This document shows, one piece after another, positions 1-64,000 of a DNA stretch of 64,000 bases (positions are counted from its first letter, which is position 1; each line of letters starts with the position of its first letter). Source of the stretch: Syncephalis fuscata. Lineage: Eukaryota > Zoopagomycota > Zoopagomycetes > Zoopagales > Piptocephalidaceae. The position numbers and the translations under genes were made by a program. Location: contig JAHLTZ010000011.1 in NCBI GenBank assembly GCA_025786725.1, positions 310,001 through 374,000 on the forward strand. The letters are read 5' to 3'. The notes beneath the pieces were generated by a model, which saw nothing but the letters and a program-made list of their open reading frames with translations, was not told where the DNA came from and ran no database searches.

Positions 1-2067
1 TTTTTAGCTGTACGGCGTTCCTATTATTATTATTATTAAATTATTATTATTATTAAATTATTATTAATGTCACTTTATTGGTAATTACACTGATTACTTA
101 CTCGTTTAGCTTCTTTGGCTGCTTCTTTACGTAATTTACGTTCTTCTTGTGATTCAGTCTTGGATCGAGCAACTCCCAAATTCACACCTATATAAATATA
201 AATATGTAGTAATCTAGTAAATATAAATCATACCAGTCTTTTCCGCTTTACTTGTTGTTGTCGTCTCATCATTTCCATCTTCTACAACAATTGGCATACC
301 ACTTTTACGACTAAGACGAATACGACGATTAACCTCTTGAATTAATCCAGGATGATTCTCAAGATTAGAATAGGTACCTAAATATTAATGTTAATATTAC
401 TATTAAATATAAGTTATAATTACTTACTTAGAATCGATTCACAATCCCATGCATCTCGTTCCTTCTCTTGTGGATACAACATATCAATACTCTTTGCTGC
501 ATCGATAGTTGAACGATAAGCACGCTCATTTAATTGAGCCGTTGCCTCTTTGATTCTACCCGCATCGGTATCGTCTTCATCAACTAGAAGGGCGTGACGA
601 TAAGCACCGAGTTTCTCACCGGCACTGCCATGCAACATAGGCAACATCTTCTTGCCAATAACCTCGTATTTATCCAAGAAATCATCAAGAATGGCTTCAA
701 AATCTTCACGTTGTTTAATTGATATATGAGTGCGTCTACCAGTTTTAGGATCGATATCTGCATCATCATCATCATCATCGTTCTCTTCATCATCGTCATT
801 TCTTTCATATTCCTCTTGAATCTAATATTATATTATTAATAACTGACTATAGTATAACCAATTAACTTACTCGATCAAATTGTTCATCCAACATTGTCAA
901 TTTCTCATTACGGAACATAGCCGAGGATGACATTGAGAATCCAGTGCCTACTGAACCAGTTTCAAATCGATCACTTTGATTGTCATCTGCTGCTGCTGCC
1001 CTTAATTGCTTAAATCTATTAAATAAAAATGGTTAATATTAATAATAACTAAATACTCTATATCTATATATCTATATATTTATATATTACTTTAAGAAAC
1101 GTCTCTCCCATCCACCTTCATCATCATTTTCATCGTCATCGTAGTCATCTTCATCACTTTCTCCTACTACATCAAAATCAAATGCATCTTCATTCGAATC
1201 AGCATCAGCATCGAGTTGGGCAATAAAATCATCATCAAGTGTATCTTCAGCTTCTTCGTCATCTTCTTCTTCATTATCACTTAATTCAAGTGCTTCAAGC
1301 GCTTCTCTTAATTCTGGATCCATATCTGGCTGTAATCCTATTATTTACACACACACATATATATATTACTATTTAATATATATATATATATACATTTCTA
1401 TTCACTATACCTTGTACTACAGCTGGTTGATTCATTAGACCAATAGGCATTTCATAGACTGATGGCAATACTTCAGCTGGTAATAGTGTTTTTGATGGAT
1501 TCCGTGGTGATTCATCCACAGTTGATACATCATCTTTAATCTATATTAAATTAATATTAAAAAATGTTTATTAACATAGTACACTACTTACCTGGACACT
1601 GCTCTTCTTCTCTTTACGTTCACGAGTGGGTGCTTCTAAAAATATAGCACCTTGATTGCCTATAGGACGTAAATGCTGTGTATAGTCATACTCGGAGTCA
1701 TCAAAAGATACACCGAATAAGGCTGCTTCACCAGTATGGCTGAAATATATATATAACAATTAGGTTGGTCAGTTCAGTTACTCACTAGTGCTACAATGAA
1801 TATAGAATGTACTTACTTCTCTTCATCATCGCTACTACCAATGTCAGACAAGTGATTGGCTTGTCTATTGGCCGCTCCATGTCCCTAGTATATAGTTGGT
1901 TAGTATGAATATACGCCCTATTTCCTCATTCTTGTTCTTACCCGTGTAATTTCCTTGAATACACGGTCTGAGGCTTCTGCATCAGCAATGAGCGGGTCTC
2001 TTTGTGAGCGATGCACAAGATGAAAGTGGCGGGCACTCTTCTTCTCAATAAACTTCTTCTTAACCAT
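1..2067 (-). CDS. LTV1: Ltv1, 40S ribosome biogenesis factor (3' end outside window)
   Basis: The start at 2067 opens with MVKKKFIEKKSARHFHLVHR followed by SQRDP, the hallmark N-terminus of Ltv1, a 40S assembly and nuclear-export factor. Exon 1 is 1942-2067 (42 codons, donor GTAAG). Later exons hold long acidic Asp/Glu tracts (about 1090-1320 and 740-800) and a basic helical tail ending in KEAKR at about 105-185. A last visible exon at positions 1-20 reads ERRTAK after a TAG acceptor and runs off the window, so the stop codon is not seen. It is split by about ten introns. SMC6 lies upstream on the same strand. Identification is firm; internal exon borders were read by eye. Confidence 0.85.
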
Positions 2068-2204
2068 TGTTTATAATTGAGTTCAAATAAATTGGAATAA
2101 AAAGTGGCAATAAAAAAAGCAAAAAAATAAAATAAAATAGTTACAATTTAATAATGGACCCACAATAAATATAAATATATTTTAATTATGACTATTTTAT
2201 AATA

Positions 2205-5200
2205 TTAATTAAATGGCAAGACACCCTGATTTCTTTCGGGATCTTGTAGTTTAAGTACACGTACATCTGGTCCTAATTGAATATTACTAGTGACATAATA
2301 GCATTATTAATAAACATATATATATATATATAATAACCGTTAATATATCTATATTCACTTACTCCATACTTTGTGGTGTAATAAGAATAAATTGTGTTCG
2401 TTGAGCAAGTCGAGCACTATCGATGATCATACGTGTACTAATAGATCGATTAACTGCATCCATAAATACATCGTATTCATCTAGTCTATATATTATATTG
2501 ATGGCATTAGCTATAGTATACTATTTACTAGTAGTAATTACCCTCGAATAGGACAGCCCATCGATTCCCATAGAGCAAGTAATAAACAAATAGTTGAAAA
2601 TGACTTCTCACCACCTGATAATGACCGTGGATCCTTTTCAGCTGTACGATCTTGTACATGTTCATCTGTTTGTACCTAGCAATCAATAGAATAAATATAT
2701 GAACAGGTGTATAAAAGTATAAGAGACGGCGTTGGCTTACTCGTGGTGTCAATCGTCGTTTCTCGTGATCAAATTCGAGTTTGCCTGCATAGCCACGTTG
2801 TGACAAGTTCCATAAAAAGTTATGACGAGCTCTTCTAGCTACCAAATGCTTATACGCTTCAAGTCGCTTTAGTCGAGTTGCTAATGCATGGTTTAATAGC
2901 TACAATGGATCATGATTACTATCTATGAATAGTGTTTATAGACTGTATACTATGGATTACCTCTACTTCTTGACCTATACGTTCAAGGTCCTTTTTTGCT
3001 CTTCGATAAGCATCTTGTTTCTGATTCACTTCACTAATCACTTGATCTAATGTGGCACCAATACTAAATCAAATAGTGTTACAAATATATTAAAATAATG
3101 ATAAAATACCCACGTTCTTTCGGCTTCTTCAAGTCGCAGTTGAATTTGATGAATTTCTCGATCCAGTTCACCGGGTGGTTTAGTTACTTCAACGCGTTCT
3201 GGACAGTAAGAAGCTGCTTGTTGTCTTGCTGCCTATAAGCTACATGTTAGCACTAAATATAAATAACTAGATTAATACTGTCATACTTCTACTTTGGCTT
3301 GATGCTGTTCCCGTTCATCATGGACAGCAGCGATACGTTCAAGTTCATCACGTTGTTTACGCATCCAGTGTTGAATTCGAGCATCACATTTAAGTTGTTC
3401 AGTACGCAATTCATCAATACTTTCCTAATAGATTAAATAGATCAGTATATGTTATTCTTATTATCTATATAATGTACAATACTTACATTAATCTGACTTG
3501 TTTTCTCCTTGCCTGTCGTTAATTCCTCACGTATTTGTGCCAACTGTTGCTTTAATTCCGTTTCTTCACTTATAACACGATGCCTTTCCGTAGATAGTTG
3601 TGCATATTGTTGTTTTGTCATATCAATTTCCCGTTGTGTTCGCTGTTTCTCTTCTTCAATTACTGCGAGATTGGCCGGTTCAATTTCCTAGTAATCAATC
3701 GTTATTAAATTAGTGATATGCTCTATAGTAGATTATTACTTGTAATTTATCTTGCAGCTCTTCTAATTGACGACGAAGTTGCTGAATGGTTCTTCGGCCT
3801 TCATTGGTTGTTTTCTATCAAAATATTAGTCATTATATAGTGATCATTAGTGATCAATTGTTCAACTTACTTGATTTGTACGAATCTGCTCGTTTATTTC
3901 TCGTTGTTGCTGTCTAAGTTGCTGTGTATCTACTTCAATCTCTTGTAATTTCCCTCGATGTACTTCTTTCTGCGCTTCACATTGACGTAATTTCTGCTGA
4001 ATATCCACTGTAAATCGAGGTGGTCCAGTGTACTGAGACATAGCAATAGTGGCTGATCCACCCGATCTATACTAGCAACTTAATAATGTATATATTATAA
4101 TCTACTATCCATAAACACTTACCGTGTGCCAATACTAAATCCTTCCCGTGTATAACATGCAGTGACATTGGAGGGAAATCCATTGCTCATAACACGTTCA
4201 GCCTCAATACGTTCTTCAATAAGTACAATTTGTTCAATACGGTTTTGAATGACCAATTGACGTGTTACCATTGGATGGCTAATCTATTAATATGAATCAA
4301 ATAAATGCTCTAATTAGTGCTAAACTAATTAAATAATAGTCTAGTTACATTAAGAACACGTAATACAGTTAGAAATCGACTATCTGGTTCACCTCTTGAA
4401 TGATCATGAGTGGGATCATCTGGCGTTACATAAACTCGAGATTTTCCACTACAATAAATAGTAACTATTAAACAATAGTAGTAATAGCAATATTATTACT
4501 GACCATTGATGTGCACGTAAAATGTGCATTAAACGTTCTTTATCGGCATGATTTGTAACAATAAAATCACCCAATGTATTGCCTAATAACGATTCAAGTG
4601 TATCGGCCCATTTAGATTCAATTAATTTTACGTAATTTCCTAATCATTAATTAATATTAATATAATAAACCATATTTACATTTTATTTACTAACCCAATG
4701 GTCCAATAGGTACTTGATGCCATCCTTTATCCCGTTTAATAGCTGCTAATACCTGTGGCACTGTTCTGCCAAACGCCTTTATACGGTCTGTTTGTTGTTC
4801 CCGCATCGTTGTAATATATCGTTGTAGCTTTTCCACCTCCTCATTCTCCTGTTGAACATCTCTATTATGCCTTGACATTTGTTCGCCTAATTGATTAAGC
4901 TTTATTTTCAACTCTTCTTCTGTTTATAACACTGAATTTCTTCTTGACGTAGTTCTGTAATACTTTCTTGGATCTTGACAATATCATCGTTAATTCGATC
5001 ATTATTGGATCTATTATTCTATAGTTAATATATTTTATATTTATTTCATTTGTAAATACAATACTTACTGGCTATTTTGACGTAATTTATTCGTTTCTTC
5101 TTCAATTGTTTTTTGATGTTCATTAAAAGCAGCGCGTAATCGAACAATTGTTGAATTCATATCACGTTCTTCATTCTATCATTACATTATATATTTAACT

Positions 5201-7046
5201 TTTAATTTGTCTATATATATATTTATACTTACTGTCAAATCCATTAGCCGATGTTTAATTTCCCGTATATTATTAGAGATACCTTCGGCTTTCTCTCGTA
5301 CAGGCTGCATACTAGTTTCATGGGCATTAACTTGTGCAATAAGATCGGTCACCTTAGTTTGGATATCTGCTTTCTGTGCCTATTATTTGTATAAATATAC
5401 CATTCCAATACTAATAACAGCATATCTATTCATCTTACATTCTCGGTAGCTATATTTTCATCAAGTATTGGTGCTCGTTGTTCAGCTTTTGCTACACGTT
5501 TATCAATTTTTTTCAATTCCTATGACTAATAATTAATACGCGTATATTAGCTTTTGTCTAATCTACCTTTTCCAATTCATCAACTTGAGCCCAGGCCATT
5601 TCATTCTTTAAACCATCAAGTCTCTTTTCCAATTCACGTGCTTGCTGCATATCATGTAGACGTAATTCTGCCTCGCGTAGTCCACGACGCATATCTGGCA
5701 GTGCTTGTCGTTTTGGTCCTAACAGTCGCTCAGTATTCTCCAGCGACTCACGAATAAGTGCATATTCTTCACTAAGCTGTGTTAACTGCGTTCCACGAGC
5801 AAAAAACTATACTAAAGGTTATTACTAATATAGAAATCTGCCATGGATAAACCACTACCTCATATTTATCCTCCGGCTTTGAACTACTTAGAAAAGCTTT
5901 AGCTGTATCTTGAGATAGAATATTCATAGGATTATCTACTTGAATGCCCATATGATCGCACATAGCAATTAAGTCTTCACGCTTAGTCGATATAACAGCG
6001 CGCGTCTCTCCATTTCGTAATCGATATTGGCTCGATGCATCACGTATAATACGTCGCTCAACCAATATTTCCGATCCAAATTCACTTTGACGGAATGCAT
6101 CTGCACCACGGTTACGTAATCGAATTATAATCTCTGCAAAACTATATAGTGTATTACATTAAATAATAACATCATTAAATGGCGCAATCTACTTACTTTG
6201 CCCCTTCTCTTATAAGTGATTTCAAGTTACTTGCTCGTTGTGTGACATTGGCTTTTGCACCCAAACAAATAATAATTGCTGTAAGAATGGCACTTTTACC
6301 ACCTTATCTTTGATTACTTATAGTGTCGGAGTACATATATAATCTACTTACTGCCATTATTACCAACGACAAAATTGACATGTGGACCAAATCTCATGGT
6401 AAGTCGTCGATGACACATAAAGTCTATAATATCCACCGATTCAATGACTCCCATTTCTGCAGCCACCGATCTCTATAATATAAATATAATTAATATACTA
6501 TCAATGTCAATACTAGATACACACCATACTATTTTGTGTATTATTAGTCATTGGCGATGACACCATAGACATATCAATTGGACCATTTAATCCCAAAGTA
6601 TCATTATTATTATTATGTTGTTCACTAGTACGCCGATGCTTATTAGTAGGTTGTTGCGTATACTCTTCCTCTCCCTCCTCTTTTTCAAATATCGTATTGC
6701 TATACTGAGAAGAAGTGGCTATTGGTATTGATGGTGTTGCCGTTGTTGTTATTACACTTTTACGTGGCCGTTTACCCGTCTGTTTTGGCTGTATATAATA
6801 ATAATAATAAACTATTTATTCTACCTTATACTATACTGATCAATTAAATACCTTATGGTATTGACTACTTGGACTAGTCTCCTGGCCTGGTTCCAATTTA
6901 ACGTTGGCATTCATTGTTTGACTAGAAGCCAGTGGTGTACGAGATTTAGAGCGACACTTTGCAACGTTGCTACTGGTACTATCAAGTAACGTGCCGTCTT
7001 CTCGATCAGTCGCAGTACAAACGGGACTTTTATCGTTTGTTGCCAT
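2205..7046 (-). CDS. SMC6: Smc6, SMC5/6 complex ATPase
   Basis: This is a large multi-exon gene (20 or more introns) encoding an SMC ATPase of about 1,150 residues for DNA repair and chromosome segregation. A Ser/Thr-rich disordered N-terminus precedes the head motif [18 protein letters not shown]. The Walker A GNNGSGKS is rebuilt across an intron near 6300-6355 (donor after GGCA, acceptor AAG). Long coiled-coil exons fill 2880-6000. The C-terminal signature [18 protein letters not shown] lies at about 2560-2625, followed by the Walker B region [10 protein letters not shown] at about 2450-2490. The protein ends VLPFN. The order N-head, coil, hinge, coil, C-head and the QDPERNQG tail fit Smc6 rather than Smc5 or Rad50. 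The start ATG is at 7044-7046. Confidence 0.88.
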
Positions 7047-7404
7047 AATCTACACGCTATGTTGCGTGTTTTATTCAAGCGGTACAAAAGAATACAATAT
7101 TATAGATTGTTTATGAAAAAGGAAAACAAAAAGAAGGCATAAATATACCGCGTTTTTAAAACATTATATTTAGTGTTATTGTTATTGTTATTATTAGAAT
7201 ATGACAATTCTTTATTTATATATTTTATTGAAATACTAATTCATTGATATAGCATAATAGTAAAAATGATGCTAATAATGGTCTAAACAGTGACGCAGCT
7301 ATTTTATAAGCAATATTATGCTGCGACAATTGTATTGGCCGGTATGCTTTCTGCTTTTTCGAGCAATTGCGTTGTTTCTGCTGCTTTTTGCGCCGCTTGA
7401 CGTG

Positions 7405-7968
7405 CTACTTGGGCAGTCGTTCACGATCGAGAAATTCAACTTTTACGGGCATTTTATGGGCCGCTATCCGCACTGCCTCTTTAGCAAGTTCTGGTCGTAG
7501 ATCTTCCGTCCCGCCTAGTTCAAATATAACTCGACCGGGCGGTACACGGCACTCCCAATGATCAAATGCACCTTTACCCTTGCCCATACGCACTTCGTTA
7601 CCTTTACGCGTAACTGGAATATCGGGAAATACGCGCAAGTAAATTTTAGCACCTTTGCATGGCTTAATCTTTCGCTTGACTGAAAGTTGAATTGCCGATA
7701 GTTGTGCGGCTGTTAGACGTGAGCCTGTACAAACACGCATGCCATAACGACCTATTGTAAGGGTTGTGCCGGCCGTACTGCCACCTGTCGGTAGAGATAT
7801 ACGGCCCTTTTGTGCCTTGCGGTATTTCGTTCGGCGCGGTGCTAGATGAGATCGATGTCGACGCGCTATTGATTGCGTAAATACACTTAAAAGAGACGTT
7901 GGTGTTTTACGCGACCATATTGTTGGCTTTATACCATAATGGCTACTCAGCAATAAACCAGTGCTCAT
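7405..7968 (-). CDS. MRPL16: Mitochondrial ribosomal protein uL16m
   Basis: An intronless 187-codon frame. A basic, presumably mitochondrial-targeting N-terminus (residues 1-37) precedes the uL16 fold. Hallmarks are HLAPRRTKYRKAQKGR (about 41-56), YGMRVCTGSRLTAAQLSA (about 75-92), the MGKGKGAFDHWECRVPPGR loop (about 128-146) and the C-terminal AVRIAAHKMPVKVEF. uL16 sits near the peptidyl-transferase centre of the large subunit. The targeting extension and eukaryotic context make it the mitochondrial form. It ends LPK at a TAG stop. Confidence 0.93.
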   Translation of the reverse strand: MSTGLLLSSHYGIKPTIWSRKTPTSLLSVFTQSIARRHRSHLAPRRTKYRKAQKGRISLPTGGSTAGTTLTIGRYGMRVCTGSRLTAAQLSAIQLSVKRKIKPCKGAKIYLRVFPDIPVTRKGNEVRMGKGKGAFDHWECRVPPGRVIFELGGTEDLRPELAKEAVRIAAHKMPVKVEFLDRERLPK

Positions 7969-8560
7969 TCTGGTTAAATCGACGTATATTTGGTCGATAA
8001 CCGTAGATCCAAGAAAAGAAGAAGGGAAGAAGAGGAAATTGACGAATAGATAGCCAATATACTAATATTTATGGTTAAAAATCAAGAGTTATTTCACTTT
8101 AAATTTCTATCCTTAAACTGGGAACAAAAAGATCCATAACTCAAATAAACCGTCGATCAGTTTTTACTACTAAAAAATGCTATTTGTTGGAGCAGTGCAC
8201 ATCTCCAATTAAATTAATCAGTGTTTAATTAATCGACACTATTTTCAATATTTGATATTAGCAGTAATAAATATTATAGTATTCCATGTTACTTACAATA
8301 AAATATAATAAATAGATAAATGTTGATTCATATTATTGTTGTGTCAGTATTCAAAGCATTATAATTTATATTTAATGTCACTCACCATCCAGTTCCATGT
8401 TTAGTAGAACAATAAATGTGTAGTTCAATCAAGTAAAGGATGTCAATTCTGGTCTTTTGACACTGGAGCAAATAAGTCTACTAATAAATTAATATATAAA
8501 AGTTATACGTTGGCTCTCACATTTTTTTTATTTATTTCACTCTTCTTTTTTATCACTATT
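7969..8560. other. Intergenic, AT-rich; degenerate repeat copy
   Basis: No supported gene. The stretch 8330-8470 contains a diverged copy of the dispersed element also found at 38.87, 57.76 and 58.33 kb (shared pieces such as CACTCACCA and TTCCATGTTTAGTAGA). Confidence 0.5.
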
Positions 8561-8567
8561 TTATCGT

Positions 8568-8660
8568 TCTATTCAGTAATATATTATTTGATAATGTCAA
8601 ATATAATAATATAAATGGCATGTGTATTTAAGCATCAATACAGAACATTATTTAATCTCT
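8568..8660 (+). promoter_or_regulatory. Putative TATA promoter, paralogous to 15728-15850
   Basis: ATATAAATGGCATG at about 8610 resembles a TATA box. It lies in a block of about 120 bp that aligns, at roughly 80% identity by eye, with 15728-15850 (TATAAATAGCATG). Shared pieces on either side include TTCTATTCAGTA and ATTTAATC. The two blocks look like duplicated promoters. Confidence 0.4.
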
Positions 8661-8703
8661 AGTTTTTATTTCTCTCATTGTCTACCAAACTGTTTGAAAA
8701 GCT

Positions 8704-9114
8704 ATGTTTATTAGTATTGAAAAACTGATGATTACCGCTGATGAGTTTAGACTTGTTGGCAATTGCAAGTTTAAGAGAAAAATATTGATTCAACAAGATT
8801 ACAGTTTATTTGTTCTCATAAAGACCGTTTCAGCAAGTGTCAGTTTGTTTTGGCTGCCAGAAAACAAAAGACTAGTAAAGATTGTCCAATGCAATTTTAA
8901 CCATATTAATGATTGTGCATATGATTGTGGTAATAATACTATTAAATCTATTACTAAATCTATTACATATAATATTACTACATTCTTAAATATAAAACCA
9001 AAAGATGTACAAGTAAAAGTATTAAGTACATATTTAATTATTCAATACACACCAACAATTATAACAGCTCAGCAGATGTTATTATTTCTTATCACAAAAC
9101 TTGATCTGTTTTAG
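8704..9114 (+). CDS. Hypothetical protein, 136 aa
   Basis: An ATG-started open frame just downstream of the TATA-like block. It has no signal peptide. The product is rich in Ile, Lys and Asn with four cysteines, and I recognise no domain. It may be a decayed exon of an accessory gene; the paralogous promoter at 15.7 kb is followed by a frame that stops after 15 codons. Real expression is uncertain. Confidence 0.25.
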   Translation: MFISIEKLMITADEFRLVGNCKFKRKILIQQDYSLFVLIKTVSASVSLFWLPENKRLVKIVQCNFNHINDCAYDCGNNTIKSITKSITYNITTFLNIKPKDVQVKVLSTYLIIQYTPTIITAQQMLLFLITKLDLF

Positions 9115-10739
9115 ATTTGATAAAAAGACATTGTTACAATATTAGTAATAAAATGATGTATCATTGACCAGGCAACCAAAGGAGGAAAAGAAATAGGAAT
9201 AGTAGCTTAGCCAAATGTTTTAATATCAATTAATAAAGAATAACATCAGTATTAAATGATTTAACCTATAACAATAGCTCAAATTAGCATATTTATAACA
9301 AAAGTCGTAACTGTATAGATTCTGATAGCAAACTAAAATGAATTGGATTATAAAAGTCATTTTTATTATTATTTGAATAACAGTATTGTGTATTTACAAT
9401 ATTACTAAATAATAAAAGTTACAAAGCTAAAAATTTCTGATGGGAAAAAGTTGATTACAATAGTTGCAACAATTTTAATTTAAAATCTTATTCATGTAAT
9501 TAGTTGATTATAGCAATATTAACAGCAATGCCAATCGTGTTTTATTTGCTAAAAAACTTTTAACGATATACTTGTGACAAATGCAACTAAAGAACGCAAT
9601 ACAAGAACACGCTCTGCAAGGATTAATATTAAGGATATTGAACTAGTAGTTAATACTGAAATAAACGTCTTTATTAAATAGATACAAACTAATAATGAAG
9701 CAACTATTAAAATAAATAAAGTGTAATGCAAACAAAAATGATTTAATTAGTAAATATTTTCAAATTTAAATTTAACCACAAATAAAATTAGAATATTTTA
9801 TTCAGAGTGTTTCAGATATCATATTTAGCAATTAAACAATTCTGAATTACACGAAAGTAGTATTGCTTTAATTAACTTGAATTAATTAGCTGATGTATCA
9901 AACAAGAGTGAAGATATGCAAAATAATGCCGTCAACATGGCATTTATCATTGGCAAACTAGAACAATCTACTCGTAACATTCATTTTAAACATCGCAGTA
10001 GTCGCTCCGATGTCATAATTTAGAAAAGCCGTGGAACATGGCGAAAGAAGCTTAAAAGGGTGTTATGACGGATCATTTAAACCACTTGATTTGTATTAAA
10101 TCTTATGATATTTTAGCAACTAAATAAAATAACTTTTTTTACAATACTAGCATATTATTGATTGTTTAATGTGATTTAACAGTTAAATAACTATAATAGC
10201 CACACATTTAAACGAAATATCCGTGTTATTGAAAATGAAACTGGCTGCTGGGTGTCATTGATTATTAAGCTATTTATTTATCATTATTATTGTACTGTAC
10301 ATATCTATCTTGTATACACATACTATATTTTGTCTATATCATTAATATTGTAGATTGTAGAAACTATATTAACAAAAGCTAAAGTTTATTGCTAACTGTA
10401 TTATTTAGTAGATTTTGATTTATTTTGTTTATTACGCTTGGTTAATTGCATACAGTATAGTTTCACTATCACTATTCACGTACTTGTTTTGTCTATTTAT
10501 TTGGTTTATAATATTGTATACTTTATTGCCCTGTTTTATTAAAAAGTGCCTTTATTCTAATTTCAGCATAATATTATTTGGCTATATGATAATAATAGCT
10601 TTGCTACTATTATATCAATCTATGCTTATAGCTTACATGATATAATTATACACTTTTGTTGATTTAACTATTTGATCAATAATTGCATTATTGGATACAA
10701 ATAGAACATGATTATAGATTAGCATTTGATTGTATATAT
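9115..10739. other. Intergenic AT-rich accessory DNA
   Basis: No gene supported. A diverged dispersed-repeat end lies at about 10155-10260 (GTGATTTAACAGTTAAATAACTA, in reverse orientation). A short 29-codon frame at about 9930-10022 may be a relic. The 76-codon frame at 10415 is hydrophobic low-complexity sequence and is not convincing. Confidence 0.4.
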
Positions 10740-13700
10740 TTAAGATGAAGCCATAAGTTTATTACTATAAGCATGCACAGTTGAATAGTACAACTAGATG
10801 CAAACATGTTGGTAACATAATGATTCCATTGGTTAAAGACTGGATAAACCGGAGCATTGGCCAAAACTTGATATATAATAGACTGGACGGCGTATTTGTC
10901 AAATTCTTGATTTTCACCAATATATACCTAAATGTATTGGAATAGTGGTTCGATTGCACCACCAATGCTAATGTCTTGAAGCCATCGATTATACTGTATT
11001 TACAAATAAAGATATTATATGCCATAATTAATGTATAAGCCATCAATATACAATAATACTTACTGCCTATTAATATTAAGTTATTGATACACATAATACA
11101 TGGTATATAATTAATTTATAAGCTGTCAATATACAATGCTACTTACGACCTATTAACATTAAGTTATTGATGCACATGGTGCATAACATTTAATTAGTGA
11201 GTAATCAATTAATATACAATACAACTTACATACTATTAGTATTAAGTCATTGATATACATGGTGCATAGTATAAATTAGCGCATATTTAGTTAATGCATA
11301 ATACAACTTACTGTCTATTATATTAAGTTGTTGATGTATACGACATATGATACATAATTAGTGAGTAGTCATTTAATAAAAATACAACATACTAGCTATT
11401 ATATTAAGTTGTTAAAAACAAAATACATAGTATATAATTAGCAAGAAGTTAATCGACACATAATACAACTTACGTCCTATTATATTAAATTATTTATACA
11501 TAAAGTACATGGTATAGAATTAGTGCATATCTAGTTAATACATAATGCTACTTACCGCCTATTAATATTGATTTGTTGATGCACACAATAAATAGCATGT
11601 GATTAGTGCATATTTAATTAACATACGATAAAACTTACAATCTATTAATATTAAATAGTTGGTATCATCAGCAAATAGCATAGTCAATGTATAGTCAGTT
11701 AATATATACTCTCACTTACTATCTATTAATAGTAAATAATTAGTATAATTAGTAAATAACAGGCAATGTATATTCAGTTAATACACAGTATCACTTACTG
11801 ACTATAAATATCAAACAATTGGTATAATCAGTAAATAGCACAGTTAATGTATAGTTAGTTAATGTATAATATTACTTACAGCCTATTAATATTAAACAAT
11901 TGATATAATCAGTAAATAGCATAGTTAATGTATAGTCAGTCAATATATACTTTCACTTACAAACTATTAATGTTAAACAATTGGTACAGTTAGTAAGTAG
12001 CATGATTAATGTATATTCATTTAATATACAATACTACTTACTAGCTATTAATATTAAATAATCAATACAATCATTAAATAACAGTTAATATATATTCGAT
12101 TAATATACAATACAACTTACAATCTATTAATATTAAATAATTGGTATCATCAGTAAATAGCATAGTTAATGTATAGTTAGTTAATATATAATGTCACTTA
12201 CAGGCTATTAATATTAAACAATTGATGCAGTTAGTAAGTAGCAGCTAATATATATATATAGTCAATTAATATACAATATCACTTACCGACTATTAATATT
12301 AAACAATTGATACAATCAATAAGTAGCATAGTTAATGTATAGTTAGTTAATGTACAATATCACTTACAATCTATTAATAGTAAATAATTGGTACAATCAG
12401 TCATTATTATAATTAGTGTATAGTCAGCTAATGTACAATATCACTTACGTTCTATTAATATTAAATAATTGGTACAATCAGTAAATAGCATGGATAATGT
12501 ATAGTCAATTAATATACAACATTACTTACGTTCTATTAATATTAAATAATTGGTACAATCAGTAAATAGCATGGCTAATTTAGTCAATTAATATACAATT
12601 TCACTTACCCTCTATTGATATTAAATAGTCGGCGCAATTAGTAAATGGCATGATTAATGTATAGTTGGTTAATATACAATATTACTTACTCTCTATTAAT
12701 ATTAAACAACCGGTACCAGCAATAAATAACATGTGATTAGTGAGTAATTAATTAATATGCAATACAACTTACGACCTATTAATATTAAGTTGTTGATGCA
12801 CATAATTCACAATATGTAATTAGCTAATAGTCAATTAATGTACAGTATAGCTTACATTCTATTAGTATTGTTATTAATATAGATGGTGCATGGATATAAT
12901 TAGTGAGTAATTAGTTAATATACATACAACTTACTAGCTTTATATTAAATAGTTGATGCACACAGTACACGGTATATAATTAATACATAGTCAATTAATA
13001 TACAATACAACTTACCAACTATTCCATTAAGTTATTGATACACATAGTGCATGATACATAATTAATTTATAAGCCAGCAACATCAAATACCACTTACTGC
13101 CTATTAGTATTAAGTTAATGATATACACAAGCATAATATATATTAGCTAATGCCCAATTATTATACAATATAACTTACATGCTATTAGTATTAAGTTATT
13201 GATATACACAACGCATGGTATAAAATTAGCGCATAGTCAGTTAATATATAATACGACTTACCAGCTATTAATATTAAATTGTTGATATACACAATACATG
13301 GTATATAATTAATTTATAAGTCATTAATATAAAATATCACTTACCGCCTATATAATATTAAGTCATTGATACACACAGTACACGGTATATGATTAATGCA
13401 TAGTCAATTAATATACAATATAACTTACAATCCGCTAATATTAAGTTATTGATGAATACAGTACACGACAAATAATTAGTATGCGTTCTATTGACATGCA
13501 ATACGACTTACGAGCTATTAATATTAAACAATCGATACAATTAGTAAATAGCATAATTAATGTATATTCAACTAATATATATTATCACTTACTGACTATT
13601 AATATTAAATAATTGATACCAGCAGTAAATAGCATAGTTAATGTATAGTCAATTAATATACAATACAACTTACCATCTATTATAATTATGATTTAGAAAT

Positions 13701-13844
13701 ACTGTTAGTAAACAAAATGTTATGACATATTTATTAATATTGCAACATACCACGACGAACTAAGGCTGGCTTAGCATCCACAATGGTTGTAGCGGCCACA
13801 AGCGCGACAACAATGGTGCAAACGGCAGCAATGGAAAGCTTCAT
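10740..13844 (-). CDS. Secreted Cys-rich protein assembled from 33 microexons (one codon-sized slot per intron)
   Basis: Exon 1 (13751-13844, 94 nt) encodes a signal peptide beginning MKLSIAAVCTIVVALVAA and a short pro-segment ending in Arg-Arg, a possible Kex2 site. It ends in phase 1 at a GTATGT donor. Then come 33 microexons, 13674-13676 down to 11064-11066. All are 3 nt except exon 13429-13434 (6 nt). Each is bounded by AG (31 TAG or similar, one AAG at 12938) and GTAAG (one GTATG at 11392). Spliced in the phase set by exon 1 they give 34 codons with no stop and cysteines spaced C-x2-C-x3-C-x10-C-x3-C-x4-C. The terminal exon lies between 10993 and 10740. Its frame is conserved in a second copy at 53.2-53.35 kb, but the exact acceptor is unresolved. 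The nearest CAG (10994-10996) would give Ile then stop; an AAG at 10906-10908 would join the conserved frame. One base seems missing near 10789 before the shared stop at 10740. A secreted effector-like role is inference only. Confidence 0.75.
11064..13676 (-). repeat. Tandem array of ~81-bp units: intron plus 3-nt slot
   Basis: There are 33 slots, spaced 79-85 bp. On the minus strand units run GTAAGTTGTATTG ... TTTAATATTAATAG and then the slot. The intron part is conserved between units, while the 3-nt slots take about 25 different values. Intron lengths I measured are 76-82 nt. Two intron subfamilies alternate in blocks. One contains GTACCAATTATTTAATATTA (11642-12689 and 13515-13673). The other contains CAATAACTTAATATTA-like ends (11067-11638 and 12693-13511). 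Ordinary minisatellite drift would not confine variability to a 3-bp slot that always sits between AG and GTAAG. Confidence 0.9.
13677..13750 (-). other. First intron of the microexon gene
   Basis: A 74-nt intron with donor GTATGT and acceptor AATAG. Its sequence is unlike the array introns and resembles ordinary introns of this genome. It separates the signal-peptide exon from the first 3-nt slot (ATG) and fixes the reading phase as phase 1. Confidence 0.75.
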
Positions 13845-13979
13845 GGTGATATTGATTTGTTAAGACAAACAAATAAGAGAGATAATAGAGTGTGGTTGGT
13901 GTAAAGTGGAGAGTAGTGTGTTTAGTAAAAAGTAGAGTATGATGATGATATCGTAGTTGGATGTGTATATTTTGTGGGC

Positions 13980-13987
13980 TATTTATA
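13980..13987 (-). promoter_or_regulatory. TATA box of the microexon gene
   Basis: TATAAATA on the minus strand, about 136 nt upstream of the ATG at 13844. It is followed by a C/T-rich leader (TACTCTCCACTTTACACC and similar), as in strongly expressed fungal secreted-protein genes. The wall-protein gene at 43505 has a similar TATA and leader. Confidence 0.5.
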
Positions 13988-14136
13988 CTTACAGCTATGC
14001 TGAGATACTGGTATACTACAGTATACGAGATATACCATTGATGTGTAATATGAACCAATAAAGCAATCCAAATAATGGCTTGAGGTGCACATGTACCAAT
14101 AAATTCATGGCGTGACAGCATGCTTTCTAGTCTTGA

Positions 14137-14593
14137 TTTCGACCTGCTCGGCATTTACACAAATGACACGGCAATTTTAATGAGCAGTGCATATGCAATA
14201 GAGATAGGCATATCATTCTATATTTTTTTGTTACAAGGTCTAACTATTTGGTAAAAACAAGTATATTGTTTGTTTTGTAAAAACGATAATGATGCCTTTA
14301 CTGTCGCTTCCACCGAATGACTCGGGTCCCAATATTTGCATGCATACAAAATAACACATAACCTGCCCGGTCTTTACTTCAATCTGCTACTCGTTTACAC
14401 GAATAACACAATAATGATCATAATCCAGTACATATGCGATAGATATAGGCATATTATCCTGTATTTTCTATTACACAATCTAACTATTTGGTGAAAACAA
14501 GTATATTGTTTGGTTTTGTAAAAACGATAATGATGTTTTATTGTCACTTCCATCAGATGACTCGGGCCCCAATATCTGCATGCATACAAATAG
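14137..14593. repeat. Tandem duplication of ~220 bp upstream of the microexon gene
   Basis: Units 14137-14356 and 14377-14593 share long matches such as TAACTATTTGGT, ACAAGTATATTGTTTG, AAAAACGATAATGATG and GCATGCATACAAA. A third, inverted and diverged copy lies at about 52340-52530 beside the decayed relative of the gene. The element therefore appears to belong to the 5' flank of this gene family. Confidence 0.7.
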
Positions 14594-14599
14594 TGTACA

Positions 14600-16558
14600 A
14601 TATTGACGCAAAAACAAGTTTAATGTATCAAACTAGTATTTTATACAGGTTTTTACTGCCATACATAAGCCAGCTGTAACTTTTTAAATTATAAAGTGTA
14701 TTGATTGGTACATGTATGCATTTCATTCGACACTATGCCCATTTTTATGGGGCAATCATTGCTTTGAATTCACAAATACAGCACATCAAGACATATTATG
14801 CCACATGCTGTGCAACTGCCATCATTCAAATGACGGCTAATCCAAATTACCTGAAATCGACTATACAATCAGTACTGTTTGTAGCATGATGCATCACAGC
14901 ATTTTGAGCAATAGAACATTCAACAAGTCATTTTCGTCATCAGTTTTCAAATGTAAACCAAATTTCATCGGCTAAATTACACACAATACAATATGCAGAC
15001 ACTAGTTAGACACAATAGAAAGTTCTGCTCAAATATCAGCAATTTCGAGTACATAATGTCAATGGATTGCATATAAACCGGTAATCATCCAAGGTCTAAG
15101 TGCTGCTTACATTTCTGAAACCAATCCCGACAAGTTAAACAAAATGGAATATAGAAGAACAAGTCAGAGCAGAAACCAATAGAAAAACTATTAGCAGCTT
15201 AAATGCTTACTGGTTTAATCTATAGCAAATCATTATAGCTATGCTAAGCTGAACTACATTTATCAAAAGTGGTTGTTACGGATGCGATTAGAACAGCAAC
15301 AATGTTAAACCGAGATAACTCACAGAAAACAGAGAGATGTAAATAAAATTGAATTAAGTTTAGTAGTCAAATAACTTATTATTGTCACTATACTTTATAA
15401 TTCTGGTTGTTTGTGCGGATAAATATTTACAATCACATTGTAACATCTTATATACTCACATTTACACGACCACCAACTAAGCCAACTATTATAAAGCTTA
15501 ATCTAATTATTTATCAGAGTAAACAGCTGATATTATACATTATTGCAATGATAGAAAAACAGATTAATTTCATTTATTGCTCATTAATAAAAGCTGTATA
15601 GCTACATATTAAAATAAAACAAAATATTGGATTGAGCGCATAATATTTATATGGTCATGTCATTTTTACCTTGACTCCACATTTTTTATTCATTCATTTC
15701 ACTGATTTTTCTATTGCCATTTTATTTTTCTATTCAGTATTATATTATCCGATAATGCTGAATATAACAATATAAATAGCATGCGTATTTGAACAGCAAT
15801 AAAAAACACTATTTAATCCCTAGGCTTTATTTCTCTTATTTACATAACACCTGTTCAAGTAACCTCAACAACATGGCGTATATTCTGGTTACAACTGTCG
15901 CCACAAGATCTTTCTGGTGAAGACACTCAGTTTACCATTATTGCTATGATGAAGATCATTTGCTTTATCAATGATTGGCAAATAAACTGCGCCTACCAAG
16001 TTGATAGCAAGAATGCTCAAGAGAATGGTGAACATCAAAAATGCTAATCGTTCTTGCGAATATGCCCAAATGCAACATTAGAAAATTGGAAAATAAAAGA
16101 GCCCATTCAGACGCAACAATCCATGCTGTACATAGATGCAACAGTAACAAATGCGAAACGATATGGGATCGCGATCAATGGTTTCTATTAATATTTTATC
16201 AATTTTTCTACACATGGCCAACAATAATAATTGGCCTCAAATGATCCAAAGAAATCAAATACTATGTTACATTATTTACTTAAATGCTTAAAATAGCAGC
16301 TATCGATACAATGTTCTGTTACATTTAATTCTATTTTATGAAAATGATAATGTTATTATATTACATTAATGCTTATTGTAAATGATCATTTAAACACAAA
16401 TTAATCCAATCAACTCGTTAACTATTTAAATCATTACGATCGATTGCGTAAAATGATTTGCTGCCTTGGGGTATTAAAATAAATATCAATCAATCAAGAC
16501 ATCATAAATTTTTGTCTCTCTTATTTGATTTTACTTGTTTCTTTGATTTTGCCTTGTA
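14600..16558. other. Intergenic; paralogous promoter followed by broken ORF
   Basis: No intact gene. At 15728-15850 there is a TATA block paralogous to 8568-8660. An ATG at about 15873 follows and stops after 15 codons, which suggests a dead accessory gene. The short frames at 14701, 15407 and 16041 have no supporting features. Confidence 0.4.
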
Positions 16559-16910
16559 ATGGATAGTATTAGCCCACAATGTACTCCGCTTAAGCGAGAG
16601 TATGAAGCCTGCTTTACAAAATGGTATCAAGAAAAGTTTCTTAAAGGTGACGCCTCTCCTGAATGTCAAGAACTATTTGTCAAGTATAAAAGCTGCGTCG
16701 AAGTAAGCTATTATGAATTAGTGTAGATTTACATATATAGCCAATTCTAATCTATACACAATTTATTATTAGGCAGCATTGAAGGAACGCAAGTTGGATA
16801 AAATGTTAGACGAAGCACGTAAAGAACATCCATTTGATTCAAAAGCTCGCCAAGAAGGTGGTGGTGAAGGTGATGCGTCTACTGGTAAACTTCGTAATAT
16901 GATAAAATAA
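16559..16910 (+). CDS. MDM35: Mdm35/TRIAP1, mitochondrial intermembrane-space lipid-transfer partner
   Basis: Two exons, 16559-16702 and 16773-16910 (93 residues), joined in phase 0 with donor GTAAGC and acceptor TTAG. It has a twin CX9C motif: Cys8/Cys18 (QC-x9-C) and Cys36/Cys46 (EC-x9-C). Flanking EYEACFTKWY and FVKYKSCVE are diagnostic of Mdm35/TRIAP1, which chaperones Ups/PRELI lipid carriers. A charged helical tail follows. It converges on SSZ1, with the two stop codons 128 bp apart. Confidence 0.9.
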
Positions 16911-17038
16911 ATAGTAAAATGAATCAATTAAACTTTAACAAAATGGTCAATTTAAAACACTAAAAACACTAATAATTATAGTAATAATAAATCATATTCA
17001 ACTTGAAATTTACTGGAATAATGGTCAAGAAATTGTTT

Positions 17039-19236
17039 TTACGTTGATAAAACAGATACTTCTGCAGATACTGCTGGTAATTCGCCCTGTATACGTTTGT
17101 TAGAGTGTGGACAGCGTAGAACCAGTTGCGTGGCGCCGCTTTCGCGTATAGTAACATCGAGGTAGACACGTTGGTTCTCATCGGTTGGTAATCCAAGATC
17201 GGCCAGTGTAAGTTGGGCAATAGCTCGGGTCTCGCCTGTGTTAGAGCGTTCATATAAGCGAACACGGCAATGTTCGGCACTTCGTTCGATCAAACGATGG
17301 CGTTTAACGGGTAGTGGTGTACCTGCTGGAATAATTGTTTCGAATCGATCGGCTGCATCAATAATACCAATTGCCTGTGAAAGATGTGGTACAGTGCTGG
17401 TTCCAGGTAGACACGCATAGCTGAACGGACAGCTGCATCAACTGTAGCGTTGACAGGTGTTGCTGTACCACTTGGTGCAGCACTAGGAGCAGCACTCGTC
17501 GCTGGCGTCTCTTCAGTACGTTTAGGCGTTGGTGCATTGGATGATTTAGGACCTTTACCGCCCTTGCCGCCCTTACCACTTTTACCTTTACCGCCCTTCT
17601 TGTTGCTACGTGACGGAGCAGGAGAGGCAGGTACCGGTGTAGAGGTGCCGCTTGCTTGTTGGCTTGTAGCCGGCGTTTCTTCTCTAGCTACAGCTGATTT
17701 ATCAGCTGGTAGAATCATTGATGCACATGCTGATGTATTGGCCAGTAGTGCGGCTTGAATAGCACAGCCAAGAGCGGCAGCTTCATCGGGTTCAACCTCG
17801 GTACGAATAATAACCTGGTCATTGGTTTTGTCTTGCTCTTCACTCGTAGCTGCAAACAGCTTGTTTAGCTGCGTGTGCAGTAATGGTAAGCGGGATGCAC
17901 CACCTAATAAAAGTATTTCATGCGGCTTTTGTGTGCCGTTGGCACCGTCCTTTGACCAGCCCACCAATGCAAGCACTTCGTTAACAATATCCATACAGCG
18001 TTGGACTAGTGGTGCAACTGCAGAATCGAATACAGCACGATGTACGTTAATATTAAGATCAATACCATCGGCAATTGACTCGACGGAGCAAGGTGCACTT
18101 GGACGCATACCAAGCGAACGGCGTGTTGCTTCACAGGCCAGTACAAGTTTGGCCACCGATCGTGGTCGATCGCTTAGATCAATGCGGTGACGACGTGTAA
18201 ATTCACGCTGTAAATGAGCAGCTAATGCACAATCAAGTGCACGTCCACCAAGACCAGTTTCGTTACGGGACACTAGGCGGGAGTAAAGACCGCCACGTAC
18301 ACCATAAGCATGAACACGTAGTGCAGTGCCGCCCAAATCTATTATTATACGATTGATGTCTGTAGATGCAGCCGTTGGCCGATTGACCGATGCATCAAAT
18401 GCTAATTGGGCTGCAGCAGGTTCACTAACAACTTGGTAGACAGCAAGACCGGCAAGCTGTGCCGCTTTACAAAGGCCGGCTCGCTGAGTTGGCGAAAAAT
18501 GAGCTGGATACGCAAGAACAGCACCGCTCACCGACTGACCAAGAGCAGATTCGGCACTTGAGCGCAATTGACGCAATACAATAGCCGTTACTTGTTCTGG
18601 AGAGTAATAGGTCGGTCCAGCTGCTTCTATTGGCTCACCATCATCATCCCATTGCTCTTCAGCAGGCACTTCAAATTTCAATTGGCCATCTTCTTCGGTT
18701 AGTGCAACTCGATTGCCATGGCCACGAAAAGCATCCACTGCCGGGTCTTCTATGCTATAATTATTTATATATTAGCACCACTATTCATGGGTGTAAATCA
18801 CACTGTTGACACCTACCTGGTACAGCCAAGAAGCTCATTAAAAGCAAGCGTGACACGATTTGGCTGGCGTACACTTAATTGTCTAGCCTGCACGCCAACC
18901 AACTAAATAAACATAAATGCAAAAATAAAAATAACATAACACAATATATAAGTGTCATTGCATTATCAATATATATTTGTCATTTACCTCCTCTGTACCA
19001 GAGAATGCCACATAGGCTGGCACCATGCGATCACCATCTTCATTGGCTACCAGCTGTGGCCGACCATCCTATTTGAACATAGTAAATATACTGTTCTATA
19101 GTTATTGTATATATAGATTGTATCTTACCTTATCAAGCACAGCGACTGAGGCGCGTAGCGTGCCCAAGTGAATACCAACGACATTAGTGCTTCCATCTAC
19201 GCCATTCGCGTTATTTAAAGTTGAAGTGTCAGCCAT
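17039..19236 (-). CDS. SSZ1: Ssz1/HSPA14-type Hsp70 of the ribosome-associated complex
   Basis: Exons are 19129-19236, 18988-19068, 18817-18902 and 18754-17039. The N-terminus VVGIHLGTLRASVAVLDKDG is an atypical Hsp70 phosphate loop. IIDLGGTALRVHAYGVRGG and EILLLGGASRLPLL mark the second lobe of the ATPase domain. A low-complexity Lys/Gly linker (about 17540-17640) separates it from a short substrate-binding-like domain (IGIIDAADRFETIIPAGTPL onward) that ends SVLST. The short C-terminal domain is typical of Ssz1, the Zuotin partner at the ribosome tunnel. A one-base frame change is needed around 17400-17430. A weak-donor intron is possible, but an assembly indel is simpler. Confidence 0.85.
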
Positions 19237-19707
19237 AGCTAATAAACAAATTGCAACTAAAGCCTATTAGTTCAGTCAATAATAGTAAGTTTTTTAATGT
19301 TCAACTGTAGAAAGCAATCCTACCAAGGGTCTACTGTTCAACTACCGCGAAGAGAAAAAGAAAAGAAGATAGGTGTATGTAGTAATTTTTCTTTTTTTAT
19401 CATTTTTTTTGTGAATTGAATTTTTGAGTATCAACAACTCCGTCAATGTAAACCGGAATAGTGTACACATGTTTATAAATATAATGTTTGCACAAACTCC
19501 AATATATCTAATTATTTAATTAAATTAGTATCAAACTGAATGCGCAATTCACATTGTATTACATCCTTCATAATAAAATAACAAATATAGGTTAAAGCAT
19601 AATTTATTTAATTTGTATAACTACTGCGTTTATCTGTATATAGCATATGTAGATTGTAGCAATACTACATTTGACTAACTCAAATGGATTAAATCAACTG
19701 CGCCTGC
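19237..19707. other. Intergenic
   Basis: Upstream region of SSZ1 and 3' flank of the next gene. AT-rich; I see no gene or clear signal. Confidence 0.4.
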
Positions 19708-20877
19708 TTATTTCCGATACATCGGCTTAATGTTTACAAAAGAACCTGTCGATTTGTCCGAAATACTTCTTCCATTAAATAATAAGCCCTCGGTATACAA
19801 TTCTACCGCTTGTCTTAGTTTGATAGTTCCAAAACCGGTCATAACAAGTACTTGATGAAAATAATATTTCATATTCTCATCATATTCCTGAGTGTTGAAT
19901 CTCGTGTTTTTCTTGTTGGACTCATATTTTGCATTGTATGTACCTTCAATACATCTGATAGTAACTTGAAACTTGTCGTTAAATACCACACCTAATCAAC
20001 TGTTAGACTATTAATAAATATACTATGTTTATAAAATTTACATTCAGGTTCAAGCTTATAGTACCATCCTAGCTTCTCTGCAAATAAAATACCTAATTTA
20101 TGGATACATTAGAGTTGGCAATAGCTATATTTAAAGCACGTACTTTTTCTCAATTGATTAATCAATATATAAATAGGCTGAATATTTTTTTGAAGTATTT
20201 TTCGAAATTCTGGTGAAGGAAACTGATAACTATTACCTGTGCTTTTAGTCATATAGCAAATATGTCCAGATTTTGGATTATATTCGTCGATAAAGCTAAA
20301 ATCAACACTACGAAAGATCGACTTGTCTTTCACTTGACTATACTGTGTATAAAGATCCTAGTATACATTTGTATGAATAATAATGGCGTATTTGTAATTG
20401 TATAAAATACCTGATAAAGCAAAAATTTCCTGTCCATAGACTTCCAATCCGACGGTTTTTCAACTGTTCTTATGGTTTTAGTTACGTGACCACATAGAAT
20501 GTCAATGGCTTGATCTGCTTGTCCATTTTTATCGAGAAGATATCCGGAAGCATAGGAAATTTCATTATTACTAGTACTGCTTTTTTCAAGTATTAGTTTA
20601 TAATTCCCAAATGCAATGTTCTGTCCCAGCGGATATCCATAAAAATCTTTGTTTTATTAATCATAATACAGTTAATCTAAAACTTAATAAAATAACATAG
20701 CTTACCTTTTTGCCGTTTAGTTTGCTTGGGTTTAAAATACAATGCAAGCTGTTGAGCACTGTCTTTAATACTGGATGGAAAGATTGCTTGCACTTTGGTA
20801 ATATCCTGGATACTTGACACGAGCAACAACGCGGCAGCAAAAGTGCTAATCGTAAATGTGTTGTGGAAAATCATCAT
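19708..20877 (-). CDS. Unknown secreted protein, multi-exon
   Basis: Exon 1 (20706-20877) begins MMIFHNTFTISTFAAALLL, a good signal peptide. Exon 2 (20411-20646) opens DFYGYPLGQNIAFGNYKLIL in the correct phase after a CAAAG acceptor. Exon 3 starts at 20357 (DLYTQYSQVKDKS). A small exon near 20045-20080 reads KLGWYYKLEPE. The last exon (19708-19990) runs VVFNDKFQVTIRCIEG to a final PMYRK. Phases agree at all four junctions, which supports a functional gene of about 310 residues. I recognise no family. It sits in the accessory region next to the inverted-arm element, so a lineage-specific secreted protein is the likeliest reading. Confidence 0.6.
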
Positions 20878-21895
20878 GATAATTTTTAACTTGTCTAGTA
20901 AATCAAAGACTTGTTCTAAAAAAGTATTCGTAAATAATATTGAGGATGGTGCAGTTTAACGAAAACGTTAGCCAAAAGTGGAGAGTGAATATTGGTAAAA
21001 AGTTTCTTAAGCCTGCGCGGTATTTTATAGCAAATTTCTACCTCAGAAATTGCTGTATTTATGGGTATGCGGCTGTTGCGGAGTCATGTACTAGGTTTAG
21101 TGTAAGGCGGATATTCAACTAACACGGCAATTAGTCTAATGAGGTAATTGCCATGATGGTATACAGCCAGCATAGAAAGCGCAGTTGCTGAATTTAAAAA
21201 TACAAAATTACTTCAAGGTTAAATCGCCATTGCCACATTTATTATATACATCTCTAATAGCAAATCGTGTGTTAAAACACTTATGATTTAAAATAACATA
21301 CACGATCAACAGATTTTAAATATGTCAAGTTAGTCAAGTTGTAAATATAAAATTTAACACTGTTGATACAAAATAAAAAATACTTGATCACAGTCTACTA
21401 CTATGGATCAGTAACGTGTATGGAAAATCATAATTTGAAAACAATCTGAATTTTAATGTAAATCAGGCGATAGTTTAAGAACAGTTTATTTGAACATAAC
21501 AAATGGTATATCCAAACGAAACACTAAATTGTCAATGACCCGATCCAAATTACACACTCAGTTTAGCACTGCGCTACAATCTCCTTGTATAATTTCATCA
21601 TGTAATTGTTGCTTAGTCTAGAGTACATGAAATGTATATATATATATTGCGCAAGTATTCCTTGCTATTTTCACCTAAAAATTAACTTATTATGATTAAA
21701 AAGCAAAAGTGTAGCAAAGTAGCTAGTATAGTAATTAGTCATAACTCTACTTTTTTGTTGTAAAAGCAATACTGTTAATGAATTAGTAAAATAGTGCTAA
21801 ACAAAATCTGCAACCAGCAGATACGGCAATGCCGTTGCGGTTATTTGAAGGTACAAAATGTATAATAAAATGAAGAAAAAATGTTACGAATGTTC
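20878..21895. other. Intergenic AT-rich
   Basis: No supported gene. The 60-codon frame at 20940 lacks any recognisable feature. Confidence 0.4.
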
Positions 21896-22595
21896 ATAAA
21901 TATTGGTTAAAAAAATTAGTAACGGTCATTAAAAATGATCATTGTTATTATGTTGTTTAAAATCGATAAACTCCAAGGTAAATTAGCTTTTTCAAAACCG
22001 ATCCGATATAATACCACTCAATTATAGACTATCAAAAATATATTTGAAATTCAAAACAGCAGCCAAGTCGCAATGCCACAATCTTGCACCTGTAAAAAGT
22101 TTCATAAGTTTTCTTACAATTTTGGTTTGTGCGCCTACAAACAATCTAGATGTTAAAATAAAATATTCATTTGTATTCAGTCTATAGGTTATAGTACCTT
22201 AGGAGGCCATGACACTTTACTTTTGGGTGATTGCGACGCTGATACAGACGTGGATTATCGATTATTTTAAATGTTTCTAAACTTAGAGCTTGACAAGTAG
22301 GACGGGTTTAGAGCTGTTATACTCATCAATTAAAAGCACATTAAGACCGCTCTTTTGAAGCATACGCTTCAAGTCAGCACTTCAAATAGCTTCTTGAAAC
22401 TTTACATGACTTACAGTCCAGTTACCAAATATCAAAGTAGCATCACTATCAAACTTGGATTTAAACTTATTGGCAAGCTTTTGATCAGCTTGCTGTCGTC
22501 TAATGTACGAAGATGGTTTTAGTTTTCTGAACAGCCAGTTTTATTTGATAGAATGTATATTTGTTTGATAGGCGTAATATGGTGCAAGATATTGG
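21896..22595 (-). repeat. Left 700-bp inverted arm
   Basis: Reverse complement of 25436-26135. Every stretch I compared is identical, and the match ends abruptly at both borders. It carries the minus-strand Fanzor-like relic at 22023-22524. The perfect arms contrast with the degraded sequence between them. Confidence 0.9.
22023..22524 (-). pseudogene. TnpB/Fanzor-like nuclease C-terminal relic (left arm)
   Basis: Mirror copy of 25507-26008. Readable pieces are SSYIRRQQADQKLANKF, LIFGNWTVSHVKFQEA, VLLIDEYNSSKP and LWHCDLAAVLNF. They match the order seen in eukaryotic TnpB homologues (Fanzor): a basic helix, the GNWS-type strand, the IDE motif before the zinc ribbon, and the W-x-RD-LAAVLNF RuvC-III motif. 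The zinc-ribbon cysteines are lost and several stops interrupt the frame, so it is inactive. The family assignment is from memory of these motifs. Confidence 0.5.
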
Positions 22596-22846
22596 CTGGC
22601 AACAACACGAATGGCGAGATATTTTTCAAAATTAGATAAATTAATAGATTTGGTTTGACATTAAGACAGCAATTATTTTTTCTTTAAACATCGGGGCACT
22701 TTGCTTTCAATTCCAATTTGATTATGCGATACCTCTTGCCTCGGTATCAAAATGTTTTTGATTTGAAGTATATCTGTAGGGCATTGACTCTTGAATGATA
22801 CTGAAGTTATAGTGTGCGTATAAGCAAGATGACTATAAAAATACAA

Positions 22847-24995
22847 CTATTGAACCATTGAATTACATTGAATAATTAATAAGTTGTATAATAATTCATT
22901 AGCTGATTTATTATAAAAAGCTGCGCTTTTAATAAAAGAACAAAATAATATTAAATATAATATATATCTAATTTGTCTGGTCTTTAAATGTTCCTTGATA
23001 CGGAACATAAACAGCATGATTTGATGGCGACCCATTGGCTCCTGAATTAGGATCAAGTATAATATACTCGGAATATGACTATATTTCATGCTTTTGTATA
23101 TCCGTCGGTGTACTAATTTTTATAATAATCTCGTCTTTTTGATAAGGCTGTAAAGTGATTAAATCTGGAAGTGAAACGGTTGTAATTTTAGATAGTTTTG
23201 ATGATGTACCAGTATTAACCATCCTCTGTATTAAAGCCCCAGCAGCTGAAAAAAATGTGAAAGCTTATACGATAATAATGTGGATGATAGAGATGAAATT
23301 TGATTGATGCATTTGCTGTTGCCATGAGTCATTCCTAAATCAATTAAAGACGGCTCAACACAAATGTTTTTAGCATTTACTAATTTGTTAAGATTAATCA
23401 TGCCAGCACCTTAATCTTTTACAAAAGAGTACTCATTTAGATTGTTGTTTTTAATTGGAATTGCATTGTTTTGCAATATAGTTTTTATAGAGTTAACATC
23501 GATTGAACTGTATCGATTAAGTGCAACTGTTAATGCAGCTGCACCAGCGACATAAGCAACAGCAGCCGAGATATCGTTAAAATGACGTTTACTTATTTGT
23601 AAATTAGTAGCGGTAGTGTAGATTTTGTGGCTTAGAGTCAAAATGTCGGAATAGGAAGGCAACATGAAAGGTTAATTCTGCGGCTCAGCTGTATCAACAG
23701 CGAGATTGCCATTTTCAATGTAGACATATTTGCCTGCAAAAATGTATTTGTATCCAAGCTTATTTCTATAATCTTTTTTATAAATAAAGCATCAACTTCT
23801 TTAATACTGAATAAAGGCACATTGCTTTTTTTTTAGAAGGGCCGTTTACAATGATAAGCCCAGCCATTCCAGTTGTTTTTAGCATGCTTTAACAAATAAA
23901 ACATATTTGTGCTATTATACCAAACAAGCTCAATACCTTCTTTTTTAAACTTGTCACAATGTTCATTCAAGGTGTTTTCAGGATTGGTAAGAATGATATT
24001 TATTTTTTTGCTAAAGTTGTATTTCATATTTAAACATGTAGACGTAAACTGAATACAATGTCCGGCTGTTTTTTTTTTCAAACCAATGCGATAAATGATA
24101 TTCTTGTTTGGCACCACCAACGCTCAGTACAGAAAGGTTTTTGTATGAAAGATATGCTTGATACTGAAAATTATGTGGTGTTGCCGCAATAATTATAACC
24201 ACACCTTGTCTTGCGGCATCTTTTATTGCTTGTCTTAGCTTCGTGGTTTTTTATCTATATCAATGTTTTCCGGTAATAGATTTTTTGTTTTATCCTTGGT
24301 TGCAGCTATTATAGCTTGCAATACCAATGAAGTTGAAGTTCGACCTTTGCAGTAAAATATGCGATAGGTGCCAAGTGTCGCCTCAGGTGCAACTCCAGTA
24401 AAATAATTGGTTTTGCAACAGCAATTCCGGCTAGACTTACGCCACGATTATCGCATTTAACTGGACCTACAGTTTTGCTATAATCAAGACTCAAGGTTGC
24501 GATAATATTTATAATTTTCTTTAAATGCAGCAGTGTTTAAATTAATACCAGTATCAATAATCCCAAGTTTCACTTCTTTTCCTTTAAAGCCCATGGCATG
24601 AAATGCTTCAACACCGGTGGACACATAGTAAGGTGTTACATAAACTTGTTTGCCGGTGATTTTGGAACTAATATGAGGGCGTTCAAAGTTGGGTGTTTTA
24701 TGAAAATCTTTATCATATGGTTTGACACTGTCTACAGCAAAGTGTCATGTTGAACAAAGTAGCAACACTGTGAGAATTAACTAATTTTGCGCTTGTCTTG
24801 CTATCATAATGATAATTAACTGCTGTATTAAAAATAATTGCATAAATCAATTGAATAAAAAGGTGTTGACAAAAAGCAAATAAAAAGACGTTGTAAATGG
24901 GGTATAAACATTTTAATAAATGCTTGGCGACCACTTTCAAATTCAGATGACATGATTTTATAAAAGAATAATAGCATGTTTTAGATACCATTTTA
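22847..24995 (-). pseudogene. Decayed subtilase (peptidase S8)
   Basis: Fragments in several frames follow the subtilase order. KEVKLGIIDTGINLNTAAF (about 24540-24600) is the catalytic-Asp region. RGVSLAGIAVAK (about 24410-24450) is the usual HGTHVAGI block with the His replaced. FTGVAPEATLGTYRIF follows (about 24330-24400). ISAAVAYVAGAAAL (about 23520-23570) is the Ser block with its Gly-Thr lost. Stops and frame changes lie between these pieces. Even allowing for draft-assembly indels, loss of the catalytic His argues for a dead gene. It lies between the two inverted arms. Confidence 0.6.
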
Positions 24996-25435
24996 GATTA
25001 TCAAATATGATGTTTAAAGCATGTGTTTATAATAATACTAACAGTAATGCAGTAGTTAAATAGAAGCCACTAATAATTCAATTTTTGCTTGTTTAAATTC
25101 TTCATTCTAGTAACTATCATGTGCTGTTACCTCTTCATTAATTAACCATCATTACTTTTATATAGTTTTATCAAACTAGCTAAACATGACATTATACACC
25201 AATATATATATATATATAGTTTAACAATCGTTGTATATATATTAAATGTATTAAAATATATATAGATTGTTACATGTCATTTCTATGCTTGTTAAATAGC
25301 AATGGATATAATAAAGAGCAATAATATAAATTAAGCGAGTGGCTTTGATTATTTCAAATGCTATTACAATAAAGTTATAATTAATGAAATTAAATGCATG
25401 TTTTAACATATAAACATAATAAAAATTTTATTTAA

Positions 25436-26135
25436 CCAATATCTTGCACCATATTACGCCTATCAAACAAATATACATTCTATCAAATAAAACTGGCTGT
25501 TCAGAAAACTAAAACCATCTTCGTACATTAGACGACAGCAAGCTGATCAAAAGCTTGCCAATAAGTTTAAATCCAAGTTTGATAGTGATGCTACTTTGAT
25601 ATTTGGTAACTGGACTGTAAGTCATGTAAAGTTTCAAGAAGCTATTTGAAGTGCTGACTTGAAGCGTATGCTTCAAAAGAGCGGTCTTAATGTGCTTTTA
25701 ATTGATGAGTATAACAGCTCTAAACCCGTCCTACTTGTCAAGCTCTAAGTTTAGAAACATTTAAAATAATCGATAATCCACGTCTGTATCAGCGTCGCAA
25801 TCACCCAAAAGTAAAGTGTCATGGCCTCCTAAGGTACTATAACCTATAGACTGAATACAAATGAATATTTTATTTTAACATCTAGATTGTTTGTAGGCGC
25901 ACAAACCAAAATTGTAAGAAAACTTATGAAACTTTTTACAGGTGCAAGATTGTGGCATTGCGACTTGGCTGCTGTTTTGAATTTCAAATATATTTTTGAT
26001 AGTCTATAATTGAGTGGTATTATATCGGATCGGTTTTGAAAAAGCTAATTTACCTTGGAGTTTATCGATTTTAAACAACATAATAACAATGATCATTTTT
26101 AATGACCGTTACTAATTTTTTTAACCAATATTTAT
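25436..26135 (+). repeat. Right 700-bp inverted arm
   Basis: Exact reverse complement of 21896-22595 wherever compared. The arms bracket 2,840 bp holding the decayed subtilase, giving a composite block of about 4.24 kb. I see no clear target-site duplication outside the arms. Confidence 0.9.
25507..26008 (+). pseudogene. TnpB/Fanzor-like nuclease C-terminal relic (right arm)
   Basis: Starts at LKPSSYIRRQQADQ and runs through FGNWTVSHVKF, LKRMLQKSGLNVLLIDEY, NPRLYQRRNHPKVKCHGLLR and, after a probable intron ending TTTTACAG, RLWHCDLAAVLNFKYIFDSL. This is the C-terminal half only. The N-terminal half and flanking guide-RNA region cannot be recognised, and frame breaks occur after QEAI and VKL. 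Confidence 0.5.
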
Positions 26136-27550
26136 AAAAAATTAATACTGCATTATCTTTAATACACTTTAATTGTACATATTAGCAAGCACTTGCCATT
26201 ATTTAACAATCATACTAGCCAATAAACAATTTTATTTACATGTATATCATTGAAACAAGTACTCACAGATTTATTATTGCTCGTGACTGCCAATTGTTTT
26301 CTTTTGCCCAATTCTTATCGCCGTCTTTCAGTTTTACAATCCACAATATAACTTCTTGCCTATTATGTATAACATTATACTTACTTGCGGTCAATCTTGT
26401 GCAAACTTGGTTTTTGGCCTTATTTCACCACTACCCCTTATTCTTGTATCCCCCATCGGATTACAGCCGCCTGCAGCAACAGCCAGATCGATACTTGAGT
26501 AAGGAGACAGGTAAGATGTTAATGCAAATGGCACTTACACTACCGCAGCAAATAGCCATAAATTATACTTTCTAAATATTTAGTACTATAATTAATACAT
26601 TCAGCCATCTTTATGGTTTAAAATGCTTTTATGTAGGTACGTACATATGTGTATACATACATGATAACGTACCAATGACAAGTATTAATTTGGCAATAGG
26701 CCACTCACGTCGTGCGCCTACTTGCATCATTACCTGCTTATTTTTCAAGTTATTAGCTTGGCAAAAAGTATTATTAATGGCGTGTTATGGCTAGCATAAT
26801 GATTATAAGCCATTCAATATTTGCTATTCATAATAAACAACACTATTAACAAAGCAACAAAAGCATTTTTATTATTATTATTAGTAGTAGTATTAGTAGT
26901 AGTAGTAGTAGTAGTAAATAAACAGTATTCAATAGGCTTTTGCAGAGGCTTTGGTCATACGACCTTTTTTATAGCCACACGCAACAAGTTTTCGATCACT
27001 GCACCTCTCAAGCGTTTTCATCCTCCGCCAACTGTCTTTTGTCGAATTCTTCTTCCGCTTTTCTTTACCGCCATCGTTGTTCGTCACCGAGTCGCTTTCC
27101 TTGGAATAGTTGGTTTACCATTCGTTTCTGGTTGGATAATTAAGCACGCAACGTGGTTTCTAGTCTTTATTAATACAGTTTATTTATTACTATTGACTCA
27201 TCAGGCATTGCGCCGTTATTTGGCCGTCAATACACCTACTCTTCTACTCGCTCTCTCTCTCTATTTCTCTCTCTATTTCTTCTCCTAATCTAATATTTCA
27301 AAAGCAACTGAATGTGGTACGAATCTATCTAAACTGGTTCGATAGAAGAGGCTTATCTATTGTCTGGGCCTGCGAAGTGTCCCATTGATATCCTGTCCCT
27401 TATTAGTCATCCTGCGCAAGTCATCTGTGTCCCAACGTATACTTTTGTAGAATCTCCTTTATATCTAATACTAAACAACTCCATAGTCTACACGTATATA
27501 GCTACTGGTAGTCTTTAATCTTTTCTTTATTCATTGACCTTGCCGTATCA
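26136..27550. other. Intergenic and leader of the 7-TM gene
   Basis: Contains a TTA/GTA microsatellite (26868-26920) and C/T-rich tracts (27230-27290) that probably belong to the 5' leader of the gene at 27551. The frames at 26240 and 26821 are hydrophobic low-complexity readings of this sequence and are not supported. Confidence 0.4.
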
Positions 27551-29020
27551 ATGGATTTACTAGTGGAGCTGGCAGGGTCAGATCCTGATCTCAACGGCCC
27601 AGTAGCATTGCCATTGTTTATTGTATGGACGGTAGCTACGCTGGTGTCCATCTACTATCGGCGACGCTATGGCCCGAATATAGGCTATTATAGCGCACTA
27701 GCCATGGCTGCCTTTACCATGGCCATTTTTCACTTTGTTTTATTTTTAACATCCCATAGGATACCATCAGTAGCCATGGCACGCCAAGTGGTGACTGCTC
27801 TTGGCACTCTACTGCTCTGCTGGATATTGATTGCTGTGCTTAATAGCTGGAGCGAGTCCAGACGTGTTATGCGTATACGTCCCGAGGCCGTTAGTCCTAT
27901 TTACCAAGCCAATGGAAAAATCAGCGATCGACCACCAAGATTACCAAAGCTTTCGTTCTTATCCACGCCTATGAATGAATTAGAAGTAATTCATCCACCG
28001 ACTCAGCGTCTTTCTCAGCTTATACCTGAAGCTACTGCACCTTATCGTGTTACATCCTCAGACACTGAGACATTCCCAGCCTACCAGCCACACTATTCGC
28101 AGCCTCGATTCCGTCACTTTACAGCGGCCCTTCAAGTAGCCAATACAACATCATTTGTCGCAGCTATCACTGGTCGTCTCGTGGCCATATTCACCCAAAA
28201 CCCGGATATTGAGCTACCATTTGTTATTATAGCTTGCATTTTTAACGGACTACTTTTAGCCGCTATTCTTGCGTCTTCAGCGTTGTTTTGGCGGGCTAGT
28301 CGTGAAATGAGCCTATTAACACGCCGCCCCTTAATAATCTTGTTTCTTTTAACACTACTACTAATTCCACGTTGTATTTCTCTTGGACTTCGTTCACTGG
28401 ACATTGGCTGGTATCTTGGTTCGGAAGTATTTACAGCAATCTGGCTATTTATTGCTTTATGGCCAGGCATGTTAAAAACAGTGACTGAATTCAACAGCCA
28501 GGAGGACAACACTTTAGAACGGCGCGGTCTAGTGCGTGTAGACCAGTTTTCTACCATCGACACAACATCCAAAGATTTTGAACCCATTAGATTTTCTACA
28601 CGAAGTATAATAGACGGTACAGATACTGGATCACCAATCGATCTACCAACACCTGTATCACCGCGATTTAATGTCACGTCACGACTAGCCCGTACACAGT
28701 CGATGCTCTATGATGCACGACGTACATCATTTGCTAGTCTAAAACGTGTCTATAGTATGGCAGTACCATCAGTATTTACCGATGAATCAGTCGAAGACGA
28801 TGTCAAACCAGAAGAACAATTAATGAAAGAGCGTAAACGGTGGACAATTAATATGGACATAACACAAGGCGAAAGCTTGATAGATATGCTGCAACGCGAC
28901 TTGGATATAGTTATAGATAAAGATAAGATGAAGACAGAATCGTCGGTACAACGACCGCCCACTGCAGCAAAAAGAACAAAGTCCAGAACCAGAACTAAAT
29001 CAAGAACTATACGCGTTTAA
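27551..29020 (+). CDS. Orphan seven-transmembrane protein, 489 aa
   Basis: An intronless frame from ATG 27551, unusual here because most genes are intron-rich. Hydrophobic spans lie at about residues 20-37, 47-68, 79-98, 192-214, 222-246, 257-275 and 285-308. A hydrophilic loop of about 95 residues separates spans 3 and 4, and a 175-residue polar tail ends in Arg/Lys/Ser-rich repeats. Seven spans with a long tail suggest a receptor-like protein, but I see no diagnostic GPCR motif and do not assign a family. Confidence 0.75.
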   Translation: MDLLVELAGSDPDLNGPVALPLFIVWTVATLVSIYYRRRYGPNIGYYSALAMAAFTMAIFHFVLFLTSHRIPSVAMARQVVTALGTLLLCWILIAVLNSWSESRRVMRIRPEAVSPIYQANGKISDRPPRLPKLSFLSTPMNELEVIHPPTQRLSQLIPEATAPYRVTSSDTETFPAYQPHYSQPRFRHFTAALQVANTTSFVAAITGRLVAIFTQNPDIELPFVIIACIFNGLLLAAILASSALFWRASREMSLLTRRPLIILFLLTLLLIPRCISLGLRSLDIGWYLGSEVFTAIWLFIALWPGMLKTVTEFNSQEDNTLERRGLVRVDQFSTIDTTSKDFEPIRFSTRSIIDGTDTGSPIDLPTPVSPRFNVTSRLARTQSMLYDARRTSFASLKRVYSMAVPSVFTDESVEDDVKPEEQLMKERKRWTINMDITQGESLIDMLQRDLDIVIDKDKMKTESSVQRPPTAAKRTKSRTRTKSRTIRV

Positions 29021-29060
29021 TTGAAGATTTCATTTATTTCAAATTAATAAACCTTTAAAA

Positions 29061-29684
29061 TCAATGGCATTTATTAGCCGATAAAAGTGCTTGAAGTGTT
29101 TTGTTCATATCACCATTGTATAAGCATAATTTCTGTTCAGCTACTGGCCGGGTCAATTCAAATTCGTTCATCTATACAGCACATATTATGAATACGCAGT
29201 ATTAATAGCCATACCATCTACTTACTATAAATTCAACCGCGCTATCTTCAAGTGTTTGCTTATTTACTTCCACTTGACTATATCAATTAAGCGTTATTTA
29301 TAATTAGTTAAATAATCACCTATCTAGTTTCTTATTTACCTTTGCATACGTGCGGCTTTACGTTCACGTTCTGTATTGCGAACATCTTTTAAAGCCTACA
29401 CATACACATACACATATAGATTGTATGGTTAGTAAGTGAATCCGTCATAGCCTTACACTTCTTTAACCTACCTTTTCGGTCTTTGACAGTTCGAGCTCGC
29501 CCGATTGCATGTCAGCCAATAAACTGACCATATCGCCCATATCTTTGGTGGCTTGCGCGCCATGTCCCTTCTGTTCAACCTCTTGCTCATCAGCCTGCAC
29601 CGATTGATCTGCAGTAGAGGCTGCTTCGGGAGCAGCAGCTGCTGGCGGTGCAGTTGATTTCTTAGACTTGGATTTTCGAGACAT
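29061..29684 (-). CDS. HYPK: HYPK-like protein with NAC-type UBA domain
   Basis: Four exons: 29472-29684, 29340-29395, 29226-29277 and 29061-29171 (143 residues). Phases agree throughout. The N-terminus is Lys/Ser/Ala-rich and disordered. The middle (ALKDVRNTERERKAARMQ) is a charged helix. The C-terminus VEFIMNEFELTRPVAEQKL with GDMNKTLQALLSA is a UBA fold as in HYPK, the NatA N-acetyltransferase regulator, where the equivalent reads ELIMNEMELSK. It is head-to-head with the AT-hook gene, the two ATGs 73 bp apart. Confidence 0.75.
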
Positions 29685-29757
29685 AATCAAAAAGAACAAA
29701 ATAAAACAAATACTTGATAGTTCAATTTTCTGACTAGTGTCTTTTCTCTTTTTAATT

Positions 29758-31577
29758 ATGCCTACTCCAAAAAAGCAACCTTCTAAAAGTAAAACAACTC
29801 CTAGAAGACGAGGCCGACCACCAGCAACTAAGCAAGATGAATTACCACTCACTGGCCCGTCTATTGAAGTAGAGGATAAATCAATAACTGAACCAGCAAC
29901 GTTGACAGAACAACACTTATCAGTCACCACAAGACGTAAAAGAAAATTAACCATTACTGAACATGACGAGACAGCAACTCAAAGTACAACATTAAACACT
30001 GCAGATAAAGTAATAGTGACAGAAAATGAAGATCCAGTACCGTTAAAACAATCTATTAATTCAAATCGTGGTTGTAAACGTACAAAAACCATAAAAGCTA
30101 TTCAATCAATTGATAAAGAGATAGAAAAGCCGGTAACTGTACATGGTAACGAGAAAGGTAAAGAACATGGTATTCAAACTAGACGACAACGACGACAAAG
30201 CAAAGAGGCCATAGAAAGTCAATTAATAGACAGTAGTGTAGAACATATTATAAATAATGAACAGCAACCATCTAGTAAACAAGTAATTGATAAAGAAGTT
30301 ATAACATCTGGTGTAAAACAGTCAACTAAAACTATACGTAAAAGAGGACGTCAATTAACACAAGACACAGTTGTAGAAGAAGAAGAAGAGGTTGTAAAAG
30401 ATAATAATAATAATAAGTCTATTACATCATTAGTTAATAATAAGCGTGGTCGTAAACAGCAATCTACAACAATTGATAATAGTATTACAAATATTACTAT
30501 ATCCAATGAAGAAAATGATAACAATAACAACAACAACATTGATAGTATCAATACTGATACTGTTAATAATAATAAACAAAATACATTTATTACAGCACCA
30601 ATTCAATCTTCAGTAGGAATAGGACCAAATTATCCCATATTATTACCAGCACCATTACCATTGTCGGTATGGTCACCGGAAACATATAAAGAAGTTGATT
30701 ATTTCTCACGCGATCTACCAGTCCATAGTGTACAACATACAGATCCATTTCGTTTCCGTAAGTAATTATTAGTAAATAAGCAATATAGATATAAATATAT
30801 TCATATAAATTATAGGTAATCTGGCTCATGGTATACGTAAAATGAGCCTATATGGATCAACTGAACAGCGACAGGCCGCCATGTTAGCCTATAAATCGGT
30901 AAGTTATCTATTTATAATAAATATAGAGTAGTAACTATACGCCAATGAATAGATTATAGAGACGTTGGCTACAGATATTGCCGGTAAGTCTGTGATGTTT
31001 ATAGACTACCTTATTAATATACTGTATAATAAATATAGAGGATGATCCAGAAAAAGAAACACTAAAGCGTATTTACGCCTTTCTAAGTTGGACATTTGAA
31101 CCACATGCTTTTAAAAAAGAAGCAGGTCTACCTATGCCTATGCTTATTGATGATGGTAAATATTAGTATTGATATTATGAATTACCAATTAACTAACCAA
31201 TCAATATAATAGATATAAAGCTATTACAAGTATTGTTATTACAAATTAATGCTGAATTACATCATACTGATATGGATGTACAACGACGTCAATTATATCG
31301 ACAATTAAACCGAGTCCAACTAGATCCAACTACCAAACGATTGGTGGATTTAAGTCGACGGAAAGAGGATAATTTCTTACCTCAAGTGGCTAATCCACTA
31401 GGTATTTACGAACAATCTAAGCGGAAATTAGACACATCAATGACACAGACATCGCATAAAAGTATGGAAACATCAACAACAGCATTAAATCAAGGTACAA
31501 TTGAATTAGAAAATAATAATTTAATTAAAAGCGATGTTGACACGGATGACGACAATAATAGTGATGATTCTATGTAA
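29758..31577 (+). CDS. AT-hook nuclear protein, unknown family
   Basis: Exon 1 starts at ATG 29758 and contains AT-hook-like basic patches: RRRGRPPATK (about residues 17-26), RKRGRQL and NKRGRKQQ. Long Asn/Thr-rich disordered stretches follow. Downstream exons (30817-30898, 30961-30984, about 31041-31156 and 31210-31577) encode a conserved-looking helical part: DPFRFRNLAHGIRKMSLYGS, RRWLQILPDDPEKETLKRIY and EDNFLPQVANPLGIYEQSKR. An acidic tail ends the protein. A DNA-binding or chromatin role is inferred from the hooks; I do not recognise the family. Confidence 0.7.
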
Positions 31578-31659
31578 TATAATATAATATAATAAATTTA
31601 TTGTTACCATTATTATTAATACTGTTACTTTATTACTTTAATACGATTATTATAACTAG

Positions 31660-33135
31660 CTATCTACGACGACGATCGTGATATCTATCATTATCGTCGT
31701 GTTCTCTTCGGTTTCGATGTCGATTAGACGATGGACTACGTTCACGACTATTACGACGACGAGCATGATGTTGATGATGACGCGGTTCATGTTCATAAGA
31801 CCGTGGCCGTTGATAATGATGACTTGACTCCGATCGGCCAAAATGATGATGATCTCTTTTATCTTTTGACTTTTGTAGTTGATGTTGTTGATCGCGGTCA
31901 TTCGACGTCACTTTATGTTCATTATCTTCTCTTGGTGTTGCCTTAACTGTTCTACCATCGGCATGCTCAAATACCATTTCGTATTGATCGGCATCTTGTC
32001 GACCTTGTCGTTTCATAGCCAATCCTTTTCCGACATCGTCACCGGCGGCTCGTGCTCGACGTGCATTGGTCCAATCGCCGTGTAGTTTACTTACAGATTG
32101 TGAAAAGTCCACTTTAATACGTCGATCATCCACGAGTACATTATCCATTTTAAAATACGCTTCTTCAGCGTGTTCACGCTCTTCAAATTCCACAAATGCA
32201 TAGCATAGCGATTCATTAGTGCGACGGTCACGAATGACTTCACACGATGATATGGCGCCGAATCGAGAAAATATTAATTCTAAATCTTCATCTTGCGTAA
32301 CTGGATTCAATTTACATATAAATAGTACGTTTTCCGGCGGCTTAATATCGGCAAATGGCAAATCACCGACCATTTCAAGGGTAAGTGCGCGGGCCTGTGC
32401 TTCACGTTGTCGTTGACGTGCTAATAACTCCTCTGGTCCCATACCTTCAGGATCATCAATCGATTCATCTTCGCCGAGTCTAACTGTAGCCAGTTGTTCG
32501 GCAGTTGGCATAGGCGATGCATCTGGTACACTAAGACCATGAGGATCGGGAAATGGATCATCCAGTATAATGGTATGTCTAATACGAATATCTCGAAACG
32601 GCTGATGATTATCGTCGCACTGAGCGTCATTAATAAGATCGAGTACTTCAAAGCCTTCAACGATATGACCAAATACTGTGTAGCGGCCATCAAGATAGTC
32701 AAGTTCATCGCCCAGTGTAATAAAGAACTGTGAGCCACTAAGTGCTAATGAAGTGCTTGTATCGCTAGTTTTATCGGCTGTTGTTGTTGCCGTCGTATTA
32801 GTTGAATTATGTTCAGTGGCTACAACAGCCATAGAGACAGTGCCTCGCTTTTTATGTTTAAGTTTTGGATGTATCTCGGCTGGAAAGTAGCGCTTTGCTG
32901 CTCGTTCCTCTGCTGACAGTCCTTCTAATAGACTGAATACGCTTTCACCGCCCTTGCCACTTCCTGTAGGATCGCCAGTTTGAGCGGCAAAATCCTTTTC
33001 AACGCGAAACATTGAACAAAAGTTGTAGTATTTAATCTTGCATAGTTTTAAAAAGTTAAGGCAAGTACGTGGACAACGATCTACTTCGAGATCTATAACC
33101 AAATCGCCTAAAGATGTTTCAAGTAGAACGCTCAT
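31660..33135 (-). CDS. PPIL4: Cyclophilin-RRM peptidyl-prolyl isomerase (PPIL4/Rct1 type)
   Basis: An intronless frame of 491 residues from the ATG at 33135. Residues 1-185 form a cyclophilin domain ([52 protein letters not shown]). Residues about 268-346 are an RRM with RNP2 LFICKL and RNP1 CYAFVEFE. The C-terminus is an Arg/His/Asp/Ser-rich RS-like tail ending in RRRR. This architecture is diagnostic of PPIL4/CYP59/Rct1, which links splicing and RNA polymerase II CTD phosphorylation. An earlier in-frame upstream start is unlikely because the family begins MSVLLET. Confidence 0.93.
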
Positions 33136-33349
33136 AATGGAATAAAGACAAATACAGAATAATAATAATAATAACAATTGTAATTGATGTTTACAACGCG
33201 TATTAATTGGTTTATTTTTCTTTTCTATTTCAACTTTCTAAGCCACTTTCTTATTGTTGTTTATTAGTGACACTATTCACTATAAACGATATTGATACTG
33301 GTTTAGTGCACTTCAGAACAAAAGGTTTCTGTTTATTTACTTATTCAGT

Positions 33350-35140
33350 ATGGATTACGGACGACGACAGTCATTACAGCCCATGAAGGCTTCTTATATA
33401 TTTCCAACGTTAAAAACCCAAGAAATTCTTACATGTCTTCATGAATTGCAAATACCTTTCTCAGAAGACGACCTACAACGACCTTCACATATGCGTATGA
33501 TGTCTGTATATGAAAGTATTTGTTATGTCTTTATGGGTGTATCGCGTGAAGATATTGTGTCTATTGACAAATTTACATCGAATATGTCATATCCCGATCT
33601 ATACCAGAATGCACTTGTATCCATGTCATTTTATCGGTATTTGTAAGTTGTTACTTAATTACCGTTATATTTACTTATTAATATTTTATTTAGATCGCGG
33701 TTTATGCAAGCGATAGGTATTGATGATTTTGGCTTTAAAGATCTGGCTAAACCGGAACCAGGACGTGTTCGTCGTATTATGAGTGCTGTAATCAATTTTG
33801 CCAAGTTTCGTGAAGAAAGAATGGATGTATTAGACCAATTTACTATTAAATCAGTAAGCAACACACTATGTTATTTCTAGCACTAATATCATTGGTAGGA
33901 AGAGCTACTGGATCAACATGCATTATTGCAACAACAGAATGAGCAGCTAAAAGAACATTTAAAAAGTATAAAGTAAGAATAAGCAGGTATATAAATTTAA
34001 TACAGCTTACATTAATGAATAGAATACAACAAGAACGTGAATTGGCACAAGTCCAAAAGCTGGAAGAAGAGAAATCAGGCATTCAATCTGAACTTCGTGA
34101 AATGAACAAACAACAAACACGGCTTAATGCAGAGATTGAAGAACAAAAACAAGAGAAAGGACAACTTTCTGATAAAATGGTAAATCATAAATATTTCAAT
34201 TTACAACACTTATATTATTGAGTATAGACAAGTGCCCAATTTGAATTAATTGAGGTCAAACAAGAGATTGGTCGATTACAAGCCCGTATTGTTCCTAGTC
34301 CGGAGAAATTACAGGAGGTAAATGGAATAGATAGCATTGATTAAATAGAGACTAATGATCGTTTTAGTTGATTGATAAATTGAATGCAGACTTGGTTAAT
34401 ACACGTCAAAAGATTAGTGTTGAGGAATTAAAAGCCCATGAGTTTCAAAGTAGAATTAGTAATATTCAATATTTAGCTCAGGTAACTATTGATATGGCCA
34501 ATCATTGAATAATACAACTAAGACTGGTATAGGATGTTGAAGCGTGTAAACAATTGATGCAAGATTGTTTAGAAGAGACAGAGAATTGTCAGAATATTAC
34601 ACGAGAAATTACTATTCTTTGTGAGAAAGTGGAAAAAAAAGAGCTTGAAATTCACGATTTAACCTATAAACTTGAGGTAAATAGATATATTAACAATAAA
34701 CTGTATACATATGTGTGTATTAATGTTCATTATAGTCTCAAGAACGTCAAATTACAAAGGCCAAAGATATGCTAGAGAAATTGCATGTACAGCACCAACA
34801 ACAGCAAGAGATAATTGCCCATAAAATGGATCGACTTCATGAAGATTATGGTGAATTGCAACGAGAAAGTACTGTTTATGCGCAAAAGATTATTGAATAT
34901 CAAGAATTAATAACCGAGAAAGAGGCACAAGTAAGTATTGGCCATAATTACTTTATTGTAGCAACTATGTTGATCATTTACGTATTTAAATAATCACTAT
35001 TCTAGATGGCTGAACTACATAAAGATGTCGAACAAGAGATATCAAGCATTCAAATGAGCTATATGCGACTTCGACAACAAGTAGAAGTGTATCTAGTCAA
35101 AGTACAACGTCATTTAGTAATACCAAAGGAACATGAATAA
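33350..35140 (+). CDS. NUF2: Nuf2, Ndc80-complex kinetochore subunit
   Basis: Exon 1 (33350-33642) encodes SYIFPTLKTQEILTCLHELQ and the rest of the N-terminal calponin-homology-like fold, continued in exon 2 (FMQAIGIDDFGFKDLAKPEP, VRRIMSAVINFAKFREERM). About eight short coiled-coil exons follow (for example LEEEKSGIQSELREMNKQ). The protein ends VIPKEHE at 35140. Microtubule attachment at kinetochores is the known role. It diverges from the cyclophilin gene (214 bp between ATGs). Confidence 0.9.
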
Positions 35141-35404
35141 TGATAATATGATGATGATTACCACTATTATTATTAAGATTCTATTGATTTATAATACATT
35201 GTTATTTAGTAAAATATAAATTGTTAAATGACTTATTTATACAAATGTTTTTTATTATTATCAAACAAAATATACCGATATTACATTTCAAATGATTTAT
35301 AACAACGCTACTTATTATTATCATTATTGTTATTAGTATTGCTATTATTAAACTAATGGATATGGATAGGTAAAAAGTGTTGTAATACTTGTAATAATAG
35401 TAAA

Positions 35405-38187
35405 TCAAGTTTCCGTATCGCTATGTTGTCGTTTACGTGATCTATTTGATTTAGATGCACCATGGATATTCCGAGAAGAAAAGCGCTTTTTACGTCCAGC
35501 AAGTAATGCTTCACATTCTTGCCAGGCATAATAAAGAATTGCATTTAATTGGAGGATATCCTGTTTACGTCGATGATCTTCACCAAGTCGACGGAATTCA
35601 TGGGTGAGTTGTGCACATCGACTTACATTCTCTGGTGATACAAAATCCATGGCCACTTTAATACAAGAAGCGTAATTACATACTTGATGTGCACAGCCAG
35701 CTGGCACAAATACTGCATCACCGGGATTTTGAAATATACGCCAGCCTTTAACGCCGTATTCCTGATACAGACGTTGGCGTAAGCCACGATCAAGATAGAA
35801 TGTTTGGTCGTGTACTGGATCATCAACTGATATATTGCGTTCACGGGCAATATGAGTTAAAAAGTCACGTATTTTTGGTAGATCAGCCAGTGGAAATATA
35901 TCCCATACGGCAGCAGCGGCAATGCCTGGTGGCCGTTCTGTAAACGCTAAACTATCATGACAAATAGGATATCTGGCACGGTTTTCTTCCGGTGATGGTC
36001 GATGATGCTGTCCATTGGATGATGATGCTGTTGGTGGTGCAGTATGTTGGTTAGTTGAGTTCATTTTCTTTTGAATAAGCTGTTCTTGCTGCTCGATCGG
36101 TAGGTTATCAAGATAGGATGCATAAAGCATAATATTAACAGCATCAGCCATGTCAAGATGTAGATTTGTGGTACCGGCACCACCTTCGCCATCATTTGAT
36201 CCATAAGCATTATACATCTTTGGCCCTAGATCGGGCCAGATATAATGATTTGATAAACGATTGACTAGATTTAGATCGCCTTGTAGATGTGTATATGGCT
36301 TAAATGGTAAAACACGCATAAAATCGTGATAATGGTCAGGGAATTTGTTGCGGAAATCGTCGTTTGACGGCCAATCCTACAATAAATACACTTTATTAAT
36401 GTTACTTGTTATATAATTATGCAATACGTACCTTTAATTTAAGAATCATACAACGACTATTCTCGTCACTAGGCCGTACTGTAATATCGGAGAAGCCTTG
36501 AAAGAATTGACCAACCGTCATGTCGACAAGTGCATCACCTGTACGACAATCGATCATTTCTGTAACTTCATGACCGTGATATTCAATAAACCAACTCGGT
36601 GTCCATAATGAACATGTAAATTGCGATAATAGATTTGGTACAAAACATGCTTCACCTCGCGCCCAACAGGCTTGGAACTGATCAAGTTGATCATTTAATG
36701 GAGTAACATTCAATATCTGATAGCGTCGAAAGTGGGCAACCGAGTCAAATGCCGCATCGTCCGTGGGCAGTGGTGGCTTAGGTAGTTGCGGGAATTGCCA
36801 GGCCATAATTGTTTCCTTCATCCAGCGAAGTTCGGCTAGGCCATAATTACGCATTCTTACCATATGCTGATGGCCATGACGTCTGCTATAAGTGCACCGT
36901 TTGATACGGCAGCATCTGGACTTGCATCCCATTCATCGTAGCAATCCATACAAATCTCAAGACCACAAACACCACACATCCAGAATCCACTTAGAATGTT
37001 GGTCAAGCAAGCATCGCATAGTTGGCGCTGTAAGCCTAGTGGTTCACGTCGGTAGCATGGTTCATGTTCGGCAAACGATAGTTCACGATCGACAATATAT
37101 CTTACAGCAGAAATAATTCGATGCAGTATGAATCGTTCTGGTGAACCAAAATGATAATGAATTTGCGGATCTGTTTCTTCAACAGCGGTACTAGTGGTAG
37201 TAACAACACTAATAATTGATTTTAATAGATCTTGTCTTGTCCAATCAATAATACGCCCTTCAGACGACTCTTCAACCGCCGATTGAAAGAATGGACCATA
37301 AATAAGATCGTCGCTTGTAATATCACTTCGTTTTTTGCCTACTGCGTCAAGTTTTAGACCAAATACACGTGTACGAGCAAATCTACATGAGCCAGCATTT
37401 CTAGATACGCACGCTACGCATCGTTCAAATCGACTAACTACTGGGCGCTGGCATTGTGAAGTTTGCCAAAATACTGGACCATGACATGTACGCATTTTCA
37501 CCTTTGATAGATCGTCATGCACCCAAGTACGTTCTGGTGCTGGTTTTGTTACACGAGACTGGCGCGATGTTCGACGTGCTTTGCCATAATTACCGTCATG
37601 TGCTTCATCATCGTCTGCGCCGTCGTTATCCTCATCATCGCTCCTTTTACCATTGTTTAAATCAACATAGGATCTAATTTTGGTGGCAGCTCGTTGAGGA
37701 CGACGATAGGGCCGAGTTTCATTAGGTACGATGGATTCTTGTTTAACAAGTGGCTTTCGAGCAAGACGAAGGCGCAAGTACGCATCGACTACTGCCTCGG
37801 AAAGGCCCGTCATATTTGCACAAAACTTTAGCTCTTCTGGAGTAGCAGGTCGTGCATGAGCCTCAAGTTTTTGATCCAAAATATAGGCCGATTCTGGTGG
37901 AATCATAGCTAACGAGAATGACTCGTTTGTACCTTTATATTATACTTTTAATTAATAAACAATAACTAAGGAGTATGTATAGATTTACCTGATATGTTAC
38001 CATTGCTATTTACTGTCGACCTCTGGTCACTTTCTTCGCTATCGCTATCGCTATAAGAGCTGCCATTGGTTTTAGGTGAATTAGACGCGAATTCCGACGT
38101 TAATACTTTGTAATGAACCGACTTTACACCGTCTAGTCGGCTAGTTGTCGTCTTTTGGGCCAAAGATGGCGATTTTGCTTGTAGCAT
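35405..38187 (-). CDS. JmjC histone demethylase-like protein (KDM3/JMJD1 type)
   Basis: Three exons: 37989-38187, 36432-37932 and 35405-36376. The middle exon has a Cys/His zinc region (CDACLTNILSGFWMCGVCGL, EICMDCYDEW) like that of KDM3 proteins. The JmjC domain follows in exon 3, with Fe ligands HLD in TTNLHLDMADAVNIMLY and the distal His in VFVPAGCAHQVCN, and 2-oxoglutarate-binding IKVAMDF. All metal ligands are present, so activity on histone H3K9 is plausible. The zinc region and the JmjC part are in different frames. One missing base near 36900 (a short A-run on the coding strand) would join them as VSKRCTYSRRHGHQH. The start is ATG 38187. Confidence 0.8.
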
Positions 38188-39315
38188 AGTGAAGCAAATC
38201 AATGACTATATGCTTGAATGGATAAACGCTTTTTCTAAAAGAAGTGCACACTAGCTGCATTACTGGCAGTGTATACAACTAAACTGCTTAATCGTTGTAG
38301 ATTCAACATATAAACATACTTACCAGTGTCCAGTAGTTGAGTATAGAAGAAGCAGAAGAAGCACGCCACGGGATCGGAGTAGTAGACAAAGGTAGATTAT
38401 AAGGAGAATAAGCAATTATGAACAGCGTCTTTCTACAAATAGAGGAGAACCGTCACCGCATAACTTTGTGCAACCGATAATTTGTACTCGATTCATGCAT
38501 TATAAAGTTTAATTATGCCGACGTCGGAAGCTGGCATTATTTTCATGCAGTCCCACGTTTCAAATAAATTCCTAATAATATTGATATTGCACGCTACTGA
38601 TTAAGGGCCCAAGTGGCAATAACATGAAAATGCTACTTATATACCACGTGTGGAACATTCGCAGACAATCTGCCATTAATGGCAAGTGTATAATGGACTA
38701 GCAAGAGTTGACAAACATTTTGTTGAGTATTTTTAATTAATAAAAAGCGTAAGAATAGCAATGGTAAAGTTGGTGTGCATATATACATGCGAAAATGAGT
38801 GGAATATATTAAAGTATATAATAAATATAATATGTTTAGTATATGATGGAATGACATATATACATATTGGATAATAAATCTACAATGATGAGTATTTGAT
38901 GATTAATGCCACTCACCACCCTGAATCATGTTTAATAGATTGGGCGTTATTGAATATTAGCCATTTGACCACCAAACTATACTAATTGTTAATTATTTGT
39001 TAATAATAATATTAAATGACGTATTTATTTAATTTAATTAATAAATATCAAAGTCCATGTACTTTAAGATTAAAGTTGTAACAATGCACAATATACAGTT
39101 ATTAGTGCAATAACATTAAAAAAGCTAACTAATACAACTAACTAAACAGCATATATATTGATCTAATAAAATACGAAATAAAACTAAAACAAAGCTATTA
39201 TCAAATGCCCGTATTTAGTTTAGACAATCTACTAGCTATCTTGGTGTATACATCAACATTGCATAATGATTGGCATTGCAGTAATGAACTGACTGATATA
39301 CAACTATAAACCATT
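38188..39315. repeat. Intergenic with a dispersed repeat at ~38872-39010
   Basis: No gene. The segment 38872-39010 (ATAATAAATCTACAATGATG, CACTCACCACCCTGAATCAT, AGCCATTTGACCACCAAAC) matches the ends of the element at 57755-58500. Confidence 0.5.
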
Positions 39316-40856
39316 TTAAGCACGGTCGTTGCATTTGACGCACATATAACGATTACAGCGATTGCATACCCAACTTATATCCGTTTCAGTTGGCGAGAGA
39401 TTACAGCGAACACAGCATGAAATACCACAATCATTGCAAAGTGTAACGCCTGGACGACATCGACAAACAGAAGTTTTGTTACAAGTGACACAGATCCATC
39501 GACCGCATCGTCGACAGTTTATATTGTTCATTAGTGGGTTTGAATGCTCTACCATTTTGTGCGTGTGGCAATAAGCAGGTATTTCCGTACACTGGCAGCT
39601 TCGCTTTGAATGGCATGAATTACATAGAAATCCAACAGGATGGTCGGCACCTGGGCACATGATAATTATAGTGGCGATGACCGACAATCATTGCAGCGAT
39701 AGCTGCCGCATCCTCCATAACAAGTGAGTTTTTGGCAACAGTTTTTACAAAGATAGGCGGCTTGACTGCATAATTCACACCAGTGACGTCGAAAAATGCA
39801 ATAGCCATAAGAACAAGCATCACATGGCATTGGCCATACCTCAATAAGTTGCTCTGCACCAGTAATGGACGGTAAACCAAAGGTATTATGGCTGCTATGC
39901 CATACATTATCGCTTTGTTTAAGAAGACTGCCATTGCTGCTGCTGCTGCTAGATGGCAATAATTGATTAATAGATTTTGTGCTTATATTTTGTTGTTGCT
40001 GTTCCTGTCGTTCTGATGCCATTGCTTGTAAAATCTCTAGACTTTTAGTGCTATTTGTTGGTCTAGAGTACAGTGAATTGAACTGCCAGTCGAATCTTTG
40101 AGTTGTATGATAATGCATAACCGTATCGTATACATAGCGCAGTTTTAGTAATTTGCCTTGATCAAAAAGATCCGTAAGTATATTGCTTAGTTCATTGCAA
40201 TGGGATCGGTCCGAATGTCGCAGCGAAAGCCATTCAAGTTGCGGACATCGTGCCAGTAGTATAGTCAACACATTGCTTGTCATTTGATGCCGTCGAGTCT
40301 TATACGCTTTACAGCATGCAGTGCACTGGCATCAAGCCAGCCATTGAACAGCTTTATCAAATGCGATTCCAGTATTCTTGAATAAAATATTGGTTGATTT
40401 GCTTCGTTTGTATTAATGGTAAACGTAGGTACAATCTCATTTCCAATGGCTGGATTCGTAGATAGTATGTTGTTTATAGAACATGCTTGGCTTTCTTAAA
40501 TTAGCATAGTGCCAAATAACGCCAGAAGTAGTTATCAGTTCGTATGTATATCGATTGACGAATATGAACTGTCTAAGTGTGCTGATATCCAGCCAAACAA
40601 ATACGCGTAATAATACTTCTTCTGGAATAATACAAAATCCAGGATCTCTTTTCATATTCAATAAAATTCGACTAGAATAAAAGGTTTGATTCACAAGTAA
40701 ACACGCCATCGCTTCTGGAAGCATATTATACAATGCGTAATCTATGCAGTAGCAAAGGCGACAAAATATCAATACTCTATGAATGATACGAACACTAATA
40801 ACAACGCACACAAATTCTGCAGTCTCATTGGATATGTGAATAGCTCGTGTAACCAT
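39316..40856 (-). CDS. F-box protein with Cys-rich C-terminus
   Basis: Near the N-terminus, IIPEEVLLRVFVWLDISTLR followed by VNRYTYELITTSGVIWHYA is an F-box, the Skp1-binding motif of SCF ligases. A leucine-rich segment (LTILLARCPQLEWLSLRHSD) and a Cys-rich half with many C-x2-C pairs follow (CELCSQAAYLCKNCCQKL, then CNSCHSKRSCQC, CRRCGRWICVTCNK, CNRCNRYMCVKCNDRA). The parts lie in three frames, broken near 40300-40440 and 39660-39690. A short intron and/or single-base deletions would rejoin them. The first ATG is at 40856 and the next in frame before the F-box at 40655, so the start is uncertain. Confidence 0.6.
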
Positions 40857-40918
40857 TTTGCTTTATTTTTTAATTATTTAACGAAATATAATGTATTGCT
40901 TTATGTATCATTTTGTCA

Positions 40919-41941
40919 TTAGACAATTATTGGTTTATTTGGCAGGAGTGGATGGCGTTGTTGATGCAATATTTGTAAACGAGTCTGCCCATACGCTTTC
41001 CGATTCCAAGTGTATGGTTCATCGGCAAATGCTTTGGATAATACGTTCAATACGGCATTGCCAGCTTCCAATTCTAATTCAGACAACTTTGCTTTTGGCA
41101 AAGAAGCGTTTGTTTGACGCTGGAATACAACAATCATTGCCGCTGCAGCTCTAATGCTAGGCAGGTTCGATTCAAGTGGTGTGGCACAGCGTGCCAAATG
41201 GAAAAGCATGAAATTCTCCATTTCTAACGATACAGCATTAGGATATTGCGCGTGGATCTGTTCAACATGCTCGTCATTCCGGTCAACAAATGCTGGATCC
41301 ACGCGGCCTTGTGCGGCATAGAATGTATCTGCCGTAATATTCGTGCCAGATACCACATGATTTAAACCTACTTGCTGGCTCAGTTGCTGTTTTAATGCTT
41401 CAGTAAGTTGAGTATCGGCAGCAAATACACTTGAAAAAGTGTAACATTCCTTTGGCTCGCTGCTGCTTAAGCTAGAAACGGCAGACTTTGTTGTGGTGTC
41501 TGTGCCACTATCGATGGCCAAATCTGCAAAGGCGTCGAATCGTCGTGTTACCGCTGCCGAATCATCAGGCACAATAATATCGCCAGCATCAGCAATGGGC
41601 GCAATAGCACCACAAGTACCAATGCGAATAACACACAATGGGCCATCGACAACAGCACGTACCTCACGAAGCATGAAATCCATCATTGCCATTCCCATAC
41701 CAATAGCTATAATACTAACTGGGTGTCCGGCAAATCGACCGGTAATTGTAAGAAAGCCGCGGTGACTTTCGCGTTCAAACTTTGGTGCATCAGCATCAAG
41801 AAGGGTAGCAAGACGTCGTGCACGTTCTGGATCGCCCACTGTAAGGATGCGATTACACACCTCGCCTCGTTTTAAGCCTACGTGATAAGTATGGCCCTCA
41901 GCATCCATAGGAAAGTTGGCGTTTTTCATATCAGAATGCAT
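40919..41941 (-). CDS. Uridine phosphorylase (nucleoside phosphorylase family)
   Basis: An intronless frame of 340 residues. It begins HVGLKRGEVCNRILTVGDPE with the phosphate-loop GDPERARRLA. It continues with RGFLTITGRFAGHPVSIIAI, GMGMAMMDFMLREVRAV, IRIGTCGAI and the late SLEMENFMLFHLA motif that binds ribose. These mark the PNP_UDP_1 family, uridine-phosphorylase branch, which cleaves uridine to uracil and ribose-1-phosphate in pyrimidine salvage. GTCGAI and EMEN are intact, so it looks active. Confidence 0.88.
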   Translation of the reverse strand: MHSDMKNANFPMDAEGHTYHVGLKRGEVCNRILTVGDPERARRLATLLDADAPKFERESHRGFLTITGRFAGHPVSIIAIGMGMAMMDFMLREVRAVVDGPLCVIRIGTCGAIAPIADAGDIIVPDDSAAVTRRFDAFADLAIDSGTDTTTKSAVSSLSSSEPKECYTFSSVFAADTQLTEALKQQLSQQVGLNHVVSGTNITADTFYAAQGRVDPAFVDRNDEHVEQIHAQYPNAVSLEMENFMLFHLARCATPLESNLPSIRAAAAMIVVFQRQTNASLPKAKLSELELEAGNAVLNVLSKAFADEPYTWNRKAYGQTRLQILHQQRHPLLPNKPIIV

Positions 41942-43504
41942 TGTTGATAAATCAATGTTATTCAGTGATTAGTGATGGTTAACTCTAAACAGAAAAAACA
42001 AAGACAAACAAATCTGTAACACGGGTGCTATGGCAGATTGTTGCGAATATTTCCACAATAAAAGAACGAAATAAGTTGTAAAATTACTAAATTCTTACTA
42101 TTGGTCAATGGCGCGTGTTTATATCGTTCTGTCGGGTTTCGCTAAAGGTATATAGCCGAATAAAGGACACGAATAAAGATAGTAGGTAAAGAAAAGGAAA
42201 GACACAGTTGTATAGATTCAAGGGAACGAGTGCGTGAATTGGGAAGTATTATGCAACAATGGGCATCACATTGGTTGCCAAGTAATTGCTAGCACATGTT
42301 GGAGCTTAAAGCGGAGAACATAATAGGACGATTTTTTACAAAAAAAACCGAAGGTGGATGGTGTATACTTAGTTTATTAATTTTTTTAATTTTGCAAATT
42401 ATTATGCCATTATTTTCAACGGTGTTTTACTATTGTTTTGTATCTGCAAAATAGGCTGGCTTGCCACCTCTTAATGAAACATGCTTGTTGAACATTAGAA
42501 GAAAACAAAAAAGATAAAACAGTCACATGGCTGTAATAAGCTGTAGGCCATATGATTCATCGACCCTATAAACTAGCTTTAAAACTCCGTTTTATAACTA
42601 CTCATCTGCAATGAAATTGAGATTTGTTATGTAAATAATAACTACAAAAGCTGCACTAGACACCTATGTTAAATTATTGCAATTTATGCGATAATAATAA
42701 AAACAACAATAGTAACAATAGTAACAATAGTAACAATAATATTCATAATATTCGTAATAGCTGTATGAAAATACACCATTGATGTCTTGTTTGTTCGTTT
42801 GTTATTTTGATAAAATTTTTTTGTAAAGTAACCAGTATGTTACAGGCTGATACATTCATTATTTAGACATGGGGCGGAACGGGGAAACTACACGGCAACT
42901 CTACACAATTCAAAGGCCCTTACCGGTAGGACGAAACAAGCTGCATTAGTTCGGTCTAAACGACCATTCTAATTTGCCGGCAGCTCGCGTGCCTAGCTTA
43001 TCAGTAAGCGCTTGGAACATGCCAAGAAATGATTGCTGCTCCCACCACTGTCATGTAGCTTATTCGTGGCCATAACGAGCATCAAAGCGCTTGGCCAGTG
43101 GATGTGGATAGGCCGGTGCACTTTACCGAGAGCGGCATCCAAATTGATGTCATTGACGTTAGATCTACGCCATTCCTATTTTCTGATAAGGAGGACTATC
43201 ATGGTGCTTCTGTAGGACCAGTCTAAAAATAGACATCTCAGACATTTTTCGTCATGAACTGTATCACACCCATCCCTTCTGCCCTTGCAGCAGCTTTATT
43301 CAAAAAAGTCGCCTTTTGCTATAAAATAGCCACAACTTTAGCGGCCTATTCTCACAAGTATCTGCTTTCATACTCATTGACTTCACATCACAGCAATTTC
43401 GTGACTTTTGCATCAACCATTTTCTGGTTACCAAACATCTTTTGTTCTCTACGCTATCACACACACACACGGATTTTCTGCATTCTACTCTGAATAACAT
43501 CAAC
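41942..43504. other. Intergenic; promoter of the wall-protein gene
   Basis: Holds an AACAATAGT-type microsatellite (42708-42740) and a GC-richer segment (42870-43220) with no recognisable gene. CTATAAAATAGCC at 43319 is a probable TATA box for the gene at 43505. Confidence 0.45.
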
Positions 43505-43972
43505 ATGCGTTCCTTCGCCGCTATCGTTGCCATCATCGCTCTTGCCGGTGCTACTGCCGCTGTGCCGCAGCAACAAGGAAGCGTCACTATTCCAACAGCT
43601 CTACCATCGACTCTTCCACCAGGTTTCCCATCCAATCTACCCTCTGGTATCCCATCCAATCTACCATCGGGTATCCCAACTAACGTCCCAATCAGTGGCT
43701 CATCGACTGCACCACAGTCTAACTCGGTATCAAACACCAATAGCCAGTCTTCTCCTGCTTCCAACGGCTCTGGCAGCAGCACTGACAGCGGCACGACCGC
43801 CCCCACAAACACCCCGACTGGAACAGACACAACAAAGCCTTCCAACACAAACAAAGACTCGAGCAAGTCCGCACCATCTTCTACCGACACCAACGCTGCA
43901 TCAAGTCGTGTCGCTGGTGCAAGTGCATTGGGTCTCGTTGCCGGCATGGTTGGTCTATTAGCTGTCTATTAA
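43505..43972 (+). CDS. GPI-type Ser/Thr/Pro-rich cell-wall protein
   Basis: 155 residues. A signal peptide (MRSFAAIVAIIALAGATAA) precedes short Pro/Ser/Gly repeats of the form IPSNLPSG (about residues 35-65). A long Ser/Thr/Asn-rich, O-glycosylation-prone stretch follows. The C-terminal hydrophobic tail ASALGLVAGMVGLLAVY comes after a Ser-Arg-Val-Ala-Gly region, the layout of a GPI-anchor signal. A TATA box and CT/CA-rich leader suggest strong expression. No intron is apparent. Surface or wall location is inferred from composition. Confidence 0.8.
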   Translation: MRSFAAIVAIIALAGATAAVPQQQGSVTIPTALPSTLPPGFPSNLPSGIPSNLPSGIPTNVPISGSSTAPQSNSVSNTNSQSSPASNGSGSSTDSGTTAPTNTPTGTDTTKPSNTNKDSSKSAPSSTDTNAASSRVAGASALGLVAGMVGLLAVY

Positions 43973-46451
43973 ACCATTCATGATGTTGGTTTAACCAGTA
44001 ACATGGTTATATTCAATTATGGTACTATCTCTTGGCTGTGAAGTTCACGAGTGACTACGTTTATTTGCAATAAATATGAACATATAACTATTTAACTAAA
44101 TAACGAAACTGGTATTACACGTGTTTTAATCAGTGTAATTGTTGTGGGTGGATGTGTCTGTAGTATAAGTAAAGAATTAGTTCTAAATATAAATACAACG
44201 ATGCTGATTAACAATGGATTGCTTAACAGTGATCCGCTTTGTTAATTGTTCCTTAGCTCCATTCAAATATATTGTACTAGAGCAAAAATGTTGTTTCAGC
44301 TTTTTTATCGGTTTATTTGTTTTTAATTTTAAAACATACAGATTCTATTAACTATTTATTAGTTCAATATAGTGTATTATTCACTTGAAACTATATATGA
44401 TTTATTATTTATTAATAATGTATATTAATTATTTATTGTAACTTAATAATTAAATGCCTAAATCTAATAACATTCGAATTCGGATTTATTAGCTTGAGTG
44501 GGACAACGGTCCGTAGGACCTAACCGCGCATTTGCAGCATTTGTCTGCCACCCCGACTAAATTTAATGACATTTAATTTATCAAACATAATGATGGATGG
44601 TAATGACATCAATCACCAAAATCCTCATTATTATAGAGCTTCATCTTCATCATCTTATAATCATACTGCCATACATTACTTTATTAAATGGAACAAATGT
44701 CTAGCTCAATTGCTCGTGTACTATCAATTGTAGTCATTTAATCACCAAACCATATTAAATTGCTTAATAATGTTGAATGCATACAATATACCATGTAATT
44801 AATACATTTCAATCAGCTTAATGGGCCAATAGCATGCCTCACGTGCTTTTAATTAAAAGTTAAACATGAAATGATACACGATACACATCTATTGTTACAA
44901 TAACATTAACAGAAATAAATAAGACAATAAACTATTTATGTCGTTGTTAAATGGCAACGTGATGAGTTGTATCAACTATAACAGTTATAGCATACTAACC
45001 ATGGCAAAAAAATGCTATTTTTAATTAATTGACAAACAAACAGCAACAATACATAACAGCATCAAAGGCTGTGTTTTAAATACCGGTAATTTGTCATGGT
45101 TCTTCTTGACATTACTACAACTAGCTACTTCTTAGCCTGAGAATAGCTTTAAATTAATGTAAAAAAAGCACATTGGATAAAAATAAAGGCACTAATTGTA
45201 CACCTTTAGAAGTTCTTATTCTACATTTAGCCATCGGCACTAATTATTGACAGCGTTGTTGCATTTGCGTAGTTACAATACGACTGGCAACTATATGAAA
45301 ACTCCGCTGTTTGATTTGTTTTCGTATTATGCAAAGCCATAATAGGCTGTAATCCAAGGTGAGCTGAATTGATTGGCGCACTAGAATGCTTGATGTAAAA
45401 TCGATTGGTTGTTCTTCATTAGCGGAATGTTCATTTAACTTCAGATTTGATACGTTCTGCCTCCCCTTTGCATTGTCGCATATCATCATACAACGCAATA
45501 GAAACACCACCGAATAGGCGGAAAGGAAGACGACATATAAATGGATACCACCCATTCACACATGCGCCGACACAGACAAATACGCACTCAATACACACAT
45601 CTGCACATCACACCAGTTTTTTCCTTGTCCTGTTTTTTCTTGCTTCATTATTACTTGCTTTGCTTTCTCTCGCTCTTCTTCTTTCAATCAATCAATACCA
45701 AACTTTTTCTCTCTCCCTTTCCCGCTACTTATTAGCACGTTGACTTTTATTCGTCTACTCGCCTACCAGCTTGTCCAACCATCTATCGTTTTTTGTGCGT
45801 CTCTCCCCTTGATAACAGCCATAGCCTGTTGACTATCGTTCCTCGAACCTGCCTATAATATTTTAAAACTTTACCGTACTATTCGCCTGTGTTTCTTTTC
45901 CTTTCTTTACTCACAATCACTCGGCCGCATCCACACTCTTATCCCTCTTTCTCTTTCTGTCCCACTTACTCGCTCTCTGTCTCTTTATTGAACCATATCA
46001 GCTCTTTTTACTTCGCCTACTGCTACTTTGAACTACTTCTCATCAGCCTTACTTCTTGTCAGCGACAAATACATACCTGTGCTTACTATCGTCCTTATTC
46101 TACTTGTTTGAAACCTACTTGCTCGTCAACAACCGTTCTTACACCCACTGTCGATACACTTGTTTGCTTTTCTCTATCGACGGTAGCTTACAGATCTGCT
46201 GGGTTACCGTTTCTTGATTTTTTAGTTTCCATCTTTGCTTTCCTTTCTCTCTACCATTTTAGAGGACTTTTTTCTTTTACAGCTCTTTAGCTTAACCATA
46301 AAATACTCTGAATTATAGAGTATTGACGGTTATTTGTAGATCATCGGCGTCACTTGGTTTCCTGCGTCGTCTATCCCTTAAACGAACGATCCTAATCGTC
46401 AGTGTCCTTTTTCTCTTTACTTCAGGGCTTTTTCCATTTTCTATTCTATCC
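43973..46451. other. Intergenic and long C/T-rich leader
   Basis: Contains a degenerate dispersed-repeat region (about 44590-44790). A C/T-rich stretch at about 45580-46290 probably includes the 5' leader of the gene at 46452. Frames at 45244, 45447 and 45889 are readings of this biased DNA. Confidence 0.4.
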
Positions 46452-48383
46452 ATGCCGCTTTGTGTGAGCGCTGCCCCTGGAATGTTGGAACAGACGCAGT
46501 CACCCCCGCTGGCGCAACCAACGGCCACTATGCGTCGACATCGTCGTCGTTCTAGTCATCATTTGTTAATGTCACTGCCTATGCGGCCTGTATCCACCTC
46601 ACCATATATCCACCCATCTTATCCTACTCATAGGCCTAGACCCGTCACACCCGATGACGATCAAGAAGCATACACCGATATGGCCACTGTTGACTCGTTA
46701 ATGGACGATGCATGTGGCCCTATTCTTCGCAGCCAATCGGTACGCTTAAACCGAGAGACCGATGGTGGCGCACCTTTACGTCCATTGGACATTCTTGCGC
46801 CATGTCCCAAAAAAGCCGGTGGTCGAATTGGCTCTGGCTGGCAGCGTTGGATGGCAGCATTTCCAACAACGACAACTACAACTACTAATAGCAGTACAAC
46901 GGAAACAGAGTCACGCCAGACTGGACGTATGCTTGCTCGACCATTAAGCTTTTGTTTTGGTGAAGACTTAGATCTAGATGGCGACCTTGATGAGGTGGGT
47001 CGCCGTATGGCTTCACTACAGCGTGAGTTTAGTAATGCTCGTCAAGCACGCGTAGAGGCAGAGGCAGAGGCAGAAGCCTTGTCGCCGGTCGTCGTGGATC
47101 TAGCCTTAACTGCTTCTGCACAATCATCAATATTGGATGACTTAATGCGTGTATCGACGCCGTCTACTGCACCACCACCACAACAACAGCCATCGTTAAC
47201 ATCAACAATATCTGCTTTAGAATCGGCCAATCGTCCAAAAGTTACTATTCCATCACATCAAGAAAGACGGGGCCATCGTGGCCCTATATCAGCTGCAGGT
47301 GAATCAGCCGCCATGGCTGAACTTATGGGTATATTCTCCAATCCTGGCAGCTCACCTACCAGCTCTATCAACGAAATACCTGTATTGCCGCCTCTGCCAT
47401 CATTAGCAGAGCTTGATGATTTACAACCAACTGGTCTACAAGTTGCATTACCAGCTACAACACCTGCACTTACAGCCATGCTGGAGGCGGCAATTATGGA
47501 TGGTAGCGACAGCAGTAGTAGCAGCTGTGGTAGTAGCATTAATAACATTAATGATGATACAAAAATGGAAATGACACAGGAGCCAGATCAAATGATTGAA
47601 ACGACCAACAATGAATCATTTACAGTAGAAGTGGACGAACCGCCTCGTAAAACACGTAAAATTCCACCTCGTCTTAGTGTCAACACGTCCATAACTGAAT
47701 CTAACGATAACAGCTCCATTAGTCCATTATCAGTATCATCACTTTCCAGCGCCATGTCAATTGATCATGTATCTCCTGTAATGCCTGGTGTTGCTTTACC
47801 TTTAGATGCACCCACCGTTATTGCTCCAATTACTGCAACTGAAATGGAAGATGAAGATATGCTAGCGCGTGCCACAACACCAACGGCAATACCTTCACTA
47901 ACTATGTTACAGCCACACTTGGACGATAGTGTTAATCCAAGTGATCTTGGCCGATCGCCTATTGTACGCACTACTAATCCAGTGCCACTAGATTGGTCAT
48001 TTGTCACAACACCCCGTGTTCCAAAGTCTATGATGCCCATTGGACCGACCGATGTTGCTGATGACGACGATAGTGATTTAATTGATCATATGGGCGGTGA
48101 AATATACAATACCAATGCGCCACAGCCACTTGAAACTATTGTAGATGACGACGATGTTGGTCAAACAGCTGCCGCTGCCGCTGCTACTGCCAACTTTCTT
48201 AATATGGCACCACCTGGTCGTCCAAGTGCACCACTTAACGCAGCCTCGCATGCCATTTACGGTGCAAATACTAATAGCGGTGGTGTCCCACCGGCTGGCT
48301 ATCAACGCCCCAGAAGCTTTAGCGTAAGTGTTGCCTCGGCACGGACAGCAACAATGAATCGTCTTGGCCTTCGTCGTCTTTAG
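46452..48383 (+). CDS. Large intronless unknown protein, 643 aa
   Basis: The first in-frame ATG is 46452 (MPLCVSAAPGMLEQ). The upstream in-frame hydrophobic stretch lacks an ATG. The product is largely disordered: Ser/Thr/Pro/Ala-rich with acidic patches, several Arg-x-x-Ser phosphosite-like motifs (RRRSSHH, RSQSVRL, RARPLSFCF-like, RPRSFSVSV) and basic NRLGLRRL at the end. It has no Cys-rich or catalytic motif. A phosphoregulated scaffold or transcriptional regulator is possible, but no family is recognised. Confidence 0.7.
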   Translation: MPLCVSAAPGMLEQTQSPPLAQPTATMRRHRRRSSHHLLMSLPMRPVSTSPYIHPSYPTHRPRPVTPDDDQEAYTDMATVDSLMDDACGPILRSQSVRLNRETDGGAPLRPLDILAPCPKKAGGRIGSGWQRWMAAFPTTTTTTTNSSTTETESRQTGRMLARPLSFCFGEDLDLDGDLDEVGRRMASLQREFSNARQARVEAEAEAEALSPVVVDLALTASAQSSILDDLMRVSTPSTAPPPQQQPSLTSTISALESANRPKVTIPSHQERRGHRGPISAAGESAAMAELMGIFSNPGSSPTSSINEIPVLPPLPSLAELDDLQPTGLQVALPATTPALTAMLEAAIMDGSDSSSSSCGSSINNINDDTKMEMTQEPDQMIETTNNESFTVEVDEPPRKTRKIPPRLSVNTSITESNDNSSISPLSVSSLSSAMSIDHVSPVMPGVALPLDAPTVIAPITATEMEDEDMLARATTPTAIPSLTMLQPHLDDSVNPSDLGRSPIVRTTNPVPLDWSFVTTPRVPKSMMPIGPTDVADDDDSDLIDHMGGEIYNTNAPQPLETIVDDDDVGQTAAAAAATANFLNMAPPGRPSAPLNAASHAIYGANTNSGGVPPAGYQRPRSFSVSVASARTATMNRLGLRRL

Positions 48384-48957
48384 AATGACTATTTTCACCA
48401 CGGAATAGTCAGCACCATATCTTCCTTTACCCTCCTACCGCTCATCTCTTTATACTTGGCGCTCTCTGTTGTTCTTTCACTTTTCGTATACGATTGGCCA
48501 TGTGTACTGCGGGTCAGTCTTTGGTTATGTGTTGTATATATTGTAACAATCTGAGTATTTGTACGCGAAAGGTTGTCTTTCTGTTTAAAGGCACGGTCAC
48601 TATTGTCCATGCCAGTATATCAATTGTGTTTGTTGAATTTGTTCACAGATGCGATAACATTAACTGAACAGTAATTTCTAGTTTTTATTCTATACAGTTC
48701 AATTATATTAATGCTATCGTTTATTAATCATTCTTTATAAAATAAAATATTCCATTGGATATAAAAAAGCATAATTACCCATATAAACTAATATAATAGG
48801 AACACCATTAGTAGCAATTAAGTTATGACCAAATAAAAACTGTTATTTATTTGCACTACTTTGTTATGCGTACTTGTATACAAATGAATAATAAAATAGT
48901 GCGTTTGTCTGCTATCTATCTATAATATAATCTGATATTCTCGTTATATACACCAGC
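48384..48957. other. Intergenic
   Basis: 3' flanks of the convergent genes at 46452 (+) and 48958 (-). AT-rich; nothing further seen. Confidence 0.4.
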
Positions 48958-49760
48958 CTACTCTTCACTAGATGCCATACGTTGTGAGCGTGATCGTGTA
49001 CTTATTCCTGCGGTTGGTTCGATTGAAGAGCTACTGCTCGCTTTGTCTTTCGGTAATTGTGCTGCCTTACTGCTGGCCCGAATGGTTGCAAACGATTTGT
49101 ATGGCTGATCCCGAGATGGAACGACAGGGGCAACAACTTTGGCAGGTGGTGCGGCAACTAGCATGCCACCGGCCACCATTAGTGCCGCACCGAACCACCA
49201 ACGCATAGCAAGGGGCTCGTCAAAGCAAAAGTGGCCAAATAGCGCCTAATTATTAGTAATCATCTATTAGTAAAATAAATAGCGTAGATAGGATAGCATT
49301 ACTTACGGTAAAACAGAAATTGGCACAACTGTTTATCACTGTTACACGGGCTGACGATTGCGTTCGGCTAAGGGATTTGGTGAAAAAGGCCCACATGGCA
49401 GCATTTGATAAAATCATAGCACCGGCAAATAAGGCGCGCACCAGCCAAAGAGTCTACACAAGCACGATGACATCAATAGTATCGATAAGTATATTGTTTG
49501 TTTGCTTGTTCATTCACTACTGTACTTACACGGTCCAAATCGAATACAAAGTCAAGGTCTAGCTTACGTACAAAATAGTGCACATTACTGGCCGCAGCTA
49601 CCGTACGCTCTTCCATAGCAAGTTTGCCAAAAAGACTGGCTGTTGCCGCGCTTAGACCGGCCAATAAAGCAAGTAGCACCTCGGAACGCAATGGCTTTCG
49701 TGTAGGCCGCTTCCCATTGGGAAGCGTAGCGTGGTAATTATCATAATCAATAGGTGGCAT
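48958..49760 (-). CDS. TMEM42: TMEM42-like EamA/DMT family membrane protein
   Basis: Exons 49530-49760, 49307-49453 and 48958-49245 (221 residues); all phases are 0. It has four hydrophobic helices: VLLALLAGLSAATASLFGKL, LVRALFAGAMILSNAAMWAF, the VTVINSCANFCFTALFGHF region, and WWFGAALMVAGGMLVAAP. The order and the MWAFFTKSLSRTQSSA segment match TMEM42 (half-size drug/metabolite-transporter fold). A Ser/Arg-rich tail follows. The substrate is unknown. Confidence 0.78.
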
Positions 49761-52270
49761 GTTGTAATGTAGAGTGTCAAGATTTAAACAACCAAAAATG
49801 AAAGGAGGCTTAATAAGCCAAGAAAATAATGACGAGTGTCTTTTGTAGACAAAGTTTATCTGTAGGTAAAGAAAAAAGGAAATTTTTTAGAATAAAGGCT
49901 TTTTAAAGCCTATGGCAATTTTATTTTTATATCATTCACTCGTTAACTGGTGGGATGCTGCATCGTTGTGATTACTCAGAGAGATAAAGCCGATGTGTCC
50001 CGATCACCAAGTTTTTCCGTCCCGAGCTGAGCTTCAGATAAAGGCATGCAATAGCCATAAGCGACAAAAACTACGAATAATCCTGACTGATCATTTCTAC
50101 TTTTGTATAAATCTTACTAATAGGCACAATGATTAGAGAATAAATAATACTCAAAAACTGTTTATTTTAAATGTCAAAAGCGATGGCTTTGATAATAATT
50201 GCTTATATCATTTAAACTGCGATAACATACTTTTATAATTTGTCCGCAAATCGATGAGAACCCGCTCAGAATTAGCTATTGCTGCAAATCCCAAGTCCAC
50301 AGTCTTGGCAATATAAGATTTACATTGAATTCTTGGCAATTTGGTTTGTGTACCTATAATCAACAATAGCCTGCATGGTTGAATTTTACTTTGACTTCCA
50401 CATTTGGGCTCCAAAGCAAAATTCAATCGTCTACATAATACAATGGCTATTAAGCAAGTGAAACTGGCTAACTAAAACTGTAAACGTAGTTGCTTCGCCT
50501 TATGTATTGCAATAGATTTACTTATTTGTCAAGAATAAAATTTACTTCAGCATTTTTTACTGTTTGCTAGTATGTAATGTTGCTTTTAAAGTGTCTAATG
50601 TTGTTTCATTACTGGCTTTATAACTATTTAAACACTTGGGGTATATTGCAGTAACAAGTAAATAATTCTACACAGATACAACAATAGACATATTTAATGC
50701 TAGCTAAAAACAATAAGTCTAATGAATATATCTGAGCTGACCTGGTAGACGCAATCTGATATATTTGCATTGTCTTATGAGCAAACAATTGATAATATGC
50801 CTGACTAAGTGTAATGCTTTATTATCGAAAATATTACTATACAACAGTCAATCATTAATGTTGACAATGGATTGGTGGTAATAAGATCTAACCAATAGTG
50901 CTAATATATTACTAACAAGCTTGCATTCAGCTTATTAAACATTTTATAACTGGTATGTTTATTCTATTTAACATAATGATATTCATGTTTGAATATTTAT
51001 TAAATTATATATATAAGTGAGTGAAGTGTGTGTACCAGTCGATAATAACGTAGGAAATAAACAAAATTGCTGTAAAATAGAAGCAAATGAATAGAAGATG
51101 GAGCAATATGAGTGAGAATAAATAAATGCCATTAGAATGGATAAATGGTGTGAAAGTGGCCAACAGTCATTAGTCAATATACTTTTTATAGTCTTTTCTT
51201 ATATTTTGATATAATTATCGCGGATGTTTAACACAATGTAAACTTCATACCTGATATTCTTTTATTATACATTTTAATTACACCGGAGGTACAACTGTAA
51301 GCTAGCAATCTAAGCTTCTTTTTCTTTCGCTGTGCTCTGTGTTTTTATTAATGTATAGCGATATACTTTAATTATTTGTTATAATTTCTATAAGCAGTGT
51401 GTTTGATCACACTATTATTTCTTTCAACCATAAAACGGCATACAATTCAATTATCATGAATTTTAAAAGTATTGCCGAGATTAAAGTGTCATTTGATCAC
51501 TAATGTTTACCAATTTAGTTTCAAAAGATTAACTAAGTTATTAGATGCATAATATCGAGTGTATTATTAAATGCTATATACAGTGTTTTTTGCTTTTTGT
51601 GCTTTATTTCTGTTCAGTACTGTTGTTCTAGTTGTATCAAAATTGCTTGAATTTTTACTAAACTTGATCTAACAGCATGATCTTAATGACTTGCTTTTCG
51701 TTTATTAGCTCAATGGTAAGACTAGATCAATCAATATTTAGATAGTCAATTGCTTTCATTGACCTATGTTTTAGTCGGTTGTTCTGCAAACAGTCTCGCT
51801 TGGTTTTTTGTCAAAGCCGCTTTTAGAAACATAGGCTATCAGCTAAACCTCAAGTGATTACTGCTTGGTGTGTGTTCTGTTGCTACTACGCATCCAAGTT
51901 TGACTTTATTTGAATAAAGCTGCCTGGCGTGCATATCCTATTAGCCACAAATTGTATTACATGTAATCTGATGAATACAAGCTATTTCTCAGTCAAACAT
52001 TCGATGGTACGAATAATTAAATGTAATAGTTTACTCTTAAGAATGCTGTGATGCATTCTACTACAACAGTTTCTATTGTATAGACAATTCTCAGTCAATC
52101 TTGTTTAGTTGTCATCTCAAATACCGAAAGTTATACAGTGTGTGGTATCGATGCGCTTAGGAATAATTTCTTTGTAAATTTAATGCACTGCTTATTCTTG
52201 TAAAATTTCCATAATGTCGAGTTGAATACACGCATGCACCAGTCAGCATATTTTGTAACTAAACGAAACT
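49761..52270. other. Intergenic accessory DNA with a possible Fanzor fragment
   Basis: No intact gene. At 50208-50426 on the minus strand, GTQTKLPRIQCKSYIAKTVD followed by LGFAAIANS resembles the relic reading in the 700-bp arms (GAQTKIVRKLMKLF ... CDLAAVLNF). It may be an older copy. The rest is AT-rich with no support. Confidence 0.3.
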
Positions 52271-52339
52271 CGACTAATTTATGTATAACAGTAAATAACA
52301 GTATAAATACTAATCTGATGTATTAAACTTGTTATTGCG

Positions 52340-53351
52340 TGTTTTTTGCATGCTACTCGGTATGCATGCAGATATTGGGAACTGCACGAGTCAGTAAAAG
52401 CAACAACAAAAGATAACAGCATTGCTTTTACAGAGCTAATCAATTTTCCCATTCTCACCATATAGCCAAATTGCACAATAAAAATACAGGTTAATATACA
52501 CATATCTATCGCATATTTACTGAATCAAGTTGGGTGGGTCATTATTATTGCCGCACCATCCGCGTAAATGCTGTGCTATATAACGTGCATACCAATAAAC
52601 TAATATTAATAAAATGCGAGTGAGAATTTATATTAACTAGCTATAAACTAATTGCATCCCATATATTTTATGTATGAACAAATAAATGTAATATCAGTAA
52701 ATGACAGTTTATATGCAATAACTATACACTAATTACATGCTATGGTCTGCGGGTGTCAGCCACATAATACTAGTTGTTAAGTACTATTATACATTAATTA
52801 GTTATTTAATAATGGCGCCCATTTACTTTATATTAATAGCATAACATTAATAGAAAGTAAGCGACATTGTGTAATATTGATTATTCATTAATGAAATGCT
52901 ATTTAATTCATATATCAATAGCTTAATATTAACAGGATGTAAGTTGCATTGTAGTTAATTAGCTATGCGCTAATTACATGTTATGTACTGTGTCTATCAA
53001 CAACCTAATATTAATGGGTTGTAAGCTATATTTTAGATTATCAGTTTATGCATTAATTATATGCCATGTAATATATTTATTTATAAATATAAAATAGTCG
53101 GCGTTTTAAGACACTAGCATTATTGATAGCACAATTTAAGATTATTCCAGTACACTTTAGTATATATTCGGTGGAGGCAAGAACATTTGATAAATATGCC
53201 GTTCAGTCCATTCATATATCAAGTCATGGCTAATGCATCGGTTTATCCAGTGTTTAATCAATGGAATCATTATTTTATCAACAGGTTTGCATCTAGTTGT
53301 CTCTATTCAACTGTGCAAACTAGTAGTAATAAAATTATGCTTTCATTATAG
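52340..53351 (+). pseudogene. Decayed inverted copy of the microexon gene
   Basis: Runs in the same order as the minus-strand locus at 10.7-14.6 kb. First comes a 5'-flank piece (52340-52530; AAAATACAGG ... ATATCTATCGCATAT). A few array units follow with recognisable junctions: ATTAATAG-AAA-GTAAGC near 52858, ATTAACAG-GAT-GTAAGT near 52937 and AATGGGTTGTAAGC near 53020. Last is the terminal exon (about 53185-53351) ending at TAG. Exon 1 with the signal peptide and most units are missing, and several donors are mutated, so it is dead. It is valuable for showing which 3' frame was under selection. Confidence 0.75.
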
Positions 53352-54053
53352 CTATATTCAATCGAATTTTATATTTATAATCATGGCTTATTTGCATTTA
53401 GTAATTAGCAAATATTAGTCAAATGGCTGAATTAATAACAGATTGCTAGTATTATAATAATAAATCAGCATTTGATAAACACAAAACTTGGCACCTAGTT
53501 GTTGTTTATTTACGTATATATAATTGTATTATATACAATTAGAAATGACACTAAATTCTGTTTTATTAATTAAATTCATTATATATATATAAAACATTAA
53601 AACATTAAGATCATGGTATTTAGCAAACATTGTATGCTTGGTACACTTATGCTGTTAAACACAATAATATTTTATTTGAATAATTAGATATTTGTGTATT
53701 GAATAAACCAAGTGTGTAAAACAGTCAACAATAATGTTATTAGATATAAACAAGATTATTATGATACAGTGTAGAGCAATTAGAAGACGAAACAAAATAA
53801 ACAAAATACTGGCTGTTCAATATTTAATAGAGTGCTAAATATTTATAAACTTTTTTGTATTCAGAAAAAGTAAAAACAAACCATCAAATCAAATCGTCAT
53901 TCTTCCACCTTAGTGCTTCGCGACTTTAACAACAATAACAACACGACCGCCACTCCATTCACATCTTGTCGCATCACTAAGCCCAAACCCAAAGGGAACA
54001 GATATATGTTGTTTTAATATAATACACATAACACAGCGATTTATACTGGTATA
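53352..54053. other. Intergenic
   Basis: AT-rich 5' region of the nucleoporin gene. No gene or repeat recognised. Confidence 0.4.
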
Positions 54054-55983
54054 ATGTTTAGTGGCAAGTGTAATACTAGCGCGATGATTATTTGTTAATC
54101 TAAAAAATACACGATGCATTTATAGGATTTGGCGGTAGTGCAGCGACAGCAGGCCAGCCCACGACATCAGGCGGTGGATTCACATTTGGTGCTCAGCCCG
54201 CAACAACAACGGCACCAACGTCGTTTGGGGGATTTGGAGGCCAACCTGCAACGTCGGCAGCACCAGCGTCGTTTGGTGGGTTTGGAAGTCAGCCGGCAAC
54301 ATCGACGGCAACTACTGGTGGTGCTTTTGGCTTTGGAGCGCAGACAACGCCAGCTGTGTCGAGTGCAGCGGGTGGATTTGGCGCTACACCCGCTACATCA
54401 ACGGCAGGATTTGGTTTTGGAGCACAAACTGCGACAACAAATACCGGTGGCGGCGGCTTTAACTTTAATACGCAAGCTCAAACCACCGCTTCAGCTGCAC
54501 AGCCAACGACAGGTCTATTTGGAGCGACACCAGCAACGAGTACGGGTGCAGCTACCGGATTTGGTACAGGGGCGGCACTAACGGCAAATAAACCAGGTGG
54601 ACTATTTGGATCGACGACCGCTACCAATACAGCGGGCGGATTTGGATTTGGTGCACAGCAGCAGCCTGCAGCATCTACAGCACTCGGTGGAACAGGCAGT
54701 TTATTTGGAGGTGGACAGACAGCCGCTTCAACAGCAACAACAGGTGGTCTATTTGGCGCTAAACCGTTGGGAGGTGGGTTTGGTGGATTTGGCGGTCAAG
54801 CTGCGACAGGAACAACTGCGACAGGATGGCCGGCTACACAGCAAACAGCATTGGGCGCCACAACAGGAGGTGGTTTTGGTTTTGGTGCGGCCAATGCGGC
54901 AAAACCTGCAACAGCTGCACATCTTGCTTCTTCAGCATTACTTGGTATTTACTAAATGAATTAATCGGTAATGGCTATTAATTAATATATATATGTGTGT
55001 GTGTGTAAATATAGGCTCAACAGCAGCACCTACACCGCAGGAACAGTTAGAATCGCTTAAAGTATCATGGGATACTACAAGCCCACTTTGTCAATTACAG
55101 GTAAACAAACTGTATATTTTAATGATAAATGACTAATTTACAATCAGCATTATTTGTATAATCTTGTTCATCCAAGTGAAGTACATCTTTACCAATGTCC
55201 ACCTAATCAAAACGAAACACTATGGCGACAGGCGCAACGAGACAATCCTGATCCCTCATGGTAAATAGATAATTGGCTATATATACTATAATTAATATTT
55301 TGTACTCGACAGTCTTGTTCCAGTATTGGCGGTGGGATTTGGAGATTTAGAAAACGTTTAGACCAACAGCGAGTACAAACGGTAGCCCATGAGGAGAAAC
55401 TAAAAGTAAGCAAAATGTAGTATTGACGAGAATAATATTAAATAAAGTTATTGACAACAGGAAGTGCGAAAAAAGCTTGAAGACTTACAACAAGCCCACG
55501 ATTTAAATACATCGTCAAAACTTGCCGAGTTTCGACGTCGACAACTTGTGTTAATGCAGCGTGTTTTGGATGTAAGTAGCTAATGGCTAATTGTTAATAA
55601 TACATATCTAAATAATAATGCCAAATCAAATATACTAGATTATGCGTAAAATACATTTATTACGTTCACATGGCCGATCACTACGGCCAGAAGAGGAGGC
55701 ATTGCGGGCTCGTTTGGAGCGTTTACAACAACGTCTCGTACGGCCTGGCCAATATCGCGCACGACTTCAAGAGCTTACAGTACTACTGGAAAGAACCGTC
55801 GAGCATAGAAAGCTCGAAGGCAGCTTGGCATGGGGCATACCAGATGGTGATCGATTGGCGCGAACACAGCGTGCTCTTGAGGAACAGCAACGAGGCATTG
55901 CTCACTTAATTGATGTGCTCGAGTCGGACAGTCGAGATGTCGAGGTTATGGAACATGGCCATAATATAAATCGAATGGATTAG
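54054..55983 (+). CDS. NUP54: FG-nucleoporin Nup54/Nup57
   Basis: Exon 1 is only 10 nt (54054-54063, Met-Phe-Ser plus one base) followed by an apparent GC-AG intron (donor GCAAGT). It joins FGGSAATAGQP in exon 2 (54126-54944), a run of FG/GLFG/GFGFGAQ repeats. Exon 3 (55015-55100) gives TPQEQLESLKVSWDTTSPLC. Exon 4 (55148-55260) gives HYLYNLVHPSEVHLYQCP. LVPVLAVGFGDLE and coiled-coil exons follow. The FG domain plus C-terminal coil places it in the central-channel Nup62-Nup54-Nup58 complex. One base seems missing at the A4 run 55351-55354 (GDLE-KRLDQQ). Confidence 0.88.
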
Positions 55984-56359
55984 ACGATTGTTTTTCTTGT
56001 TAGTTAGCGCGCAGTCATTTCTATAAAGTTAAATCCTTTATTATTATTATTGTTGTTGTTGTTATTGGTGTTAAGTGCCACTTAACACAAGTAAAAGATT
56101 TTCTATGCTATCATATGACAATAGTGTTTTATAGCAATTATTACTGGTTAATTACAGCGATCTTTATATGACTATTAATACAATAAAAAGAGTAAATAAT
56201 AATAAATAAAGCTGGTTGTTTTAAAACAAATGCAACTATAGGACAGATTGTTAATAAAATTATAATTATAGATATTGTTGTTCTTAGCAACACGCCATAT
56301 AGTTAAAGTTTGTACAGTTGCTTTTATTCTGGTCTAGCTTTGTTTTAAACTAAACAGCC

Positions 56360-57695
56360 ATGGAATCTACAGCAGATGGTAAGCAGGACAACGTAGCTGC
56401 AACAACACCTAAATGGAACCACGATCTACGACAATTCCAGCTAAAACGCGTATTAAACGAAGGTAACGATGACGTCTATATACAATTTTAGACAAAAGCT
56501 TATGGTCTATTGCTACACAGATTCGTATAGCAAGACACTATTTCTACTAGGCACTCTTCCGTGTCAATCAGTAGCCGGCCTCAAACCAGTTGATGCTTTG
56601 CTTATTGTAGAAAAGCTGCACTTTTCACCAACAGAAATTGAACGCTTTACTAACCAGCGCTTAATACAAACACACACGGTTGGTCAAAATGATGTTTACC
56701 ACTGGTTGAAAGGCAAGATTGGACATCAGCTTACATCGGAAACGACAGCTTATTTGATCAGCGTCAATGATAGTAACGACGATGATAGTAAAACAACAGC
56801 TCGTGGTGAAGTGGTCGAGTATGATTGGTGGGACGTTAAAATGACGGTCGTCTATCCAGCTACTGAGGCAGTAAGGCATTGATATAGATCATAGTACAAT
56901 AGAATTAACGAGTATCATTTAAAGCATATTCGCAAGTATACATACCAAGAACGGCGAATGATTCGTGAAACTGCTGCCATCTACAGTGCTGTCATCGAGC
57001 CATACATTGCCTCGCTGTCAACTGCACGAATTCAATGGGTCTATAATATATTGGAGGGTAGTCATGAGCAAGAGAGTATTATTTACCGTGACAATGATCC
57101 AGAAACTGGCTTTGTTCTTATACCAGACAGGTAATTGATATTCAACCATTATTTAATTTGATATAGGATTTTTATTTAATATGATTATGATTATTGTTAC
57201 TATTATTAGTAAATGGGATGGTCAAACAATAGAAAGTCTTTATCTATTGACGCTGTGTCAAGATCGATCCATTCGTTCATTAAGAGATTTAAGGGCACAA
57301 CATTTGCCGCTATTACGCAATATGCGCAATAATATATTAAAATCAGCTTTGGAACGATTCAACGTGCCAGCACACCAGCTGCGTCTTTTCTTCCACTATC
57401 AACCTACTTATTGTGAGTCATTGATTAATTGCGATTTAAAAATAGCTTATTTTATTTTGTGTAGACCATCTTCACGTTCATGTAACACACATACGAAATG
57501 ATAAACTGGGTGGTATGACAGTCGGACAGTCCTATTTACTCGATAATGTTATTAGCTCACTGAATGTATGGATGACTTTTATGCAAAATGTCAATTACAT
57601 ATGCTTTAGGCGTAGATCATCCACTTTATGATGAGCTAGAAAAACATCATGCTGTTGTATCAGTAGATCCTATTGAGACTGCAGCCAAGTCATAA
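56360..57695 (+). CDS. DCS1: Scavenger mRNA decapping enzyme DCPS/Dcs1
   Basis: Exons 56360-56462, 56521-56870, 56923-57130, 57210-57412 and 57465 onward. The N-terminal domain has DSYSKTLFLLGTL and VVEYDWWDVKMTVVYPAT. The C-terminal HIT domain carries YHLHVHVTHIRND, the catalytic His-x-His-x-His triad that hydrolyses m7GpppX after 3'-5' mRNA decay. The protein ends ALGVDHPLYDELEKHHAVV and a short tail. Near 57562-57588 two single-base deletions (one at the A4 run 57585-57588) must be assumed to link ISSLN to that tail. Otherwise it is intact. Confidence 0.9.
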
Positions 57696-57754
57696 AATAA
57701 ACAAAAGTAATAATAGTAATAATAATGTTTTTTATATAACTAATTGATTGATCT

Positions 57755-58500
57755 TTTAGTGTGATTTGTGAGTTAAATAACTATTTTTAATAACATCCAA
57801 TCTATTGAACGTGATGTTGGATGATGGGTAACATCAATCATCAAATACTCATCATTATAGATTTATTATCCAGTATGTATATATCATTACAGTATGTGCT
57901 ATTACTATGTATACCCGTCACTTTGCTTGATTAACATTAAAATCATAATTAATTGACATTATAATGAATACGCAATATTGAACAAGATTAGTAATGTTCA
58001 AATTATTGAGCATATATGCATGATCAATGAGCGAAATTAGTCGACATTTGTTAATAATGATGCTAGAACAAAAATAAAAACAGTTTTAGATAGAGCATGG
58101 ATAGACAATTATAGAATGATGTATAAAATGTTGAATATACGGTAAGAAAACATAAAAGCGATGTTAAAGTTATAGTGCATATAACGCAATCAGTGGAATG
58201 AGTAAAGTTTATTAGAACATGTAAAGAATAAAATGTGTCTAGTATATCATTCTATGCTATATAGTAGTGTGGAATAGAATAGAAATGCTATATGTGAATA
58301 GAGTATATACGTGTACTGAATATATGCATATTAGATAATAAATCTATGCTGATGAGTATTTTAAATCCTGATGTAAATTACTCCTAGTTTCATGTTCAAT
58401 AGAAAGAAAGCTTAATTTAAAAGTGTAACTATTATTAAATGTAGTCATTTGACCAAAACAAAACAATAAAATGGTTAATAAATTGTTAATAAAAATATAA
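57755..58500. repeat. Non-autonomous inverted-repeat (MITE-like) element
   Basis: The left end (57755-57885) and right end (58330-58500) are diverged inverted copies. Shared pieces, in right-end orientation, include ATAATAAATCTA, GATGAGTATTT, CATGTTCAATAGA and GTAGTCATTTGACC. The interior is about 450 bp of AT-rich DNA without a frame. Related single ends occur at 8.33, 10.16, 38.87, 44.6 and 62.88 kb. Confidence 0.55.
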
Positions 58501-58665
58501 TTTATAATATGTTAAATTGCGCACATTTTATGTAATTAGAATGTAAAACTACTGTGCCGTTTAGAAGAATATTTTAAATATTGTTTATATACTAAAATAA
58601 TAATTTATAAAATAGATCATTTCTCTTCAAATGTATCGAGTTCTGTCACCCATTTCCAATCATGA

Positions 58666-61516
58666 TCATCGTAGTGCGGCTGCATCAATAGGCGTAACAT
58701 CACATATGTCCCAAACGCGACACGACATTAGTGTACCTAAACAGACGTGCCATCGCTTTAAAAGTATTATATTAGTGACCTCGGATCCAGATGTGACCGG
58801 TAAAAGAACAGCCAACCCCACAGGCGTAATTCGATCGACCTTTTGCATTTTAAGTATACGTTGCGTCACCTGCATCACTCGTCCGAGTAAATGGAATCGA
58901 GCAGTGTCGATTTGTAAAAGCATACGGATGGTATTAATTTCCGATGCAGTCGGCTTCCAATCACCCTCGACGCGTACGGCTGATGGCATAAGATGGAGTA
59001 AAGCATCACGGATAGGATCGGTAATTAAGCCATAAGGGAACTGTTGGCATACATATTTTAAATGAGCGGCCACAAGACGTGGGTCAATCATTAGCCTAAT
59101 TGTTGTATCCAATGTTTTGTCTTCGTTCGACATTTGCGATTTGTCTTTTCCTTCTTCTGTAATATTACTGCTATCGGGCGTATTTTCCCTAGTTTTTGTT
59201 AGTTCACTTGCCATCGTTTCGCTGCTTTTATTGTTTTGATAACGAAGCAGAATGATTTGTGCTCGATAATTAACCAATCCCATAGCGTTAATCTTGCGTA
59301 GCTCTGTACGATCGGGACTTTCTCGTAGCCAATGACTGGCAATTGCTATATCTATTACATATTTAACATCATCATTACACTATTCGTTATTAACTCTACT
59401 AACCAGATGGCTCCATATCATCGTCTAATAAAAAGTTTACACAAATGTCTAATTCGTTCTCTATTTGAACGTTGGGTACTAAACGAATTTGTGGTAATTC
59501 GTATACAAGTCTTGCCATAAGATTGGCTGATAAAAATGCCAAATTACTTTCACTAAAAAATGTTAATAACAATGTGCAATCTACACAGAATGTATTACCG
59601 TTGAAGTGTGTGCATAATTTGTTGAAGTATTCGGATACGAGTACAGCTATTGTCTTCTGCCCTCAATTTTTGCTCTGATTCCAATTCTTGTAATGCAGGA
59701 TCTTCGTCGGTCGATACAGACTTTGCAACCGAAAGGTCATGTGATGAACGAGTTGGCGAATGCACTGGGCCAAATCCATACGCAGGCATGGTTCCATGGC
59801 AGCTCTGTCATTAACTATTCTTTTAATGTCTTGTAAATGTTTTGGTGCAGGAGCAGCGTTTAATGAGTTAAGCAGTAGACTAGCACTGGACGAACTTGCC
59901 ATGGGAAGTCTTGCTAAAGGATAAGCAGGTGGTACTATGTCCAGTGACTGTTTAAATTGTAATTGATGAGAACGATCACCAAGAACCGTGGATGTAATGG
60001 ATGGCGCAGTGGAGGAAGAGCACAGCGATATTGACGGAAATGCTGGCTTTGACTCGGATACAGGAGTAGCAACAGATGATGATGACGACGAATCAAACGA
60101 CTCTGGAGAAATGGAACTATTAAGGTTTTTTGAATAGTAGGTATTGGTACGCTAGTGCGACGATTTGACGTTTTTATATTTGGTTTAGATCGCATTACAT
60201 CCATACTATTGTTGCAATGATTATTGTCATTATGACGTCTTAGACTAATTAAATGAGAGTGAAAGGTGCTTCTTGTTACTGCATTATCGCTATTGCTTGA
60301 CAGCAAAGAATTGCCATAAATATCCTGAGTATGCATTGTTGACCATGGCCTATTTTCCATGGCACATGCCAACGTGTAGGCATTGTTATCTAATAGATCG
60401 CACATTGAGGGTAATGCTGCTATAATACGCAAATGTTCCAGCATTGCAGTGTTATACTAGAAAAATGGATTATAATTAATTAATTATTGCATATTAAACA
60501 AATGTTTACTTACTAAATTAAGTTCAGTAATTACAAAACCGTAAATAACGCAAAACTGCTGAAGTAGCCAGTCACATTCGTAGGTTTTAAGATACTTGGT
60601 GATTTAGCCATTGTTCTTAGGTAGTCCCATGCTACACCAGTCACCTGCTGGACGTATTGCATGGGCAGTAATTGTTTTTTGTTTGATCTAGCTCCCTACA
60701 TGGAATTATATGCATTAAAATATTTGTTTAACAATAAACGATATGCGAGTATTTCTTACATAGTCAAGACTAAGTTGGCTGCTTTTTTTACGGGCAGACC
60801 GATAATGTACATCTACACCAATCCATTTCATGTTGGTCGCCATACACAATGCATTGCGAGCCGTATCCGTTTTAAACAACTGCGCAACCAGCTGAAGTAA
60901 ATAAAATGACACTATAACATCATCAGCTGCGTATAATAGTTTATTAACAACTTACCGTACTCATAGTAATGTTTTGTGCGTGTGTCGTGTAGTTCATTTG
61001 TCAAGTCAAGGCTTAAAAACTGTAGTTGCTCCTTAATGAATACGACATTCAGGGGTAGCTGTAATTCCTATAATGATAAATAAATGTATCATAAATAATA
61101 TGATCTAATGATGGTTATTTGCATACTTTTATTTCACCACGCTGTTGATTACTTAAGCCACCATTATTGATCCAAGTACGAACAGCTTGCTGCATTTTTG
61201 CTGTGCGGTTAGCCACTAATAAAGCCATGCGCGTACTACGCTCTTTTAATAGCTGCAAAGCAAATCTTGGGCTATGAGTTGGGTTGGTTTTTAAAAAATT
61301 GTCTCCTGTGTTATGTATGGTATTTGCACGCTGGCGTACGCGTGCCTGAATTCCATTAGATTCCATTGAGACTTTTGCTGGTGCATCATAAGTAGGCAGA
61401 GATGGAAGCATGGCCTGGCCTGGCTTTTGGGCAGATGACTGTCTGTTTTTGGAAGCAGAGCTCATTGATCCAGTAGATAAGTATATATCTGAAATCACAA
61501 ATGGCTGAGCCGTCAT
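58666..61516 (-). CDS. RhoGAP-like multi-exon protein
   Basis: Starts at ATG 61516 (MTAQPFVISD). Exons encode a Ser/Gln-rich N-terminus, a helical part (FALQLLKERSTRMALLVANR), LVAQLFKTDTARNALCMATN at about 60840-60900, and CDWLLQQFCVIYGFVITELN at about 60520-60570. A disordered stretch follows (59950-60440). The C-terminal part (58666-59330) reads WLRESPDRTELRKINAM, LKYVCQQFPYGLITDPIRDA, and then FHLLGRVMQVTQRI with VDRITPVGLAVLLP. These resemble the GIFR-x-SG, LPEPL and NKMT-x-NLAV blocks of a RhoGAP domain. The assignment is by motif order only. At least one frame change near 60890 has to be bridged. It ends at 58666. Confidence 0.45.
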
Positions 61517-63069
61517 CAAATATATATTTAGAACGTAGCAGCGTTAAAATAAAACAAGTAAAAATGCTAAATAGTCTGGCTGCTGTCTACTAATAAAATA
61601 AAATAATTGAAAGGATTGGTAGGCAGATAATAAATTAAATAAGTGTACGACAAAAATAAATACAGTGTATTAAATTAATCTTTTGTGATAACGAGCAACA
61701 AGGGACTATGAAGTAAACGCGATATGGCAAGATAATAGCCTAACCATTGTTTGGCAATCACTGTAAACGGATACATTTCTTTGTTGACAATTATACATGC
61801 CTACTGAGTGGTGTTGATAAGGTGTGTTACGTCCCTTGGTTGCTTGGCTTTAAATGCGGCTTGTATGGTAAATGTATCCTAGCGACATCCTATGTAAGCA
61901 TAAACATTGTACCAAAATACTGGTTCGATTATGTACTTTAACGCAAACTTATTTATAAATTGGTAGATTGTTGGTAGCAAAAAAACGAAAGTTTTAGTAA
62001 AAAAACACGTTTAATTATCCTGCAATTCATTTTTATTATATAAAATAAAATTGTTACAGGGCCAGTGATTGTTATTAAATAATACACGTTGTATCCATGG
62101 CCAAAAGAAACAACATTGCTTGTATAAAAATAGAATTTAAAAAGATAAACAAATCCAGCATAGTAGTTTCATAACAGCCAGTGCTATGACTGCTAGAAAT
62201 AGTAAACGTATTCCGATGTGCCACGCCATGACATTATTGTGTTGTTTTCCGTTAATATATATGGAATAAAAACGATCTACAAACTTGCAAATATTTTTTT
62301 ACTAAATTTTATTTTATTTTATAAATTGACGTGAAACAACGGTGTACTTGTAGCATAGGTCAGTTGCCTATTCCATCTAACTTTTGATACTGAGCTTACA
62401 CACTGAGTGACAACACATTAACATTCCGTTTTAAATAAATTATTAGCTGAATTACTTATATACATTAACTAATAACTACCAATGTTTACTATGTTATAGG
62501 GTGTTCTTGTATATAAATAGTAAAATTATTTGACACTGTTTATATTTATAGACAATTCATATGGCTCTATTAGATACTTTAATATAGTACTAGTAAGATA
62601 TTGTAACAAAAAGGCGTAGACCTTACACTACGCCCATTTTCTTCTCCTTGATCTGACAGATCTTATTCCTTAATGCCTTAACATCCAAGGTTCTTCCTAC
62701 GTCTTATCTCTTTTATTTTATTTTCTTCTCGTTTTCTTTTTTCTAAATATCAGACCTATGTGGCAGGCTAATATTTTAGATCATGCATCTATAAAAGAGC
62801 GCATATTATTGTTCACCTAATAAACATATGATATGTTGGTGTTATTTAATATTATAATACAACTTTATAGAAAAACGGTTTATTAACCATTGAATGTGAT
62901 TTAGCGGTCAAATGACAATGTGAATTAGCATCATTATATCTAGCAGCTGTGATCGCATAATAATAACAAATTAATACACAGCCATTGTGGCTAAAGCAGT
63001 GAATCTATCTATTTATTTTTTACTTATGGCCCTGTTTATCCACATTCGGTTTATACAACGGAGCATCTA
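61517..63069. other. Intergenic with a repeat end at ~62870-62950
   Basis: AT-rich. 62870-62950 (GAATGTGATTTAGCGGTCAA) matches an end of the dispersed element. The 64-codon frame at 61747 has several Cys residues but no supporting signal, and I do not call it. Confidence 0.4.
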
Positions 63070-63854
63070 ATGAGTATGCTCTAAGTGCAGGTAGCCGCTC
63101 CATCTTTGTTACGGTAGGCTCAACGGGCTTTGACGCGTTAGTGCGTACCGTCACGTCGGCGCCATTCCTGCACGCTGCAGTACGCGCTGGTTACCAACGG
63201 CTTACTGTACAGTATGGCCGCAGTAAACCAACATTCACAACAGCACTGTCTAGTAATAGTTCAAACAACGCGCTACACTATCATTACAACCCAGTTACTG
63301 ATGAAACACTAATCCAATGGGTAGAAAAAGAATATGATAGCAGTAATAAAACAGAGTATGAGTTGACAATTGTCATCTCAGATACGACTATCGACCATCT
63401 CTGGCTGGCGATTTACGAATGGCCGATCTAGTGATCAGCCATGCTGGTTAGTTCATGATGAATATTGCCATAGCAGCAGTGATGTTAGTTATTGAAAATA
63501 TGATTAACTGGATAACTAGGTTCAGGGTCTATTTTGGAAACATTACGCTGGAATAAGCCCCTTATTGTCGTAGCCAACACCGACTTGATGGATAATCATC
63601 AGGCGGAACTGGCAGTTGCTCTTCATAAAGAGGATTATTTGGTTGCAGCAGAATGCGAGTAAGTACTGCTGTGCATGGTTGTGTATTTTTGCCACACGTA
63701 TACTTGGTCTTACTCTATCTATAGTGAATTAATTACCGCACTAAATGAGCAACGACACATGGGACTTGTGCCATTTCCGGCCCAGGCTCCTGAGCGATTT
63801 AGCTCTATTCTTGAAGGTGTTATTCAGTTCCCTGAATCTAAAAAACAGCAATAA
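63070..63854 (+). CDS. ALG13: Alg13, UDP-GlcNAc transferase catalytic subunit
   Basis: Exon 1 carries [20 protein letters not shown] and the [19 protein letters not shown] block (exon end 63446, donor GTTAGT). Exon 2 (63520-63658) has [20 protein letters not shown] and [12 protein letters not shown], the sugar-nucleotide-binding signature. Exon 3 (63725-63854) ends ESKKQQ. With Alg14 it adds the second GlcNAc of the dolichol-linked oligosaccharide on the ER surface. A one-base shift is needed near 63360-63390. The start is unresolved: the ATG at 63070 works only if a 17-nt GTATG...CAG segment is removed or a base is missing. Confidence 0.8.
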
Positions 63855-64000
63855 AGCTAAATGTGTATAACATGTTTAAATTTGAATTAATAAATAGCAG
63901 AATTTAAAACGCGCTTGCATGTTGTATCGTTGTTTTGAATAATTAAAATTAAAATGCTTGAATTATTATTCAAACATATGCTCAATTTTAATATATTGCA

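Follow-up and report, generated by a model that had tools for sequence, protein, structure and literature searches.

We identified, on the minus strand of a 64-kb window of the Syncephalis fuscata genome (the whole stretch of DNA analysed here), a gene whose mature peptide is predicted to be borne on one-codon microexons. Judging from its sequence, it is very probably a functional, protein-coding member of a large family of small secreted, Cys-rich peptides, and it is one among dozens of array genes in this genome. The coordinates that we re-derived place its ATG at 13844 and the end of its stop codon at 10989. It comprises a 94-nt signal-peptide exon, 33 microexons (hereafter slots; all of 3 nt except a single one of 6 nt), 34 GT-AG introns of 70 to 82 nt and a terminal exon; the first-pass annotation had already described the signal-peptide exon and the 33 slots on this strand. 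The spliced model yields a 201-nt CDS and a 66-residue precursor, MKLS...KPALVRR followed by a Cys-rich peptide. Exon 1 ends in phase 1, so introns fall between the first and second bases of nearly every codon, a claim of the first-pass annotation that the slots bear out in their frame and their cysteine content. Its one-gene reading with one-codon exons also agrees with the genome-wide exon length, the intronless paralogs and the U1 compensation described below.

A TATA-like box (TATAAATA; 13980-13987) precedes exon 1 (13751-13844), which consists of MKLSIAAVCTIVVALVAATTIVDAKPALVRR plus 1 nt and encodes a signal peptide, judged by eye, and a dibasic site. T[TA]TAAATA is found upstream of 19 of the 25 array models and 7 of the 11 intronless loci discussed below. 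Intron 1 (GTATGT...TATAATAG, 74 nt) occupies 13677-13750. The first three microexons are ATG (13674-13676), TCA (13593-13595) and CTC (13512-13514), and the fourth is the 6-nt CGGATT (13429-13434), which supplies the codons immediately preceding the first Cys. Other array genes also have 6-nt exons at about this position. Microexons 5 to 11 are GCG (13345-13347), CTG (13262-13264), CAT (13179-13181), GCA (13098-13100), TTG (13016-13018), CTA (12935-12937; weak acceptor, ATATAAAG) and AAT (12856-12858). They are followed by GTC (12773-12775), AGA (12690-12692), AGG (12609-12611), AAC (12530-12532), AAC (12449-12451), ATT (12368-12370), TCG (12287-12289), CCT (12202-12204), ATT (12121-12123), CTA (12042-12044) and TTT (11961-11963) as microexons 12 to 22. 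Microexons 23 to 33 are GCT (11880-11882), TCA (11799-11801), ATA (11720-11722), ATT (11639-11641), GCG (11556-11558), GAC (11474-11476), CTA (11393-11395), ACA (11312-11314), TAT (11230-11232), GTC (11147-11149) and GCA (11064-11066). After the last intron (GTAAGT...AAATACAG, 70 nt; 10994-11063), the terminal exon (10740-10993) opens at 10993 as AAATACAG|TA TAA, with 2 nt, the stop codon at 10991-10989 and a 3'UTR that contains AATAAA at 10763-10758 and ends at a putative 3' end. The terminal exon had initially been placed at 10745-10900, an interval that proves to be 3'UTR.

The donor GTAAGT follows 31 of the 33 slots, the exceptions being GTAAGC after slot 11 and GTATGT after slot 29. The commonest acceptor, ATTAATAG, precedes 18/33 slots, the remainder being other AG-ending variants. 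All 25 copies of TAATAGNNNGTAAGT in the window lie within the array (dinucleotide-shuffle mean 0.03). The introns, first described as near-identical, are instead similar: across 14 arrays, mean pairwise identity is 0.72-0.77 within arrays and 0.73 between them, against 0.67 in interior-shuffled controls. The window also holds a degenerate 3' array remnant at 52.5-53.1 kb, and a scan of the whole window at Rfam gathering thresholds gave no match.

The one-codon spacing extends throughout the genome. The pattern AATATTAATAG-N3-GTAAGT has 1,073 genome matches (556 + 517) and none in the reversed control (0 + 0), while the same motif pair occurs 6 times with gaps of 0-2 nt and 3 times with gaps of 4-30 nt. 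By extrapolation, the genome would contain a few thousand one-codon exons. A chain finder with no built-in bias to exon length or frame returned 22 chains of at least eight exons in 21 stretches, in which 313/316 internal exons measure 3 nt; the reversed stretches gave no chain of this length and a single chain of two.

Strict splice-site matrices broke the arrays apart, and we therefore adopted softer matrices anchored at exon 1. In the anchored models, a high penalty led to weak slots being skipped, with introns of about 160 nt; the final settings recover most of these slots, and lowering the penalty from 4 to 0 shifts the total exon number merely from 568 to 574. Since the matrices were trained on these same arrays, the motif match is circular, a limitation that does not extend to exon length or frame. 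The window and 30 family stretches provided 25 exon-1-anchored models with at least four slots. Stretches L001-L008 were omitted (they overlap L009), L014, L024, L027, L030 and L038 have no model because no exon 1 was matched inside the stretch, and in L023 exon 1 was matched, yet no chain formed. Anchored chains at the window ATG at 17438 and in the tails of L011 and L022 were nonsense, with no true terminal exon within reach, and were excluded. Exon length in the final models is 3 nt in 536/572 cases, 6 nt in 19, 15 nt in two, and 9 nt and 27 nt in one each; the other 13 lengths are not divisible by three, and some of these are evident modelling errors. In 24/25 models, exon 1 ends in phase 1.

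The reading frame was tested on 365 slots from 17 of the 25 genes. Near-identical copies (L009, L011, L033) were dropped, as were L013, L026, L028, L031 and L035, which have fewer than six slots before the first break (a slot that exceeds 9 nt or whose length is not divisible by three, after which later slots were discarded). Read in phase 1, the slots contain one stop in 362 codons, compared with 23.2 +/- 3.5 under slot permutation, and 65 cysteines, compared with 30.9 +/- 3.9; neither value was reached in any of 2000 permutations (0/2000). The sole stop is the terminator of L019 itself, at the end of its array. Phase 0 gives 4 stops and 1 Cys, and phase 2 gives 26 stops and 14 Cys. These tests establish the open frame at the level of sequence. 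Frame-breaking slots occur in some arrays (4 nt in L022, 2 nt in L035), and some copies could therefore be non-functional.

Intronless paralogs coexist with the arrays. Among 150 scored matches to protein P0121, 40 remain open to residue 42 or beyond and 105 stop by residue 38. In the 11 intronless loci that we fetched, exon 1 and the mature peptide lie within a single ORF. Their exon-1 sequence is the same as that of the array genes, and the stop and start of the 3'UTR are also alike: TAATCRATGG is exact at 5/11 stops, has one or two differences at 5/11 and four at 1/11. With a mature peptide between the same flanks in these paralogs, the array therefore stands where they have their mature coding sequence. 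Base composition per codon position is similar between array slots and intronless ORFs. The peptides of array gene L021 (CKCQDEDGNCTSC) and intronless L048 (CKCRDDDGYCTSC) agree over a 13-residue core, with 0/2000 slot permutations scoring as high, and the two genes are sisters in the promoter and exon 1 tree (support 0.999). That tree covers 35 genes and shows partial clustering by architecture, with 5 changes against a mean of 8.8 and a minimum of 4 under shuffled labels; L021/L048 is the only mixed pair with strong support.

A profile search matched 12 proteins, all from S. fuscata, and we recognised no spliced array product among them. Tracing covered four of them with Cys-rich tails, P0121, P0125, P0126 and P0131, and led to intronless loci; the tails of several others resemble read-through by eye. 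In a profile test, 7/13 array peptides were not clearly nearer the intronless profile than their own slot permutations; L021, at least, falls in another subfamily. A comparison with alpha-hairpinins (CxxxC...CxxxC) gave six profile matches, all insignificant: a scorpion neurotoxin chain was best (E 1.6), followed by four vicilin-type chains and BWI-2c (E 2.4-7.3). Ten conceptual peptides were compared with Pfam under an E limit of 1: Cys_box was matched by one of them (E 0.0008) and Importin_rep_4 by another (0.16), and the peptide of the window gene had no match. The AlphaFold model of the intronless P0121 is poor (pLDDT 60; 3 sequences).

The array introns have the features of U2-type GT-AG introns: a U1-complementary donor, an AG acceptor and a branch-like motif. 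Of 477 array introns (median 78 nt), 364 have GTAAGT as donor and the others mostly close variants, including GCAAGT in 11. The last YTRAY lies 1 nt before the AG in 316 introns, and 28 have none. The U1 of S. fuscata starts ATACTTACC and its U2 contains GTAGTA. Exon base -1 is G at 38/88 imperfect donors versus 77/388 perfect GTAAGT donors (odds ratio 3.1, p 1.3e-5), and we take this compensation as a sign of selection by U1; exon base -2 shows none (p 0.77). CTAACAG shows no enrichment across the window (6 versus 7.1 expected), which gives no support for fused branch/acceptor sites as a general feature of the species.

We infer the following course of expression. Transcription would cross the entire unit of about 3.2 kb, and a U2-type spliceosome would recognise the introns singly, by intron definition, each about 78 nt long. 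U1 would pair with the near-perfect GTAAGT, which would leave the exon bases free for coding, and the branch site TATTAAT, fused to the 3' AG, would pair with U2. Because a 3-nt exon could hardly hold splicing complexes on both sides together, adjacent introns would be excised in succession; exon definition is unlikely to act on exons of this size, and sequential, intron-defined (recursive-like) splicing is reasonably expected to be required. The precursor would then be cut by signal peptidase and at the dibasic RR, releasing a 35-residue peptide with the pattern C-x2-C-x3-C-x(n)-C-x3-C-x4-C. Syncephalis is a mycoparasitic genus, its members being parasites of other fungi, and the role of the peptide probably lies in interactions with host fungi or competitors.

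As to origin, the arrays may be old and the intronless copies derived from them through cDNA. It is quite possible, as a reading that we hold tentatively, that the introns serve as homologous spacers around every codon: recombination between 81-bp units would add, remove or swap single residues in frame and so diversify the secreted peptides one codon at a time, and occasional collapse through cDNA would yield the intronless genes. Introns could instead have been inserted one by one into a contiguous ORF, by an introner-like burst or reverse splicing, which we regard as rather unlikely. Similar introns mostly flank unlike codons, as insertion would predict (the slot is shared in 12/102 within-array pairs of identity at least 0.90, and in 195/5,689 of all pairs), and the L021 core matches the contiguous L048. 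Independent insertions, however, predict mixed phases and exon sizes, and nearly all slots are 3 nt long; between the close copies L009/L010 and L011/L012, moreover, whole intron-plus-codon units have been gained or lost. Introners and introner-like elements are many similar introns per genome, dispersed in unrelated genes in any phase. The S. fuscata introns are likewise numerous and similar within a single genome, but they stand in tandem in one family, nearly all in one phase and one codon apart, with a gap of 3 nt in 1,073 matches versus 9 for all other lengths of 0-30 nt.

Neighbouring slots show no significant excess of identical pairs (19/348; null 13.5 +/- 3.4, matched in 156/2000 shuffles), so recent simple unit duplication is unlikely to be the sole source. 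Between L017 and L025, slots change faster than introns (14/57 versus 87/1479); where both flanks are at least 0.94 identical, the figures are 4/24 and 11/625. Faster slot change is absent in L009/L010 and L011/L012, and for this reason we claim no family-wide positive selection.

Splicing could also join exon 1 directly to 10993, with the array excised as one long intron and a short signal-peptide product as the outcome; one-codon splicing would then be at most a minor or regulated event. An outer donor and acceptor are present, and exon skipping would be an expected error for 3-nt exons. We nevertheless consider this improbable: slot frame and cysteines are maintained over 17 genes, which requires that the slots be translated often enough for selection to act. 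A mixture of isoforms still fits the data, since skipping any 3-nt slots preserves the frame. A decayed or non-coding tandem repeat, such as a minisatellite with splice-like motifs and slots devoid of information, is more improbable again. Its units would be tandem and similar, as they are here, and the frame-breaking slots and the degenerate remnant in the window are in keeping with decay; against it, the phase-1 frame is open and Cys-rich well beyond slot permutations, slot length is constant at 3 throughout the genome, L021 shares its core with an intronless sister, and base composition by codon position is like that of the intronless genes. Programmed DNA excision, with the intronless copies as its products, could account for the two forms in one assembly but is extremely improbable, given GT...AG ends with branch-like motifs, a -1 G that compensates weak donors as U1 would need, and mature peptides at the 11 intronless loci that are not those encoded by the array models, so that these loci are genes in their own right rather than excised copies.

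A literature search found no gene architecture like these one-codon exon arrays. The micro-exon genes (MEGs) of Schistosoma mansoni are described as secreted-protein families that, like the arrays, are spread over many short exons, with lengths mostly divisible by three, and are hard to annotate automatically; their exons are mostly 15 bp (range given as 6-81 in the text and 3-81 in the abstract), as the first-pass annotation held in calling them longer, and their introns 0.1-5 kb (PMC10526429). In S. fuscata, nearly all internal exons are 3 nt, the introns measure about 78 nt and resemble one another, and the arrays have intronless paralogs beside them; the likeness is one of architecture, and secretion of the array products was judged by eye. 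Aphid bicycle genes also have many unusually small internal exons, nearly all beginning at codon position 2, with about 17 exons on average and CYC motifs; they are fast-evolving putative effectors of insects, and their likeness to this fungal family is again architectural (PMC9168663). Isolated exons of 3 bp in Drosophila homothorax (PMC7392893) and of 1 nt in Arabidopsis APC11, for which the authors propose intron definition and recursive splicing (PMC4674806), show that exons as small as 1-3 nt can be taken up by a spliceosome, but each is a lone tiny exon, compared with 33 consecutive ones in the window gene. The proposal that this is an undescribed system therefore stands for a whole gene family built uniformly on one-codon exons in series, and not for exons of 3 nt or 1 nt as such; the array genes are an extreme variant of the microexon gene.

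If the genes are spliced as predicted, intron density would be near its ceiling, at about one per codon of the mature region in dozens of genes, and more than 30 exons of 3 nt would be joined in order with hardly anything in the exons to guide splicing, save a -1 G here and there. The arrays would offer a natural system for testing intron definition and sequential splicing, with their intronless sisters as matched controls. Because 3-nt exons escape gene finders, standard annotation would seem to miss much of the secreted peptide repertoire of S. fuscata, and similar genes may hide elsewhere. The gain and loss of whole units suggests a new route of peptide evolution, through the gain or loss of single amino acids.

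We re-derived the coordinates of the array gene on the minus strand of the window and obtained the same count of microexons, hereafter slots, as the first-pass annotation. Exon 1 (ATG at 13844; 94 nt) codes for MKLSIAAVCTIVVALVAATTIVDAKPALVRR plus one base and is followed by 33 slots, all of 3 nt but for a single 6-nt one, the last being GCA at 11066-11064. The acceptor before the slots is ATTAATAG in 18 of the 33 cases, with AG-ending variants elsewhere, and the donor after them is GTAAGT in 31/33. The introns measure 74-82 nt, except for the last one (70 nt), which follows the GCA slot and ends in AAATACAG. The terminal exon, earlier placed at 10745-10900, in fact starts at 10993 with TA TAA (stop codon 10991-10989), and the region originally assigned to it is 3'UTR. 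The joined CDS of 201 nt translates to MKLSIAAVCTIVVALVAATTIVDAKPALVRR-DVTPDCAACIAKCQKEQHFAYSICFNNCGPNICRI, and at the sequence level this gene model is close to certain. A 6-nt exon directly ahead of the first cysteine (13429-13434 in the window) recurs in many arrays, often with the acceptor AATATTAG, which 15/477 array introns carry; it is perhaps an old intron loss common to the family.

The array is part of a larger set in the Syncephalis fuscata genome. All 25 copies of TAATAGNNNGTAAGT in the window lie within the array (expected 0.03). The pattern AATATTAATAG-N3-GTAAGT has 1,073 matches genome-wide and its reversed form none, while the same motif pair occurs six times with 0-2 bases between and three times with 4-30. 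Since only 170 of the 459 3-nt slots in our gene models satisfy this strict motif, one-codon exons may number a few thousand across the genome, an extrapolation that includes near-duplicate contigs. A hand count among the matches listed gave at least about 80 separate genomic places, from which 30 stretches were fetched. The window also contains, at 52564-53100 on the plus strand, a degenerate 3' remnant of a second array of the same family, with two clear slots (AAA, 52854-52856; GAT, 52936-52938) and a third behind a damaged acceptor before 53021, followed by sequence resembling the family terminal exon.

We applied a chain finder that scored splice sites alone to the window and 20 stretches. 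It returned 22 chains of at least eight exons, in which 313/316 internal exons were of 3 nt; reversed sequences gave no such chain and a single chain of two. Anchoring on exon 1 yielded 25 models, with 536 of 572 exons of 3 nt. The proposal that the slots are read jointly in phase 1, as set by exon 1, was borne out in the 17 of these models kept for the test (365 slots, 362 codons), which together showed one stop, the terminator at the end of L019, and 65 cysteines. Permuting slots within genes gave 23.2 +/- 3.5 stops and 30.9 +/- 3.9 cysteines, and 0/2000 permutations attained either observed value. The same slots gave four stops and one cysteine in phase 0, and 26 stops and 14 cysteines in phase 2. 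Frame-breaking slots were seen in two otherwise regular arrays (L022, 4-nt GCAA at C13:417014; L035, 2-nt TG at C124:11424), and could be pseudogenes, assembly errors or something else.

Several array products have the pattern C-x2-C-x3-C-x(n)-C-x3-C, and other arrays encode very different short peptides, such as ...LVRR-APWGGFRWF from L019. The products of L019 (APWGGFRWF) and L016 (AGAEPKPCWTVWTGWYPCPS) differ from the six-cysteine members in that the part beyond the dibasic site is very short or tryptophan-rich; they are small enough to be signalling peptides. A profile built from ten conceptual peptides retrieved 12 proteins, every one from S. fuscata. Six of these public models (P0122, P0123, P0124, P0128, P0130 and P0132) keep the family exon 1, followed by tails without the cysteine pattern. 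Because these tails resemble, by eye, intron or wrong-frame sequence, the annotation may have missed microexons there.

The family also includes intronless genes. A genome search with P0121, an annotated protein traced to an intronless locus, gave 313 candidates, of which 150 were scored: 40 were open to at least residue 42, 105 ended at or before residue 38 and five contained stops. In 75 of the 105 short matches the open frame spans just 38-44 residues, as expected where exon 1 runs into a stop in intron 1. All 11 fetched full-length intronless loci have a single uninterrupted ORF opening with exon-1 sequence. In array genes TAATCRATGG makes up the stop codon and the beginning of the 3'UTR; it comes after the intronless ORFs unchanged in 5/11, with one or two differences in 5/11 and with four in 1/11. 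T[TA]TAAATA lies within 260 bases upstream in 7/11 intronless loci and 19/25 array models; those seven share, by eye, a longer promoter stretch, and the upstream sequences of L039, L041 and L048 differ. This common exon 1, stop/3'UTR start and upstream sequence place the array at the position of the mature peptide in these intronless genes. At L039 (C212), P0125 and P0126 are intronless copies in tandem, separated by about 1.2 kb, and each is followed by an unrelated ORF (MQLYIGVAF...).

The array gene L021 and the intronless L048 are sisters on a promoter and exon 1 tree (support 0.999). Their peptides agree over CKCxDxDGxCTSC, and 0/2000 slot permutations score as high; they end in RLIM* and LLVI*, respectively, the L021 ending requiring a hand-chosen weaker donor. 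We also scored 13 array genes against a profile of seven intronless mature peptides, with 500 slot permutations each. The window peptide scored above 497/500 slot permutations and 495/500 residue shuffles, L029, L034, L036 and L037 above 500/500 slot permutations, and L010 above 493. Seven of the 13 did not clearly exceed the slot permutations: permutations scoring as well as the real peptide numbered 16 for L012, 22 for L022, 90 for L018, 187 for L017, 298 for L025 and 362 for L021, and L016 had no score. Codon-position composition is similar in both architectures (for example, T at position 2, 0.11 and 0.12), position 3 showing larger differences (A, 0.19 and 0.28).

S. fuscata U1 starts ATACTTACC and U2 has GTAGTA; 364/477 array introns start with GTAAGT, and in 316/477 a final branch-like YTRAY lies one base ahead of the AG, a geometry also found in Yarrowia. 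The last exon base is G at 38/88 imperfect donors versus 77/388 perfect ones (odds ratio 3.1, p 1.3e-5), with no compensation at exon position -2 (p 0.77). This trade-off is not built in, because the chain finder ignores exon bases, and is the trace expected of selection for pairing with U1. Splicing of the window gene as modelled is very probable, and would proceed by intron definition, with adjoining introns excised in succession. A similar mechanism is favoured by the authors describing a 1-nt Arabidopsis exon (PMC4674806).

Between close copies of array genes, entire units (an intron with its codon) are present or absent, one between L011 and L012 and at least five inside the array between L009 and L010, further differences at the array ends of the latter pair being possible model errors. 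Closely similar array genes with whole-unit differences (L009/L010, L011/L012/L033, L017/L025), some on small contigs, are perhaps in part haplotype copies in the assembly. In L010 a unit pair is present twice: the introns are 0.99-1.00 identical, and both copies carry ATT and GCA, which jointly make a Cys codon. Intron identity is 0.765 for adjacent units (lag 1), 0.722 for units at least 16 apart and 0.730 between arrays. These whole-unit differences, the L010 repeat and the somewhat greater likeness of neighbouring introns suggest that single codons are gained and lost through recombination between introns. However, the same codon occurs in just 12/102 pairs with intron identity of at least 0.90, though above the 195/5,689 for all pairs, and identical slots do not stand next to each other significantly more often than in shuffles (365 slots, 17 genes), which argues against a simple version of recombination. 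Conversion confined to introns together with codon selection, or diversifying codon selection, could explain this pattern. As to the origin of the two architectures, cDNA-mediated loss would be expected to yield intronless copies with promoter and UTR retained, as observed; alternatively, the arrays may stem from intron insertion into an old ORF.

S. fuscata belongs to the Zoopagales, and a uridine phosphorylase encoded in the window shares 76% identity with its Syncephalis pseudoplumigaleata counterpart. The genus is termed mycoparasitic in PMC6784888, in whose main text the words intron and exon are absent. Among titles and abstracts on one-codon exon arrays, fungal microexons and Syncephalis genomes, mainly from the open-access literature, we found no counterpart. 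Published accounts describe schistosome micro-exon genes as having mostly 15-bp exons and long introns (PMC10526429), and bicycle genes as having many small exons that begin at codon position 2 (PMC9168663), as the S. fuscata slots do. Lone exons of 3 nt (PMC7392893) and 1 nt (PMC4674806) are on record, and a 2024 paper presented functional microexons as new to filamentous fungi (PMC11121469). We regard the S. fuscata arrays as an extreme, new form of microexon genes.
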